Shown: positions 1 through 64,000 of the stretch, piece by piece | Numbering within the stretch: position 1 is the stretch's first letter | How the letters are laid out: each line of letters starts with the position of its first letter | Assembly (NCBI GenBank): GCA_027490465.1 | Contig: JAIXXZ010000074.1 | Span: 1-64,000 of the forward strand | Source: Oxalobacteraceae bacterium | Lineage (GTDB): Bacteria > Pseudomonadota > Gammaproteobacteria > Burkholderiales > Burkholderiaceae_D | Direction: 5' to 3' | DNA length: 64,000 nt | The notes under the pieces: model-generated | The model's database searches: none | Told to the model about the DNA's origin: nothing | The model's input: only the letters and a program-made list of their open reading frames with translations | Program-made: the position numbers and the translations under genes

Positions 1-9
1 AAGAAGTAA
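1..9 (+). CDS. rplF: 3' end of ribosomal protein L6 gene (partial)
   Basis: Only the last two lysine codons and a TAA stop are inside the window. The Lys-rich end and the position ten bases before rplR fit the standard spc-operon order, in which rplF precedes rplR. The identification is by context only, because two residues carry no family information. Confidence 0.5.
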   Translation, partial: KK

Positions 10-18
10 GGGTTGACC

Positions 19-381
19 ATGGACAAGAAAGCATCTCGCCTGCGCCGTGCACGCCAAACGCGTGCCAAGATCGCAGAGCTCAAGGTAAATCGCCTTGCCG
101 TGCATCGCACCAACATGCATATCTACGCGACCATCATCAGCCCGGACGCGAAAATTCTTGCCAGCGCATCGACTGCCGAGGCGGAAGTTCGCAAGGAGCT
201 CGCTGGCCAGTCAGGCAAGGGTGGTAACACAGCCGCAGCTGCGCTCGTTGGCAAGCGTGTCGCAGAGAAGGCATTGAAGGCCGGTATTGCTGAGGTCGCA
301 TTCGATCGCGCCGGTTTCCGCTATCACGGTCGGGTCAAAGCAGTTGCGGAAGCAGCTCGCGAAGCCGGTCTGAAGTTCTAA
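19..381 (+). CDS. rplR: 50S ribosomal protein L18
   Basis: L18 binds 5S rRNA and helps attach it to the 23S rRNA in the central protuberance of the large subunit. The 120-residue product has the basic N terminus ([15 protein letters not shown]) and the C-terminal segment [23 protein letters not shown] characteristic of the family, and family-typical length. I chose the ATG at 19 over the TTG at 13 used by the ORF track, because L18 proteins of this group start MDKK and the ATG is the better codon. It is followed 12 bases later by rpsE in the spc operon, so it is probably cotranscribed with its neighbours. Confidence 0.95.
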
Positions 382-393
382 GGATTAGTCATC

Positions 394-912
394 ATGGCAA
401 AAATGCAACAGAAAATGCAAAGCGAAAAGCCCGACGATGGCATGCGCGAAAAAATGATCGCGGTCAATCGCGTCACCAAAGTGGTAAAGGGTGGCCGGAT
501 CATGGGTTTTGCAGCGCTGGCAGTGGTCGGTGATGGCGATGGTCGTATCGGCATGGGCAAGGGTAAATCGAAAGAGGTACCGGTGGCTGTGCAGAAAGCG
601 ATGGAAGAAGCTCGTCGCAAGATGATCAAGGTATCGCTCAAAAACGGCACCCTGCATCACACGGTCCATGGTCGCCACGGCGCGTCATCTGTGATGATGA
701 TTCCTGCAAAGGATGGTACGGGTGTGATCGCTGGTGGTCCGATGCGCGCAATCTTTGAAGTCATGGGCGTGACGAACGTTGTCGCGAAATCGAATGGCTC
801 GACCAATCCGTACAACATGGTTCGTGCGACGCTGAATGGCCTGGCGAAGATGAGCACACCATCCGAAATTGCTGCCAAGCGCGGCAAGACGGTCGAGGAA
901 ATCCTGGGCTAA
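394..912 (+). CDS. rpsE: 30S ribosomal protein S5
   Basis: S5 sits at the back of the 30S body, where it contacts S4 and 16S rRNA and influences decoding accuracy and the mRNA entry helicase activity. The 172-residue protein has the N-terminal double-stranded RNA-binding-type domain ([19 protein letters not shown]) and the C-terminal domain with [19 protein letters not shown] and a final EEILG. It lies between rplR and rpmD with short gaps, as in the canonical spc operon. Length and motifs are fully standard. Confidence 0.97.
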
Positions 913-922
913 GGTGATCAAA

Positions 923-1102
923 ATGGCAAACACAATCAAAGTCAAACTGGTCAAGGGTCTCATCGGAACGCGCGAATCCCATCGTGCCACCGTTCGTGGA
1001 CTGGGCTTGCGCCGTGTGAATTCCGTTTCGGAGCTCGAAGACACGCCAGCAGTCCGCGGCATGATCAACAAAGTATCGTATCTCGTGAAAGTGGTGTCGT
1101 AA
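923..1102 (+). CDS. rpmD: 50S ribosomal protein L30
   Basis: L30 is a small 23S-rRNA-binding protein of the large subunit. The ORF track starts this frame at 869, inside rpsE, but the ATG at 923 gives the usual 59-residue protein beginning [12 protein letters not shown] and containing the family hallmark [10 protein letters not shown]. It starts 10 bases after the rpsE stop and precedes rplO, the normal spc-operon order. Confidence 0.95.
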
Positions 1103-1126
1103 GCATCGCTTGCGAACGGAGCATAT

Positions 1127-1558
1127 ATGGAACTCAACACTATTCAACCCGCAGCCGGTGCCAAGCACGCCAAACGTCGTGTAGGGCGCGGCATAGGATC
1201 CGGTTTGGGCAAAACCGCTGGTCGTGGTCACAAGGGTCAAAAGTCCCGCGCCGGTGGCTTCCACAAGGTTGGCTTCGAGGGCGGTCAGATGCCGCTGCAG
1301 CGTCGTCTGCCAAAGCGTGGATTCAAGTCGCAATCCAAACCATTCAAGGCAGAGGTTCGTTTGTCCGATCTGGCAAAACTGCCAGTCGCCGACATCGATA
1401 TCCTGGCACTGAAGCAGGCGGGATTGGTTTCTGAACTTGCGCGCGTAGTGCGTGTGATCAAGGCAGGCGAGTTGTCGAAGAAGGTTACGCTGAAAGGCGT
1501 AATCGCGACCAAAGGTGCCAAGGCAGCTATCGAAGCTGCTGGCGGTTCGGTCGAGTAA
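1127..1558 (+). CDS. rplO: 50S ribosomal protein L15
   Basis: L15 is an internal large-subunit protein that binds 23S rRNA late in assembly. The 143-residue product shows the Gly/Arg/Lys-rich N-terminal extension ([20 protein letters not shown]) that threads into rRNA, then a compact C-terminal domain. It lies directly upstream of secY, the conserved order, with a 21-base gap, and is expected to be translated from the same spc transcript. Confidence 0.96.
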
Positions 1559-1579
1559 TCAAGGCCTGACAGGAACAAC

Positions 1580-2911
1580 GTGGCAACTTCACCAAAACTC
1601 GCGAAAAGCGCTGCAAGCGGATTCCCTTGGGGCCGCTTGTGGTTTTTGCTCGCCGCGCTGGTGGTGTTCAGGATCGGTGCGCACATACCTGTGCCCGGTA
1701 TCGACCCTGTGCAGCTTGCTGCATTGTTCAACCAGAACCGTGGCGGCATTCTGGGCATGTTCAACATGTTCTCGGGTGGCGCCCTGTCGCGGTTTACGAT
1801 TTTTGCGCTCGGCATCATGCCGTACATTTCTGCATCGATCATCATGCAGCTGCTGTCGGTTGTTTCGCCCCAGCTGGAGGCATTGAAGAAAGAGGGCGAG
1901 TCCGGTCGCCGCAAGATTACGCAGTACACGCGCTATGGCACACTGGTATTGGCGACTTTCCAGGCGCTGGGCATCGCGATTGCACTTGAATCCCAGGCGG
2001 GCCTCGTGATTGATCCAGGTCTGGCATTCCGTTTTACCACCGTCGTCACCTTGGTGACGGGTACGATGTTCCTGATGTGGCTTGGCGAGCAAATTACTGA
2101 ACGCGGCCTGGGTAATGGTATATCCATCATTATTTTTGCAGGCATCGCTGCTGGCTTGCCCAATGCGTTGGGTGGATTGTTCGAACTCGTTCGCACCGGC
2201 TCGATGAATGCGCTGACGGCGATTTTGATCTGCGTGGTGGTCGCACTGGTGACTTATCTGGTGGTCTTCATCGAACGAGGTCAACGCAAGATTCTGGTCA
2301 ACTATGCGAAGCGTCAGGTCGGCAACAAGATTTACGGAAGCCAGAGCAGCCATTTGCCGCTCAAGCTGAATATGGCGGGTGTTATTCCACCCATCTTCGC
2401 TTCTTCGATCATTTTGTTTCCAGCGACGATTACGAGCTGGTTTACGTCGGGAGAAACGGATAGCGCAGTCGTTCGCTTCCTGAAGGACTTGGCTGCCTCG
2501 ATGGCGCCGGGCGAACCGATTCATGCTTTGTTGTATGCCGCAGCGATTATTTTCTTTTGCTTTTTTTACACGGCGCTCGTGTTCAACAGCAAAGAAACGG
2601 CGGATAACCTGAAGAAAAGTGGTGCCTTTGTGCCGGGAATTCGGCCAGGTGAGCAGACGGCACGTTACATCGACCGCATCCTGACCCGGCTGACGCTTGC
2701 AGGTGCTGTTTACATCACGTTGATCTGCTTGTTGCCAGAGTTTTTGATCGCGCGCTGGAATGTACCGTTTTATTTTGGTGGTACGTCTCTGCTGATTATC
2801 GTGGTGGTGACCATGGATTTCATGGCGCAGGTACAAAATTATGTGATGTCGCAGCAGTATGAATCCTTGCTGCGCAAGGCAAATTTCAAGGGCGGCATTG
2901 CGCCCCGTTGA
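1580..2911 (+). CDS. secY: Preprotein translocase channel subunit SecY
   Basis: SecY forms the protein-conducting channel of the inner membrane and works with SecE, SecG and the SecA motor. The 443-residue protein has the typical ten hydrophobic segments, the early motif [12 protein letters not shown], the plug-region sequence [15 protein letters not shown], and the cytosolic loops ending in GIRPGEQTA that contact SecA or the ribosome. Translation starts at GTG, preceded by AGGA at a sensible distance. Its place between rplO and infA in the spc operon couples translocon supply to ribosome synthesis. Confidence 0.97.
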
Positions 2912-2933
2912 TTGAGAGGAATAAGCACTTTAT

Positions 2934-3152
2934 ATGTCCAAAGATGACGTGATTCAGATGCAAGGCGAGATTCTGGAAAATCTCCCAAATGCGACCTTCA
3001 GGGTCAAGCTGGAAAACGGGCATGTGGTTCTGGGACATATTTCGGGAAAAATGCGAATGAACTACATCCGCATTCTTCCAGGTGACAAGGTTACGGTGGA
3101 ATTGACGCCGTATGATTTGAGCAGGGCGCGGATCGTGTTCCGCACGAAATAA
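2934..3152 (+). CDS. infA: Translation initiation factor IF-1
   Basis: IF-1 occupies the A site of the 30S subunit during initiation and supports IF-2 and IF-3. The 72-residue protein is a single OB-fold with the family sequence [25 protein letters not shown]. Placement between secY and rpmJ is typical of betaproteobacteria, whereas in E. coli infA lies elsewhere. The ATG at 2934 gives the standard length. Confidence 0.96.
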
Positions 3153-3189
3153 TTGGCGTACTTAAAAGACGGAAAGAAAGAGGGCTACC

Positions 3190-3303
3190 ATGAAAGTGCT
3201 CGCATCAGTAAAGCGGATTTGCCGCAACTGCAAAATTATCAAGCGCAAGGGCGTCGTTCGCGTCATTTGCACCGAGCCGCGCCACAAGCAGCGCCAGGGT
3301 TAA
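3190..3303 (+). CDS. rpmJ: 50S ribosomal protein L36
   Basis: This gene is too short for the ORF track. Reading from the ATG at 3190 gives a 37-residue protein, [20 protein letters not shown] and onward, ending at TAA 3301-3303. It has the Cys-x2-Cys ... Cys ... His pattern of the zinc-binding (C+) form of L36. The protein binds 23S rRNA in the large subunit. It sits between infA and rpsM, as expected at the spc/alpha operon junction. Confidence 0.95.
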
Positions 3304-3330
3304 TTAACGTTATTGACTGAGGAATAACGA

Positions 3331-3696
3331 ATGGCACGTATTGCAGGGGTCAACATCCCCAACCACCAGCACACCGTGATCGGCCTGACGGCGATCTATG
3401 GCATCGGCCGTCCACGCGCAGAGCTGATCTGCGCGATGACAGGTGTACCCACCAATAAAAAAGTCAAAGATCTCGACGACAACGAACTCGAGAAACTGCG
3501 CGATGAAATCGGTAAATTCATTGTCGAAGGTGATCTTCGTCGTGAATTGTCGATGAACATCAAGCGTTTGATGGATCTCGGTTGCTATCGCGGTATGCGG
3601 CATCGTAAAGGTTTGCCCTGCCGTGGACAGCGCACTCGTACCAACGCACGTACCCGCAAGGGTCCGCGCAAAGCCGCGCAAGCGCTGAAGAAGTAA
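3331..3696 (+). CDS. rpsM: 30S ribosomal protein S13
   Basis: S13 lies in the 30S head and forms intersubunit bridges with L5 and contacts with P-site tRNA. The 121-residue protein opens with [20 protein letters not shown] and has the helix-two-turn-helix region and the basic tail [18 protein letters not shown] typical of the family. It begins the alpha-operon order rpsM-rpsK-rpsD-rpoA-rplQ. Confidence 0.97.
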
Positions 3697-3723
3697 TCCT
3701 GTAGCGGATTCAAGGAAACCACC

Positions 3724-4128
3724 ATGGCAAAATCACCGAACAACGCCGCTTCCGCGCGCGTTCGCAAGAAAGTCAAAAAGAACGTTGCTGAAGGCATTGC
3801 GCATATTCACGCATCGTTCAACAACACCATCATCACGATCACCGATCGTCAGGGCAATGCATTGTCCTGGGCGACTTCCGGTGGCGCTGGTTTCAAAGGC
3901 TCACGGAAATCCACGCCGTTTGCGGCACAGGTTGCTGCTGAGGCGGCGGGTAAAGTGGCTGTCGAATGTGGTGTGAAGAATCTGGAAGTGCGCATCAAGG
4001 GCCCAGGCCCAGGGCGTGAGTCGGCTGTCCGTGCGCTCAATAATTTGGGTATCAAGATCACCCAGATTCAAGACGTGACGCCTGTTCCGCATAATGGCTG
4101 CCGTCCACCCAAGCGTCGTCGTATCTAA
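3724..4128 (+). CDS. rpsK: 30S ribosomal protein S11
   Basis: S11 forms part of the 30S platform near the mRNA exit and binds 16S rRNA together with S6/S18. The 134-residue sequence has the family hallmarks [34 protein letters not shown] and the C-terminal [15 protein letters not shown]. It is followed by a 144-base gap holding a hairpin (see 4157-4180), longer than the other gaps in this operon. Confidence 0.97.
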
Positions 4129-4156
4129 TTGTTGTATTGGTAGTACCCGAAGGTAG

Positions 4157-4180
4157 CCCGCCGTCACTGGCGGGTTTTGT
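4157..4180 (+). terminator. Terminator-like hairpin between rpsK and rpsD
   Basis: CCCGCC-gtcact-GGCGGG is a perfect 6-bp stem with a 6-base loop, followed directly by TTTTGTT. It resembles a weak intrinsic terminator or attenuator and lies on the coding strand in the middle of the alpha operon. The remaining ~90 bases before rpsD show no ORF. Whether it terminates, attenuates or serves r-protein autoregulation cannot be told from sequence alone. Confidence 0.55.
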
Positions 4181-4272
4181 TCTGAAGACCACTGTTCGGT
4201 AGCACGCAGACCGGACTTGCGCCTGGTGGAAAATTGAATTCCATCTGGGGCGTTAAACGATAAGGAAAAATC

Positions 4273-4896
4273 GTGGCACGTTATATTGGACCTAAAGCAA
4301 AACTCTCCCGCCGTGAAGGCACAGACCTCTTCCTGAAGAGCGCCCGTCGCTCCCTGGATTCCAAGTGCAAGCTGGATTCCAAGCCAGGTCAGCATGGTCG
4401 TACCTCCGGTGCCCGCACCTCGGATTATGGCAATCAGCTCCGTGAAAAGCAGAAGGTCAAGCGCATGTACGGCGTACTTGAGCGCCAGTTCCGTCGTTAT
4501 TTTGCCGAAGCGGATCGCCGCAAAGGCAATACCGGTGAAACGCTGCTGAAATTGCTCGAAGCTCGCCTGGACAATGTGGTCTATCGCATGGGCTTTGCAT
4601 CAACCCGCGCCGAAGGCCGTCAGCTCGTATCGCACAAAGCCATCACCATCAACGGCAATGTCGTCAACATTCCTTCTTACCAAGTGAAGGTCGGCGACGT
4701 TGTGGCGATTCGTGAAAAAGCGAAGAAACAGGTGCGTATCGCTGAAGCCTTGTCATTGGCTGAACAGTCTGGCTTCCCTATGTGGGTGTCGGTCGATGCG
4801 AAGAAAATGGAAGGCTCACTCAAGTCTTGGCCTGACCGTTCGGACTTCAATCAGGAAGTCAACGAGTCCCTGATCGTCGAACTGTATTCCCGATAA
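4273..4896 (+). CDS. rpsD: 30S ribosomal protein S4
   Basis: S4 is a primary 16S rRNA binder that nucleates 30S assembly and, in E. coli, represses its own operon. The 207-residue protein starts at GTG, with AAGGAAA upstream, as [19 protein letters not shown] and contains the S4 RNA-binding domain [20 protein letters not shown] near residues 95-115. The N terminus keeps only one of the zinc-finger-type cysteines (SKCKLDS), the C-minus form. It is upstream of rpoA, as usual. Confidence 0.97.
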
Positions 4897-4989
4897 TTTT
4901 CCCCGGCATGGGTCGCCATGCGACCTGTGCCTTTCGATATGCCATCAGCCTTATCGGTGTAATGAGCCGAGGGTATTGAAAGGACATTC

Positions 4990-5967
4990 ATGCAAAACAA
5001 TCTCTTGAAACCCCGCATTATCGAAGTCGAGCCTTTGGGCCCTGGCCATGCCAAAGTTGTGATGGAGCCGTTTGAGCGTGGCTACGGTCACACGCTGGGT
5101 AATGCGCTGCGTCGCGTGCTGCTGTCTTCCATGGTTGGCTACGCGCCAACGGAAGTCACTATTGCCGGTGTCGTCCATGAGTATTCCTCACTCGACGGCG
5201 TGCAGGAAGACGTTGTCGACATCCTGCTGAACCTCAAAGGCGTGGTGTTCAAGCTTCACAATCGCGATGAAGTTACGCTGACTTTGAAAAAAGAAGGCGA
5301 AGGCGCTGTTCTGGCTTCCGATATCGACCTGCCGCATGATGTCGAGCTGATCAATCCGAATCATGTGATCGCCCATCTGACCCCTGGCGGTAAGTTGGAC
5401 ATGCAGGTCAAAGTCGAAAAAGGCCGTGGCTATGTGCCCGGTAATGTACGACGCCTTGCAGAAGACGCGAACAAAACCATCGGCCGCATCATTCTTGATG
5501 CTTCGTTCTCGCCAGTTCGCCGCGTGTCCTACGCAGTGGAGTCGGCACGGGTCGAGCAGCGTACCGATCTTGACAAATTGGTCATGAACATCGAAACCAA
5601 TGGTGTGATCACACCAGAGGAAGCGATCCGTCAATCCGCCCGTGTGCTGGTCGACCAGCTCAATGTGTTTGCCGCACTCGAAGGAACGGAAACCGCTGCC
5701 GAAGCACCATCGCGCGCTCCGACGGTCGATCCTATCCTGTTGCGTCCTGTCGACGATCTGGAGCTCACCGTTCGTTCTGCGAACTGCCTCAAGGCAGAGA
5801 ACATTTACTACATTGGCGATCTGATCCAGCGTAGCGAGAACGAGCTTCTGAAAACACCAAATCTGGGCCGTAAATCGCTCAACGAGATCAAGGAAGTCTT
5901 GGCCTCACGCGGCTTGACTCTGGGTATGAAGCTGGAAAATTGGCCGCCTGTCGGCTTTGACAAGTAA
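4990..5967 (+). CDS. rpoA: DNA-directed RNA polymerase subunit alpha
   Basis: Alpha dimerises to nucleate RNA polymerase assembly, and its C-terminal domain contacts UP elements and activators. The 325-residue protein has the dimerisation domain ([18 protein letters not shown] near residue 35) and the C-terminal helix-hairpin-helix domain ([20 protein letters not shown] and [18 protein letters not shown]). The gap before it contains a small perfect hairpin, GGTCGC-cat-GCGACC at 4911-4925, without a T-run. Standard alpha-operon position between rpsD and rplQ. Confidence 0.98.
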
Positions 5968-6049
5968 TTTATTCAACATGCACCGGCCCGCGCCGGCCTC
6001 ACGGTCGGCGATAGAAGAGCTGGATATATAAAACTGTAAAGGAAAGATC

Positions 6050-6445
6050 ATGCGTCACCGTCACGGACTTCGTAAACTCAACCGCACCTCGTCACATCGT
6101 CTCGCCATGCTGCGCAACATGACGGTCTCTCTGCTTCGTCATGAAGCGATCAAGACCACGCTGCCTAAAGCAAAAGAGCTGCGTCGCGTTGTGGAGCCTA
6201 TTTTGACTCTTGGTAAAACAGACACCTTGGCCAACAAGCGCCTTGCGTTCAATCGTTTGCGTGATCGCGAGATGGTGGTCAAGCTGTTTGCAGAACTCGG
6301 CCCACGTTATGCGACCCGCAATGGCGGTTATCTCCGTATCCTGAAAATGGGTTTCCGTCAGGGCGATAACGCGCCGATGGCTTTTGTGGAACTGGTAGAT
6401 CGCCCGGATCACACGACCGCCGTCGAGGACAATAGCGGCGAGTAA
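6050..6445 (+). CDS. rplQ: 50S ribosomal protein L17
   Basis: L17 lies near the peptide exit tunnel of the 50S subunit. The 131-residue product begins [20 protein letters not shown] and contains the conserved core [21 protein letters not shown] and [20 protein letters not shown]. It is the last gene of the alpha operon and is followed 23 bases later by a strong intrinsic terminator. Confidence 0.97.
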
Positions 6446-6468
6446 GCCCATCGTGTGACTCAATAAAC

Positions 6469-6499
6469 AAAAGCCAGGGTAAGCCTGGCTTTTGCTTTT
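6469..6499 (+). terminator. Intrinsic terminator of the alpha operon
   Basis: AAAAGCCAGG-gtaag-CCTGGCTTTT is a perfect 10-bp stem followed by a T-rich run (TTGCTTTT). It lies just after rplQ and ends the ribosomal protein transcript. Confidence 0.9.
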
Positions 6500-6536
6500 C
6501 CAGTGTATTCAAAGGCAGATTCGTCCTTATAACTGA

Positions 6537-7457
6537 ATGACTATTCTCACCGTCAAAGATCTCTACAAGTCGTATGGCGATGGAGATGCCCGCCACACGG
6601 TGGTCGATGGCATCTCTTTCTCACTCGAACGGGGAGAATGCTTTGGTCTACTGGGGCCGAATGGCGCTGGGAAAACAACCACACTGCGGCTCTGTCTGGG
6701 GTTGACCGTACCAGATCGGGGCAGCATTCAGCTCGTCGGGCACGAGGTACCTGCTGATGCTCGTCTGGCGCGCTTGCGTATTGGCGTCGTGCCCCAGATG
6801 GACAGTCTCGATCCCGATTTCACCGTCGAGGAAAACATCTACGTTTACGGGCGTTACTTCGGCATGAGTCGCGCACAGGTGCGTGCACGCATTGGCTGGC
6901 TGCTGGACTTCTCTAGTCTCACAGCGAAGAGACATGCTCGCATAGGCGAACTCTCCGGTGGCATGAAGCGGCGCTTAACGCTGGCGCGCGCGCTCGTTAA
7001 CGATCCTGACCTTATCTTCATGGATGAACCCACGACAGGTCTTGATCCGCAAGCGCGACACTTGATCTGGGAGCGCCTGAAAGCCTTGCTCGCCGAGGGC
7101 AAGTCACTGCTGCTGACAACACATTTTATGGATGAGGCCGAGCGGCTTTGCGATCGTTTGGCTGTTATTGATCACGGCCGGCTAATCGCCGAAGGATCAC
7201 CGCAGGCGCTGATCGCAAAGCATATTGAGTCACAAGTCGTCGAGGTCTATGGCGATAACGCGAGCCAGTGGGCCGGGAGCGCATCTCACCTTGCTGATCG
7301 AATCGAATTCAGTGGCGAAACTGCATTTTGCTATACCGATCATCCTGAATCGCTTTTACAAAACCTCGCCGGAACCGAAGGCCTGCGCTATCTTCACCGA
7401 CCTGCGAATCTCGAAGATCTGTTTCTCAAATTAACCGGCCGTGACATGCGCGACTGA
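6537..7457 (+). CDS. NodI-like ABC transporter ATP-binding protein
   Basis: This is the ATPase of an ABC-2 type exporter that pairs with the permease downstream. The 306-residue protein has Walker A ([10 protein letters not shown], near residue 43), a Q-loop ([10 protein letters not shown]), signature ([15 protein letters not shown]), Walker B with catalytic Glu ([13 protein letters not shown]) and the H-loop ([14 protein letters not shown]). Domain length and signature segments resemble NodI, the exporter ATPase of rhizobial Nod factor, whose relatives are common in non-nodulating betaproteobacteria. The substrate here is unknown. TATAAC lies only a few bases upstream of the ATG and no clear RBS is visible, so a leaderless message is possible. 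Confidence 0.8.
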
Positions 7458-7467
7458 GGATCTGACC

Positions 7468-8253
7468 ATGGCATCTATTTATTATCAGGTACCCCGATTC
7501 AGTCTGCGCTTTGTGCCAGTGTGGCAGCGCAATTTTCTTGTGTGGCGCAAGCTCGCATTCACCAGCGTTGTCGGCAACATCGCCGAACCATTAATAACCT
7601 TGGTAGCGTTTGGCTATGGGCTCGGTAGCATGCTGCAGAGTATCGATGGCGTGCCGTACATCGCATACCTTGCCAGCGGCGCCATTTGCATGTCCGTGAT
7701 GATGGCCACCACGTTTGAGGCGCTCTACTCCGCTTTCTCCCGCATGCATGTACAAAAAACCTGGGATGCCTTGCTCAATACGCCGCTGGATCTCGATGAC
7801 ATTGTGCTCGCTGAAATGCTCTGGGCAGCAAGCAAATCACTGATCTCCGGCATTGCCATTCTTTTGGTGCTGCTTGCCTTGGGTATCGGTTGGTATCCGG
7901 GTGCATTGTTGGTACCACCGCTTCTTTTTCTGGTGGGTGTCACCTTCGCGTCAATCGCGCTGGCGATCAACGCGCTTGCCAAAGGCTATGATTTTTTTAC
8001 TTACTACTTCACACTCGTGCTCACACCGATGATTTTCCTCTCGGGGGTCTACTACCCTGTGACCCAACTACCCGGATGGTTGCAGGTCATTGCAGGCTAC
8101 CTGCCGCTGAGCGCCGCCGTTCATCTTGTGCGACCATTGCTGCTGGGCCAAATGCCCGATCAGGTGCTACCGTCTTTATTGCTCCTGGTGGGGTACTGTG
8201 TGGCCGGTTTTTACCTCGCCACCGTGCTTACGCGACGTCGGTTATTGAAATAA
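7468..8253 (+). CDS. NodJ-like ABC-2 type transporter permease
   Basis: This is an integral membrane protein with about six hydrophobic segments and the ABC-2 permease pattern, including FLSGVYYPVTQLPGWLQVIA near the C-terminal third. The ORF track begins at a GTG at 7441, overlapping nodI. I prefer the ATG at 7468 (MASIYYQVPRF), which has GAGG upstream and gives 261 residues, close to NodJ-type permeases. It forms a two-gene exporter with the preceding ATPase. The substrate is unknown; a small lipid or oligosaccharide conjugate is a guess from NodIJ only. Confidence 0.8.
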   Translation: MASIYYQVPRFSLRFVPVWQRNFLVWRKLAFTSVVGNIAEPLITLVAFGYGLGSMLQSIDGVPYIAYLASGAICMSVMMATTFEALYSAFSRMHVQKTWDALLNTPLDLDDIVLAEMLWAASKSLISGIAILLVLLALGIGWYPGALLVPPLLFLVGVTFASIALAINALAKGYDFFTYYFTLVLTPMIFLSGVYYPVTQLPGWLQVIAGYLPLSAAVHLVRPLLLGQMPDQVLPSLLLLVGYCVAGFYLATVLTRRRLLK

Positions 8254-8269
8254 ACCCGAGATCGATCTC

Positions 8270-8602
8270 ATGGAGCAAGTCATCATTGTCATGACCCACT
8301 TGCCGGATGCAGCGACTGCCGAAGCGCTTGCGGGCGCTTTGGTTGAAGCCAGACTCGCTGCCTGTGCAAGCTTTACTCCAGGTGTACAGTCGGTGTATCG
8401 ATGGCAGGGCAAAATCGAAAGCGCGAACGAAGTCACCCTGACTATCAAAACCACACAACGTCACTATGCTGCGCTGGAAGCAGCCATACGCGCCGCGCAC
8501 CCCTATGAGCTGCCGGAAATTATTGCTTTGCCGGTGGTGGCAGGTTTTCCCTCCTATCTCCAGTGGATCATCGCTGAAACCACGCCCGATCACCATGCCT
8601 AG
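8270..8602 (+). CDS. cutA: CutA family divalent-cation tolerance protein
   Basis: CutA proteins are small trimeric cytoplasmic proteins with a ferredoxin-like fold, linked historically to copper tolerance and cytochrome c biogenesis, though the molecular role is unsettled. The 110-residue product shows the family pattern: LVEARLAACASFTPGVQSVYRW, EVTLTIKTT and HPYELPEIIALPV. Its stop codon overlaps the start of dsbD, an arrangement matching E. coli, where cutA also neighbours dsbD. Confidence 0.9.
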   Translation: MEQVIIVMTHLPDAATAEALAGALVEARLAACASFTPGVQSVYRWQGKIESANEVTLTIKTTQRHYAALEAAIRAAHPYELPEIIALPVVAGFPSYLQWIIAETTPDHHA

Positions 8603-10334
8603 GTTGTTCAATTCGCTTCTCTTGCTCCTCACTTTGCTATGGCTGCCTCCGGTCATGGCCGAGGATCAGTTTCTGCCGCCTGAACAAGCGTTTCGTTTCA
8701 GCGCGACGATGACTGATGCGTCGGTGATTGAGGTGCGTTTCGATGTCGCCGATGATTATTATCTGTACCGTGAGCGTTTTGCTTTCAAGGCCGATGGCGC
8801 GCAGCTTGGAGCGCCAGTCATCCCGGCAGGGAAAATGAAATTCGATGAGACCTTCAATAAAACCGTCGAAACTTACCGACAGCAAGTTCTGATTCGTTTA
8901 CCCGTCAAAGCCGATGGCGCATTTACTCTGAGCGTCAGTAGCCAGGGTTGTTCTGATCGTGGCCTGTGTTACGCGCCGATGGAGTCAGTCGTCAAACTCT
9001 CGCCAGCAGGTGCTCACTCGTCTCAAGTGGCTGAATCAGTGCCTGCGGCCGTAGAACCGACGGCAGAAACCGAAATGGGTCGCATTGAAGCATCGCTGGC
9101 CAGCGGCAACCTTCTCTTGATCCTGCCGCTCTTTCTGCTGCTGGGTCTGGGTCTGTCGTTGACGCCGTGCGTCCTTCCGATGGTCCCCATACTCTCATTC
9201 ATCATCGTGGGTGAAGGCGAGCGCACCAGTCGCAGTCGGGGCTTTGTGCTTTCTCTCGCCTATGCGATGGGTATGGCGCTGGTGTACACCGCACTGGGCA
9301 TCGCGGCCGGACTCATTGGTGAAGGTCTGTCGGCAAACCTTCAGAGCCCGCCTGTACTGATCACTTTCGCGATTTTCATGGCGGTCTTGTCGCTTTCCAT
9401 GTTCGATATTTATCAGTTGCAGGTGCCATCTTCGGTGCAGCTCAAGCTCACCCGCTGGTCCGAGCAGCAAAGAGCAGGCAAGCTCGCCGGTGTGTTTGTG
9501 ATGGGCATGCTGTCGGCGCTGATTGTCGGCCCTTGTGTGGCAGCACCGCTGGCCGGCGTGCTGGTGTATATCAGCCAGACGCGTGATGTCGTGATTGGCG
9601 GTAGTGCCTTGTTTGCGATGGCGGTGGGCATGAGCGTGCCGCTGCTTCTTTTGGGTTTATCCGCGGGGGCGCTGGTACCCAAAGCAGGGCGATGGATGAT
9701 GGCGGTCAAGCCCTTGTTCGGTGTGCTGATGCTGGCGCTGGCCTTGTGGATGGTCGCTTCACTGCTGCCTGACTGGGCACTGATGCTGGGTTGGGGATTG
9801 CTGGGTGTGGCCTATGGTGGTTTCCTCCTGATGTCACGCCAACTGGGTCTTCGGGGTCGCGCCATGGGTATGGTCTTCGTGTTGTTGGGCGCGGTGCAGC
9901 TGGCAGGTCTTGCCACCGGCGGTCGCGATGCGTGGGCACCCCTGGCACATCTGACGGGCGAAGCGCACAAGAAGATCGCTTTCAAACGTATTCATTCGAT
10001 CGCTGAGCTAGACCAAACGATTGCAGCGGCGCGCGGGCGCCCCGTGATGCTGGACTTCTATGCGGATTGGTGTGTGGCTTGTCTGGAGATGGAAAAACTG
10101 ACCTTCACCGATCAGGCGGTGAGTGAAAAGATGCAGGATATCTTGCTGTTGCAGGTGGATGTCACGGCCAATAACGCCGACGATAAAGCGCTTTTGAAAC
10201 GCTTCGGACTTTTTGGTCCGCCCGGTATCATTTTCTTCGATAAAGATGGCGCAGAGCTGCGCTCATTTCGGGTGATCGGCTTTCAGACGCCGGAAGTATT
10301 CATCCAATCTTTGGATAGATTGACATCACGCTGA
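8595..10334 (+). CDS. dsbD: Thiol:disulfide interchange protein DsbD
   Basis: DsbD carries electrons from cytoplasmic thioredoxin across the inner membrane to periplasmic DsbC, DsbE/CcmG-type and other thiol proteins. The start at 8595 (not the upstream ATG of the ORF track) gives a clean signal peptide, MPRLFNSLLLLLTLLWLPPVMA, and 579 residues. The three redox modules are visible: an N-terminal periplasmic domain with CSDRGLC, a central eight-helix membrane domain with LTPCVLPMVP and GPCVAAPLAG, and a C-terminal thioredoxin domain with DWCVAC. It overlaps cutA by 8 bases. Its reductant output would serve the cytochrome c maturation genes at 13-17 kb. Confidence 0.95.
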   Translation: MPRLFNSLLLLLTLLWLPPVMAEDQFLPPEQAFRFSATMTDASVIEVRFDVADDYYLYRERFAFKADGAQLGAPVIPAGKMKFDETFNKTVETYRQQVLIRLPVKADGAFTLSVSSQGCSDRGLCYAPMESVVKLSPAGAHSSQVAESVPAAVEPTAETEMGRIEASLASGNLLLILPLFLLLGLGLSLTPCVLPMVPILSFIIVGEGERTSRSRGFVLSLAYAMGMALVYTALGIAAGLIGEGLSANLQSPPVLITFAIFMAVLSLSMFDIYQLQVPSSVQLKLTRWSEQQRAGKLAGVFVMGMLSALIVGPCVAAPLAGVLVYISQTRDVVIGGSALFAMAVGMSVPLLLLGLSAGALVPKAGRWMMAVKPLFGVLMLALALWMVASLLPDWALMLGWGLLGVAYGGFLLMSRQLGLRGRAMGMVFVLLGAVQLAGLATGGRDAWAPLAHLTGEAHKKIAFKRIHSIAELDQTIAAARGRPVMLDFYADWCVACLEMEKLTFTDQAVSEKMQDILLLQVDVTANNADDKALLKRFGLFGPPGIIFFDKDGAELRSFRVIGFQTPEVFIQSLDRLTSR

Positions 10335-10441
10335 CGAAACAGCCTTGCTGTTCAAACGCGCTCTGCGGGTATGTAGCAGTGCTTCGCGGTTCAGTGACAG
10401 TGAAAAATAGGAGTCTGTTTTTAATCAGTTCATGAAGCTAT

Positions 10442-11629
<1,188 letters not shown>

Positions 11630-11645
<16 letters not shown>

Positions 11646-11663
11646 TTTCTCCGGGGTTTTTTT
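11630..11663 (+). terminator. Intrinsic terminator of the putative 6S RNA
   Basis: CCCTGGAGA pairs with TCTCCGGGG (one G-T wobble) around a 9-base loop and is followed by seven T residues. It lies on the plus strand although both flanking protein genes run on the minus strand. That supports an independent plus-strand transcript in the hemB-engB gap. It reads into the 3' end of engB. Confidence 0.7.
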
Positions 11664-11666
11664 ATG

Positions 11667-12350
11667 TCACGCGGGCTGCTCGATGTCCCCGCTGATACCC
11701 AGCAGTTCGAGAATTTTTTGGTCTGCTTCCTCGAGTCCGCTGCGCTTGAGCGCAGAAAACAATTGCACAGAGAATGGCAGAGGACGACCTTGTTCGTCAA
11801 CATAACTTGACAGTACGGAGTGTCCCAAGCGCAGCGCATCGGCGGCTTCACTACGGTTGAGCTTGTCTGCCTTGCTTAAAATGCAATGTACTGGCTTGCC
11901 GGTGGCGGCGAACCACTCCAGCATCTCCGTATCAAGTTCAGTGAACGGACGTCTCGCGTCCATGATCAGTACCAGCGCCGCGAGCTGATCGCGCTCTTGG
12001 ACGTAGCGCCCCAAAAGCAGCTGCCAGTGGTCTTTTGCCGATCCTGACACCTCTGCGTAGCCGTAGCCCGGAAGATCAACCAGAAAGGCGCGAATCTCCT
12101 CAACGCGGGTGGGATCCTTGCGGTGCTGGCCCACATGAGCGCCACCGAGGGAAAAAAAATTGATGTGCTGGGTCCGGCCCGGGGTGCGAGACGCAAAAGC
12201 CAGCTTTTTCTGGTTGCACAGGACATTAATCGCGGTCGATTTGCCTGCGTTCGAGCGACCGGCGAAGGCAATCTCGGGAACTTTATATTTTGGCAAATCC
12301 GGTAAGCGATTAACCGTCGTGAAAAAGCGGGCTTGCCAGAGAAGAGACAT
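11667..12350 (-). CDS. engB: Ribosome biogenesis GTPase EngB (YihA/YsxC)
   Basis: EngB is an essential small GTPase needed for 50S subunit assembly. The protein carries G1 (GRSNAGKST), G2/G3 ([10 protein letters not shown] and DLPGYGYA) and G4 (SKADKL). I start at 12350 ([20 protein letters not shown], 227 residues) because the track start at 12404 adds an atypical N-terminal tail. It is transcribed divergently from the cytochrome c4 gene; the intervening 175 bases hold the palindromes listed at 12393-12460. Confidence 0.93.
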
Positions 12351-12392
12351 GAGGCTGCGTGCAGCAGAGGCGCGTACAAAGGAAGGACGGCC

Positions 12393-12460
12393 ATTGTAGT
12401 ACAATCACGGGCTCGAAATTGAGCTTCAAACATACTGAATTCGGTTTGGCTTTGTACTAC
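12393..12460. promoter_or_regulatory. Palindrome pair in the engB/cytochrome c4 divergent promoter region
   Basis: ATTGTAGTACAAT at 12393-12405 is a perfect 13-base palindrome. An inverted copy of its right half, TTGTACTAC, lies at 12452-12460. The palindrome also gives a TACAAT (-10-like) hexamer on each strand. No good -35 hexamers accompany them. It could be an operator or a pair of overlapping divergent -10 elements; the binding factor is unknown. Confidence 0.35.
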
Positions 12461-12525
12461 ACCGATGCCAGTCTGCAGAAGCCGCAAGCGCCAAGCAAAA
12501 TCAATCCAAAGCCCCGGATAATTGA

Positions 12526-13185
12526 ATGAAACCTGCCACGTCCCTGTTTGTGAAGTTCGCATCCCTCGTTCTGTTGGTCTCTGCCTCTTTGACTCACGCC
12601 AATGATGCGAAACCTGCTGTCGAGTCAGACCCTGTCAAGGGCGGCAATCTCTATACCAACGGTGACGCATCACGTGGCGTTCTCGCTTGCGTTGCATGCC
12701 ATGGCGCCGCAGGTAATTCGACGATTACGCAAAACCCAAAGCTGGCCGGTCAGCATGCTGCCTACCTCAAGAAGCAGCTCTATGACTTTCAAGGCCCAAA
12801 CCGCAACAACGCCATCATGACCGGGATCGCCAAGGCGCTGGATGACAATGACATCCGCAACCTCGCTGCCTATTTGGATCAACAGAAACCTGCGCCCGGC
12901 GCGGCCCGCAACAAAGATACAGTCGAGCTCGGCAAAAAAATCTATCGTGCCGGCATCGCTGAAAAGAATGTGCCAGCCTGTGCAGGATGTCATAGCCCGA
13001 ACGGCGCCGGTATTCCGGCACAGTTTGCCCGCGTCGCCGGTCAGCATCAGGATTACACCGTTGCCCAGCTGACCAATTTCCGCACCGGCGCGCGTACCAA
13101 TAGCGCGCAGATGACTGCGATAGGCAAGCGGCTCTCCGACGAAGAGATGAAAGCCGTGGCTGACTATATTGCTGGTCTGAAGTAA
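12526..13185 (+). CDS. Diheme cytochrome c4
   Basis: This is a periplasmic or membrane-attached diheme electron carrier that normally shuttles electrons from the bc1 complex to terminal oxidases. The 219-residue protein has a Sec signal peptide (cleavage probably near SLTHA-ND) and two heme-binding CxxCH motifs, CVACH at residues 55-59 and CAGCH at 152-156. The two homologous class I domains each have a distal Met region (AIMTGIAKAL and AQMTAIGKRL). It lies next to the System II maturation genes resB and ccsB that would attach its hemes, and is followed by a terminator, so it is probably monocistronic. Confidence 0.9.
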   Translation: MKPATSLFVKFASLVLLVSASLTHANDAKPAVESDPVKGGNLYTNGDASRGVLACVACHGAAGNSTITQNPKLAGQHAAYLKKQLYDFQGPNRNNAIMTGIAKALDDNDIRNLAAYLDQQKPAPGAARNKDTVELGKKIYRAGIAEKNVPACAGCHSPNGAGIPAQFARVAGQHQDYTVAQLTNFRTGARTNSAQMTAIGKRLSDEEMKAVADYIAGLK

Positions 13186-13223
13186 GCAGAGCGCGGGCAA
13201 ACCAGGCCGACATGCGGCCGCGA

Positions 13224-13257
13224 GGGGGTGGCTGAGAAGTCGCCCCTTTTGTTTTTT
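13224..13257 (+). terminator. Intrinsic terminator after cytochrome c4
   Basis: GGGGTG pairs with CGCCCC (one wobble) around a ten-base loop and is followed by TTTTGTTTTTTG. It lies about 40 bases after the cytochrome c4 stop codon. Confidence 0.7.
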
Positions 13258-13413
13258 GCGGTACGTTTTCTGGCCCTGAACGATAAACACCTACAAGGGC
13301 TCCGGATATGGACGGTGAGTTGGCTTTGCAGGCATAAAATGGCGGCATAACCAAACGCTGCGCCAAGCCGATATGGCTACCAGCGACCACCCGAGACAAA
13401 GCGCATCACACTC

Positions 13414-15516
13414 ATGACTACGAGCACCGAGGGAATCGTTCTGCAAACCCGCCGCCGATGGCTATCCGACGCCGTCGAGCTCTTGTCTTCCATGCGGTTT
13501 GCGATCAGTCTGTTGACGGTCATATCGATCGCGTCCATCGTGGGCACGGTGGTCACGCAAAATGAACCCATGCCGAACTATGTGAATCAGTTCGGTCCCT
13601 TCTGGTTCGAGATTTTTGAGCATTTCTCCATCTACTCAGTGTATTCGGCATGGTGGTTCTTGCTGATCATGGCTTTTCTGGTGACATCCACCTCTTTGTG
13701 TATCGCACGTAATGCGCCAAAAATGCTCAAGGATATGAAAAGCTGGCGCGAGAGTGTGCGCGAACAGTCCTTGCGCAATTTTCATCATCATGCCGAGTGG
13801 TCCGCGCAGCAGAGTGGCGAGCAGTTTGCTGCGCAAGCGGCCCGACTTGTTGCATCCGATGGCTATCAGGTGAAGCTGGTGCAGAAAGGCGAGGCAACAC
13901 TGCTGACCGCCAAGCAAGGTGCGGCCAACAAGCTGGGATACATCTTTGCGCACTCGGCTATTGTGATCATCTGTGTCGGCGGTTTGCTTGACTCCAGCCT
14001 GCCTATTCGTGCGCAGCAATGGCTGTTCGATAAAGAAGCCTTTATCGGCAATGGCATCATCGCTGAAATTCCCGAGCGTCATCGTCTGGGTCTGGGCAAT
14101 CTGACCTTCCGTGGCAATACCTTCATTCCCGAAGGCTCTGCCAGCAAGACGGCGATCATACCCGTTGGCGAGGGGGTGATGATTCAGGAACTGCCCTTTA
14201 CCCTGCAGCTTGAAAAATTCGTGGTGGATTTTTATTCGACAGGCATGCCCAAGCTGTTCGCCAGCAACGTTATCGTGACCGATCATGAAACTGGCAAAAG
14301 CTTTCCAGCGACAATCAAGGTCAACGAGCCGCTGATTTACAAGGGCTTGGCGGTTTATCAGTCGAGCTTTGAAGATGGCGGAAGTCGTCTGAAGCTGGTG
14401 GGTTACCCCATGAATGGGCCCGGTAGCAGTTCGTTCGAGCTTGAGGGTGAGGTAGGCAAATCGACGCCGCTCGCCAGTAGTAGCGGCGCCGAGTACACCA
14501 TTGAATGGTCGGGATTCAGGCCATTCAACGTGGAAAACACCAGTGTCAACGGGCAGGATGTCAGAGCCGTCAATCAGGCCAAGAGCTTCAACGAAAAATT
14601 CAGCGCCACGCTGGACGAAAGACTCGGCTCTGCAGCCAACACCAAAAAAACCAAAGAACTGAAAAACGTCGGTCCCAGTGTTCAGTACAAGCTTCGTGAC
14701 AAGACAGGACAGGCGCGCGAATTCAATAACTACATGTTGCCGGTGAAGCTGGATGGCAGTGAGGTTTTCCTGGCTGGCTTGCGCGAATCGCCCAACGAAG
14801 GTTTCCGCTATCTGCGTATTCCTGCTGACGACAAGGGTACGGTCAACGAATGGATGCGCTTGCGTGCAGCCATCAGTAATAGCGCTTTGCGCGAAAAGGC
14901 AGCGGTTCGCTATGCGCAAAAAATGCCCCTCACCTCCACGGACAACAAACCCTTGCGGGATCAACTCAAGGCATCATCATTGCGCGCGATGAGTATCTTC
15001 GCTGGTGATCGGGAATCCTCTGGCTATATTGCGATAGCGCGCTTCATCGGCACCCTGCCCGAGGAGCAGCAAGAAAAAGCTGCGGATGCCTTCATGAAGA
15101 TTCTCAATGGCAGCCTGTGGGAGCTCTGGCAGGTCGCGCGTGAAAAAGACGGATTGTCCCCGGTGACGGCAGATGAAAAGCACGCGCGCTTCCTGCAGGT
15201 CGCGACCAATGCGCTGGCCGATGCCTTTTTCTATGGCGCGCCAGTGTTTCTGCAGCTCCAGGGATTTGAGCAGGTGAAAGCTTCCGTGCTGCAGGTGACT
15301 AAATCACCCGGAAAAAATGTGGTTTATCTGGGATGTTTACTGCTAGTCCTGGGTGTTTTCGCGATGCTCTATGTGCGCGAGCGCCGGCTGTGGATCTGGA
15401 TTCGTCCCCAGGAGGGTGGTGGGACACATGCGCTGATGGCCATGAGTTCACAGCGACGCAGTCTGGACTTTGACAAGGAATTCGAACGACTCAAGGCGCG
15501 ACTGAATCCTCAATGA
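13414..15516 (+). CDS. resB: Cytochrome c biogenesis protein ResB (Ccs1)
   Basis: ResB, with the CcsA/CcsB partner encoded next, forms the System II heme transporter and cytochrome c synthetase. It keeps periplasmic apocytochrome and heme reduced and ligated. The 700-residue protein has early membrane segments (LSSMRFAISLLTVISIASIVGTVV, then WWFLLIMAFLVTSTSLCIA), a third near residue 180, a large periplasmic domain and a last segment near residue 640 (VVYLGCLLLVLGVFAMLYV). It is unrelated to System I ccm genes, which are absent here. It begins 228 bases after cytochrome c4. Confidence 0.93.
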   Translation: MTTSTEGIVLQTRRRWLSDAVELLSSMRFAISLLTVISIASIVGTVVTQNEPMPNYVNQFGPFWFEIFEHFSIYSVYSAWWFLLIMAFLVTSTSLCIARNAPKMLKDMKSWRESVREQSLRNFHHHAEWSAQQSGEQFAAQAARLVASDGYQVKLVQKGEATLLTAKQGAANKLGYIFAHSAIVIICVGGLLDSSLPIRAQQWLFDKEAFIGNGIIAEIPERHRLGLGNLTFRGNTFIPEGSASKTAIIPVGEGVMIQELPFTLQLEKFVVDFYSTGMPKLFASNVIVTDHETGKSFPATIKVNEPLIYKGLAVYQSSFEDGGSRLKLVGYPMNGPGSSSFELEGEVGKSTPLASSSGAEYTIEWSGFRPFNVENTSVNGQDVRAVNQAKSFNEKFSATLDERLGSAANTKKTKELKNVGPSVQYKLRDKTGQAREFNNYMLPVKLDGSEVFLAGLRESPNEGFRYLRIPADDKGTVNEWMRLRAAISNSALREKAAVRYAQKMPLTSTDNKPLRDQLKASSLRAMSIFAGDRESSGYIAIARFIGTLPEEQQEKAADAFMKILNGSLWELWQVAREKDGLSPVTADEKHARFLQVATNALADAFFYGAPVFLQLQGFEQVKASVLQVTKSPGKNVVYLGCLLLVLGVFAMLYVRERRLWIWIRPQEGGGTHALMAMSSQRRSLDFDKEFERLKARLNPQ

Positions 15517-15605
15517 GTCCGCAATAACCCCGGCGAGCATCAGGGCGCGCAGGCCCGTCGGGGCTGAACTATACTTGCCGGACTCGCCGCAGTACACGGA
15601 GAAAA

Positions 15606-16760
15606 ATGATGGAACTCACTGAAAACCAAACTTACACTGAAAATCCCGGCATATTCAAAAGTGCCAGTTTGTTTGATTGGATTTTTGCGCTGGTACTCGC
15701 TGCCGGTGCGCTGTTTGCGTTCAACCGCTACGGCGATTTCATGGATATCTATGAAAAAGCCATCCTGCTGGCGGCAGTGCCCGTGTTTGCCGGATTGGGC
15801 TGGTACTGGAAATCCTCGCGTGTGCTGATGCTGCTGATCTTTGGATTGTCCCTGTGGGCCATTTCCCTGTATGCCGGCAATCTGGAGATGGCGCAGTCTC
15901 GGTTTTTCCTCAAATACCTGCTATCGAGCCAGTCCGCTATTTTGTGGATGAGTTTTTTGTTTGGCTTGTCTACCGTGTTTCACTGGGGTGGTTTGCTCTC
16001 TCGTTCGGATTTTGGCGGTGCCGTCGGAAGTCGCCTGTGCTGGGCAGCGATATTGATGGGTTTCATCGGCCTGATGGTGCGCTGGTATGAGTCGTACCTG
16101 CTGGGCGCAGATATTGGTCATATTCCGGTATCGAATCTCTATGAAGTGTTCGTATTGTTTTGCCTGATCACCGCGTTGTTCACCGTCTTCTACGAAGAAA
16201 AATACGAAACTCGTCAGGTGAGTGCCTTCATCCTGCTGGTGATCTCGGCGGCTGTCGGATTTCTGCTCTGGTACATGACCAGCCGGGATGCCCATGAAAT
16301 TCAGCCGCTGGTACCCGCACTGCAAAGCTGGTGGATGAAGATTCACGTGCCCGCCAACTTCATCGGCTACGGCACGTTCGCGCTGGCGGCCATGGTGGGT
16401 GTGGCCTATTTGCTGAAATCCAAATCCATACTGGCGGATCGTCTGCCCTCGCTCGAGGTACTCGACGACATCATGTACAAGGCAATTGCCGTTGGGTTTG
16501 CTTTCTTCACCATTGCCACGATTCTCGGCGCGCTCTGGGCAGCCGAAGCCTGGGGTGGTTACTGGTCATGGGATCCCAAGGAAACCTGGGCACTGATTGT
16601 CTGGCTCAATTACGCCGCATGGTTGCACATGCGCCTGATGAAAGGCTTGCGTGGACAGGTCGCTGCATGGTGGGCGATCGGCGGGCTGCTCGTCACAAGC
16701 TTTGCTTTTTTGGGCGTGAACATGTTCCTGTCCGGCTTGCATTCTTACGGCGAGTTGTAA
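15606..16760 (+). CDS. ccsB: Cytochrome c biogenesis protein CcsB/CcsA (heme-handling subunit)
   Basis: This is the second subunit of the System II cytochrome c synthase. The 384-residue multi-pass membrane protein holds the tryptophan-rich WWD heme-binding motif (WGGYWSWDPKETWALIVWL) near residue 318, flanked by conserved His-containing segments. An in-frame second ATG follows at 15609. TATACT at 15570-15575 upstream may be a -10 element, but no good -35 is seen, so read-through from resB (89 bases upstream) is as likely. With resB it would mature the cytochrome c4 encoded upstream. Confidence 0.93.
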   Translation: MMELTENQTYTENPGIFKSASLFDWIFALVLAAGALFAFNRYGDFMDIYEKAILLAAVPVFAGLGWYWKSSRVLMLLIFGLSLWAISLYAGNLEMAQSRFFLKYLLSSQSAILWMSFLFGLSTVFHWGGLLSRSDFGGAVGSRLCWAAILMGFIGLMVRWYESYLLGADIGHIPVSNLYEVFVLFCLITALFTVFYEEKYETRQVSAFILLVISAAVGFLLWYMTSRDAHEIQPLVPALQSWWMKIHVPANFIGYGTFALAAMVGVAYLLKSKSILADRLPSLEVLDDIMYKAIAVGFAFFTIATILGALWAAEAWGGYWSWDPKETWALIVWLNYAAWLHMRLMKGLRGQVAAWWAIGGLLVTSFAFLGVNMFLSGLHSYGEL

Positions 16761-16768
16761 ACAGCCGA

Positions 16769-16798
16769 AGCATAGGCTGTCTTCAGACAGCCTATGCT
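16769..16798. terminator. Perfect 13-bp stem-loop between ccsB and msrP
   Basis: AGCATAGGCTGTC-ttca-GACAGCCTATGCT is a perfect 13-bp hairpin starting 9 bases after ccsB. No T-run follows, so it may be a weak terminator, an mRNA-stabilising or processing structure, or a short palindromic repeat. The upstream ATG used by the ORF track for msrP lies inside this hairpin, which argues against that start. Confidence 0.5.
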
Positions 16799-16835
16799 CG
16801 TTGATGTCTCACCCGCACAGCATCACGGAGCAAGC

Positions 16836-17801
16836 ATGCTGATCAAACTTCCCCGTTCAACCGACCCACTGCCCTCCGAAATCACCTCACGAGAGCATTT
16901 CCAGTCACGCCGCCATTTTCTGGCGCAACTGGCTGCGGGCGGATTGTCAGCAAGCGCCTTGGTCGACGCCGCCATGGCCAATGAGGCAGCATCGCGTGCA
17001 CGTTTACCTGCGCGCATCAATCCAGCCTATACCGCAGCGGATAAAGCGACGGCCATCGCAGATGCGACCAGTTACAACAACTTCTATGAATTCGGGCTGG
17101 ACAAGGGCGACCCCATGGTGCGCGCCGGATCGCTGAAAACAAAACCCTGGACCGTGCGCATCGATGGTGAAGTCAAAAAGCCGCTTACGCTCGATATCGA
17201 CAGCCTGCTGAAACTCGCGCCCATTGAGGAACGTCTTTATCGTCTGCGTTGTGTCGAAGGCTGGTCTATGGTCATTCCCTGGGCCGGTTATTCGCTGGCG
17301 GAGTTGATACGCAAAGTCGAACCGACGGGTAATGCGAAATACGTCGAGTTCACCACGCTGGCCGATCCGGCGCAAATGCCGGGCTTGGGCAGTCGGGTTT
17401 TGTCCTGGCCTTATGTCGAAGGTCTTCGTCTCGATGAGGCCATGCATCCGCTCACACTGCTCAGTCTGGGCATGTATGGGCAAGTACTGCCGAATCAGAA
17501 TGGGGCACCGGTTCGCATCATCGTGCCCTGGAAATACGGATTCAAGTCGGCAAAATCGATTGTGCGCATTCGCTTTACCGAAACTCAGCCCAAAACAGCA
17601 TGGAACAGCGTCGCGCCTGACGAATATGGTTTCTATTCCAACGTGAACCCGGAAGTCAGTCATCCCCGGTGGTCGCAGGCCACGGAGCGCCGTATTGGTG
17701 AAGATGGCTTCCTCACGCGCAAGCGCAAGACCCTGATGTTCAATGGCTACCCGGAAGTGGCCTCGCTGTACTCAGGTATGGACCTCAAAAAATTCTACTG
17801 A
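16836..17801 (+). CDS. msrP: Periplasmic methionine sulfoxide reductase catalytic subunit MsrP (YedY)
   Basis: MsrP is a molybdopterin enzyme that repairs methionine sulfoxide in periplasmic proteins, taking electrons from MsrQ. I start at 16836 because GGAGCA precedes it. This gives 321 residues with a twin-arginine signal ([19 protein letters not shown] near residues 23-42). The molybdenum-ligating cysteine lies in [17 protein letters not shown], and the sulfite-oxidase-fold core ends with the family C terminus [15 protein letters not shown]. It is followed 8 bases later by msrQ. Confidence 0.94.
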
Positions 17802-17809
17802 GCGTCATC

Positions 17810-18421
17810 ATGCGCTTTGGTCCCCGACCGCTGCTCTGGGCAAAGTGGATGGTGTTTGCGCTCTCGCTGCTGCCTTTGCTGCGTCTGATTGCCTTGGGTG
17901 TGCAAGACAGGCTCACCGCCAACCCGATTGAATTCATTACCCGCGCCACGGGTGACTGGACGTTGTATTTTCTTTGTCTGACACTCGCCGTGACACCGCT
18001 ACGCCGCTTCACAGGCATCAATGAGCTCATTCGCTTTCGTCGCATGCTGGGCTTGTTCACCTTCTTTTATGCCAGCCTGCATTTTCTGACCTTTATTTGG
18101 TTCGATCATTTTTTTGATCTTGCCGAGATGATGCGCGATGTACTCAAGCGCCCCTTCATTGCGATGGGTTTCTCGGCCTTCCTGTTATTGGTGCCACTGG
18201 CGCTGACCAGTAATGACTTCATGCTCAGGAAACTGGGCAGGCGCTGGTCCGTGCTGCATCGCCTGATTTATCTGATTGCGGTATTGGCGCTGCTGCATTT
18301 CTGGTGGATGCGAGCAGGAAAAAACAATTTTGCCGAACCGCTGGTGATGGGTGCGGTGATCGCTGTGTTGTTGGCGCTGCGATTGATCTGGTTACGTCGG
18401 GATACTCTGCGTCGCGGATAA
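17810..18421 (+). CDS. msrQ: Heme-binding membrane subunit MsrQ (YedZ)
   Basis: MsrQ is a b-type heme membrane protein of the ferric reductase-like family that passes electrons from the quinone pool or flavin reductase to MsrP. The 203-residue protein has about six hydrophobic helices and conserved histidines in FFYASLHFLTFIWFDH and LHRLIYLIAVLALLHFWWM. It is cotranscribed with msrP and ends 5 bases from the convergent lysA. Confidence 0.93.
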   Translation: MRFGPRPLLWAKWMVFALSLLPLLRLIALGVQDRLTANPIEFITRATGDWTLYFLCLTLAVTPLRRFTGINELIRFRRMLGLFTFFYASLHFLTFIWFDHFFDLAEMMRDVLKRPFIAMGFSAFLLLVPLALTSNDFMLRKLGRRWSVLHRLIYLIAVLALLHFWWMRAGKNNFAEPLVMGAVIAVLLALRLIWLRRDTLRRG

Positions 18422-18426
18422 AACAG

Positions 18427-19716
18427 TCACTTTGGAATGGATTCGAGTGCGAAGAGCTCAGCGGCGGTTTCCCTCCGGCGGATCAGACTGAACTGATCGC
18501 CATCCACCAGTATTTCAGCTGCACGACCACGCGTGTTGTAGTTGGAAGCCATGGTCATGCCATAGGCGCCTGCTGACATGATCGCGAGCAAATCACCGGG
18601 TGCGATGGCCAGCGCTCGCTCGCGAGCGAGCCAGTCACCGGATTCACACACGGGCCCGACCACATCATAAATGTGCGATGCATGGGACTGCGGTTTGACC
18701 ACCTGAACGCCGTGCCAGGCTTCGTACATTGCCGGACGCATCAAGTCATTCATCGCAGCATCGACGACAGCGAAGTTCTTGGTGCTGCCGTGCTTCAGGT
18801 AGTGGACTTCAGTCAGCAGCACGCCGGCGTTACCGACGATGGATCGACCCGGCTCGAACATGATGGTCAATGGCTTGTTGTCGTATTTATCGGCGCGCCA
18901 GCGATCAATGCGCGCGAACAGCCGAGCCAGATAATCTCCGACGGCCACCGGCTTTTCCTGGTCGTAGCAGATGCCGATACCACCACCGATATCCAGATGA
19001 TGCAGCGCGATGCCCTCTGAGGCGAGCTGATCGACGAGCTCAATGATTTTGTCCAGTGCTTCCAGCAGCGGTGCGTCATCAAGCAGCTGCGAACCGATAT
19101 GGCAGTCAATGCCCGTGACTTCAAGACTGGGCAGGCTGGCCGCAACCCGATAAGTGGGCAGCGCATCCTCAAAAGCAATGCCGAACTTGTTGTCCTTGAG
19201 GCCGGTAGAGATATACGGATGGGTCTTCGCATCGACATCCGGATTCACGCGCAGCGATACGCGCGCGCGTTTCCCCATACTGGATGCGACTTCATTCAGA
19301 CGATGCAGCTCCGGTATCGATTCAACGTTGAAGCACAGGATGTCATGCGACAGTGCCAGTTGCATCTCGTCGCGTGTCTTGCCCACGCCGGAAAAAATGA
19401 CCTTCTGCGGATTGCCGCCCGCCGCGATCACGCGTTGCAGTTCGCCCCCCGAGACGATGTCAAAACCCGAGCCCAGTTTCGAGAGCAGGTTAAGTACCGC
19501 AATATTGGCATTGGATTTGACGGCATAGCAGATCAGTGCCGATCCTTCGCCACGGCCATGCGCGCGGCAGGCTTGGTCATAGGCGAGGAAATTTTCAGTC
19601 AGGCTCGCGCGTGAATAGACATAGCTCGGTGTGCCAAAGGCTTTCGCTATGGCGCTCAGCGCGACACCTTCGGCAAAAAGTTCACCATCACGGTAATGGA
19701 AATGCGGTGTATTCAC
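18427..19716 (-). CDS. lysA: Diaminopimelate decarboxylase
   Basis: LysA converts meso-diaminopimelate to L-lysine, the last step of lysine synthesis, using PLP. The 429-residue protein has the PLP lysine in ICYAVKSNANIAVL, the Gly-rich phosphate-binding loop (LDIGGGIGI), EPGRSIVGNAG and the C-terminal active-site segment GPVCESGDWLARERAL. It follows lptM by five bases on the minus strand, a conserved pairing in proteobacteria. Confidence 0.96.
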   Translation of the reverse strand: MNTPHFHYRDGELFAEGVALSAIAKAFGTPSYVYSRASLTENFLAYDQACRAHGRGEGSALICYAVKSNANIAVLNLLSKLGSGFDIVSGGELQRVIAAGGNPQKVIFSGVGKTRDEMQLALSHDILCFNVESIPELHRLNEVASSMGKRARVSLRVNPDVDAKTHPYISTGLKDNKFGIAFEDALPTYRVAASLPSLEVTGIDCHIGSQLLDDAPLLEALDKIIELVDQLASEGIALHHLDIGGGIGICYDQEKPVAVGDYLARLFARIDRWRADKYDNKPLTIMFEPGRSIVGNAGVLLTEVHYLKHGSTKNFAVVDAAMNDLMRPAMYEAWHGVQVVKPQSHASHIYDVVGPVCESGDWLARERALAIAPGDLLAIMSAGAYGMTMASNYNTRGRAAEILVDGDQFSLIRRRETAAELFALESIPK

Positions 19717-19721
19717 GGTGT

Positions 19722-19886
19722 TCAGGGCTTGCGGGTGGTGTCGGGTTTGGCAGGCTGAGCATCAAACTCAGTGTCGGTCTTGGTGCTGGGTGCGGGACGA
19801 TCGGGCAGGTAGAGCGGGCCGGTCTGTCCGCAAGCGCTCAGGCCGAATAATGCGATCGCCGCTAAAATGATGCCGAATCTGAGCAT
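19722..19886 (-). CDS. lptM: Small lipoprotein LptM (YifL family)
   Basis: This gene is too short for the ORF track. Reading the minus strand from the ATG at 19886 gives 54 residues, MLRFGIILAAIALFGLSACG and onward. It has a lipoprotein signal peptide, lipobox LSAC and the family hallmark CGQTGPLYLP immediately after the lipidated Cys. In E. coli LptM binds LptDE and helps LptD mature in the outer membrane. It lies five bases before lysA and divergent from cyaY, which is the conserved lptM-lysA/cyaY context. The function is transferred from the family. Confidence 0.92.
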   Translation of the reverse strand: MLRFGIILAAIALFGLSACGQTGPLYLPDRPAPSTKTDTEFDAQPAKPDTTRKP

Positions 19887-19959
19887 GATGTTCAAAATTG
19901 ACTTGAAGACCGCCTTTCATTCCGACAGCGGCCTGTTAAAAAATCTACCGGAGTTTAGC

Positions 19960-20313
19960 ATGAGCGAATCTGAGTTCCTGGCAGCTGCCGAGGCCGTGCT
20001 GGATGCGATTGAAATCGGTATGGAGCGCGCCGGCGATGCGGCGGATGTCGATCTGGAATGCAGCCGCAGCGGCAATGTACTGGAAATCGAATTGATCGAT
20101 CAGGGCTCGAAAATCATCGTCAATACGCAAGCGGCCATGCAGGAAATCTGGGTCGCTGCTCGAGCGGGTGGATTTCATTACCGCATGGCCGAAGACCAGC
20201 GCTGGAAAGATACCCGGGATGGATCAGAACTCTTTGCTGCGCTCTCCCGATTGGCCAGTGCTCAGGCTGGCGCGATACTCCATGTGAAGCAAGATCGGAC
20301 AGACGCTGCATGA
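19960..20313 (+). CDS. cyaY: Frataxin-like iron-sulfur cluster assembly protein CyaY
   Basis: CyaY binds iron and modulates IscS activity in iron-sulfur cluster assembly. I use the ATG at 19960 (MSESEFLAAAEAVLDAIEIG), preceded by GGAG. The track start at 19867 lies within lptM on the other strand. The 117-residue product has the acidic first helix and the strand motif GSKIIVNTQAAMQEIWVAAR typical of frataxins, with the C-terminal segment WKDTRDGSELFAALSRL. It is convergent with mrcA, and repeat copy A lies between them. Confidence 0.93.
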   Translation: MSESEFLAAAEAVLDAIEIGMERAGDAADVDLECSRSGNVLEIELIDQGSKIIVNTQAAMQEIWVAARAGGFHYRMAEDQRWKDTRDGSELFAALSRLASAQAGAILHVKQDRTDAA

Positions 20314-20382
20314 ATCCACGATTCACGGCGGCCGATATCATCGGGCTGGCGTAGGACAAAACGCTGTTTGCTCCGGGCAGCC

Positions 20383-20517
20383 AGGGAGACGCTGAATAAA
20401 TCCCCATTTAATAGCGAGCCAGCGTAGCTGTGCGACGCGGGGCGCTGCAAGATCAAGGGTTTGCCGTAATTAATTCAGATGAAAAAGTTTCGGATTGAAT
20501 TTAATCAGCACTTCCCT
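20383..20517 (+). repeat. MITE-like repeat, copy A
   Basis: This is a 135-bp element bounded by imperfect inverted repeats: AGGGAGACGCTGAATAAA at the left and, at the right, TTTAATCAGCACTTCCCT. Its inner core reads GCGAGCCAGCGTAGCTGTGC. The same organisation recurs at 32183, 40004 and 55112. It has no ORF. The TA after the right terminus forms the stop codon (CTA, read TAG) of mrcA on the minus strand. The family is not one I can name; the ends suggest a non-autonomous transposon relic. Confidence 0.75.
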
Positions 20518-22870
20518 AGAAGATCTCGCTCTGAGGCTCATCCTCTTTTTTCTCGGTCGATCCATCGCCGTCACCCGAAGGCGCAAGCCCAATCGAGTTT
20601 ACCCCGCTACCATCAGCAAATTCGGTGTACACGTAGTCGCCAGCGTAGGTGGTAACACCATCAGGCATCGCGCGTTCCTGTACGGATAATCCTTTCAGCG
20701 CTTTTTGCATATAGCTGATCCAGATCGGAAGGGCCAGACCGCCCCCCGTTTCGCGGCTACCGAGATTTTTTGGTTTGTCAAAACCGATCCATGCTACCCC
20801 GACCAGTTTTGGGTGATAGCCTGCAAACCAGGCGTCAATGGAATCATTCGTGGTACCTGTCTTGCCGGCGATATCGGGACGCTTCAGTGCCAAGGCGCGC
20901 ATGGCAGTGCCGTGTTTAACCACATCTTTAAGCATGCTGTCGATCAGGTAAGCGTTACGTGCATCGATGACCCGCAGGTTTTCATCGCCAGCTCGCTCGG
21001 GGGTGACCTGAAACAGCGTACGGCCACTGTTATCGGTAATCTTGGATATCAGATAGGGATTAATTTTGTAGCCACCATTGGCAAACACCGCATAAGCACC
21101 AGCCATTTGCAGCGGCGTAACCGCCCCGGCACCGAGAGCCATGGTCAGATACGGTGGATTTTTATCGCGATCAAACCCAAAGCGGGTCACGTATTCTTGT
21201 GCGTAATTGACACCGATCCGATCCAGGATTCGAATCGACACCATGTTTTTGGAGCGCGTGAGGCCTTTGCGCATGGATAATGGGCCGTCATATTTGCCAT
21301 CAGCGTTCTTGGGCTCCCAAGCTTGCGAACCGGTTTTGCCGGCATCGAATACGATGGGTGCGTCATTGATCATGGTGGCCGGGGACAGACCTTTTTCCAG
21401 CGATGCCGAATAGATGAATGGCTTGAAGGTCGAACCGGGCTGGCGCCAAGCTTGGGTCGCATGATTGAATTTTGTACGGCTGAAATCAAAGCCACCGACC
21501 AGCGACTTGATGCGACCATCTTCAGAGCTGATGGATACAAAAGCCGACTCAACCTCAGGCAGTTGAATGATGGACCAGCCCGAGCCTTCCTGCATCACGC
21601 GTATGATCGCACCGCGTCGTATGCGTTTGTTGGCTGGCATTTTGTCGGTCAGTGCCGCTGCGGCAGCACCGAGTTCGGTGTTGGTAATGCTTATTTCCTC
21701 GCCGGATGCCAGCAATGCCTTGACGCTCTTGGAGGTGGCTGACAATACCACCGCGGCAATGATGCCATCGCTATCGGGGTGCTCGGCGAGCTCGGATTCT
21801 ATGGCGGCCTCTGCTTCGGATTTGTTGGCCGGAATATCCATATAGCCTTCCGGACCGCGATAAGGCTGCCGTTTTTCATACTCGAGAACACCACGACGCA
21901 GCGCCAGATAAGCAGCATCCTGATCGGCTTTGGTAATCGTGGTAAAGACATTCAGTCCACGCGTGTAGGCATCCTCCCGGAATTGGTCATAGACCATTTG
22001 TCGCGCCATTTCCGATACGTATTCGGCATGAATGCCGAAGTCCGTGCTGTCCATTTTGATTCGGAGTTCTTCATCGCGCGCTCGTTCATACTGGGCGGTG
22101 GTGATGTAGCCCAGGTCATGCATGCGTTGCAAAATGTACTGCTGACGCGCTTTGGCCCGTTTAGGATTGACCACTGGATTATTGGCTGAGGGTGCCTTCG
22201 GAAGCCCGGCAAGCATGGCCGCTTCTGCAACGGTAATCTGATTGAGTTTCTTGCCAAAATAAATCTGAGCTGCGGAGGCAAAGCCATAAGCCCGCTGTCC
22301 GAGATAAATCTGATTCATGTACAGCTCGAGAATCTGGTCTTTCGTCAGTGTCTTTTCTATTTTCCATGCGAGCAGTACTTCATAGAGCTTGCGCTTGACG
22401 GTCTGTTCACTGGACAAAAAGAAATTACGCGCCACCTGCTGCGTGATGGTCGAGGCACCCTGGCGGCTGCCACTGAACGTGTTGTTAATCATCGCGCGCA
22501 AAATTCCCCAGTAATCAACACCACCGTGCTCATAAAAACGATCATCTTCGATCGCCAGCACGGCTTGCTTCATTACTGGGGGAATATCTTTGTAACGCAC
22601 GAGACTGCGTCTTTCTTCGCCGAACTCTCCGATCAGTACGTTGTCTGCAGAAAAAACACGCAACGGCATTTTGGGTTGATAGGTGGCCAGCGCATCAATG
22701 TCCGGCAAGCTGGGGTAAGCCATCATGAGGATGAAGCCCGCCAGCAGCACGCCGATCAAAAAAAGGCCTCCAATTGTGGTCAACAGGGCCAGCGCCATTT
22801 TGAGTGGTGCCGGCAGGATGTAAGGGCGCTCGCCCTTGGGTGCATCCCCGTTCGGAGTGGATGGATTCAT
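20516..22870 (-). CDS. mrcA: Penicillin-binding protein 1A (bifunctional transglycosylase/transpeptidase)
   Basis: This class A PBP polymerises and crosslinks peptidoglycan on the outer face of the inner membrane. The 784-residue protein has one N-terminal membrane anchor, a GT51 domain with EDDRFYEHGGVDYWGI (catalytic Glu near residue 108) and RQGASTITQQVARNFFLS, and a PBP transpeptidase domain with GSTFKPF (nucleophile Ser), RSKN and KTGTTND. Its TAG stop falls exactly at the edge of repeat copy A, so the last codons may have been altered by insertion. It is divergent from pilM, the usual ponA-pilM arrangement. Confidence 0.95.
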   Translation of the reverse strand: MNPSTPNGDAPKGERPYILPAPLKMALALLTTIGGLFLIGVLLAGFILMMAYPSLPDIDALATYQPKMPLRVFSADNVLIGEFGEERRSLVRYKDIPPVMKQAVLAIEDDRFYEHGGVDYWGILRAMINNTFSGSRQGASTITQQVARNFFLSSEQTVKRKLYEVLLAWKIEKTLTKDQILELYMNQIYLGQRAYGFASAAQIYFGKKLNQITVAEAAMLAGLPKAPSANNPVVNPKRAKARQQYILQRMHDLGYITTAQYERARDEELRIKMDSTDFGIHAEYVSEMARQMVYDQFREDAYTRGLNVFTTITKADQDAAYLALRRGVLEYEKRQPYRGPEGYMDIPANKSEAEAAIESELAEHPDSDGIIAAVVLSATSKSVKALLASGEEISITNTELGAAAAALTDKMPANKRIRRGAIIRVMQEGSGWSIIQLPEVESAFVSISSEDGRIKSLVGGFDFSRTKFNHATQAWRQPGSTFKPFIYSASLEKGLSPATMINDAPIVFDAGKTGSQAWEPKNADGKYDGPLSMRKGLTRSKNMVSIRILDRIGVNYAQEYVTRFGFDRDKNPPYLTMALGAGAVTPLQMAGAYAVFANGGYKINPYLISKITDNSGRTLFQVTPERAGDENLRVIDARNAYLIDSMLKDVVKHGTAMRALALKRPDIAGKTGTTNDSIDAWFAGYHPKLVGVAWIGFDKPKNLGSRETGGGLALPIWISYMQKALKGLSVQERAMPDGVTTYAGDYVYTEFADGSGVNSIGLAPSGDGDGSTEKKEDEPQSEIF

Positions 22871-22912
22871 TCGGGAAGAGATGAGAGAGGCATGAAAGCC
22901 GTGGACAGACCA

Positions 22913-22918
22913 ATTATA
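22913..22918 (-). promoter_or_regulatory. Candidate -10 element for mrcA
   Basis: A perfect TATAAT on the minus strand lies 42 bases upstream of the mrcA ATG. No convincing -35 hexamer is present at 16-18 bases, so the assignment is tentative. Confidence 0.35.
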
Positions 22919-23000
22919 ACGGTTGCCCTGCGGCGCCGAGCTTGCTCAGACCAAGGCTTGCTGTGTTCAGTGCCTTTGGCGCCCTGATTTGCGTCGGTAT

Positions 23001-23030
23001 TTGACAACGTCAAGCCCAAGCAGCTTTACA
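23001..23030 (+). promoter_or_regulatory. Candidate pilM operon promoter
   Basis: A perfect TTGACA at 23001-23006 is followed after 18-19 bases by TTTACA/TTACAT. The -10 is poor and spacing is slightly long. It lies 75 bases before the pilM start and is the only sigma-70-like -35 in the mrcA-pilM gap. Confidence 0.3.
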
Positions 23031-23104
23031 TTCTGAAAAGGCACTTGTTAGCATCCGCGTCAAATTTTAAAAATGGCAACATCTCTTGCGCGGAGTGTCT
23101 ACGA

Positions 23105-24103
23105 ATGTTTTCTGTGAGGTCATGGTTTCGTCGGCATCACACACCCTTACTGGGCGTCGACGTCAGTCCGGCCGGCATACGCATCATGGAACTTGTTCGT
23201 GAGGGGAAAAGTTTCCGGGCGACACATTACGCCCGGGAGCCTGTGCCATCGGGTGCCTTGCGTGACGGCAGCTTTTCTCAGATGGAGCTTCTCACCGAAT
23301 CATTGCGCCGAGCACTCAAGCGTAGTGGAACGCGCTTGAGAACGGCGGCCATGGCATTGCCTTCCAGTGCGGTCATCAAAAAAATGCTGACGCTGCCTGC
23401 CAGCATGTATGACGAGGAAATGAAAATTCAGGTCGAGACGGAGGCGAGTCAGACGTTGCCATTCTCGCTCGACGAAATCAGCCTTGATTTCGTCACGCTA
23501 GGCCCTTCGGTAACGCATGATGACTATGTCGATGTGATGTTGGTAGCTGCGCGCAAGGAGCGGATTGATGAAAGACTCGCGCTGGCTGATGCAGTCGGCT
23601 TGCGCCCGCTGGTGATCGATGTCGAATCTCAGGTCATGACGGCATCACTGGCGCTACTCAATTCAGAACGGGAAGCGCATCAGGACCAGCCGGTCGCGTT
23701 GCTGCAGCTCTGTAGCGAAGCGAGTCATTGCTACGTCATGCTCAATGGCCTGGTGATTTTTGAGCGTGAAATGGGTCTTTCCTTGCCTCGATACGATCAG
23801 GAAAAATCGCGCGCTGCGATGGAGTCGATCAGGGAAGCGATATGCCAGGAACTCACACGCGCTTTGCAACTTTTCTCGACATCGACACAGCACACCAGCG
23901 TTGCACATATCTACATTGCCGGCAGTATTCATGCATTGGGCACTGATCTTGCCGCATTCGTGGAGCGGCGCGTGGGCGTGCCCAGCTCGTTGCCGGATCC
24001 ATTTGCAGACATGCATATGCCATCAATGGATATTCAGCTGCGTGAAGATGCGCCGGCATGTCTGGTTGCCTGTGGTCTTGCGCTGCGGAGTTTTTCAAGA
24101 TGA
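23105..24103 (+). CDS. pilM: Type IV pilus assembly ATPase-like protein PilM
   Basis: PilM is a cytoplasmic actin-like (FtsA-like) protein that binds the N terminus of PilN and links the alignment complex to the cytoplasmic pilus motors. I start at 23105 (MFSVRSWFRRHHTPLLGVDVSPAG), with GGAG eight bases upstream; the track start is 60 bases earlier. The protein has 332 residues with the phosphate-1-like LLGVDVSPAGIRIMEL segment. It is the first gene of a five-gene operon with ATGA-type overlaps. This operon builds the periplasm-spanning part of the type IV pilus machine used in twitching and DNA uptake. Confidence 0.92.
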   Translation: MFSVRSWFRRHHTPLLGVDVSPAGIRIMELVREGKSFRATHYAREPVPSGALRDGSFSQMELLTESLRRALKRSGTRLRTAAMALPSSAVIKKMLTLPASMYDEEMKIQVETEASQTLPFSLDEISLDFVTLGPSVTHDDYVDVMLVAARKERIDERLALADAVGLRPLVIDVESQVMTASLALLNSEREAHQDQPVALLQLCSEASHCYVMLNGLVIFEREMGLSLPRYDQEKSRAAMESIREAICQELTRALQLFSTSTQHTSVAHIYIAGSIHALGTDLAAFVERRVGVPSSLPDPFADMHMPSMDIQLREDAPACLVACGLALRSFSR

Positions 24104-24666
24104 CCGCTTTCAATCTACTCCCCTGGCGCGAAGCGCAGCGCCGTGAGCGAAAGCGATTGTTTAATGGCCTCCTGATTTTGTCAGCACTATGCGGGCTGAT
24201 GGTGGTTCTGATTGTCAGCGCGGTGAATGCCGCACAACTGTCAACGCAGCAGAGCCGCAACACCTTGCTTCAGTCTGAAAACAGGGCTCTCGATCACCGC
24301 TTACGAGAAATCAAAGGACTGCGCCAGGATATCGCTGCCCTCAAGGCCAGACAACATGCGGTCGAAAGCCTGCAATCCGATCGAACCCGCCCAGTGCATT
24401 TACTGGATGAGCTAGCCACGCGGGTGCCCTCGGGTGTCGCGCTCAAGTCAATGAAACAAACAGACCATCTCATCCTGACAGGACTAGCGCAATCGAATGC
24501 GCGCGTTTCCGAATTGCTGCGCAATCTGTCCCAGTCATCTGTTTGGCTTGGAAAAGCAGAGCTTCTCGAGATCAAGGCGGCCAGCCTTGGTCAGGGAAAA
24601 GAAGCGAGGAAAGTCTATGAATTCAATGTGAACATTGCGGCCTCGCCGGGAGCTATTCCGCCATGA
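24100..24666 (+). CDS. pilN: Type IV pilus assembly protein PilN
   Basis: PilN is a bitopic inner membrane protein whose short cytoplasmic N terminus binds PilM and whose periplasmic domain pairs with PilO. I start at 24100 (ATGA overlap with the pilM stop), giving 188 residues beginning MTAFNLLPWREAQRRERKR. The NLLPWR motif is the conserved PilM-binding segment. One membrane helix (residues about 20-42) and a coiled-coil region (residues about 45-85) follow. Confidence 0.92.
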   Translation: MTAFNLLPWREAQRRERKRLFNGLLILSALCGLMVVLIVSAVNAAQLSTQQSRNTLLQSENRALDHRLREIKGLRQDIAALKARQHAVESLQSDRTRPVHLLDELATRVPSGVALKSMKQTDHLILTGLAQSNARVSELLRNLSQSSVWLGKAELLEIKAASLGQGKEARKVYEFNVNIAASPGAIPP

Positions 24667-25334
24667 TGTCAATTCAGCGTGGCACTGCGCTTAACTGGCA
24701 GCTTGTTGCTAATCAGTTTCAGGGCTTGCAAGGGCGACATCCGGGTACCTGGCCTATCGTTCCCCGACTGTTGTGCGCACTTGGCGTGTCGTTATTGGTC
24801 ATCATGGCAGGGGGGTGGCTGGTGTGGACGGCGCAATGGGAAGAGCTGGCTTCGGGTCAGGCTGAGGAGGTGCGTCAGAAACAGGACTTCGCTGAAAAAG
24901 TCCGCCAGGCGGGACATCTCGATATCTTGCGTCAGCAAAAGGCACAAGTGCAGTCGCAAGTCGAAAAATTGGAACAGCAACTGCCTGGCAAGTCCGAGAT
25001 GGATGCCTTGCTGTCTGAAATCAATCAGGCAGGTATCAACCGAGGCCTGCAGTTCGAGCTCTTCAAACCGGGTCAGGTCAGATTGCATGACTTCTATGCA
25101 GAGCTGCCCATAGAAATCAAACTCACCGGCAATTACCATGCGCTGGCTGGTTTCACGAGTGATATCGCCAATCTGCAGCGCATCGTCACACTCGACAGAA
25201 TCGCCATCACTCAGTTACGCGAGGGGGTGCAAAGCTTCGAAGGCGTGATTCATACGTTTCGCTACCTCGACAAGGATGAGGTGGCAGCCCAGAAGAAGGC
25301 GGCCGAAGAGAGTAAGAAGCGGGGGAATAAATGA
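24663..25334 (+). CDS. pilO: Type IV pilus assembly protein PilO
   Basis: PilO forms a heterodimer with PilN in the inner membrane alignment complex. The 223-residue protein has a cytoplasmic N terminus, one membrane helix (about residues 38-55, LLCALGVSLLVIMAGGWLVW), a coiled coil rich in Gln/Glu, and a ferredoxin-like C-terminal domain (ELPIEIKLTGNYHALAGFTSDIANL). It overlaps pilN and pilP by four bases each. Confidence 0.92.
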   Translation: MMSIQRGTALNWQLVANQFQGLQGRHPGTWPIVPRLLCALGVSLLVIMAGGWLVWTAQWEELASGQAEEVRQKQDFAEKVRQAGHLDILRQQKAQVQSQVEKLEQQLPGKSEMDALLSEINQAGINRGLQFELFKPGQVRLHDFYAELPIEIKLTGNYHALAGFTSDIANLQRIVTLDRIAITQLREGVQSFEGVIHTFRYLDKDEVAAQKKAAEESKKRGNK

Positions 25335-25897
25335 AACGCCTGCGGTACCCTTGCCGCCGTTCGCGCACCTGCGCGTCGCGCATTTTGGCAAAAATGCTTG
25401 GTGCGAGCATCGTTCTTCTGAGTGGCTGTAGCGGAGCACCTGAAGATGATTTGCGCGTCTGGATGAGCGAGACCAGGCGGCAGTCGCATCCGGTGCCGGT
25501 TGACTTGCCACCGCGTCCAGCTATCGAGGAATTTCAGTATGAAGCCTCCGGCCGATTGGACCCCTTCGATCTCACCAAAATTTCTGCCTCCCTCAGTGCC
25601 GAGTTCAACGCAACTGGCTTGCAACCGGATACGCGTCGTGCACGGGAGCCGCTGGAGTCCTTTCCGCTGGATAGCCTGCGGCTGGTCGGAAATATACGCC
25701 GTCAGGGACAGGTGGTGGCGCTGGTTGAAGCAGACAAAGTCATTCATCAGGTGCATCTGGGTAGCCACCTCGGACCTGATATGGGCAAGGTCATAGCGAT
25801 TGGCGACGGCGCCATCGACATCGAGGAAATGGTGCAGGACGCTGGCAATACCTGGGCCAAGCGACGCGCGCGACTGGTCTTGCAGGAGAAACGTTGA
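25331..25897 (+). CDS. pilP: Type IV pilus lipoprotein PilP
   Basis: PilP is an inner membrane lipoprotein that connects PilN/PilO to the secretin PilQ. The lipobox LLSGCS is clear. From the overlapping ATG at 25331 the signal region is long and basic, and the Cys is residue 33. An internal ATG (MLGASIVLLSGC) would give a more usual signal peptide, so the true start is uncertain. The C-terminal beta domain contains LDSLRLVGNIRRQGQVVALVE, which binds the PilQ N domain. Confidence 0.9.
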   Translation: MKRLRYPCRRSRTCASRILAKMLGASIVLLSGCSGAPEDDLRVWMSETRRQSHPVPVDLPPRPAIEEFQYEASGRLDPFDLTKISASLSAEFNATGLQPDTRRAREPLESFPLDSLRLVGNIRRQGQVVALVEADKVIHQVHLGSHLGPDMGKVIAIGDGAIDIEEMVQDAGNTWAKRRARLVLQEKR

Positions 25898-28017
25898 TGA
25901 AAGCAGTGACGTTGGACGCAGGGCGCTGGTTCATGGTCTGCATCATCTTTGCGATCATGGCTGCGAATGCACGGGCGGAGCTCAATGCGATTACAGGTAT
26001 CGAAGCCACCCATAACGGATCAGTAGTGACATTGCGTATTCCTATGCGTCAGACACCTGCTGTACTGCCGGGCAGCTTTTCTACTGCCTCTCCACCGAGA
26101 ATCGTGCTCGATTTTCCGGACACGCTGAATGCTACTGGGCAGACACGCCGAGTATTCGATACGGGTGAACTTCGTTACGCAGATCTTGTACAGGCAGCAG
26201 GACGTACGCGCATTGTGCTCAATCTCAAGCGTGCGCAGCAGTACAGCATGCGCGTGACAGGACAGACGCTGACGGTGACCCTGGCAGACGAGAAAATCGG
26301 CACAGCCCAAAGCGTCCGTGCTGCAAATCTTGTGACGGAAAAGAACGCGATTGTCGATATGGATTTTCGACGAGGCGATGGTGATGCCGGACGCATTATC
26401 ATTGATCTGGCAAAAACACAGTCATCCATCGACGTACGCCGTCAGGGTCAGTCACTGATCGTCGATTTCGTGAAAACCAGTTTACCCGAACTACTTCGGC
26501 GCAAACTGGATGTGGCCGATTTTGGTACGCCGGTGCAATTCATCACCACGCGTGCCGATGGTGACACGGTGCGCATGCTGATTGAACCGCGTGGCCAATG
26601 GGAGCATCTGGCCTGGCAGACTGATCGACGACTGGTACTCGAAGTGCGAGCGGTCAAACCAGAAGACGGTAAAACCACGACAAGCAATCGTGGCTATCGG
26701 GGTGACAAGCTGTCGATGAATTTTCAAAACATCGAGGTGCGTGCATTGCTGCAGGTGATTGCGGACTTCACCGGACTCAATGTTGTCGCCAGCGACAGCG
26801 TGAGCGGCAATCTCACACTTCGATTGAAGGACGTGCCTTGGGATCAGGCGCTGGACATTGTGATGCAGGCGCGGGGGCTGGATATGCGTCGTAACGGCAA
26901 TGTGCTCTGGATCGCACCCAAGGATGAATTATTGACCAAGGAAAGGCTGGAGCTGGAGCAGCGCGCACAGATATCCGAGCTCGAGCCTTTAATCACCGAG
27001 ACCTTTCAGCTGAATTATCAAAAAGCCGATGCCTTTCGTCAGGTCTTCGGGCTTGATGGTCAGGCCGGGCGCGGCAGTATTTTGTCGCGTCGCGGCAGTG
27101 CATCCGCCGAGCCGCGCACCAATAAATTGTTTGTTACCGACACGCCCAGCCGTCTGGAGGAAGTACGCAAGCTGATACAACTCACCGATATACCCACGCG
27201 TCAGGTCATGATCGAAGCTCGTATCGTCGAGGCAGATGACACGTTCAGCAAAAGTCTGGGCGTAAAACTGGGCTTTGCCGATCTTCGTGGTGGACGCGGT
27301 GCAACGCCTGGCATTAATCTGCCCGGCGCCGGTCGGCTGGCGGTGACCGGAAATTATCTCGGCGTGGGCGAGCAGACTCTGCAAGCGGCGGTGACCCAAC
27401 AGTCCTTTATCCCGAACACGCAATTGATTAACTTGCCTGCCGCGTCAATCAATGGCGCATCGCCGGCGAGTATGGGGATCAGTCTGTTCTCGGCCAATGC
27501 CAATCGTTTCCTGAACCTTGAACTATCGGCACTGGAAGCTGATGGGAAAGGAAAAATCATTTCCAGCCCACGCGTTGTCACCGCCGATCAGCAGCCGGCG
27601 CTGATTGAGCAGGGCGAAGAAATTCCTTTTCAACAGGCGACCAGTAGCGGCGCGACATCGATTCAGTTCAAAAAAGCGAACCTCAAACTGGAGGTCACAC
27701 CTCAGATTACGCCAGACGGCAATGTGATTCTGGTGGTCGATGTCGCCAAAGATTCCCGTGGTGTTGCCGTGGGCTCCAGCTTCGCCATCAACACCAAGCA
27801 CGTTAAAACCAATGTGCAGGTCGAGAATGGCGGTACGGTGGTCCTGGGCGGGATTTTTACCCAAACCGAGATTGATAGTGAGCTCAAGGTGCCGGTCCTG
27901 GGGGATATTCCGGTGTTGGGTCGCCTGTTCCGCAGCACGCGTCGTACACGGGATCAGACCGAGCTGCTGATCTTCATTACGCCCCGCATCGTGACGGATT
28001 CGCCCATCGTGCGCTGA
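25897..28017 (+). CDS. pilQ: Type IV pilus secretin PilQ
   Basis: PilQ forms the outer membrane channel through which the pilus passes. I use the ATG at 25897 (one-base overlap with pilP), giving 706 residues with a signal peptide ending near ARA. Domains in order are two AMIN peptidoglycan-binding domains, an STN/N0 domain (SMNFQNIEVRALLQVIADFT), an N1-type domain, and the secretin barrel with VEARIVEADDTFSKSLGVKLG-type and VPVLGDIPVLGRLFRS segments. The last member of pilMNOPQ. Confidence 0.95.
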   Translation: MKAVTLDAGRWFMVCIIFAIMAANARAELNAITGIEATHNGSVVTLRIPMRQTPAVLPGSFSTASPPRIVLDFPDTLNATGQTRRVFDTGELRYADLVQAAGRTRIVLNLKRAQQYSMRVTGQTLTVTLADEKIGTAQSVRAANLVTEKNAIVDMDFRRGDGDAGRIIIDLAKTQSSIDVRRQGQSLIVDFVKTSLPELLRRKLDVADFGTPVQFITTRADGDTVRMLIEPRGQWEHLAWQTDRRLVLEVRAVKPEDGKTTTSNRGYRGDKLSMNFQNIEVRALLQVIADFTGLNVVASDSVSGNLTLRLKDVPWDQALDIVMQARGLDMRRNGNVLWIAPKDELLTKERLELEQRAQISELEPLITETFQLNYQKADAFRQVFGLDGQAGRGSILSRRGSASAEPRTNKLFVTDTPSRLEEVRKLIQLTDIPTRQVMIEARIVEADDTFSKSLGVKLGFADLRGGRGATPGINLPGAGRLAVTGNYLGVGEQTLQAAVTQQSFIPNTQLINLPAASINGASPASMGISLFSANANRFLNLELSALEADGKGKIISSPRVVTADQQPALIEQGEEIPFQQATSSGATSIQFKKANLKLEVTPQITPDGNVILVVDVAKDSRGVAVGSSFAINTKHVKTNVQVENGGTVVLGGIFTQTEIDSELKVPVLGDIPVLGRLFRSTRRTRDQTELLIFITPRIVTDSPIVR

Positions 28018-28104
28018 CCCGGACTGGCTGGGATTGGCCCCGTCCTCAGTGGGCGGATGCGATAAACTGTCGCCTTTCCGGGGAAATACGCCCGATTGGC
28101 GGCA

Positions 28105-28704
28105 ATGATGCAGAACTCGACAAACAATATCTTTCTGGTTGGCCTGATGGGCTCGGGCAAGACCACGATAGGACGCTCGCTGGCCAAAAAACTCAATTTG
28201 CGTTTTGTCGATGCCGATCAGGAAATCGAAACACGAACAGGCGCGTCCATTCCACTCATATTTGAAATCGAAGGCGAAGCCAGTTTTCGCCAGCGCGAGG
28301 CAGATGTCATACGTGATCTCACTGCGCAGCAGGGGATTGTGCTGGCCACGGGTGGGGGCGCAGTACTGAATGAAACCAGCCGGCAGCTGCTGCGTGAGCG
28401 TGGGACAGTGATTTATCTGCGCGCATCCGTGGCCAGCATTCTTCAGCGCACCAGCCATGACAAAAATCGTCCGCTGCTCCAAACGGCCGATCCGAGAGCA
28501 AAGATAGAAGCATTGTCGCGTGAGCGTGCGCCGCTGTATCAGGAAGTCGCGCACATCATCATTGAAACCGGAAGGCCGAACGTCCATTCCGTTGTTCACA
28601 ACATTCTGACGCAACTACAGAGCAATACCAAGAGCACGCCGGTTGACAGTGAATCATCAACCAACGCCGACAACCGCGAAGCCGAATCCGATTCCCTGCC
28701 ATGA
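28105..28704 (+). CDS. aroK: Shikimate kinase
   Basis: AroK phosphorylates shikimate in the chorismate pathway. The protein has a Walker A ([18 protein letters not shown]), the substrate-binding [15 protein letters not shown] and the lid Arg region (KNRPLLQ). I take the ATG at 28105 (199 residues); the track begins at a TTG three codons earlier, and a second ATG follows. The Ser/Asp-rich C-terminal tail after residue ~175 exceeds the catalytic domain. It follows pilQ by 87 bases and overlaps aroB by four, the conserved pilQ-aroK-aroB order. Confidence 0.95.
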
Positions 28705-29807
28705 CATCAACCCACTCTGTTTTTGCAGATCTCACCGTATCGCTCGGAGAGCGCAGCTATCCCATCATCATCGGCCGCCATTTGCTGGGGCAGACAGATT
28801 TCGCCCATCACATCCCCGGCAAGCGGGTGGCTATCGTCACCAATACCATCGTCGCACCCTTGTATCTTCAGCAATTGATCGACACGCTTGAGGCTGCTGG
28901 CAAACATTGTCTGGCTATCGTGCTGCCCGATGGAGAAGAAGAAAAAAATGTCGACAATCTGATGCGTATTTTTGATGCGCTGCTTGAGAATAAATGTGAT
29001 CGCAAGACCACCATGGTGGCCTTGGGTGGTGGGGTGATTGGCGATATGACGGGGTTTGCTGCGGCGACCTATATGCGCGGTGTGCCCTTCGTTCAAATTC
29101 CCACAACGCTGCTCGCGCAAGTGGATTCTTCGGTTGGTGGCAAGACAGCGATCAATCATCCGCTGGGTAAAAACATGATTGGTGCGTTCTATCAACCGCA
29201 ATCAGTGCTGGCGGATACGGCCACCTTGTCGACATTGCCGCAACGCGAACTCTCAGCCGGACTGGCTGAAGTCATCAAGCACGGCGCCATTATCGATGCT
29301 GAATTTTTCAGCTGGCTGGAAGCTCACATGGCGCAGTTGATGGCGCGCGATGATGCGGCGCTGGCGCACGTGATTCAGCGTTCCTGTGAAATCAAAGCAG
29401 ATGTCGTGCGACAGGATGAGCGAGAATCAGGGCTGCGTGCCATTCTGAATTTTGGGCACACGTTCGGGCATGCGATTGAGGCGGGAATGGGATACGGTGA
29501 GTGGCTGCATGGCGAGGCCGTGGGTTGTGGCATGGTGATGGCAGCGGATTTATCGCATCGACTGGGTTATTTGTCAGCGCAAGACAAGTCACGCATTACC
29601 GCACTCGTGAAAGCCGCTGGTCTGCCTGTCGTGGCGCCGGATCTGGGTACTGAGCGCTGGCTGGAGTTGATGGAGGTCGACAAGAAAAACGAGGGTGGCG
29701 AGATTAAATTCATTCTGCTCAAGCCACTCGGTCAGGCCATCATCACGGGCGTACCCAACGATATGCTGAAGGCAACTCTCGCTGCCTGCATCGGGCAAAA
29801 ATCATGA
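28701..29807 (+). CDS. aroB: 3-dehydroquinate synthase
   Basis: AroB converts DAHP to 3-dehydroquinate using NAD and a divalent metal. The 368-residue protein shows the NAD-binding [19 protein letters not shown] and the active-site segment [20 protein letters not shown]. Metal ligands are in the Glu of LAEVIKHG and the His of [10 protein letters not shown] and HGEAVG. Overlap with aroK (ATGA) and with dgt indicates translational coupling. Confidence 0.97.
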
Positions 29808-30946
29808 TGACTGATTTTGAAGCGCATCTTGCTCCGTATGCTGCCCGTTCGACTGTTTCTCGCGGGCGACATTTTGCCGAGAGTGCTTCTGATACACGCA
29901 GTGAATTTCAGCGTGATCGCGACCGCATCATTCATTGCACGGCGTTTCGTCGCCTTGAGTACAAGACGCAGGTCTTCGTTAATCATGAAGGTGACCTGTT
30001 TCGCACACGGCTGACGCATAGCATCGAGGTCGCGCAAATTGCCCGCTCGCTCGCTCGCAATCTGCAACTCAACGAAGATCTCGTCGAGGCGATCTCGCTG
30101 GCGCATGATTTAGGGCACACGCCCTTTGGTCACGCCGGACAGGATGCCCTGAACGCTTGCATGAAAACGTATGGCGGCTTCGAGCACAACCTCCAAAGTC
30201 TGCGCGTGATCGACAAGCTGGAGCAGCGTTATGGCGCGTTTGATGGCCTTAATCTGATGTTCGAAACGCGCGAGGGTGTGCTCAAGCACTGCTCACTGCC
30301 CAATGCGGAGCAGTTAGGGGAGGTGGGTCGCCGCTTCATCGAGCGCAAGCAACCCAGCCTCGAAGCGCAGCTGGCCAATCTGGCCGATGAGATTGCGTAC
30401 AACAACCATGACATTGATGACGGTCTTCGTTCGGGCTTGCTGACCACGGCGCAGCTCGATGAAGTCACCCTCTATGCGCGCTACTGGTCGCTGGTGCAGA
30501 AAGAGTTTCCGGGCATTCAGGGACGACGTGCCATCAACGAAACAGTTCGTCGCATGATTAACGCACTGGTCGTTGATCTGATCGAAACCTCGCGCGCCCA
30601 GATACGCGACGCGGGTGTGAAGTCGATTGATGATGTACGCAACTCGCCCGCGCTGATTTCGTTCTCTGACACCATGAAACAGGAAGCCCAGGCACTCAAA
30701 CGCTTCCTGAGAGCGAATCTTTATCAGCACTATGTGGTCAATCGCATGACCAGCAAGGCCCGACGTATCGTCACCGACTTGTTCACTATTTTTCTCGACG
30801 GCCCGCAGCTGATGCCGCCCGATTATCAGACGAACGGCGGGAATATAGACGAGCAGGCGCGCAAGGTCGCGGACTACATCGCAGGCATGACGGATCGCTA
30901 TGCGATGCGCGAGTACCGTCGCTTGTTTGCCGTCGACGAAATCTGA
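29804..30946 (+). CDS. dgt: Deoxyguanosinetriphosphate triphosphohydrolase-like protein
   Basis: This is an HD-domain dNTP triphosphohydrolase, which removes triphosphate from dGTP or other dNTPs. The 380-residue protein has the metal-binding histidines and aspartates of the HD fold in [34 protein letters not shown] and [14 protein letters not shown]. Length and sequence match the shorter dGTPase-like subfamily common downstream of aroB in betaproteobacteria. It starts within the aroB stop (ATGA). Confidence 0.93.
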
Positions 30947-30960
30947 TCAGGCCATCGTCT

Positions 30961-30993
30961 GAAACGCTGATTTCAGCATTGGCTCAGCGTTTC
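30961..30993. terminator. Bidirectional terminator-like hairpin between dgt and the HIBCH gene
   Basis: GAAACGCTGA pairs perfectly with TCAGCGTTTC across a 13-base loop, in the 48-base gap between two convergent genes. T-rich ends are short, so the strength is uncertain, but position favours a shared terminator. Confidence 0.5.
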
Positions 30994-30994
30994 C

Positions 30995-32086
30995 TCACTC
31001 CAGCGAACGCAGGGGATGCGCATAGGCAGGCCAGGCACTTTCAAAGAAGCGCTCCACCATGGCCGGCGTGACCTCGGCCAGGGTGGTTGGATTCCATTTC
31101 GGCGCGTGATCCTTGTCTACCGCCAGCGCGCGCACGCCCTCGATGACCTCGCCATGCTCGAAACAGCGCCTGACCATGGTGCGCTCCATGCGCAAGCAGT
31201 CACCAATCGTCATCGTTGCGGCGCGGCGTAGCTGCGACAGGGTGACGCACATCATCAGTGGCGAGCGCTTGCGCATGGTCTCCAGGGTTTTGCCAGCAAA
31301 CTCGCTGCTGTCTGCCGAGAGCGATGCCATGAGCTCGTTGATGGCGTTGCCCGAAAAATGGTGTTCAATCGACTCCCGCATGCCTGCAAGGCGACTGCTC
31401 GCAGGATCGGCTTGCGAAGAGAAAGGTGCTGCGAATCGTGAGATCGCCTCGCGCAGAGTGCCTGCTGATGATGCAATGACAAGCGCCTGCAAGGCAGGTA
31501 GTTTAGCCGCGGGCACAAACACATCAGCCAGCCCGGCATATAGCGCGTCGCTGGCGCCGATCATCTCGCCTGTCACCCCAAGGTAGGTACCGAGCTGTCC
31601 GTTGGCGCGCGACAAAAAGTGTCCACCGCCCACATCAGGGAAGAGTCCTATACCGACTTCGGGCATGGCCATTTTTGTGCGCTCTGTCACCACACGGACT
31701 CGAGCCGCCGGCCCCGCCTGCGCAATGCCCATGCCGCCACCCATCACGACACCATCCATGAGCGCGATATAGGGCTTGGGGTAATGGTGAATGAGATGGT
31801 TAAGTGCATATTCCTCGGTAAAAAAATCCTCAATCAGCGCCGCACCTTCAGTCGCTGTGGCTTTTCCCCTTTGGTGGAAAAAACGGATATCACCACCAGC
31901 GCAGTAGGCTTTTTCGCTGCTGCTGCGAACCATTACGCAATGAATGTCTGACTGATCGCGCCAGTCCAGCAGCGCGCTGGTCATGGTGCGGACCATATCG
32001 AGTGTGAGTGAATTCAGTGCGCTTGGGCGGTTCAGCGTGATGATGCCGGTGTGACCGCTAACTTCAGTCAATACGAGGTCGCTCAT
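30995..32086 (-). CDS. 3-hydroxyisobutyryl-CoA hydrolase (enoyl-CoA hydratase family)
   Basis: The 363-residue protein belongs to the crotonase superfamily. It has the oxyanion-hole segments KAYCAGGDIRFF and DGVVMGGGMGIAQ and the catalytic region MPEVGIGLFPDVGGG. Length and the GGGMG/PEVGIGLFPD pattern match HIBYL-CoA hydrolases of valine catabolism better than 260-residue enoyl-CoA hydratases. Substrate choice cannot be settled from sequence. It is a lone gene on the minus strand; repeat copy B lies about 100 bases upstream of its start. Confidence 0.82.
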   Translation of the reverse strand: MSDLVLTEVSGHTGIITLNRPSALNSLTLDMVRTMTSALLDWRDQSDIHCVMVRSSSEKAYCAGGDIRFFHQRGKATATEGAALIEDFFTEEYALNHLIHHYPKPYIALMDGVVMGGGMGIAQAGPAARVRVVTERTKMAMPEVGIGLFPDVGGGHFLSRANGQLGTYLGVTGEMIGASDALYAGLADVFVPAAKLPALQALVIASSAGTLREAISRFAAPFSSQADPASSRLAGMRESIEHHFSGNAINELMASLSADSSEFAGKTLETMRKRSPLMMCVTLSQLRRAATMTIGDCLRMERTMVRRCFEHGEVIEGVRALAVDKDHAPKWNPTTLAEVTPAMVERFFESAWPAYAHPLRSLE

Positions 32087-32182
32087 AAGATGTACTCAGA
32101 CAGGTGGTCAGTCGAAAGACGTGAGTTTATCGGGAATGCGTCACTCCGCGCTTTGGAAGCGGGAAAGCCGGTCTTTTGCGCT

Positions 32183-32315
32183 AGGGAGACGCTGAATAAA
32201 ACCGGGTTTTATGGCGAGCCGGCGTAGCGCTGCGATGCGGAGCCAAGGAAAACCAGGGACTTATCACGATTAATGCAGCTGAAAAACTTTCGGATTTATT
32301 GAATCAGGGTTTCCT
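32183..32315 (+). repeat. MITE-like repeat, copy B
   Basis: This is a 133-bp element with left end AGGGAGACGCTGAATAAA (identical to copy A) and a more diverged right end, TTGAATCAGGGTTTCCT. The core GGCGAGCCGGCGTAGC is conserved. It occupies much of the 325-base gap between the HIBCH gene and hpf. The rest of this gap holds the hpf terminator and a GC-rich inverted repeat (GGCGCG/CGCGCC at about 32330-32355). No ORF is seen. Confidence 0.72.
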
Positions 32316-32364
32316 CGGGATAGTCTGCCTCGGCGCGCCGATGCCGACGCGCCTAAACCGAGGC

Positions 32365-32390
32365 GAAAAAAAGGGGCGCGATCGCGCCCC
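32365..32390 (-). terminator. Intrinsic terminator of the rpoN-hpf transcript
   Basis: On the minus strand GGGGCGCGATCGCGCCCC forms a perfect 9-bp palindrome stem followed by seven T residues, 22 bases after the hpf stop codon. It ends the long lpt-rpoN-hpf cluster. Confidence 0.88.
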
Positions 32391-32411
32391 GTTGCAGGAT
32401 CGCTAAGAGCG

Positions 32412-32762
32412 TCAGGCGGCTTCCGCCTCCGGGCCCGTGTAGCGCTTGATGCCCTCGTGCTGATGGTTCTGGATCTTGTCCTTGTGTTTCAAGACCTGCC
32501 GGTCCAGCTTGTCCATGAGCAGGTCGATGGCCGCGTACATATCCTGGGCTTCGCTCTCGACATGCAAATCCTTGCCGCGCAAATGCAGATTGATTTCCGC
32601 GCGCTGGCGTTTTTCTTTTTCGGTCAGGGAGTCGACGGAGAGTGTGACGGTGATGTCAATGACGTTGTCAAAGTGACGCTTGATGCGCTCGAGCTTGCTT
32701 TCAACATAAGCCCGCAAGGCAGGGGTGAGTTCCAGATGATGCCCACTGATTTTCAGATTCAT
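32412..32762 (-). CDS. hpf: Ribosome hibernation promoting factor (short HPF / sigma-54 modulation protein)
   Basis: HPF binds the 30S decoding region and promotes 100S ribosome dimers in stationary phase. I start at 32762 ([20 protein letters not shown]), with AAGGAG upstream, giving 116 residues; the track start adds 26 unlikely residues. The short length indicates the short HPF form, which acts with RMF where present. It lies directly downstream of rpoN, the conserved context that gave it the older name sigma-54 modulation protein. ptsN and hprK, which usually follow it, are not here. Confidence 0.93.
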
Positions 32763-32859
32763 ACAGAGTGCTCCTTGGTATGGCGTTGCTGCCGTTTCTT
32801 TAGCGAATGATCGAAGACACATTCGCAGGGCGTACAGCAACGGTTAAAAACTCGGGAAG

Positions 32860-34332
32860 CTACAGGGACTTACGAAGATTTACCGGAGGAATTTTCAAGG
32901 CTTCGCGATACTTTGCGACCGTACGTCTCGCGACGACCATTCCTTGTTCAGCCAGCATATCCGTAATTTTGCTATCGGAAAACGGGTTCTTGGGGTCCTC
33001 GGCTCCTATCAATTGTTTAATCAAAGCACGTATGGCGGTCGATGACGCCTCGCCGCCGGCTTCCGTGGCGACGTGGCTGCCGAAGAAGTATTTCAATTCA
33101 AACATGCCATGCGGCGTCAGCATGTATTTTTGCGTGGTCACTCGAGAGATCGTGCTCTCGTGTAAACCCAGTGTATCAGCTATTTCCCGCAGTACAAGTG
33201 GCTTCATCGCGACTTCTCCGTGAGAGAAGAAATTGCGTTGCCGCTCTACTATCGCCTGCGCTACCCGCAGGATGGTGTCAAAGCGCTGACGCATATTCTT
33301 GATCAGCCATTTCGCTTCCTGAAGCTGCGAAGTGAGTGATCCCTCGCCTTTGTTTTGCTTGAGGATATTGGCATACATGGCATTGACTCGCAGCTTGGGC
33401 ATGACGTCCCGGTTCAGTGTCACCTGCCATCCGTTCTTTGCCCGTTTGACAATCACATCCGGCACCACGTAATCCGATGCATCACCCGCATACGGCGCCC
33501 CCGGGTGAGGATTGCACGCCTTAATAACCGCTTGGGCTTCGCGCAAGTCTTCGTCGTCGCAATCCAAAGCCTTCTTGAGCTTGTTGAACTCGCGCTGGGC
33601 GAATAGTTCAAGATAATTTTCCACCAGTGTGAGCGCCATGCGGCGCGTGACGAAGGGAACTTTCTCCATGCGGCGAATCTGCAAGGACAGGCATTCCGAG
33701 GCATTGCGCGCACCGACGCCGGCGGGATCGAAACTCTGCAGCAGCTTGAGCGCCACCTGCATTTCATCCATGTCGATGTCGAGCTCTTCAGGAAGGCGGC
33801 CGTGGATATCTTCCAGAGGCTCTTCCAGATAGCCGTTGTCATCCAGCGCTTCAATCAGTAATTCCACCAGTGCGCGGTCACGGCGATTGTCGACCGTGAC
33901 CGAGAGTTGTTCCAGCAGATGCTCGCGCAGCGTGCATTCATGCGCTTCGAGCTGCGGACGTGCATCGTCGTCTTCGGGGGCTTTGGATGAGCGCGCCACA
34001 TCATCAAAGCTCCACTCAGCTTCGGTGCCGCCGCTCTCCTCGCCTTGTGCGGGGGGATCGAAAGTGCCCTCTGATGCGGCATTGGCATCCGCATTCGATT
34101 CAGCCTCGGTTGAAGGTGTTGTGGGAGCCTGGCTGATCGCCCCATCGCCTAGCAGACGGATCGAATGGTCGAGTGGATCATCAAGACGTTCCAAGAGAGG
34201 ATTGTCGGTCAGCATTTGCTCCAGCTCCTGATGCAGTTCCAGCGTAGACAGCTGCAACAATCGTATGGATTGCTGCAGCTGTGGCGTTAACGCCAGATGC
34301 TGTGAGACGCGGAGCTGTAGGGTCTGCTTCAT
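32860..34332 (-). CDS. rpoN: RNA polymerase sigma-54 factor
   Basis: RpoN directs polymerase to -24/-12 promoters that need AAA+ activators. The 490-residue protein has the Leu/Gln-rich region I ([21 protein letters not shown]), an acidic region II with many Glu/Asp (residues about 60-125), the core-binding region, the DNA-binding HTH and the C-terminal RpoN box ([16 protein letters not shown]). It lies 12 bases after lptB, in the widespread lptAB-rpoN-hpf order. A -24/-12-like motif upstream of kdsD could feed the whole cluster. Confidence 0.97.
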
Positions 34333-34344
34333 CGAGTCCGGCCC

Positions 34345-35097
34345 TTACCTGCGGAAATTTTCACCGAGATATACCCGGCGAACCGACTCATTTTTAATGA
34401 TATCGTCCGGGCTGCCCGAGGCCAGCACGGAGCCCTGATTGATGATGTAGGCACGATCGCAAATATCCAGGGTCTCGCGCACATTGTGGTCCGTGATCAG
34501 CACGCCGATGCCGCGTGCTTTAAGGAAGCGCACGATACGCTGAATCTCGATTACCGCAATCGGGTCGACACCCGCGAAGGGTTCATCAAGCAGGATAAAG
34601 CGCGGATTGCTTGCTAATGCGCGCGCGATTTCAACGCGGCGGCGCTCACCTCCCGACAGTGACAGCGCGAGGTTCTCGCGCAGACTCTCAATCTGCAAGT
34701 CTTCCAGCAGCGTGTTGAGTCTTTTGTCGATTTCTGCGCGCGTGAGCGGTTTCCCATCGGACTTTTGTAATTCCAGTACGGCGCGAATATTGTCTTCGAC
34801 GGACAGCTTGCGAAAAACAGAGGCTTCCTGCGGCAGGTAAGACAGACCGAGTTCCGCTCGGCGATGAATAGGCAGTCTGGAAATGCGCTCGCCGTCGAGC
34901 AGAATCTCGCCCGCCTCCGATGGTACGAGTCCCACAATCATGTAAAACGATGTGGTCTTGCCCGCGCCATTGGGACCAAGCAGACCGATCACTTCGCCGC
35001 TGACGACCTCAAGTGATACATCTTGCACAACGAGACGAACGCCATAACTTTTCTGTAAGTTATGTACGCTCAGGGTGCTGGAGGCGCTTTGTGTCAT
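34345..35097 (-). CDS. lptB: Lipopolysaccharide export ATPase LptB
   Basis: LptB powers the LptB2FG transporter that extracts LPS from the inner membrane. The 250-residue ATPase has Walker A ([13 protein letters not shown]), Q-loop ([12 protein letters not shown]), signature ([15 protein letters not shown]), Walker B ([12 protein letters not shown]) and the switch His ([14 protein letters not shown]), all typical of LptB. Three bases separate it from lptA. lptF and lptG are not in the window. Confidence 0.96.
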
Positions 35098-35100
35098 TAT

Positions 35101-35667
35101 TTATTTTTCTGCGTTACGGGGCTGGATCACGACCCGTACTCTCCCGGTTCCTGGCTTGCTTTCGCCGGCGGCCGAGTTGTCAACGGTGTAAAACTCGGTT
35201 CTGCTGTCGTAGGAGACGAATTCACCTTCGACCTCATCGGTGATCTTGCCGGCCTCGGTCATTTTTATTTTGGCGTTCTTGAACAGTTTTGCGATTTCGG
35301 TTTTAGTGTCGTACTCAATGCGATCAGCGGCGCTACCGTCGATCCACATGTCTTTGCCGCCATCACGCTTTTGACGAAATTTGGTGACGCCTCCCGGCGC
35401 TGCAAACAGCGTTGCGAATTGATTGCCTGCCGCATCCTTGCGCAAGGTCATTTTGTCGGCATGCATCACCAGTGTGCCACGCGTTAGAACGACGTTGCCA
35501 GAAAAGACATTGGTTTGCTTGGAGTTATCGTAGGTGCCGTGATTGGCTTCCACGTGCGTGGGTTTGTCGAAATCCGCTTTCTCTGCATACGCGACCTGCA
35601 ACATGATTGCGCCAAACATGGCGGCACAACCTGCTCGGATTTTGTGGTTTCGAGAATTATTTTTCAT
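35101..35667 (-). CDS. lptA: Lipopolysaccharide transport periplasmic protein LptA
   Basis: LptA forms the periplasmic bridge that carries LPS from LptC to LptD. The 188-residue protein (ATG at 35667; the track uses the preceding GTG) has a signal peptide ending near VAYA and an OstA/LptA beta-jellyroll. Segments include VEANHGTYDNSKQTNVFSGNVVLTRG and GKITDEVEGEFVSYDSRTEFY. It lies between lptC and lptB in the minus-strand cluster. Confidence 0.92.
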   Translation of the reverse strand: MKNNSRNHKIRAGCAAMFGAIMLQVAYAEKADFDKPTHVEANHGTYDNSKQTNVFSGNVVLTRGTLVMHADKMTLRKDAAGNQFATLFAAPGGVTKFRQKRDGGKDMWIDGSAADRIEYDTKTEIAKLFKNAKIKMTEAGKITDEVEGEFVSYDSRTEFYTVDNSAAGESKPGTGRVRVVIQPRNAEK

Positions 35668-35703
35668 CACGTTTCTCCTTCAAATAGAAAACATGCTATT
35701 TGC

Positions 35704-36297
35704 CTATGGCTTTTTGGGTGGCAGGTAAACCCCATTGACCCTGCTCTCGAGAGTCAGCTGTTGTGTTGCATTGTTGGCGACCATGCCGGTACCCGACAAG
35801 TGCATGTTCCCAACGCGGATGTCGACGTGCCGATCCGTTGTCACGATATCTTTTTCCGGCAGTACCAGCATGTAATCAGAGGTGACCGTCAACGGTTCTT
35901 CACCGCGGACTTCTGCGCGCTCGAGAATCACCTTATCAATCAATCGTACCTCCGAGTGGTCACCATTGATATTGGCGATTTCCGCTCGTAACGTGGTCGG
36001 TGGACGATTCGGCGCGAAGTTGCGTATCACCGGCTTCTCAACGACGTTGTGCTTGTCTGAAGGATAGTGCGTCATTTTGTCTCCCTCCACCCGGTACTGC
36101 ACCAGACCGTTGGCGTCCAACTTCGAGTAAGTGAAGTTCTCGACAAAATAGTCAGGCTTGGTGTTCTCGACCTTGGATGGCGTCTTGTTGGGCGATTTAT
36201 TGCTGAGTTCAAGCAACCAGAAGCTGCCCGCGGCCAGCAGCAATGCGAATCCCAGCAGCACCAAGGCCGGCACACGCTGGTGTACGGCGCTCGTCAT
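35704..36297 (-). CDS. lptC: LPS export ABC transporter periplasmic protein LptC
   Basis: LptC is a bitopic inner membrane protein that receives LPS from LptB2FG and passes it to LptA. The 197-residue protein has one N-terminal membrane helix (ALVLLGFALLLAAGSFWLL) followed by a periplasmic domain. Conserved segments include PDYFVENFTYSKLDANGLVQY and LPEKDIVTTDRHVDIRVG. It overlaps kdsC by four bases, indicating translational coupling. Confidence 0.92.
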   Translation of the reverse strand: MTSAVHQRVPALVLLGFALLLAAGSFWLLELSNKSPNKTPSKVENTKPDYFVENFTYSKLDANGLVQYRVEGDKMTHYPSDKHNVVEKPVIRNFAPNRPPTTLRAEIANINGDHSEVRLIDKVILERAEVRGEEPLTVTSDYMLVLPEKDIVTTDRHVDIRVGNMHLSGTGMVANNATQQLTLESRVNGVYLPPKKP

Positions 36298-36833
36298 GTC
36301 AGGTACGGCGCCATTGCCGCCTGGTAGTTGTCCTGTGCGCGCAGGATGAAATCACATACCTCGCGTACCGCACCAAGCCCACCGCTTGCCTGCGCCACAT
36401 AGTGTGCTCGGGAACGCACTTCCTCGTGACCATTTGGAACACTGGCGGCAAATGCGACCCGGGTCATGACGGGCAAGTCAATGACGTCGTCGCCCATGAA
36501 GCCGCAATCCTGTGGGCCGAGTCCGGTCTCGGTAAGCAGCGTTTCGAACGCCGAGCGCTTGTCATGTATGCCTTGCATCACGATGCTGATACCCAGATCT
36601 GCTGCGCGCTTTGCCACAATGGGTGATTGTCGGGCGCTGATGATGGCGGTTTTGACGCCTGATTGCTGCAGCAGCTTGATGCCATGACCATCCAGCACAT
36701 GGAAGGTCTTCAGGATTTCGCCGTCGCTGCCATAACGAAGGCGCCCATCGGTCAGAACACCATCCACATCGAAGACCATCAGCCTGACCTGTTTGGCGCG
36801 TTCTATCGCGGTGGTTTTTTGGGTGGTCTGCAT
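36294..36833 (-). CDS. kdsC: 3-deoxy-D-manno-octulosonate 8-phosphate phosphatase KdsC
   Basis: KdsC dephosphorylates KDO-8-phosphate to give KDO for the LPS inner core. The 179-residue HAD-family protein has motif I (MVFDVDGVLTDGRLRYG), the motif II region (KTAIISARQSPIVAKRA) and motif IV (GFMGDDVIDLPVM). It starts at the base that ends kdsD, so both steps around KDO-8-P synthesis are encoded together with the LPS export genes. Confidence 0.95.
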   Translation of the reverse strand: MQTTQKTTAIERAKQVRLMVFDVDGVLTDGRLRYGSDGEILKTFHVLDGHGIKLLQQSGVKTAIISARQSPIVAKRAADLGISIVMQGIHDKRSAFETLLTETGLGPQDCGFMGDDVIDLPVMTRVAFAASVPNGHEEVRSRAHYVAQASGGLGAVREVCDFILRAQDNYQAAMAPYLT

Positions 36834-37861
36834 CAGATCACCTTGGCGCGCGTCAGGTCATGGATATGCAATGCCCCCACCAGCCGGCCATCAGTATCCG
36901 CTACCAGCACTTGATTGATTCTGTGCGATTCCATCAGGTCCACGGCTTCCACCGCCAGCTGTTCCGGGTGTACCCGACGTGGATTCTTGTGCATCAAATC
37001 GCCGATCGCTGTGCGCGAAAAATCCTTACCCTGCTCAATCAGGCGACGCAAGTCGCCGTCCGTAAAAATACCCACCACACGAAACGCGTCATCAACGACG
37101 GCCGTCATCGCCATGCCTTTGCGGGTGACTTCAAGCAGCGCTTCCGGCAGGCTCATTTCCGGGCGCACGGCGGGTATGTCGTCGCCGGTGCGCATCACAT
37201 CCCGTACATGGGTGAGCAGGCGTCTGCCGAGCGCGCCACCAGGATGGGAGCGGGCAAAATCCTCTTCTCGGAAACCGCGAGCGTCCAGCAAAGCGACCGC
37301 CAGCGCATCGCCCAGCGCCAATGTGGCGGTCGTACTTGCGGTTGGCGCGAGATTAAGCGGGCAGGCTTCGCGGGCGACGGCCACGTCGAGATGCACGTCA
37401 GCGAGTCTGGCCAGTGGCGACTGCGGGTTGCCTGTCATTGAAATCAGCTTGGCACCCATGCGCTTGACTACCGGGAGGATGGCCATGAGCTCATCCGACT
37501 GCCCGGAATAGGAGATGGCGATCATGGCATCGGCTTCGGTCACCATGCCCAAATCGCCGTGCGCTGCTTCGGCGGGGTGGACAAAGAGCGCCGGGGTGCC
37601 AGTGGAGGCAAGGGTGGCGGCAATCTTGCGTGCGATGTGCCCGGATTTTCCCATGCCTGAGACCGCGACTCTGCCCGTGCAGCTCAGCAGCAGGGCGGTC
37701 GCCCGCGCGAAGGGGTCGTCGGCAGATTGGGTCAGCCGATGCATCACCGCGAGGACGGCATCGGCCTCGATTTGTAGGGTTTCTTGCGCAAGTTTTAACG
37801 CCCGTAATGCAGCGACGTTGTCAAATTGATGCGAAGAATTTTGCTCATGCGGTAAACTCAT
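36833..37861 (-). CDS. kdsD: D-arabinose 5-phosphate isomerase KdsD
   Basis: KdsD makes arabinose 5-phosphate from ribulose 5-phosphate, the first step of KDO synthesis. The protein has an N-terminal SIS sugar-isomerase domain (GMGKSGHIARKIAATLASTG and HPAEAAHGDLGMV) and two C-terminal CBS domains. I use the ATG at 37861 (342 residues) rather than the TTG six codons upstream. It heads the kdsD-kdsC-lptC-lptA-lptB-rpoN-hpf cluster. A sigma-54-like motif and a TATACT hexamer lie just upstream. Confidence 0.94.
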   Translation of the reverse strand: MSLPHEQNSSHQFDNVAALRALKLAQETLQIEADAVLAVMHRLTQSADDPFARATALLLSCTGRVAVSGMGKSGHIARKIAATLASTGTPALFVHPAEAAHGDLGMVTEADAMIAISYSGQSDELMAILPVVKRMGAKLISMTGNPQSPLARLADVHLDVAVAREACPLNLAPTASTTATLALGDALAVALLDARGFREEDFARSHPGGALGRRLLTHVRDVMRTGDDIPAVRPEMSLPEALLEVTRKGMAMTAVVDDAFRVVGIFTDGDLRRLIEQGKDFSRTAIGDLMHKNPRRVHPEQLAVEAVDLMESHRINQVLVADTDGRLVGALHIHDLTRAKVI

Positions 37862-37887
37862 GCACAAAGTATAGCCCAAGATCTAAA

Positions 37888-37902
37888 GCAAAAAACCTGC
37901 CA
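37888..37902 (-). promoter_or_regulatory. Putative sigma-54 (-24/-12) promoter upstream of kdsD
   Basis: On the minus strand TGGCAGGTTTTTTGCT matches the -24/-12 consensus TGGCACGN4TTGCW at all but one fixed position, with the required 12-base GG-to-GC spacing. A start site 12 bases downstream of the GC would give a leader of about 16 bases before the kdsD ATG. A sigma-70-like TATACT (at about 37869-37874, no good -35) is an alternative. No enhancer-binding protein gene is near. Confidence 0.5.
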
Positions 37903-37988
37903 GACGCAAGAAAACCTTGGCGGGCAGGGGCTTGCTACGGATTCCATTTTGTAGCGCTCATCGTGATTGGCGGCCCGGCCCACACCCT

Positions 37989-39971
37989 ATGTATTCAGCC
38001 CTTGAACTCACCCTGATTTTGCTCGTTGCTGCGGTGCTGGGGGTCGTGGCATTTCGCATGATGCATTTGCCGCCCATGCTCGGGTATCTCTCGGTGGGCA
38101 TACTCATCGGCCCGCACGCGCTGGGTCTCGCATCGAATAGCCCCGCCACGCACATGCTGGCCGAGTTCGGTGTGGTCTTCCTGATGTTTTCCATCGGCCT
38201 TGAGTTCTCCCTGCCCAAACTCAAGTCCATGCGACGCAATGTGTTCGGTCTGGGTATGGCGCAAGTGGTGGTCACCATTCTTGTCACGATGTTGTGCGGC
38301 GGTTTGCTCGCCAAATTTTTACCCAAGATTTTCGATATTGGCTGGAGTGCCTCGTTTGCACTGGGCGGCGCACTCTCCATGTCTTCCACGGCCATCGTGC
38401 TCAAGCTCCTGACAGAAAAACTTGAACTTGAGAGCGAACACGGACGCCGTATTACCAGCATCCTGCTGTTTCAGGATCTGGCGGTCGTGCCATTGCTGAT
38501 TCTGGTTCCCGCGCTTGCGCATCCCGGTGCGGACATCGTAGAGGATCTCGCATGGGCTGGCCTCAAGGCGGTCTTCGTGCTCACACTGCTGCTCACGTTT
38601 GGGCAGGTGCTGTTGCGTCGCTGGTTCAGGATTGTGGTCCAGCGACGCTCGCAAGAACTGTTCATGCTCAACCTGTTGCTGATCACGCTGGGTGCTGCCT
38701 GGATCACCGAGATTGCCGGGCTGTCGCTCGCCCTGGGCGCATTTATCGCTGGCATGCTGATCTCCGAGACCGAGTACCGATTACAGGTGGAAGAAGATAT
38801 CAAGCCATTCCGCGACGTCTTGCTCGGACTGTTTTTCATCACGGTTGGCATGTTGCTCGACATGCGTCTGGTGATTGAGAACTGGCTGCTGGTACTTGTA
38901 TTGCTGAGCGTGCCCCTGCTCATCAAATTCAGCCTGATCGCGCTGCTGGCCAGACTGTTTGGCGCATCGCCGGGCGTTGCGCTGCGCACCGGCTTGGGTC
39001 TGGCGCAAGGTGGTGAATTCGGCTTCGTGCTGCTTAATCAGGCTGGTGCTCTCGGTTTGGTCGATGCGAATCTGGTGCAATTGATACTGGCGGCCGTGGT
39101 CTTGTCGATGCTTGCCACACCGTTTATTTTTGCCAATGCGGATCGCCTCGTGATGAAGCTCTCGTCCAATGAGTGGATGCAGCAATCGCTAGCGCTCACG
39201 CGCATCGCCTCGCGCACCATCAGCGAAGAAAAACATATTCTCATTGCGGGTTTTGGGCGCAGTGGTCAGAGTCTGGCGCGTTTGCTGGAAGAGGAAAAAA
39301 TCGCCTATCACGCGCTGGATCTTGACCCGCAGCGTGTACTGGAGGCACAAAACGCTGGCTGGCAAGTTTCGTATGGTGACGCAAGCCGTCGTGAAAGTCT
39401 GATGGCAGCGGGTATTCATCGAGCCGCAGCCTTGGTGATTACCTATGCCGACACGCACATGGCACTCAAAACACTGCACTTTGCCAATGAACTCGCGCCA
39501 GCGCTGCCCGCCATCGTGCGCAGCGTAGGCGAGGATGATCTCGACAAGCTGCGCGCGGGTGGCGCAGATGAAGTCGTGCCTGAGGCGATCGAGGGTAGTC
39601 TGATGCTCGCTTCCCATGCGCTGTTGCTCATGGGTGTGCCGTTGCGTCGCGTCGTGCAGCGGGTTCAGGCTGCCCGAAGCGAACGCTATGCCTCTCTGCG
39701 GGGTTACTTTCATGGCATTGATGACCTTGCCGACGACGAAGAGCATCTGCAGGTCAGACTGCATTCCGTGCCCTTGGAGGGCAGGGCGGCTGCGATTGGC
39801 AAGACGCTGGCTTCCCTGAATCTCTCGGCGCTGGGCGCTGAAATCACGGCGGTGCGGCGAGGTAAAGTGCGCTTGCCGTTTTCCGCCGACATGCAACTCG
39901 AAGCCGGTGATGTGGTCGTGCTTCGAGGTGACGCCGAGTCTATCGAACGCGCTGAAAAACAGCTGCTCTAA
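37989..39971 (+). CDS. Kef-type K+/H+ antiporter (CPA2 family)
   Basis: This is a monovalent cation:proton antiporter of the KefB/KefC type. The 660-residue protein (ATG at 37989, MYSALELTLILL; the track start lacks support) has about 12 membrane helices with FLMFSIGLEFSLPKL, SSTAIVLKLLTEK and GLAQGGEFGFVLL. A cytoplasmic TrkA-N (RCK) domain follows with the nucleotide-binding ILIAGFGRSGQSLARLL, then a TrkA-C domain ending at the stop. It is divergent from kdsD and convergent with uvrA. KefB and KefC cannot be told apart here, and the ion is inferred. Confidence 0.85.
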   Translation: MYSALELTLILLVAAVLGVVAFRMMHLPPMLGYLSVGILIGPHALGLASNSPATHMLAEFGVVFLMFSIGLEFSLPKLKSMRRNVFGLGMAQVVVTILVTMLCGGLLAKFLPKIFDIGWSASFALGGALSMSSTAIVLKLLTEKLELESEHGRRITSILLFQDLAVVPLLILVPALAHPGADIVEDLAWAGLKAVFVLTLLLTFGQVLLRRWFRIVVQRRSQELFMLNLLLITLGAAWITEIAGLSLALGAFIAGMLISETEYRLQVEEDIKPFRDVLLGLFFITVGMLLDMRLVIENWLLVLVLLSVPLLIKFSLIALLARLFGASPGVALRTGLGLAQGGEFGFVLLNQAGALGLVDANLVQLILAAVVLSMLATPFIFANADRLVMKLSSNEWMQQSLALTRIASRTISEEKHILIAGFGRSGQSLARLLEEEKIAYHALDLDPQRVLEAQNAGWQVSYGDASRRESLMAAGIHRAAALVITYADTHMALKTLHFANELAPALPAIVRSVGEDDLDKLRAGGADEVVPEAIEGSLMLASHALLLMGVPLRRVVQRVQAARSERYASLRGYFHGIDDLADDEEHLQVRLHSVPLEGRAAAIGKTLASLNLSALGAEITAVRRGKVRLPFSADMQLEAGDVVVLRGDAESIERAEKQLL

Positions 39972-40003
39972 GCCCCGCTTTATTCATTCAAGCCGCGCCG
40001 GTT

Positions 40004-40138
40004 AGGGAAGTGCTGATTAAACAAATCCAGAAACTTTTGTGACAAGCTCAATGGCACCCAGCCCTTGATCTTGCTGGTCCGCGCATCGCACAGCTACGCT
40101 GGCTCGCCATAAAACGTGGATTTAATCTGAGTCTCCCT
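40004..40138 (-). repeat. MITE-like repeat, copy C (reverse orientation)
   Basis: This is a 135-bp element in the gap between the convergent kef and uvrA genes. The plus-strand ends are AGGGAAGTGCTGATTAAA and TTTAATCTGAGTCTCCCT. Read on the minus strand the core is TTTTATGGCGAGCCAGCGTAGC, matching copies A and B. There is no ORF. Confidence 0.75.
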
Positions 40139-40173
40139 AGCGTATCGGTCAGGCGCTTCTCTGCTGTCTGCCA

Positions 40174-43044
40174 TCAGGCGCGCTTCTTTTCTTTTTTCGG
40201 CAGCAGCAAGGGCGCCAGATATTTGCCGGTGAAGCTGGCCGAATTTTTTGCTACCTGTTCCGGTGTGCCGCTGGCAATGATCTGACCACCCCCTGCGCCG
40301 CCTTCCGGGCCGAGATCCACTAGCCAATCTGCTGTTTTGATCACATCCAGATTGTGTTCAATGATGACGACCGTGTTGCCCTGATCACGCAAGCGATGTA
40401 TCACTTTCAGCAGCAGCGCAATGTCATGGAAGTGCAGTCCCGTGGTGGGTTCATCAAGGATATAGAGTGTGCGTCCGGTATCGCGTTTGGAGAGTTCCAG
40501 TGAAAGCTTCACGCGCTGGGCTTCGCCACCCGAGAGCGTCGTCGCACTTTGTCCCAGACGTATATAGCCCAGACCAACATCCAGCAAGGTCTGCAGCTTG
40601 CGAGCGATCAGCGGCACCGGTTTGAAAAATGCGTGCGCATCTTCAACGGTCATCTCGAGCACATCCGTGATGTTTTTGCCTTTGTACTGTACTTCCAGCG
40701 TTTCTCGGTTGTAGCGCTTGCCATGGCAGACATCGCAGGGCACATATACGTCGGGCAGGAAGTGCATTTCGACCTTCAGTACACCATCACCCTGACACGA
40801 TTCGCAACGGCCGCCTTTGACGTTGAACGAGAACCGTCCTGCCGAGTAGCCGCGTTCTTTTGCCTGTGGCACAGTAGAAAACAATTCGCGAATCGGGGTG
40901 AATACACCGGTGTAAGTCGCCGGATTCGAGCGTGGTGTACGTCCTATTGGTGCCTGGTCGACAGAAATCACTTTGTCGAAATGTTCAAGCCCGGTGACTT
41001 TGTCGTATTCCGAAGGCTCGGCCTGAGAGCCGTACAAATGACGAGCCAGCACGCGATACAGCGTGTCGTTGACCAATGTGGATTTTCCCGAGCCGGACAC
41101 GCCAGTCACACAAGTGAGCAGACCGACGGGCAGCTCGAGATCCACCGCTTTGAGGTTATTGCCCCGCGCACCGCTGATGATCAGCTGCTTTTTCAGGTCG
41201 GGTTTAATGCGTTGTTCCGGTACCGCGATGGAGAGACTGCCGTTCAGATACTGGGCTGTGAGCGATTCGCGATGCTTCAGGATATCGGCCAGCGAGCCGT
41301 GCGCGATCACTTCACCGCCATGCACGCCTGCGCCCAATCCCATGTCCACTACGTGATCGGCGCAACGGATCGCGTCTTCATCATGCTCGACCACCAGCAC
41401 GGTGTTACCGATATCTCTCAAGTGTTTGAGTGTCGCGATCAGCCTGTCGTTATCGCGCTGATGCAATCCGATTGAGGGTTCGTCGAGCACATACATCACG
41501 CCAGTCAGGCCCGAGCCGATTTGCGAGGCGAGACGGATACGCTGGGCTTCCCCGCCCGACAAGGTGTCCGCACTGCGGTCCAATGACAGATACTCCAGGC
41601 CCACGTTATTCAGGAATTTCAGTCGCGAGATGATTTCGCGAATGATGCGTTCGGCGATTTCTTTTTTTGCGCCCTTGAGTTTCAAGGTTTCGAAGAATTC
41701 CAGTGTGCCGCGCAGCGGCATTTCGGCCACCTGATAAATCGCGCGTTGCTGTGCGCCGGTACCGACCTTGACAAAGCGCGCTTCCACGCGCAGGCGCGTG
41801 CCTTCGCACTCGGGGCATTGCTGCTCATTGATGAACTTGGACAGCTCCTCCTTGACGGCCAGCGAATCCGTTTCGTGATAACGACGCTCAAGATTGTTCA
41901 CAACGCCTTCAAAAGTGTGCTCCTTGATCACGGTGCGACCGCGTTCATTGACATAGGCAAACGGAATTTTTTCCTTGCCCGAGCCATACAAAACGACTTG
42001 CTGCGCTTTTTCAGGCAAATTCTCGAAGGGCACGTCGACATCGAATTTGTAATGCTTGGCCAGCGATGACAACATCTGAAAGTAAAACTGATTGCGCCTG
42101 TCCCAGCCTTTCACCGCACCTGAGGCCAGCGAGAGATTAGGAAAGGCGACGATGCGTTTGGGATCGAAAAATTCAATATGCCCGAGACCGTCACATTCCG
42201 GACAGGCGCCCATGGGATTGTTGAATGAGAACAGGCGCGGCTCCAATTCCTGCAGCGAGTAACCGCAAATCGGGCAGGCGAACTTGTTCGAAAAAACTTG
42301 TTCCCGGCCACTGTCCATGTCAAGCGCAGTCGCACGACCCTCCGCCAGTCGCAGCGAGGTTTCAAAGCTCTCGGCGAGCCGTTGTTTGATATCGCTTTTC
42401 ACTTTGACGCGATCAATGACCACGTCGATGGTGTGCTTTTCTGTTTTTTTCAGTTTGGGTAGATCGTCCGCCTCATAGATTTTTGCCTTCCCAGTGCCGC
42501 TTTGTATGCGAAAGCGCACAAAGCCTTGCGCTTGCATCTGCTCGAAGAGGTCGCTGTGCTCGCCTTTGCGGTTGGCGATGACGGGCGCCAGAATCATCAG
42601 CTTGGTGTCTTCCGGCATTGCCAGCACGGTATCCACCATCTGCGATACCGATTGTGCAGCGAGCGGATTTTCGGGGTGGTCAGGGCAGTGCGGAGTGCCC
42701 ACGCGTGCGTACAACAAGCGCAGATAGTCATGGATTTCCGTGACGGTGCCGACGGTAGAGCGCGGATTGTGCGACGTGGCTTTCTGTTCTATCGATATCG
42801 CCGGCGACAAGCCTTCGATCATGTCCACATCGGGTTTTTCCATCAGTTGCAGAAACTGACGTGCATAAGCCGAGAGTGATTCGACATAGCGACGCTGGCC
42901 TTCGGCGTACAGCGTGTCAAAGGCCAGCGACGATTTTCCTGAGCCCGAGAGTCCGGTGATCACGATCAGCTTGTTACGCGGCAGATCGAGACTGATATTT
43001 TTCAGGTTGTGGGTGCGTGCACCTCGAATGCGGATTTCTTCCAT
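40174..43044 (-). CDS. uvrA: UvrABC system protein A
   Basis: UvrA is the damage-sensing ATPase of nucleotide excision repair. The protein is 955 residues from the ATG at 43044 ([17 protein letters not shown]); the track start adds 15 atypical residues. It has two ABC modules with Walker [15 protein letters not shown] and [14 protein letters not shown], two signatures ([16 protein letters not shown] and [15 protein letters not shown]), and zinc-binding cysteine pairs (CPICGY...CPEC; CESCQG...CDVC). It is divergent from the MFS gene. Confidence 0.97.
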
Positions 43045-43102
43045 GCGCTGATTTGGCCTTGAGTACAACGGGTTGGTGCTTTTTTGCAAAAACCGCAGCT
43101 CA

Positions 43103-43131
43103 TTGAGCGCGGATCAACCTGTTACTATAGC
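43103..43131 (+). promoter_or_regulatory. Candidate sigma-70 promoter for the MFS gene
   Basis: TTGAGC and TATAGC hexamers are separated by exactly 17 bases, each matching four of six consensus positions. The TATAGC lies 57 bases before the MFS start codon, in the uvrA/MFS divergent gap. Confidence 0.5.
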
Positions 43132-43187
43132 GGGTTTTCGTAACCTGCTGATGGCATTGCTTATGCCGTGCCTGTCTCGCTTCCCCT

Positions 43188-44414
43188 ATGTCTTCAACGA
43201 CAGCCCCTGACGATACCCGAATGAACGCTCTCGAAGTGCGTGCCAGCGTATCCCTGGCTTCCGTATTCGGTTTGCGCATGCTGGGACTGTTTCTCATTCT
43301 TCCTGTCTTTGCGGTCCATGCCAAATCACTGGCAGGTGGCGAGAGCGCGATATTGGTGGGTTTGGCCATGGGCATGTATGGCCTCACGCAGGCGATAGGG
43401 CAAATCCCGTTTGGCATCGCCTCGGATCGTTATGGCAGAAAGCGCATCATCCTGATTGGTCTGGTGCTGTTCATTCTCGGTTCCCTGATCGCGGCGGTGG
43501 ACGAAAGTATTTATTGGGTGATTGTGGGCCGCGCAGTGCAGGGCGCTGGTGCGGTATCTGCTGCTGTCACTGCGTTGATTGCGGACTCGACCCGCGATGA
43601 GCACCGTACGAAAGCCATGGCGCTGGTGGGTGCGTCCATTGGTCTGACGTATGCGGCATCACTGGTGCTGGCGCCCTTGCTTTACACATCGGTTGGCATG
43701 CGAGGCATGTTCTTGCTGGTGGCACTGCTGGCGCTGTTTGCGATTGCGCTGGTAATTTTCGTTGCGCCGCAAGCGCCTCCGCGTTCACCGGAAACAGTGT
43801 CATTTCAGACGGTGATTCGCGATCCTGAACTCATGCGCATGAATTTTGGCGTCTTTTCGCTCCACGCGATACAGATGTCGATGTTTGTCGTGCTCCCCAA
43901 TATTCTGGTCAGTGCTGGTGGCATTCCCATCGATCAGCACTGGAAAATTTATTTGCCTGTTGTGCTCGCCTCTTTCATTCTGATGCTGCCGCCGATTTTT
44001 CTGGGTGAAAAGCGTGGTCGCATGAAGCAGGTGTTTGTATCGGCAATCGCCTTGCTGTTGCTGGTCGAGATAGGTTTGCGCGCTGCCGTGACGCAACCAT
44101 CGTTGTCGTTCGAAATGGTGGTGATGCTGTTGCTGGCATTTTTTGTTGCTTTTAATATTCTGGAAGCCAGTCAGCCTTCGCTGGTTTCTCGCATGGCGCC
44201 GGCCGGTGCACGTGGCGCGGCGCTTGGGGTTTACAACACGATGCAGGCAATTGGCTTGTTTGCCGGTGGCGCGGGCGGTGGTTTGCTTGCCCAGTATTTT
44301 GGTGGCCCTGCAGTGTTCACCGCAGGCTGTCTGCTGATAGTCGGCTGGCTTATAATTGCGGCTTCCATGAAAAACCTGCCTCGTCGTGCGCGACGCGAGG
44401 CTGTTCCCACCTGA
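43188..44414 (+). CDS. Major facilitator superfamily transporter (YajR-like)
   Basis: This is a 12-helix MFS protein of 408 residues. The motif A loop is GIASDRYGRKRIILIG, and motif C-like glycine-rich helices (GASIGLTYAASLVLAPLL) suggest a drug:H+ antiporter-type carrier. The N-terminal region VFGLRMLGLFLILPVFAVHAK resembles E. coli YajR, but the C-terminal ferredoxin-like YAM domain of YajR is missing. The substrate is unknown. Location between uvrA and ssb is a common betaproteobacterial arrangement. Confidence 0.82.
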   Translation: MSSTTAPDDTRMNALEVRASVSLASVFGLRMLGLFLILPVFAVHAKSLAGGESAILVGLAMGMYGLTQAIGQIPFGIASDRYGRKRIILIGLVLFILGSLIAAVDESIYWVIVGRAVQGAGAVSAAVTALIADSTRDEHRTKAMALVGASIGLTYAASLVLAPLLYTSVGMRGMFLLVALLALFAIALVIFVAPQAPPRSPETVSFQTVIRDPELMRMNFGVFSLHAIQMSMFVVLPNILVSAGGIPIDQHWKIYLPVVLASFILMLPPIFLGEKRGRMKQVFVSAIALLLLVEIGLRAAVTQPSLSFEMVVMLLLAFFVAFNILEASQPSLVSRMAPAGARGAALGVYNTMQAIGLFAGGAGGGLLAQYFGGPAVFTAGCLLIVGWLIIAASMKNLPRRARREAVPT

Positions 44415-44455
44415 GTTTCCCACTCTGTTACGCGTTTTCCTGACAGGAGAAGTCT

Positions 44456-44935
44456 ATGGCATCGGTCAATAAAGTCACTATCGTTGGCAATCTGGGGCGT
44501 GATCCCGAAACGCGTTACATGCCCAGTGGTGATGCAATGACCAATATTGCAGTCGCCACGACGGACAAATGGAAAGACAAAACCACTGGCGAGCAAAAAG
44601 AAGCGACTGAGTGGCATCGGATCGCGTTTTTTGGCAAGCTGGCCGAGATTGCTGGCCAGTACCTGAAAAAAGGTTCGCAAGTCTACGTCGAAGGCAAGCT
44701 TCGCACACGCAAGTGGACCGATAAAGATGGTGTTGAAAAATATACAACCGAAATCATCGCCGACTCGATGCAAATGCTCGGTAGTCGTCAGGGCATGGGC
44801 GGTGGCAGTGCTGCGATGGATGACAACAGTTTTGGTGGTAACGGGTCTGCCTCTCGCAGCTCGGCACCGGCATCGCGTGCGCCGGCAAAGCAAGCCCCCA
44901 ATCTGTCCGATATGGATGACGATATTCCTTTCTGA
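44456..44935 (+). CDS. ssb: Single-stranded DNA-binding protein
   Basis: SSB coats single-stranded DNA and recruits replication and repair proteins. The 159-residue protein has an OB-fold ([20 protein letters not shown] through [20 protein letters not shown]), a flexible Gly/Ser/Ala-rich linker and the conserved acidic tip DMDDDIPF that binds partners. A clear AGGAGA precedes the ATG. The ssb-uvrA neighbourhood matches the E. coli theme of adjacent repair genes. Confidence 0.97.
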
Positions 44936-45015
44936 CGCACGACGCTGCATGATCGCCGCGTTGGCCCGTGGCGGTGCGGTGGCGCGGTTAGCGCTTTCAC
45001 AGGGCTGAGGCCACC

Positions 45016-45810
45016 ATGGCCCGTTTGCCACGTCTTGTCGTACCCAACCAGCTTCATCATGTCATTGCACAGGGTCACAACGACCAGCCGATCGTGCGTG
45101 ATGATGCCGACCATCAGGCATTTCTGACTTGGTTGCGCGAGGCCGCCCGGCAGTCTCGTGTGGCCATCCATGCCTATGTGGTGCTGCCGAGTCGATTGCA
45201 GCTCCTGGCCACGCCGGCTGATGACACAGGTCTGAGCAAGATGATGCAGTCGCTCGGTCGTCTCTACGTTCCTTATTTCAATGCGCGTTATGGCCGGACC
45301 GGCGGTTTGTGGGAAGGGCGTTTCCGCGCAACCGTGCTTGATCCTGCTGCCTATTTTGTGCCCTGTGCCTGCCTGATTGAGTATCAACCGGTAAGCACCG
45401 GCCTTGTGGCGGATGTGGCCGCGTATCCCTGGTCCAGTCATGCCCATCACGCCGGGCATCAAAAAGAACCCTGGCTCTCGGATCATCCGGCGTATTGGGC
45501 TTTGGGCAATACGCCCTTCGAGCGAGAGGCCGCGTATCAGCAAGTCAGCCAATCTCCTGTCGATAGTGCGGTGAGCGAGAAGATTTGGTTGGCCACCCGC
45601 AAAGCCTGGGCCTTGGGATCAGAGGAGTTTTGCCGGCGGCTCGCCAAGCTCACGGCGCGTCGCCTCGCACCGGTCAGCCGCGGTCGTCCGCGAAAGGTGG
45701 TGGTTGCGCAGGGCGCGGCCGCGGCCACAGCAGTTAAGCCGGTAGAGAAAGTCCGACCCCTCCGTTCCTCGCCTCAAACAAGAGCAATTACCCCGGAAAA
45801 AGCGGATTAA
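45016..45810 (+). CDS. REP-associated tyrosine transposase (RAYT) relative lacking the HUH histidines
   Basis: The 264-residue protein resembles the Y1/TnpA-REP (RAYT) family. The opening MARLPRLVVPNQLHHVIAQG, the region YFNARYGRTGGLWEGRFRAT and the C-terminal RRGRPRK-type tail (VSRGRPRKVVV) are all family features. The usual catalytic stretch NHxH within AYV-MP-NHVHLL reads AYVVLPSRLQLL, so both metal-binding histidines are replaced by Arg and Gln. The usual IELNPVRAGLV reads IEYQPVSTGLV. The putative Tyr region is kept. It is probably catalytically dead as a HUH nuclease, either decaying or repurposed; the frame is still open. Confidence 0.75.
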   Translation: MARLPRLVVPNQLHHVIAQGHNDQPIVRDDADHQAFLTWLREAARQSRVAIHAYVVLPSRLQLLATPADDTGLSKMMQSLGRLYVPYFNARYGRTGGLWEGRFRATVLDPAAYFVPCACLIEYQPVSTGLVADVAAYPWSSHAHHAGHQKEPWLSDHPAYWALGNTPFEREAAYQQVSQSPVDSAVSEKIWLATRKAWALGSEEFCRRLAKLTARRLAPVSRGRPRKVVVAQGAAAATAVKPVEKVRPLRSSPQTRAITPEKAD

Positions 45811-45849
45811 TTTGCTGCAACATGGGGCAAAAACCGCACCAGCATTACT

Positions 45850-45916
45850 CTGACCCTATTTAATTCTGCACGGTTCCAATGCACATTTTAATTGGTATCC
45901 GACCCTAATTAAATTG
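45850..45916 (+). repeat. Direct repeat of GACCCTA/AATTAA motifs between the RAYT gene and gltB
   Basis: CTGACCCTATTTAATT (45850-45865) and CCGACCCTAATTAAATT (45900-45916) repeat a GACCCTA plus A/T block, 50 bases apart; a shorter CCGACCC also occurs near 45753. Similar GACCC/AATTAA tracts often flank RAYT genes, so these may be remains of the element's recognition sequence. They also overlap the likely gltB promoter region (TTGCTG and TATCCT, 17 bases apart, at about 45919-45947). Confidence 0.4.
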
Positions 45917-45980
45917 ATTGCTGTTCGTATTGCATTGCACTATCCTTGTCAACCCTTTTCATTGGCTGTGGAGTACTGCG

Positions 45981-50666
<4,686 letters not shown>

Positions 50667-50735
50667 AAGTCATGAGAAAACCGGCGGTGCTGTTACGCAT
50701 CGCCGGCAACTGAACCAAGGAATTGCGAGAACGTT

Positions 50736-52199
50736 ATGGGAAAAGTCACCGGTTTTCTGGAATATCAGCGACTGCAAGAGGCGAGCGAAGCACCGCAGTC
50801 GCGTACCAAGCATTACAAGGAGTTCATGCTGCATTTGTCGGATGCGGACGCCAAAGTGCAAGGCGCGCGTTGCATGGATTGCGGTATCCCTTTCTGCAAT
50901 AGCGGCTGTCCGGTCAACAACATCATTCCTGACTGGAATGACCTTGTCTATCACGGCAATTACCGCGAAGCGCTCGACACGCTGCACTCGACCAACAACT
51001 TCCCCGAGTTCACGGGACGCATCTGTCCTGCGCCCTGTGAAGCTGCCTGCACGCTGGGTATCAACGATGATCCGGTGGGTATCAAGTCCATCGAGCACTT
51101 CATCATCGACAAGGGTTGGGAAAACGGTTGGGTCGTGCCGCAGCCAGCCAAAGCCAAAACCGGCAAGAAAATAGCAGTCGTCGGCTCGGGCCCTGCAGGC
51201 ATGGCCGCTGCGCAGCAGCTCGCGCGCGTGGGTCATGACGTCACGGTGTTCGAGAAGAATGACCGTGTCGGTGGCCTGCTGCGTTACGGCATTCCTGACT
51301 TCAAGATGGAAAAGTCGCATATTGATCGCCGCGTGGAGCAAATGCAGGCCGAGGGCGTGACTTTCCGCACCGGCGTGCTGGTTGGCAAGGACTTCCCGGC
51401 CGACATCATGAATCTCGCCAAGGAGACCGTATCGCCAGAGCAGCTGAAAAAAGAATTCGATGCCGTCATCATCGCGGGTGGGTCCGAAGTGCCACGCGAT
51501 TTGCCGGTGCCCGGACGCGAGCTGCAGGGTGTTCACTACGCAATGGAATTCCTGCCTCAGCAAAATCGCGTGAATGCCGGTGACAAGCTCAAGGAACAGA
51601 TCATGGCCACTGGCAAGCATGTGGTCGTTATTGGCGGTGGCGATACGGGTTCGGATTGTGTCGGTACGTCCAATCGGCATGGCGCGGCTTCGGTCATCCA
51701 ATTCGAATTGCTGCCGCAGCCACCCGAAGTCGAAAACAAACCCCTGGTCTGGCCTTATTGGCCCACCAAGCTGCGCACCTCGTCATCGCATGAAGAGGGC
51801 TGCGAGCGCGATTGGGCGGTGGCCACCAAACGTCTCGAAGGCAAGGACGGTAAAGTGGAAAAACTGATCGCCGCTCGCGTGGAATGGAAGGACGGCAAGA
51901 TGCAGGAAGTGCCGGGTTCGGAGTTCGAACTCAAGGCCGATCTGGTGCTGCTGGCCATGGGCTTCGTTTCGCCAGTGAACACGATCATCAACGCCTTTGG
52001 TATCGACAAGGATGCCCGTGGTAACGCCAAAGCCGCCACCGACGGTGAGGGCTGCTATCAGACCTCCGATCCCCAGGTGTTTGCTGCTGGTGATATGCGC
52101 CGCGGTCAATCGCTGGTGGTGTGGGCGATACGCGAAGGTCGACAGTGCGCACGCGCTGTGGATGAATTCCTGATGGGTGCTTCCGTACTGCCGCGCTGA
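50736..52199 (+). CDS. gltD: Glutamate synthase (NADPH) small subunit
   Basis: GltD oxidises NADPH and passes electrons through FAD and 4Fe-4S clusters to GltB. The 487-residue protein has N-terminal cluster cysteines ([19 protein letters not shown] and [14 protein letters not shown]), an FAD-binding [15 protein letters not shown], and an NADPH-binding [13 protein letters not shown]. The C-terminal FAD segment is [20 protein letters not shown]. It forms an operon with gltB that ends at the terminator at 52225. Confidence 0.97.
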
Positions 52200-52224
52200 C
52201 AGACTGTTGTTGTCGAGCACACTA

Positions 52225-52253
52225 CAAATGCCCCTTGCGGGCATTTGTTTTTT
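52225..52253 (+). terminator. Intrinsic terminator of gltBD
   Basis: CAAATGCCC pairs with GGGCATTTG around a five-base loop and is followed by TTTTTT, 25 bases after gltD. Confidence 0.9.
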
Positions 52254-52308
52254 GCAATGTTATTCTTCGGGATGTTTGAATTGCGACCGGAAATTATCTG
52301 GCTTGCAC

Positions 52309-52314
52309 TACAAT
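52309..52314 (+). promoter_or_regulatory. Candidate -10 element for the mla operon
   Basis: TACAAT lies 28 bases before the GTG start of mlaF and after the gltBD terminator. A matching -35 is not obvious, so this is tentative. Confidence 0.3.
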
Positions 52315-52342
52315 CCTCCTCCCGTCTTATTTTTCTTCGCTC

Positions 52343-53146
52343 GTGCCCAACCTCGTCGACATTCATGATCTGCACTTCGGCTACGGCGACCGGCTGATCC
52401 TGTCCGGTCTGAGCATGGAGTTCCACCGCGGGAAAGTGATTGCGATCATGGGTGGCTCTGGTTCTGGCAAGACCACGGTACTGCGTCTGATAGGTGGCCA
52501 GTTGCGGGCACAATCAGGAAGCGTCACCGTGGAAGGGCAGGAGGTGTCGTCGCTGAGCCTGGATGCTCTGTATCGCATGCGCCGACGCATGGGCATGCTG
52601 TTTCAGCATGGCGCGCTGTTTACCGATCTGTCGGTCTTCGACAACGTCGCTTTTCCCTTGCGCGAAAATACAGCCCTGCCTGAGGTGATGATTCGTGACC
52701 TGGTCCTGCTCAAGCTTCATGCAGTCGGCCTGTCGAATGCCGCGTCACTGAAGCCCGCCGAGATCTCCGGCGGCATGGCCAGACGCGTGGCATTGGCCAG
52801 AGCGGTCGCCCTGGATCCACAGCTGATCATGTACGACGAACCTTTTGCGGGTCTCGATCCGATTTCCATGGGCGTGATCGCCAATCTGATACGCAAGCTC
52901 AATGATGCGCTGGGATCGACAACGATTCTGGTGTCTCATGATGTGCATGAATCTTTCATGATTGCCGATTATGTGTATTTCCTCTCCCAGGGCCGGATCG
53001 TCGCGCATGGCTCGCCGGCACAGATGATGGCCTCGGACGATCCTTATGTGAAGCAATTCGTGCATGCACAGGCCGATGGCCCGGTGCCGTTTCATTATCC
53101 TGGACGCTCGATTACCGAGCAGCTTGGTGTGGCAGGGCGGCCATGA
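52343..53146 (+). CDS. mlaF: Phospholipid ABC transporter ATP-binding protein MlaF
   Basis: MlaF is the ATPase of the MlaFEDB complex that moves phospholipids between inner and outer membranes to maintain outer membrane asymmetry. The 267-residue protein starts at GTG and has Walker A (GGSGSGKTTVLRLIGG), Q-loop (MLFQHGALFTDL), signature (ISGGMARRVALARAV), Walker B (IMYDEPFAGLDP) and the H-loop (LVSHDVHES). It overlaps mlaE by four bases. Confidence 0.95.
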   Translation: MPNLVDIHDLHFGYGDRLILSGLSMEFHRGKVIAIMGGSGSGKTTVLRLIGGQLRAQSGSVTVEGQEVSSLSLDALYRMRRRMGMLFQHGALFTDLSVFDNVAFPLRENTALPEVMIRDLVLLKLHAVGLSNAASLKPAEISGGMARRVALARAVALDPQLIMYDEPFAGLDPISMGVIANLIRKLNDALGSTTILVSHDVHESFMIADYVYFLSQGRIVAHGSPAQMMASDDPYVKQFVHAQADGPVPFHYPGRSITEQLGVAGRP

Positions 53147-53922
53147 TGCTGGACGGACTGGCCCGCATCGGCAGCAACGTACGGCTCGGCCTTGCGGCGC
53201 TGGGCGTGTCAGCGCGCACATTTGTCTCCCTGGTGGCCGCTACCGGTTCGCTGTGGCGCAGGCCACGCCTGGTTAGCGATCAGGTGCATTTCATCGGTAA
53301 CTATTCGCTGGTGATCATTGCAGTTTCAGGTTTGTTTGTCGGTTTCGTGCTGGGCTTGCAGGGGTACTACACGCTCAATAAATACGGCTCCGAGCAGGCG
53401 CTGGGTTTGCTGGTTGCCTTGTCCCTGATTCGCGAACTGGGACCGGTCGTCACCGCCTTGTTGTTCGCGGGCCGCGCTGGCACGTCGCTGACCGCTGAGA
53501 TTGGTCTGATGAAAGCCACTGAGCAGCTGAGTGCGATGGAGATGATGGCGGTCGATCCCATGCGTCGGGTACTGGCGCCCCGGTTTCTGGCCGGCGTGAT
53601 TGCGATGCCGGTGCTGGCCGCCATTTTCAGTGCCGTGGGTGTGCTGGGCGGTTATATTGTGGGTGTGCGGCTGATTGGCGTGGACGAAGGCGCTTTCTGG
53701 TCGCAGATGCAGGCGGGTGTGGATGTCTGGGCTGATGTGGCCAACGGCGTGATCAAGAGTGCCGTGTTTGGGGTGGCGGTGACCTACATCGCGCTCTACG
53801 AAGGCTACTGCGCGGCGCCCACCCCCGAGGGCGTGGCGCGTGCTACCACCCGCACGGTCGTGATTGGTTCATTGATGGTGCTGTGGCTGGACTTCCTGCT
53901 CACGGCGCTGATGTTTTCCTGA
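53143..53922 (+). CDS. mlaE: Phospholipid ABC transporter permease MlaE
   Basis: MlaE is the integral membrane permease of the Mla transporter. The 259-residue protein shows the MlaE/Ttg2B pattern: an interfacial N-terminal helix, five or so membrane segments, LSLIRELGPVVTALLFAGRAGTS and MKATEQLSAMEMMAVDPMRRVLAPRF, the EQL/coupling region. It follows mlaF with an ATGA overlap. Confidence 0.95.
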   Translation: MMLDGLARIGSNVRLGLAALGVSARTFVSLVAATGSLWRRPRLVSDQVHFIGNYSLVIIAVSGLFVGFVLGLQGYYTLNKYGSEQALGLLVALSLIRELGPVVTALLFAGRAGTSLTAEIGLMKATEQLSAMEMMAVDPMRRVLAPRFLAGVIAMPVLAAIFSAVGVLGGYIVGVRLIGVDEGAFWSQMQAGVDVWADVANGVIKSAVFGVAVTYIALYEGYCAAPTPEGVARATTRTVVIGSLMVLWLDFLLTALMFS

Positions 53923-53929
53923 GGCAAAG

Positions 53930-54409
53930 ATGCAACGCAAATCTCTCGATATCTGGGTGGGGCTGTTCGTGCTGCTGGGTGCACTCGCCGTCATGTTTTT
54001 GGCGCTCAAGGTGGGCAACATGAGCTCCATGAGTTTCGGACCCAGCTATACCGTCATCGCGCGTTTTGACAATATCGGTGGTCTCAAGCCTCGTGCACCC
54101 GTTAAGAGTGCCGGCGTGGTGGTTGGGCGTGTGGAATCCATTGCCTTCAATGACAAGACCTTTCAGGCGCAGGTGACTTTGCGATTGCAGGGTGAGGTTC
54201 AGTTTCCCAAGGACAGTTCGGCAAAGATTCTGACGTCGGGTTTGCTGGGTGAGCAGTACATCGGTATTGAGCCTGGCGGTGACGATAAAAATTTTGCAGA
54301 GGGCGACCGCATCAAGAGCACGCAATCAGCCATCGTGCTGGAAAATCTCATCAGCCAGTTCTTGTTCAGCAAGGCGGCTGACAGCAGCGCTGAGGGGAAG
54401 AACAAATGA
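53930..54409 (+). CDS. mlaD: Phospholipid ABC transporter substrate-binding protein MlaD
   Basis: MlaD is an inner-membrane-anchored MCE protein forming a hexameric ring for lipid passage. The 159-residue protein has one N-terminal membrane helix (IWVGLFVLLGALAVMFLALK) and a single MCE domain (YTVIARFDNIGGLKPRAPVKSAGVVVGRV). A short C-terminal hydrophobic helix follows (IVLENLISQFLF). It overlaps mlaA by four bases. Confidence 0.95.
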   Translation: MQRKSLDIWVGLFVLLGALAVMFLALKVGNMSSMSFGPSYTVIARFDNIGGLKPRAPVKSAGVVVGRVESIAFNDKTFQAQVTLRLQGEVQFPKDSSAKILTSGLLGEQYIGIEPGGDDKNFAEGDRIKSTQSAIVLENLISQFLFSKAADSSAEGKNK

Positions 54410-55128
54410 GCAGGTCAAAGGCTATAACGAGATGGATGACCATCGTGCTGATGACCGCGTTGCTCACCGCTTGTGCGAGTCTGCCCTCGGGCTCCACGGC
54501 AGATCCGCGCGACCCGTTCGAGCGCTACAACCGAGCGATGTTCAGCTTCAACCAGACGGTTGATGACAAGGTACTCAAGCCGGTGGCTACGGGCTATGTG
54601 AATGTGATTCCTTCGATGATACGCACCGCGATTGGCAATTTTTTCGGCAATATCGGTGATGTGTGGACTGCGGTAAATAATTATCTGCAAGGCAAGCCTC
54701 GTGAGGGCACCAGCGATGTCGCGCGTGTTGTGTTGAATTCCACATTTGGCATTGTCGGATTGATTGACGTGGCCACGCCGGCGGGTTTGGTTCAGCACGG
54801 TGAAGATTTTGGTCAGACGCTGGGTGTCTGGGGTGTGAAATCAGGCCCTTATCTGGTTCTGCCGATTCTGGGTGCCAGTACGGTGCGCGATGGCTTGGCC
54901 CGGACTCTGGATCTGTATGCAGATCCGATCACTCAGATCGACAGTGCTCGCGTGCAGAATAGTGCGAGAGCGCTGCGTCTTGTGGATGATCGTGCTGCTT
55001 TGCTGGATTCCACGCGCATGATGGAAGATGCGGCCCTCGACCCCTATCTGTTCGTCCGAGATGCTTATTTGCAACGACGCGAGAGCCGGGTCAGAGATGG
55101 CAAGTCTGACCAGGGAGAGGCTGAATAA
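54406..55128 (+). CDS. mlaA: Outer membrane lipoprotein MlaA (VacJ)
   Basis: MlaA removes mislocalised phospholipids from the outer leaflet of the outer membrane and hands them to MlaC. The 240-residue protein has a lipoprotein signal (lipobox LLTACA) and the VacJ core (DPFERYNRAMFSFNQTVDD, FGQTLGVWGVKSGPYLVLPILG and RDAYLQRRESR). Here mlaA lies inside the mla operon, between mlaD and mlaC, unlike in E. coli. The last five codons and the stop (QGEAE-stop) are encoded by the left end of repeat copy D, so the C terminus has probably been replaced by the insertion. Confidence 0.95.
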   Translation: MSRSKAITRWMTIVLMTALLTACASLPSGSTADPRDPFERYNRAMFSFNQTVDDKVLKPVATGYVNVIPSMIRTAIGNFFGNIGDVWTAVNNYLQGKPREGTSDVARVVLNSTFGIVGLIDVATPAGLVQHGEDFGQTLGVWGVKSGPYLVLPILGASTVRDGLARTLDLYADPITQIDSARVQNSARALRLVDDRAALLDSTRMMEDAALDPYLFVRDAYLQRRESRVRDGKSDQGEAE

Positions 55129-55243
55129 GTCCCCTTTTGATGGCGAGTCAGCGCAGCTGCGCGGCCGGGTGATGAAAAATCAGGAGCCTGGCGCCATTTT
55201 CCTCGCCGAAAAATTTCCGCTGTCTTTTGATCACTGCTTCCCT
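55112..55243 (+). repeat. MITE-like repeat, copy D
   Basis: This is a 132-bp element with left end AGGGAGAGGCTGAATAAG and right end TTTTGATCACTGCTTCCCT. The core GATGGCGAGTCAGCGCAGC is related to copies A-C, but its middle is more diverged. It begins inside the mlaA reading frame and separates mlaA from mlaC. Confidence 0.7.
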
Positions 55244-55281
55244 AGCCAGTTCCAGCGGCTGTGATGGAGTTGCAACGGTTT

Positions 55282-55311
55282 TTGGCGATTCGTGCTTGCT
55301 TTGGTTATCAT
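55282..55311 (+). promoter_or_regulatory. Candidate promoter for mlaC-mlaB
   Basis: TTGGCG and TATCAT (five of six -10 matches) are separated by 18 bases, 56 bases before the mlaC ATG and downstream of repeat copy D. It would let mlaCB be transcribed independently of mlaFEDA. Confidence 0.45.
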
Positions 55312-55366
55312 CTGCTCATGACCCCGAGCGCCGATGGGCTTTCAATCCCGACATTGCCAATAATTT

Positions 55367-56014
55367 ATGAAATTCTTTAAAACACTGCCCGCCTGTTTCG
55401 CCCTGCTGTTGCTCTTCACTGCCGCGAGTGCCAGCGCGCAGCAAGAAGCACCAGACGCTCTGGTCAAGCGCATCAGTCAGGAAATTCTGGATCTGGCGAA
55501 AACCGATCAGCAAATACAGGCGGGTAATCAGCAGCGCATCATGGAAGTGGTGCAGTCCAAAATTATTCCTCATGTGGATTTTCAGCGGATGACAGCAATG
55601 GCCTCGGGTCGTTTCTGGCGTGAGGCCACTCCGGAACAGCAAGCCGCGCTGACCACCGAATTCCGGCTGCTATTGATCCACACCTATTCCGGCGCGATTA
55701 CGCAGATTCGTAATCAGAGGCTGGATTTCAAGCCTTTACGGGCAGACCCTAACGATACGGAAGTCGAGGTCAGAACCAGCGTGGTGCAGGCGCGCGGTGA
55801 GGCCATGCAGCTTAACTATCGGCTTGAGAAAACGGCGACTGGCTGGAAGATTTATGACGTGAATATCCTCGGCGCCTGGCTGGTGGAGACCTACAAAGGC
55901 AGCTTTGCCACCGAAATCGGCAAGGGTGGTATCGACGGCCTGATCAAGACACTGGCAGACCGCAATCGGCGGCTGGCTGCAGTTCCTCCCAAGCCGCCCG
56001 CCGGAAAAAGCTGA
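55367..56014 (+). CDS. mlaC: Periplasmic phospholipid-binding protein MlaC
   Basis: MlaC ferries phospholipids across the periplasm between MlaA and MlaFEDB. The 215-residue protein has a signal peptide ending near ASASA and the Ttg2/MlaC core (VVQSKIIPHVDFQRMTAMASG, FWREATPEQQAALTTEFR and WKIYDVNILGAWLVETYKGSF). The start codon has no obvious Shine-Dalgarno sequence. The repeat copy D insertion puts it 238 bases from mlaA, whereas mlaB follows after three bases. Confidence 0.94.
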   Translation: MKFFKTLPACFALLLLFTAASASAQQEAPDALVKRISQEILDLAKTDQQIQAGNQQRIMEVVQSKIIPHVDFQRMTAMASGRFWREATPEQQAALTTEFRLLLIHTYSGAITQIRNQRLDFKPLRADPNDTEVEVRTSVVQARGEAMQLNYRLEKTATGWKIYDVNILGAWLVETYKGSFATEIGKGGIDGLIKTLADRNRRLAAVPPKPPAGKS

Positions 56015-56017
56015 GGC

Positions 56018-56293
56018 ATGACGTATTTCCCGATCTCACTCACGATGCAGGATGCGGCCAGTGGACTGCAGCCGGGGCTGGATGCGATTCGCAACGGCGC
56101 TGCCGAAATCGATCTTTCGCGTTTGGAGCGTTTTGATTCTGCCGCAGTGGCAGCTCTGCTGGTATGGCGTCGCGCGGCACAGTCGGCTGGCCTCTCGCTG
56201 CGCATAGCGAGTGTTCCCGCGGGCCTGCAAAGCCTCGCAAATTTGTACGGTGTCACTGAGCTGCTGGAGAGCCGAGCTTCAGCTACGCAATAG
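56018..56293 (+). CDS. mlaB: STAS-domain protein MlaB
   Basis: MlaB is the small cytoplasmic STAS protein that binds MlaF and stabilises the transporter. The 91-residue product matches in size and shows the STAS segment IDLSRLERFDSAAVAALLVWRR, where the Ser after Asp is the conserved position. It starts three bases after mlaC. The family is divergent, so position supports the call as much as sequence. Confidence 0.85.
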   Translation: MTYFPISLTMQDAASGLQPGLDAIRNGAAEIDLSRLERFDSAAVAALLVWRRAAQSAGLSLRIASVPAGLQSLANLYGVTELLESRASATQ

Positions 56294-56295
56294 GC

Positions 56296-56400
56296 GCATC
56301 AAGCCTGAAATTTTTGTGGGCGAGAAATGATGCCAAACCTCTGATCTTCCAGGGCGCCGCACAGCAGAGCTACGCTAGCCTGCCCCGTCGCGCAGATTTG
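56296..56400 (-). repeat. Decayed MITE-like repeat, copy E
   Basis: On the plus strand, segments such as TTTTTGTG, CTCTGATCTTCCAGG and CGCACAGCAGAGCTACGCT line up in order with copy C. Terminal repeats are degraded and the limits are approximate. It fills most of the 212-base gap between mlaB and the following ABC gene. The remainder carries the TATAAT below. Confidence 0.5.
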
Positions 56401-56443
56401 CTGGAGGCATCCTCAAGTTACCGTTACCACTCGGAAAATCCCC

Positions 56444-56449
56444 TATAAT
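56444..56449 (+). promoter_or_regulatory. Candidate -10 for the ABC-2 exporter operon
   Basis: A perfect TATAAT lies 57 bases before the ABC ATPase ATG, just downstream of decayed repeat E. No clear -35 is present (TTACCG is 20 bases upstream). Confidence 0.4.
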
Positions 56450-56505
56450 CAATGACTTTGCGCCGCCACCGGGCGGCGCGTTGTATTTTTACCTTTCCTG
56501 CCACC

Positions 56506-57417
56506 ATGGCCGCCATCCAGATTGATCAAGTCAAAAAGCGCTTCGGCACCTTGCAGGCGCTGGGCGGCGTATCGCTGGAGATTGCCGAAGGCGAGTTCTT
56601 TGGCTTGCTGGGCCCGAACGGTGCCGGCAAAACGACCCTGATTTCCATCATCGCCGGGCTCTCGCGCGCAGATGAAGGCCATGTGAGCATTCATGGCCAT
56701 GATGTCGTCTCAGACTACCGCCGTGCGCGCCAGTGCATCGGTGTGGTGCCGCAGGAGTTGGTCTTCGATCCTTTCTTCACGGTGCGTGAAACGCTGCGCA
56801 TGCAGTCCGGCTACTTCGGCATTCGCGACAACGATGCCTGGATTGATGAGGTGATGCACAACCTCGACCTCACGTCCAAGGCCGATAGCAATATGCGCTC
56901 CCTGTCCGGTGGGATGAAGCGCCGCGTACTGGTTGCGCAGGCGCTGGTACACAAGCCGCCGGTCATCATGCTCGATGAACCGACCGCGGGTGTGGATGTG
57001 GAATTGCGCCAGACCTTGTGGAATTTCATTGGCCGTCTCAACCGCGAGGGTCACACCGTGGTGCTGACGACGCACTATCTGGAAGAGGCACAGGCCTTGT
57101 GCAATCGCATTGCCATGCTCAAGGCCGGCAAGGTGGTGGCGCTGGATTCCACCGCCGCACTAATCCGCCGGATATCAGGTTCTCAGCTGGTGGTGCGCCT
57201 TGCCGAAGGCAGCCTGCCGCCCTCACTCGCACATCTGGTCTCTCATCCGGAGAATGCGTCGTCTCAAGGACAGTACACCTTGCGTGTGAATCACCATGAG
57301 GAGGTTGAACCGATGCTGGCTGCGTTGCGCACATCGGGCGCAAAGCTTGAGGATCTTCAGCTGCATCAGGCCGACCTGGAGGATGTGTTCATTCAGATTA
57401 TGGGCAAATCATCATGA
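56506..57417 (+). CDS. ABC-2 type transporter ATP-binding protein (YadG-like)
   Basis: This is the ATPase of an ABC-2 exporter. I start at 56506 (MAAIQIDQVKKRF; 303 residues); the track start adds 18 residues. It has Walker A ([14 protein letters not shown]), Q-loop (VVPQELVFDP), signature ([15 protein letters not shown]), Walker B (VIMLDEPTAGVDV) and the H-loop (VLTTHYLEEAQ). The gene pair with the next permease resembles E. coli yadGH, whose substrate is unknown. Its placement between mlaB and ibaG is seen in related betaproteobacteria as I recall. Confidence 0.85.
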   Translation: MAAIQIDQVKKRFGTLQALGGVSLEIAEGEFFGLLGPNGAGKTTLISIIAGLSRADEGHVSIHGHDVVSDYRRARQCIGVVPQELVFDPFFTVRETLRMQSGYFGIRDNDAWIDEVMHNLDLTSKADSNMRSLSGGMKRRVLVAQALVHKPPVIMLDEPTAGVDVELRQTLWNFIGRLNREGHTVVLTTHYLEEAQALCNRIAMLKAGKVVALDSTAALIRRISGSQLVVRLAEGSLPPSLAHLVSHPENASSQGQYTLRVNHHEEVEPMLAALRTSGAKLEDLQLHQADLEDVFIQIMGKSS

Positions 57418-58169
57418 CGGGCTTTCAGACGCTGTTTTACAAAGAGCTGCTGCGCTTCTGGAAGGTGGCAACGCAGACACTGACGGCGCCCATTGTGACG
57501 GCGATGCTGTACCTGCTGATCTTTGGTCATGTACTTGAGGCGCATGTGCAGGTGTTTCCCGGCGTGTCCTACACCGCATTTCTGGTGCCGGGTCTGGTGA
57601 TGATGAGTGTGTTGCAAAATGCATTTGCCAATTCATCGTCATCCCTGATCCAGTCCAAGATCACCGGAAATCTGGTGTTTGTGTTGTTGGCCCCCTTGTC
57701 GCACTGGGAACTCTATGGCGCTTACGTACTGGCGGCGATGGTGCGCGGTTTGGCAGTGGGCGCTGGCGTGTTTCTGATCACCGTGTGGTTTGCAAAGCTC
57801 TCTTTTGTGGCGCCATTCTGGATATTGCTGTTCGCGCTGCTGGGCGCAGCGATTCTCGCTACCATGGGTTTGTTGGCGGGGATCTGGGCCGAAAAATTCG
57901 ATCAGCTGGCAGCCTTTCAGAATTTCCTGATCGTACCGGCGACTTTTCTGGCCGGCGTGTTTTACTCGGTGCATTCGCTGCCGCCTTTCTGGCTGGCTGT
58001 GTCGCATGCGAACCCGTTTTTTTATATGATCGATGGCTTTCGTTATGGTTTCTTTGGCCATTCGGATGTACCGCCCACGACCAGTCTGCTGATCGTGGTG
58101 AGCTTTCTGGTTTTGCTTGCGGGTCTGGCGGTCAGGCTGCTCAAGCGTGGCTACAAACTTCGTCACTGA
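57414..58169 (+). CDS. ABC-2 type transporter permease (YadH-like)
   Basis: This is the membrane component paired with the preceding ATPase; it overlaps it by four bases. The 251-residue protein has about six hydrophobic segments and the family elements YTAFLVPGLVMMSVLQNAFAN, FLAGVFYSVHSLPPFW and NPFFYMIDGFRYGFFGHSD. The substrate is unknown. Whether the pair has any link to Mla lipid transport is not shown by the sequence. Confidence 0.85.
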   Translation: MTGFQTLFYKELLRFWKVATQTLTAPIVTAMLYLLIFGHVLEAHVQVFPGVSYTAFLVPGLVMMSVLQNAFANSSSSLIQSKITGNLVFVLLAPLSHWELYGAYVLAAMVRGLAVGAGVFLITVWFAKLSFVAPFWILLFALLGAAILATMGLLAGIWAEKFDQLAAFQNFLIVPATFLAGVFYSVHSLPPFWLAVSHANPFFYMIDGFRYGFFGHSDVPPTTSLLIVVSFLVLLAGLAVRLLKRGYKLRH

Positions 58170-58204
58170 TACCCAACTATTCATTTTTGTGCAAAGGCAA
58201 AATC

Positions 58205-59690
<1,486 letters not shown>

Positions 59691-59691
<1 letters not shown>

Positions 59692-60344
59692 TGAACCAAA
59701 CGCTCACGCTGGCGCTTTCCAAAGGGCGCATCTTCGACGAGACCCTGCCGCTACTTGAAGCGGCCGGCATACACGTCACCGAAGATCCCGAGAAATCACG
59801 CAAGCTGATTCTGCCGACCAGCGACCCGCAGTTGCGTGTGGTGATCGTGCGGGCATCTGATGTCCCGACCTATGTGCAATATGGCGCAGCAGATTTTGGT
59901 GTTGCGGGTAAAGACGTACTGCTTGAGCACGGCGGTGAAGGCTTGTATCAGCCTGTTGATTTGCAGATCGCCAAATGCCGGATGTCGGTGGCAGTGCAGG
60001 CGGGTTTTGATTACGCCAGTGCCGTGCGTCAGGGTGCGCGTTTGCGCGTCGCGACCAAATATGTACAGGTGGCGCGCGAACACTTCGCCGCCAAGGGCGT
60101 GCATGTAGATCTGATCAAACTCTACGGCTCCATGGAGCTCGGTCCGCTGGTGGGCTTGTCGGATGCGATTGTCGATCTGGTTTCGACCGGCAGCACGCTG
60201 CGCGCCAATCATCTGGTTGAGGTGGAGCAGATCATGGAAATTTCATCACGTCTGGTCGTCAACCAGGCGGCGCTCAAGCTCAAGCGCGAAAAACTGCAAC
60301 CTATCATTGATGCCTTTGCCAAGGCATCGCTTCGTGAAAAATAA
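59691..60344 (+). CDS. hisG: ATP phosphoribosyltransferase, short form
   Basis: HisG starts histidine synthesis by joining ATP and PRPP. The 217-residue protein is the short form, which lacks the C-terminal regulatory domain and normally needs HisZ. hisZ is not in the window, as is usual for betaproteobacteria where it lies elsewhere. Motifs include [16 protein letters not shown] and the PRPP loop [15 protein letters not shown]. It heads the hisGDCBH order, joined to murA by a TAATG overlap. Confidence 0.96.
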
Positions 60345-60348
60345 CATC

Positions 60349-61662
60349 ATGTCCGTAGTCATACGCCAGCTCGATTCCGCCGACAAAGACTTTCAAGCCA
60401 AACTGATGGCGGTACTTGCTTTCGAGGCGTCGGAAGACGAAGCCATCGATCGTGCCGCTGCCAGCATCATTGCGGATGTGCGCCAGCGCGGCGATGCAGC
60501 GGTGCTTGAGTACACCCAGCGTTTCGATCATGTCGCCGCCACCAGCATGACAGCGCTCGAGATTCCGCGTGCGGCATTGCAGGCCGCACTGGCCAGTCTC
60601 GCGCCCGAGCGACGCGCTGCATTAACAGAGGCAGCAGATCGCGTGCGCAGCTATCACGAGCGTCAAAAGCAATCCTGCGGTTCGGATGGTTTTGCGTTCA
60701 CCGAAGCCGATGGCACTGTGCTTGGACAAAAAGTCACGCCGCTGGATCGAGTTGGCATTTACGTCCCGGGTGGCAAAGCGGCGTATCCCTCGTCGGTGCT
60801 GATGAATGCCATTCCCGCCAAAGTCGCCGGCGTGGCCGAAGTCATCATGGTCGTGCCCACCCCCGATGGCGTACAAAATCCGCTGGTGCTGGCCGCGGCA
60901 GAAATTGCCGGTGTCGATCGCGTGTTCACGATAGGCGGCGCCCAAGCCGTTGCCGCGCTCGCGTATGGCACGGCCACCATTCCTCAGGTCGACAAGATCG
61001 TTGGCCCCGGTAATGCCTATGTCGCGGCAGCCAAGCGCCGGGTGTTCGGCGTGGTCGGTATCGATATGATTGCCGGTCCTTCCGAGATTCTGGTGCTGGC
61101 TGACGGCAGCACGGATCCTGACTGGGTCGCGATGGATTTGTTCTCTCAGGCTGAGCATGATGAGCTCGCACAATCCATTCTGGTTTGTCCCGATGCCGCT
61201 TATCTGGCGCGCGTGGCGGACAGCGTCAATCGCCAGCTGGACGACATGCCTCGCAAAGAAGTGATTCGCACCTCGCTCACGAATCGCGGTGCGATGATCA
61301 AGGTGCGCGACATGGACGAAGCCTGCGACATCGCCAACCTGATCGCAGCGGAGCATCTGGAGATTTCGGCGGCGGATCCAACGCATTGGGCTGACAAGAT
61401 ACGGCATGCCGGTGCGATGTTCCTCGGGCGCTACTCGTCTGAATCGCTGGGCGATTATTGCGCCGGTCCCAATCACGTACTGCCCACCTCACGCACGGCG
61501 CGCTTCTCTTCGCCGCTGGGTGTCTATGATTTTCAGAAGCGCTCGTCGATCTTGCATGTCAGCGAGGCAGGCGCGCAGACACTGGGGCGCATCGCAGCCG
61601 AGCTGGCTTATGGTGAAGGTCTGCAAGCGCATGCACGTTCCGCCGAATTCCGGATGAAATGA
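60349..61662 (+). CDS. hisD: Histidinol dehydrogenase
   Basis: HisD oxidises histidinol to histidine in two NAD-dependent steps and binds zinc. I start at 60349 ([19 protein letters not shown], 437 residues), four bases after hisG; the track start lies inside hisG. Hallmarks are [27 protein letters not shown]-type, [14 protein letters not shown] and [10 protein letters not shown]. The Gln-His pair is in [10 protein letters not shown], and [20 protein letters not shown] lies near the C terminus. Confidence 0.97.
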
Positions 61663-61669
61663 GCTTCCC

Positions 61670-62758
61670 ATGTCCGTGATTCAGAACATCATCCGCGCCG
61701 ATGTGCGCTCGCTCTCGGCGTATCACGTGCCGGATGCTTCGGGGCTGGTCAAGCTCGATGCGATGGAAAATCCGTACACCCTGCCGGCCGACCTGCAGCA
61801 GGAACTCGGTCAGCGGCTTGCTGCGGTTGCCCTGAACCGCTATCCGGTACCTTCGTATGCCGGTCTCAAATCAGCGATTCGCAGTCAGCTGGGTGTGCCC
61901 GCAGGATTCGATGTGGTGCTGGGCAATGGCTCGGACGAATTGATCAGCATTGTCTCGGTCGCTTGTGCGAAACCCGGCGCAAAGGTGCTGGCGCCGCTAC
62001 CCGGTTTCGTGATGTACGCGATGTCGGCGCAGCTGGCCGGTATGGAATTCATTGGCGTGCCGCTGAAATCCGATCTGACGCTGGATCTGGATGCCATGCT
62101 CGATGCCATTCGTCGCCATCGTCCTGCGATCACCTATCTGGCCTATCCGAACAACCCGACCGGCAATCTGTTTGATATTGATGCCATTCTGGCGGTGCTG
62201 CGCGAAGTTGGTGATAGCGGCGTGGTGATTGTGGACGAGGCCTATCAGCCATTTGCGGGCACCACCTTCATGCCGCGACTGAGCGAGCATGAGAACCTGA
62301 TTGTGATGCGTACCATCTCCAAGCAGGGCTTGGCCGGTATACGTCTGGGCTATATGTCGGCCGCGCCCGCTTTGCTGGCCGAATTCGATAAGGTCCGTCC
62401 TCCCTACAACATCAATGTGCTGACCGAGGCGACGGCCAGCTTTGTGCTTGAACACCGCGATGTGCTGGATCAACAGGCGGGGGCTATCTGCAGCGAGCGA
62501 GCGTCTCTGTCGGTCGCACTGTCAGCCATTCCGGGTGTCCATGTCTTCCCGTCTGCCGCCAATTTCATTCTGCTGCGCATTGAGCGGCCGGGTCTGAGCG
62601 GCACTCAGGTCTTCGATCGGCTGCTGGCGCAAAAGGTACTGGTGAAAAATGTCGGTAAAATGCACGCGCTGCTGGAGAATTGTCTGCGGGTGACCGTAAG
62701 CACGCCGGCAGAAAATGCGCTCTTTCTGGCGGCGCTGCAATCGAGCCTGAATTCCTGA
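61670..62758 (+). CDS. hisC: Histidinol-phosphate aminotransferase
   Basis: HisC is a PLP enzyme converting imidazole acetol phosphate to histidinol phosphate. The 362-residue protein has the PLP lysine in [15 protein letters not shown], the Asp of [26 protein letters not shown] and the N-terminal KLDAMENPY. It starts seven bases after hisD in the his operon. Confidence 0.96.
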
Positions 62759-62769
62759 CACCACTCATC

Positions 62770-63366
62770 ATGTCCATGCCACGCACAGCAGAAGTCGTTC
62801 GCGACACCAGCGAGACCCAGATCCGGGTCGCGATCAATATCGACGGTACCGGTCAGCAAAAGCTCAATACCGGCGTACCCTTCCTCGACCACATGCTGGA
62901 TCAGATTGCACGTCATGGCCTGATCGACCTCGACATTGAGGCCAAGGGTGATCTGCACATTGATGCCCACCATACGGTGGAAGACGTCGGTATCACACTG
63001 GGGCAGGCCTTTGCCCGCGCCATGGGTGATAAAAAAGGCATACGCCGCTATGGTCACTCGTACGTGCCACTGGACGAAGCGCTGTCGCGGGTCGTGATCG
63101 ATTTCTCCGGCCGTCCCGGGCTCGAATTTCATGTGCCTTTCAAGCGCTCCATGATTGGTTCTTTCGACGTCGACCTCACCCATGAGTTTTTTCAGGGTTT
63201 CGTCAATCATGCACTCGTGACGCTGCACATCGACAATCTGCGCGGCGAGAATGCGCACCACCAGTGCGAAACGGTGTTCAAGGCATTCGGCCGGGCCCTG
63301 CGCATGGCGGCCGAGCTGGATCCGCGCGCGGCCGGTACCATTCCTTCCACCAAGGGCAGTCTCTGA
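62770..63366 (+). CDS. hisB: Imidazoleglycerol-phosphate dehydratase
   Basis: HisB dehydrates imidazole glycerol phosphate. I start at 62770 ([18 protein letters not shown], 198 residues); a start two codons later is possible, and the track start lies inside hisC. It is the monofunctional IGPD form without the N-terminal histidinol-phosphatase domain of E. coli HisB. Metal-binding His/Glu motifs are in [34 protein letters not shown] and [18 protein letters not shown]. Confidence 0.96.
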
Positions 63367-63421
63367 CCGATGTCAGCCGCAGTCTTTGCGGCTCCAGAAC
63401 ACGCCAGTCCGCACCAAAGCC

Positions 63422-64000
63422 ATGAATAGAATCGTCGTCGTCGATTACGGTATGGGGAATCTTCGCTCGGTGGCCCAGGCCTTAATGCATGTGGCACCCG
63501 AGTCTGAGGTTCGCATCTCCGGCGATCCCGAGGTACTTCGCCAGGCCGATCGTGTCGTCCTGCCAGGGCAGGGTGCGATGCCCGACTGCATGCGCTCCCT
63601 GCGTGAATCCGGTCTGCTCGACGCGCTAATGGAGGCAGCCAGAAACAAGCCGCTGTTTGGCGTGTGCGTGGGTGAGCAAATGCTGTTTGATGCGAGCGAA
63701 GAAGGCGATGCCAGCTGCCTTGGGCTCATGCCCGGCAAGGTCGTGCGTTTTCAGCTGGAAGATCAGCTGCAGCCGGATGGCTCGCGCTTCAAAGTGCCGC
63801 AGATGGGTTGGAACAGCGTACAAATCAGGCAGCACCATCCCCTGTGGGATGGCGTGGCCGACAACAGCTACTTTTATTTCGTGCACAGCTACTACGCGGC
63901 ACCGGGAAACCCGTCACATGTGCTTGCCGAGAGTGTGTACGGTGCCCCATTTTGTTGCGTTGCAGGAAGGGATAATATTTTTGCGACCCAATTTCACCCT
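63422..64000 (+). CDS. hisH: Imidazole glycerol phosphate synthase glutaminase subunit HisH (partial, runs off the window)
   Basis: This frame is open to the window edge and so is missing from the ORF track. From the ATG at 63422 it gives 193 residues, [20 protein letters not shown] and onward. HisH releases ammonia from glutamine for HisF. The class I amidotransferase nucleophile is in [13 protein letters not shown], the oxyanion Gly region in [12 protein letters not shown], and the catalytic His in ATQFHP at the very end; the Glu that follows is outside. It lies 55 bases after hisB. Confidence 0.95.

Follow-up and report, generated by a model that had tools for sequence, protein, structure and literature searches.

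A catalytically depleted RAYT/TIRYT-type protein as a candidate regulator of the glutamate synthase gene gltB in Oxalobacteraceae

Introduction

What keeps RAYT-type transposases in genomes as vertically inherited genes of single copy has yet to be explained. The locus analysed here, which lies in a window of 64,000 nucleotides (the whole stretch of DNA studied, from contig JAIXXZ010000074.1 of an Oxalobacteraceae bacterium), raises that question for a family member that was described in the initial annotation as having lost both HUH histidines while keeping an open frame. Two readings were offered there: early decay of the gene, or a non-catalytic DNA-binding role next to ssb. Is such a protein dying or is it being kept and, if kept, for what?

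Results

Fold and family of the window protein

The ORF is an intact 264-residue frame in the ssb–gltB interval, as initially annotated (Table 1). It matches the NCBIfam model REP_Tyr_transpos (NF047646) at 3.4e-13 and 49.7 bits, under the curated cut-off of 80; HUH-bearing relatives are also under this cut-off, at 64–78 bits. Against PF01797 it scores 14.1 bits, under the cut-off of 23, as compared with 42–49 bits for HUH-bearing relatives, and a PF01797 scan of the window genome returned nothing above threshold because the motif itself has been lost. While a phmmer search of the PDB with the single window protein gave no true match, a profile built from the relatives aligns to the Escherichia coli TnpA-REP structure, 4ER8. 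Most core blocks of the AlphaFold model have pLDDT >90, and the best structural match of the model in Foldseek is 4er8_A (probability 1.00, TM-score 0.72 over the target). The family-model match, the profile alignment to 4ER8 and the structural match together make it firm that this is, by fold, a RAYT/TIRYT-type HUH protein with a Y1 HUH fold. Its C-terminal domain is conserved, helical and of high pLDDT, and has no Pfam HTH match; the C-terminal part of subclass 2.1 TnpA has been called HTH-like (PMC6006769).

Table 1. Features of the locus, in window coordinates.
Feature	Position	Strand	Remarks
ssb	44456..44935	+	upstream neighbour in 21/21 genus genomes
HUH-less RAYT/TIRYT-family protein, 264 aa	45016..45810	+	Y1 fold, C-terminal helical domain, GRP tail
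Degenerate HUH motif SRLQ, residues 59–62	45190..45201	+	canonical NHxH
Degenerate Y motif LIEYQPV, residues 120–126	45373..45393	+	canonical YIELNPV; catalytic Tyr and metal-ligand Asn gone
C-terminal helical domain, residues 148–227	45457..45696	+	ends in conserved RGRP motif
Box 1, TIR-like	45844..45865	+	ATTACTCTGACCCTATTTAATT; 30.4 bits
Box 2, TIR-like	45893..45914	+	TGGTATCCGACCCTAATTAAAT; 16.2 bits; 49 bp after box 1
Presumed gltB promoter	45918..45946	+	TTGCTG, 17-bp spacer, TATCCT; inside near-invariant TATTGCATTGCACTATCCTT block; assigned by eye
gltB, glutamate synthase large subunit	45981..50666	+	presumed target

All four catalytic positions are replaced

In alignment, residues 59–62 of the window protein read SRLQ where HUH-bearing relatives carry NHxH or DHxH, so that the reported loss of both histidines stands. 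The altered LNPVRA block, reported as YQPVST, is equally real; it forms part of LIEYQPVST (residues 120–128), which aligns to YIELNPVRA of the relatives. The ‘Y---NP’ motif of class-2 Y1 proteins contains the catalytic tyrosine, and its asparagine binds metal together with the histidines (PMC6006769). The same block thus holds two further losses that had gone unremarked, those of the nucleophilic tyrosine (Y120L) and the metal-ligand asparagine (N124Q), which with H60R and H62Q complete the replacement of all four catalytic positions. Both the 4ER8 profile alignment and Foldseek back the alignment register. As judged from its residues, the window protein is shown to be dead in nuclease chemistry.

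The gene is maintained by purifying selection across the genus

One full-length copy lies between ssb and gltB in each of the 21 genus genomes (G006 has an additional weak partial match), and the window's genus forms a single clade (100/100) on the protein tree described below. Position 60 is Arg and N124 is lost in 21 of 21; being common to all these genomes, the loss of H60 and N124 is more than a chance event. The literal SRLQ variant is a different matter: the first histidine and the asparagine are gone throughout, but SRLQ itself occurs in only five species, the others reading NRLQ, NRIQ, SRVQ, ARIQ, NRLH, GRVH, NRVQ or DRVH.

Within clades of the genus, dN/dS (Nei–Gojobori) is mostly 0.04–0.14 over residues 1–227, with the HUH domain (0.07–0.10) and the C-terminal domain (0.05–0.11) alike constrained, as compared with 0.02–0.045 for ssb and about 0.01 for gltB. 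Purifying selection at the ssb–gltB locus, at a dN/dS of about 0.05–0.11, is borne out; the gene is under such selection across the genus and is inherited vertically at one place.

These data bear directly on simple decay, in which a dying transposase gene has been caught before its frame breaks. The absence of the catalytic residues would fit, as would the tail after residue 227, which is elongated, poorly conserved and relaxed (dN/dS 0.38–0.66). Nevertheless, the frame is intact in 21 of 21 species despite synonymous divergence of up to about 1.8, and dN/dS is about 0.1, so that decay is contradicted within the genus by purifying selection. Rather than a lone strain that differs from its relatives and is free of constraint, we find a loss shared by 21 of 21 genomes and constraint in both domains. 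We regard early decay, the first of the two readings proposed initially, as very improbable.

Selection on the protein also bears on the idea that the locus acts as RNA. Small RNAs derived from tnpA are known from IS200 transcripts in Salmonella. Selection here acts on the protein, however, and an Rfam scan of positions 43000–47000 gave no match, leaving the RNA reading scarcely credible.

gltB, not ssb, is the general neighbour

Among 295 genomes of the family, which is Oxalobacteraceae going by record titles, each at least 90% complete and many of them MAGs, 294 have a RAYT homologue, usually just upstream of gltB. Likewise gltB is present in 294; the one genome without it, G071 (2.2 Mb), is also the only sampled complete family genome without RAYT, and none of the 295 keeps gltB while lacking RAYT. 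The co-loss in G071 is a single event and could reflect one deletion of neighbouring genes. At 89 of 99 distinct RAYT loci examined, gltB lies within 1 kb downstream on the same strand, and records of gltB-linked RAYT include Herbaspirillum, Undibacterium, Collimonas, Massilia and Janthinobacterium. The linkage extends to some other families of the order. Close adjacency to ssb, in contrast, is confined to the window's genus and some relatives. Because gltB adjacency spans the family and reaches others while that of ssb is limited, gltB, and not ssb, is probably the functional partner.

The protein could instead be kept for some other job in binding ssDNA or hairpins, perhaps in repair or alongside SSB at the replication fork. 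The boxes found near gltB (below) would then be an unrelated cis element or the operator of another regulator. The adjacency of ssb in every genus genome would agree with this, as would the binding of ssDNA hairpins by the Y1 fold in 4ER8 and IS608. Against it, gltB is a general neighbour in the family and ssb, at close range, is not; the boxes are of the protein family's own repeat type and stay at gltB when the gene is elsewhere; and the window genome has, by a 13-base box pattern, no dispersed repeats to serve as substrates. We consider such a role unlikely, if less so than the other alternatives.

The chemistry was lost repeatedly and selectively

In a tree of 127 proteins, built with the motif columns left out, the first histidine (H60) changes state 14 times, at least 10 of them on supported branches; we prefer the floor of 10 set by branch support to the raw count. 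The tree by itself cannot separate gain from loss, and the changes are read as losses because RAYTs and TIRYTs as a rule possess HUH (PMC2817692, PMC3733652). N124 was lost along with H60 in 8.9 of 10 independent pairs and never in the opposite sense (sign test, p about 0.004).

We compared 100 columns that are conserved in HUH-bearing relatives, leaving out the long-branch, apparently HUH-less rows L138, L139, L141, L147, L186, L194 and L201. The 96 non-catalytic columns are 86% kept in the genus and 94% kept in other HUH-less lineages, against 0% for H60 and 0–6% for N124. By this comparison the loss of chemistry is selective, the other conserved positions staying; this retention, like the conservation of the box DNA, speaks further against decay.

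Six of the rows left out (L138, L139, L141, L147, L194 and L201), from this and other families, are gltB-linked homologues that have diverged strongly, sit on long branches and have scrambled HUH motifs; they could be further repurposed or decaying copies.

Former terminal repeats are conserved at the gltB promoter

Immediately before the gltB promoter stand two copies of a terminal-repeat box, of pattern GACTCTGWCCC…, at a spacing of 48–49 bp. Inverted repeats of consensus GGGGWSAS flank TIRYT genes (PMC3733652), and the boxes match this consensus when read on the other strand, which identifies them as the RAYT/TIRYT family's own kind of repeat. Many HUH-bearing relatives have one repeat upstream, at the presumed promoter of the RAYT gene, and two more downstream; these two are oriented oppositely to the first, are spaced by 48–49 bp and precede the gltB promoter. 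The upstream box was found in none of the 21 genus genomes; the downstream pair stays, at 49-bp spacing. A generic sigma-70 promoter scan listed no promoter, the presumed gltB promoter included.

Mean pairwise identity across the genus is 0.77 for box 1 and 0.78 for box 2, as compared with 0.39 for the 32-bp spacer between them, 0.32 for the flank and 0.37 for four-fold sites. As measured by this contrast in identity, selection is shown to act on the boxes. The spacer varies in sequence but is constant in length, the pattern to be expected if two protein-binding sites are held in a set geometry. Box 2 adjoins the −35 region, and its conservation might be owed to the promoter itself or to a different regulator; in the DRVH clade this box reads TTTGACCC, which is under the matrix threshold.

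Outside the genus, a same-strand box pair is present at 48 of the 54 family gltB promoters examined. All ten family genomes without RAYT within 1.5 kb upstream of gltB (G021, G030, G031, G056–G060, G065 and G076) keep the pair there, 48–49 bp apart. No box was found upstream of gltB in 16 genomes of other families without a gltB-linked RAYT, a presence/absence comparison between families that is confounded with phylogeny. Two genomes with a gltB-linked RAYT, G027 of the same family and G039 of another, have no box by the matrix; the training set of this matrix consisted of family members from outside the genus, which makes box scores dependent on family.

The ancestral element might have contributed only cis DNA, that is the gltB promoter and its upstream element, the protein being retained to regulate its own gene or to silence its repeats and having no part in the control of gltB. 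The boxes do make up the upstream portion of that promoter, and intact relatives also have boxes at RAYT's own promoter. In the genus, however, the own-promoter box has gone and only the gltB boxes remain, yet the protein is still constrained; we think this arrangement distinctly unlikely.

In five Undibacterium loci (L048, L057, L069, L078 and L100) RAYT lies away from gltB and HUH has also been lost (DRLH, NRFH or DRFH). A weak box in the opposite orientation overlaps the TACAAT of the RAYT gene's own presumed promoter, an overlap that suggests autoregulation at these loci.

The boxes are not dispersed in the window genome

A search of the window genome with a 13-base box pattern, following the suggestion that REP palindromes be looked for, found no dispersed repeat family: there were three occurrences, the two at gltB and one that is unconserved. 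The third (G000:C65:1201), 136 bp upstream of pntA (NAD(P) transhydrogenase alpha), was considered as a second target; none of the 20 other genus genomes has a box there, and we take it to be a chance match. Exact box matches away from gltB in G003 and G019 appear, by eye, to lie within coding sequence.

In G085, by contrast, whose RAYT carries NHVH and groups with Collimonas proteins on the tree, the same pattern occurs 41 times, mostly in dispersed inverted pairs. In this Collimonas-like genome (L207; G085:C1) many of the roughly 41 TIR boxes form inverted pairs about 45 bp apart, resembling a REPIN family. Most HUH-bearing genomes are also without box dispersal, and catalysis therefore seems necessary but not sufficient for repeat spread.

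Discussion

We consider it rather probable that the window protein is a domesticated RAYT/TIRYT-type transposase, dead in its chemistry and kept as a sequence-specific DNA-binder, which most likely binds the gltB boxes and regulates gltB in trans. The conserved residues and boxes suggest a transposase-derived gene turned into a DNA-binding regulator of gltB. Of the non-catalytic DNA-binding role next to ssb that was first proposed, the DNA-binding part gains indirect support from the conserved terminal-repeat boxes at the gltB promoter; ssb as the partner does not, gltB fitting better.

In the mechanism that we envisage, the protein would have been kept for binding the former terminal repeats at gltB, and its nuclease chemistry, having become dispensable or harmful, would then have been lost many times. 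The protein would bind the two boxes, which lie just ahead of the gltB −35 element at a constant spacing of 49 bp, and once bound would regulate gltB transcription in trans, the sign of the effect being likewise conjectural. Because the boxes lie upstream of −35, an activator or looping regulator fits better than a repressor that occludes the promoter. The wider proposition, that a core family-wide transposase-derived protein controls glutamate synthase through former terminal repeats and has discarded its chemistry independently at least ten times, we hold to be evenly poised.

This lineage combines lost catalytic residues, a protein that is still under selection and a specific candidate target promoter with conserved former terminal repeats; with such a promoter at hand where catalysis is missing, a host function becomes directly testable. 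If correct, the wider proposition would supply a host function that explains the vertical persistence of single-copy RAYT-type genes, and would give the TldR regulators a counterpart with an HUH fold. Within the literature searched, no paper on a gltB-linked or HUH-less RAYT came to light.

With the RAYT protein TnpA-REP of E. coli (4ER8), the window protein shares the Y1 HUH fold, the arrangement of motifs and a single-copy, vertically inherited gene. Unlike it, the window protein lacks both histidines, the tyrosine and the asparagine, has a C-terminal helical extension and a fixed association with gltB, and resides in a genome without dispersed repeats of its own, as judged by the 13-base pattern. 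With the TIRYT or subclass 2.1 TnpA proteins it has in common the C-terminal extension, described there as HTH-like, and flanking repeats of the GGGGWSAS type (PMC3733652; Quentin 2018, PMC6006769). HUH and the tyrosine are conserved in every TIRYT listed by Di Nocera (2013; PMC3733652). In the window protein, in contrast, all of these residues have been lost; in its genus the upstream repeat has gone, so that the gene is no longer flanked on both sides, and the two downstream repeats are promoter-proximal boxes.

In TldR proteins, too, nuclease chemistry has been lost. These TnpB-related, RNA-guided transcription factors resemble our proposal in outline: a transposon-derived nuclease whose DNA binding is reused for transcription control (PMC13418256). 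They differ in being TnpB-derived and RNA-guided, whereas here an HUH Y1 protein, with no guide RNA known, would act on a chromosomal metabolic target. By analogy, TldR may be regarded as the nearest parallel in logic.
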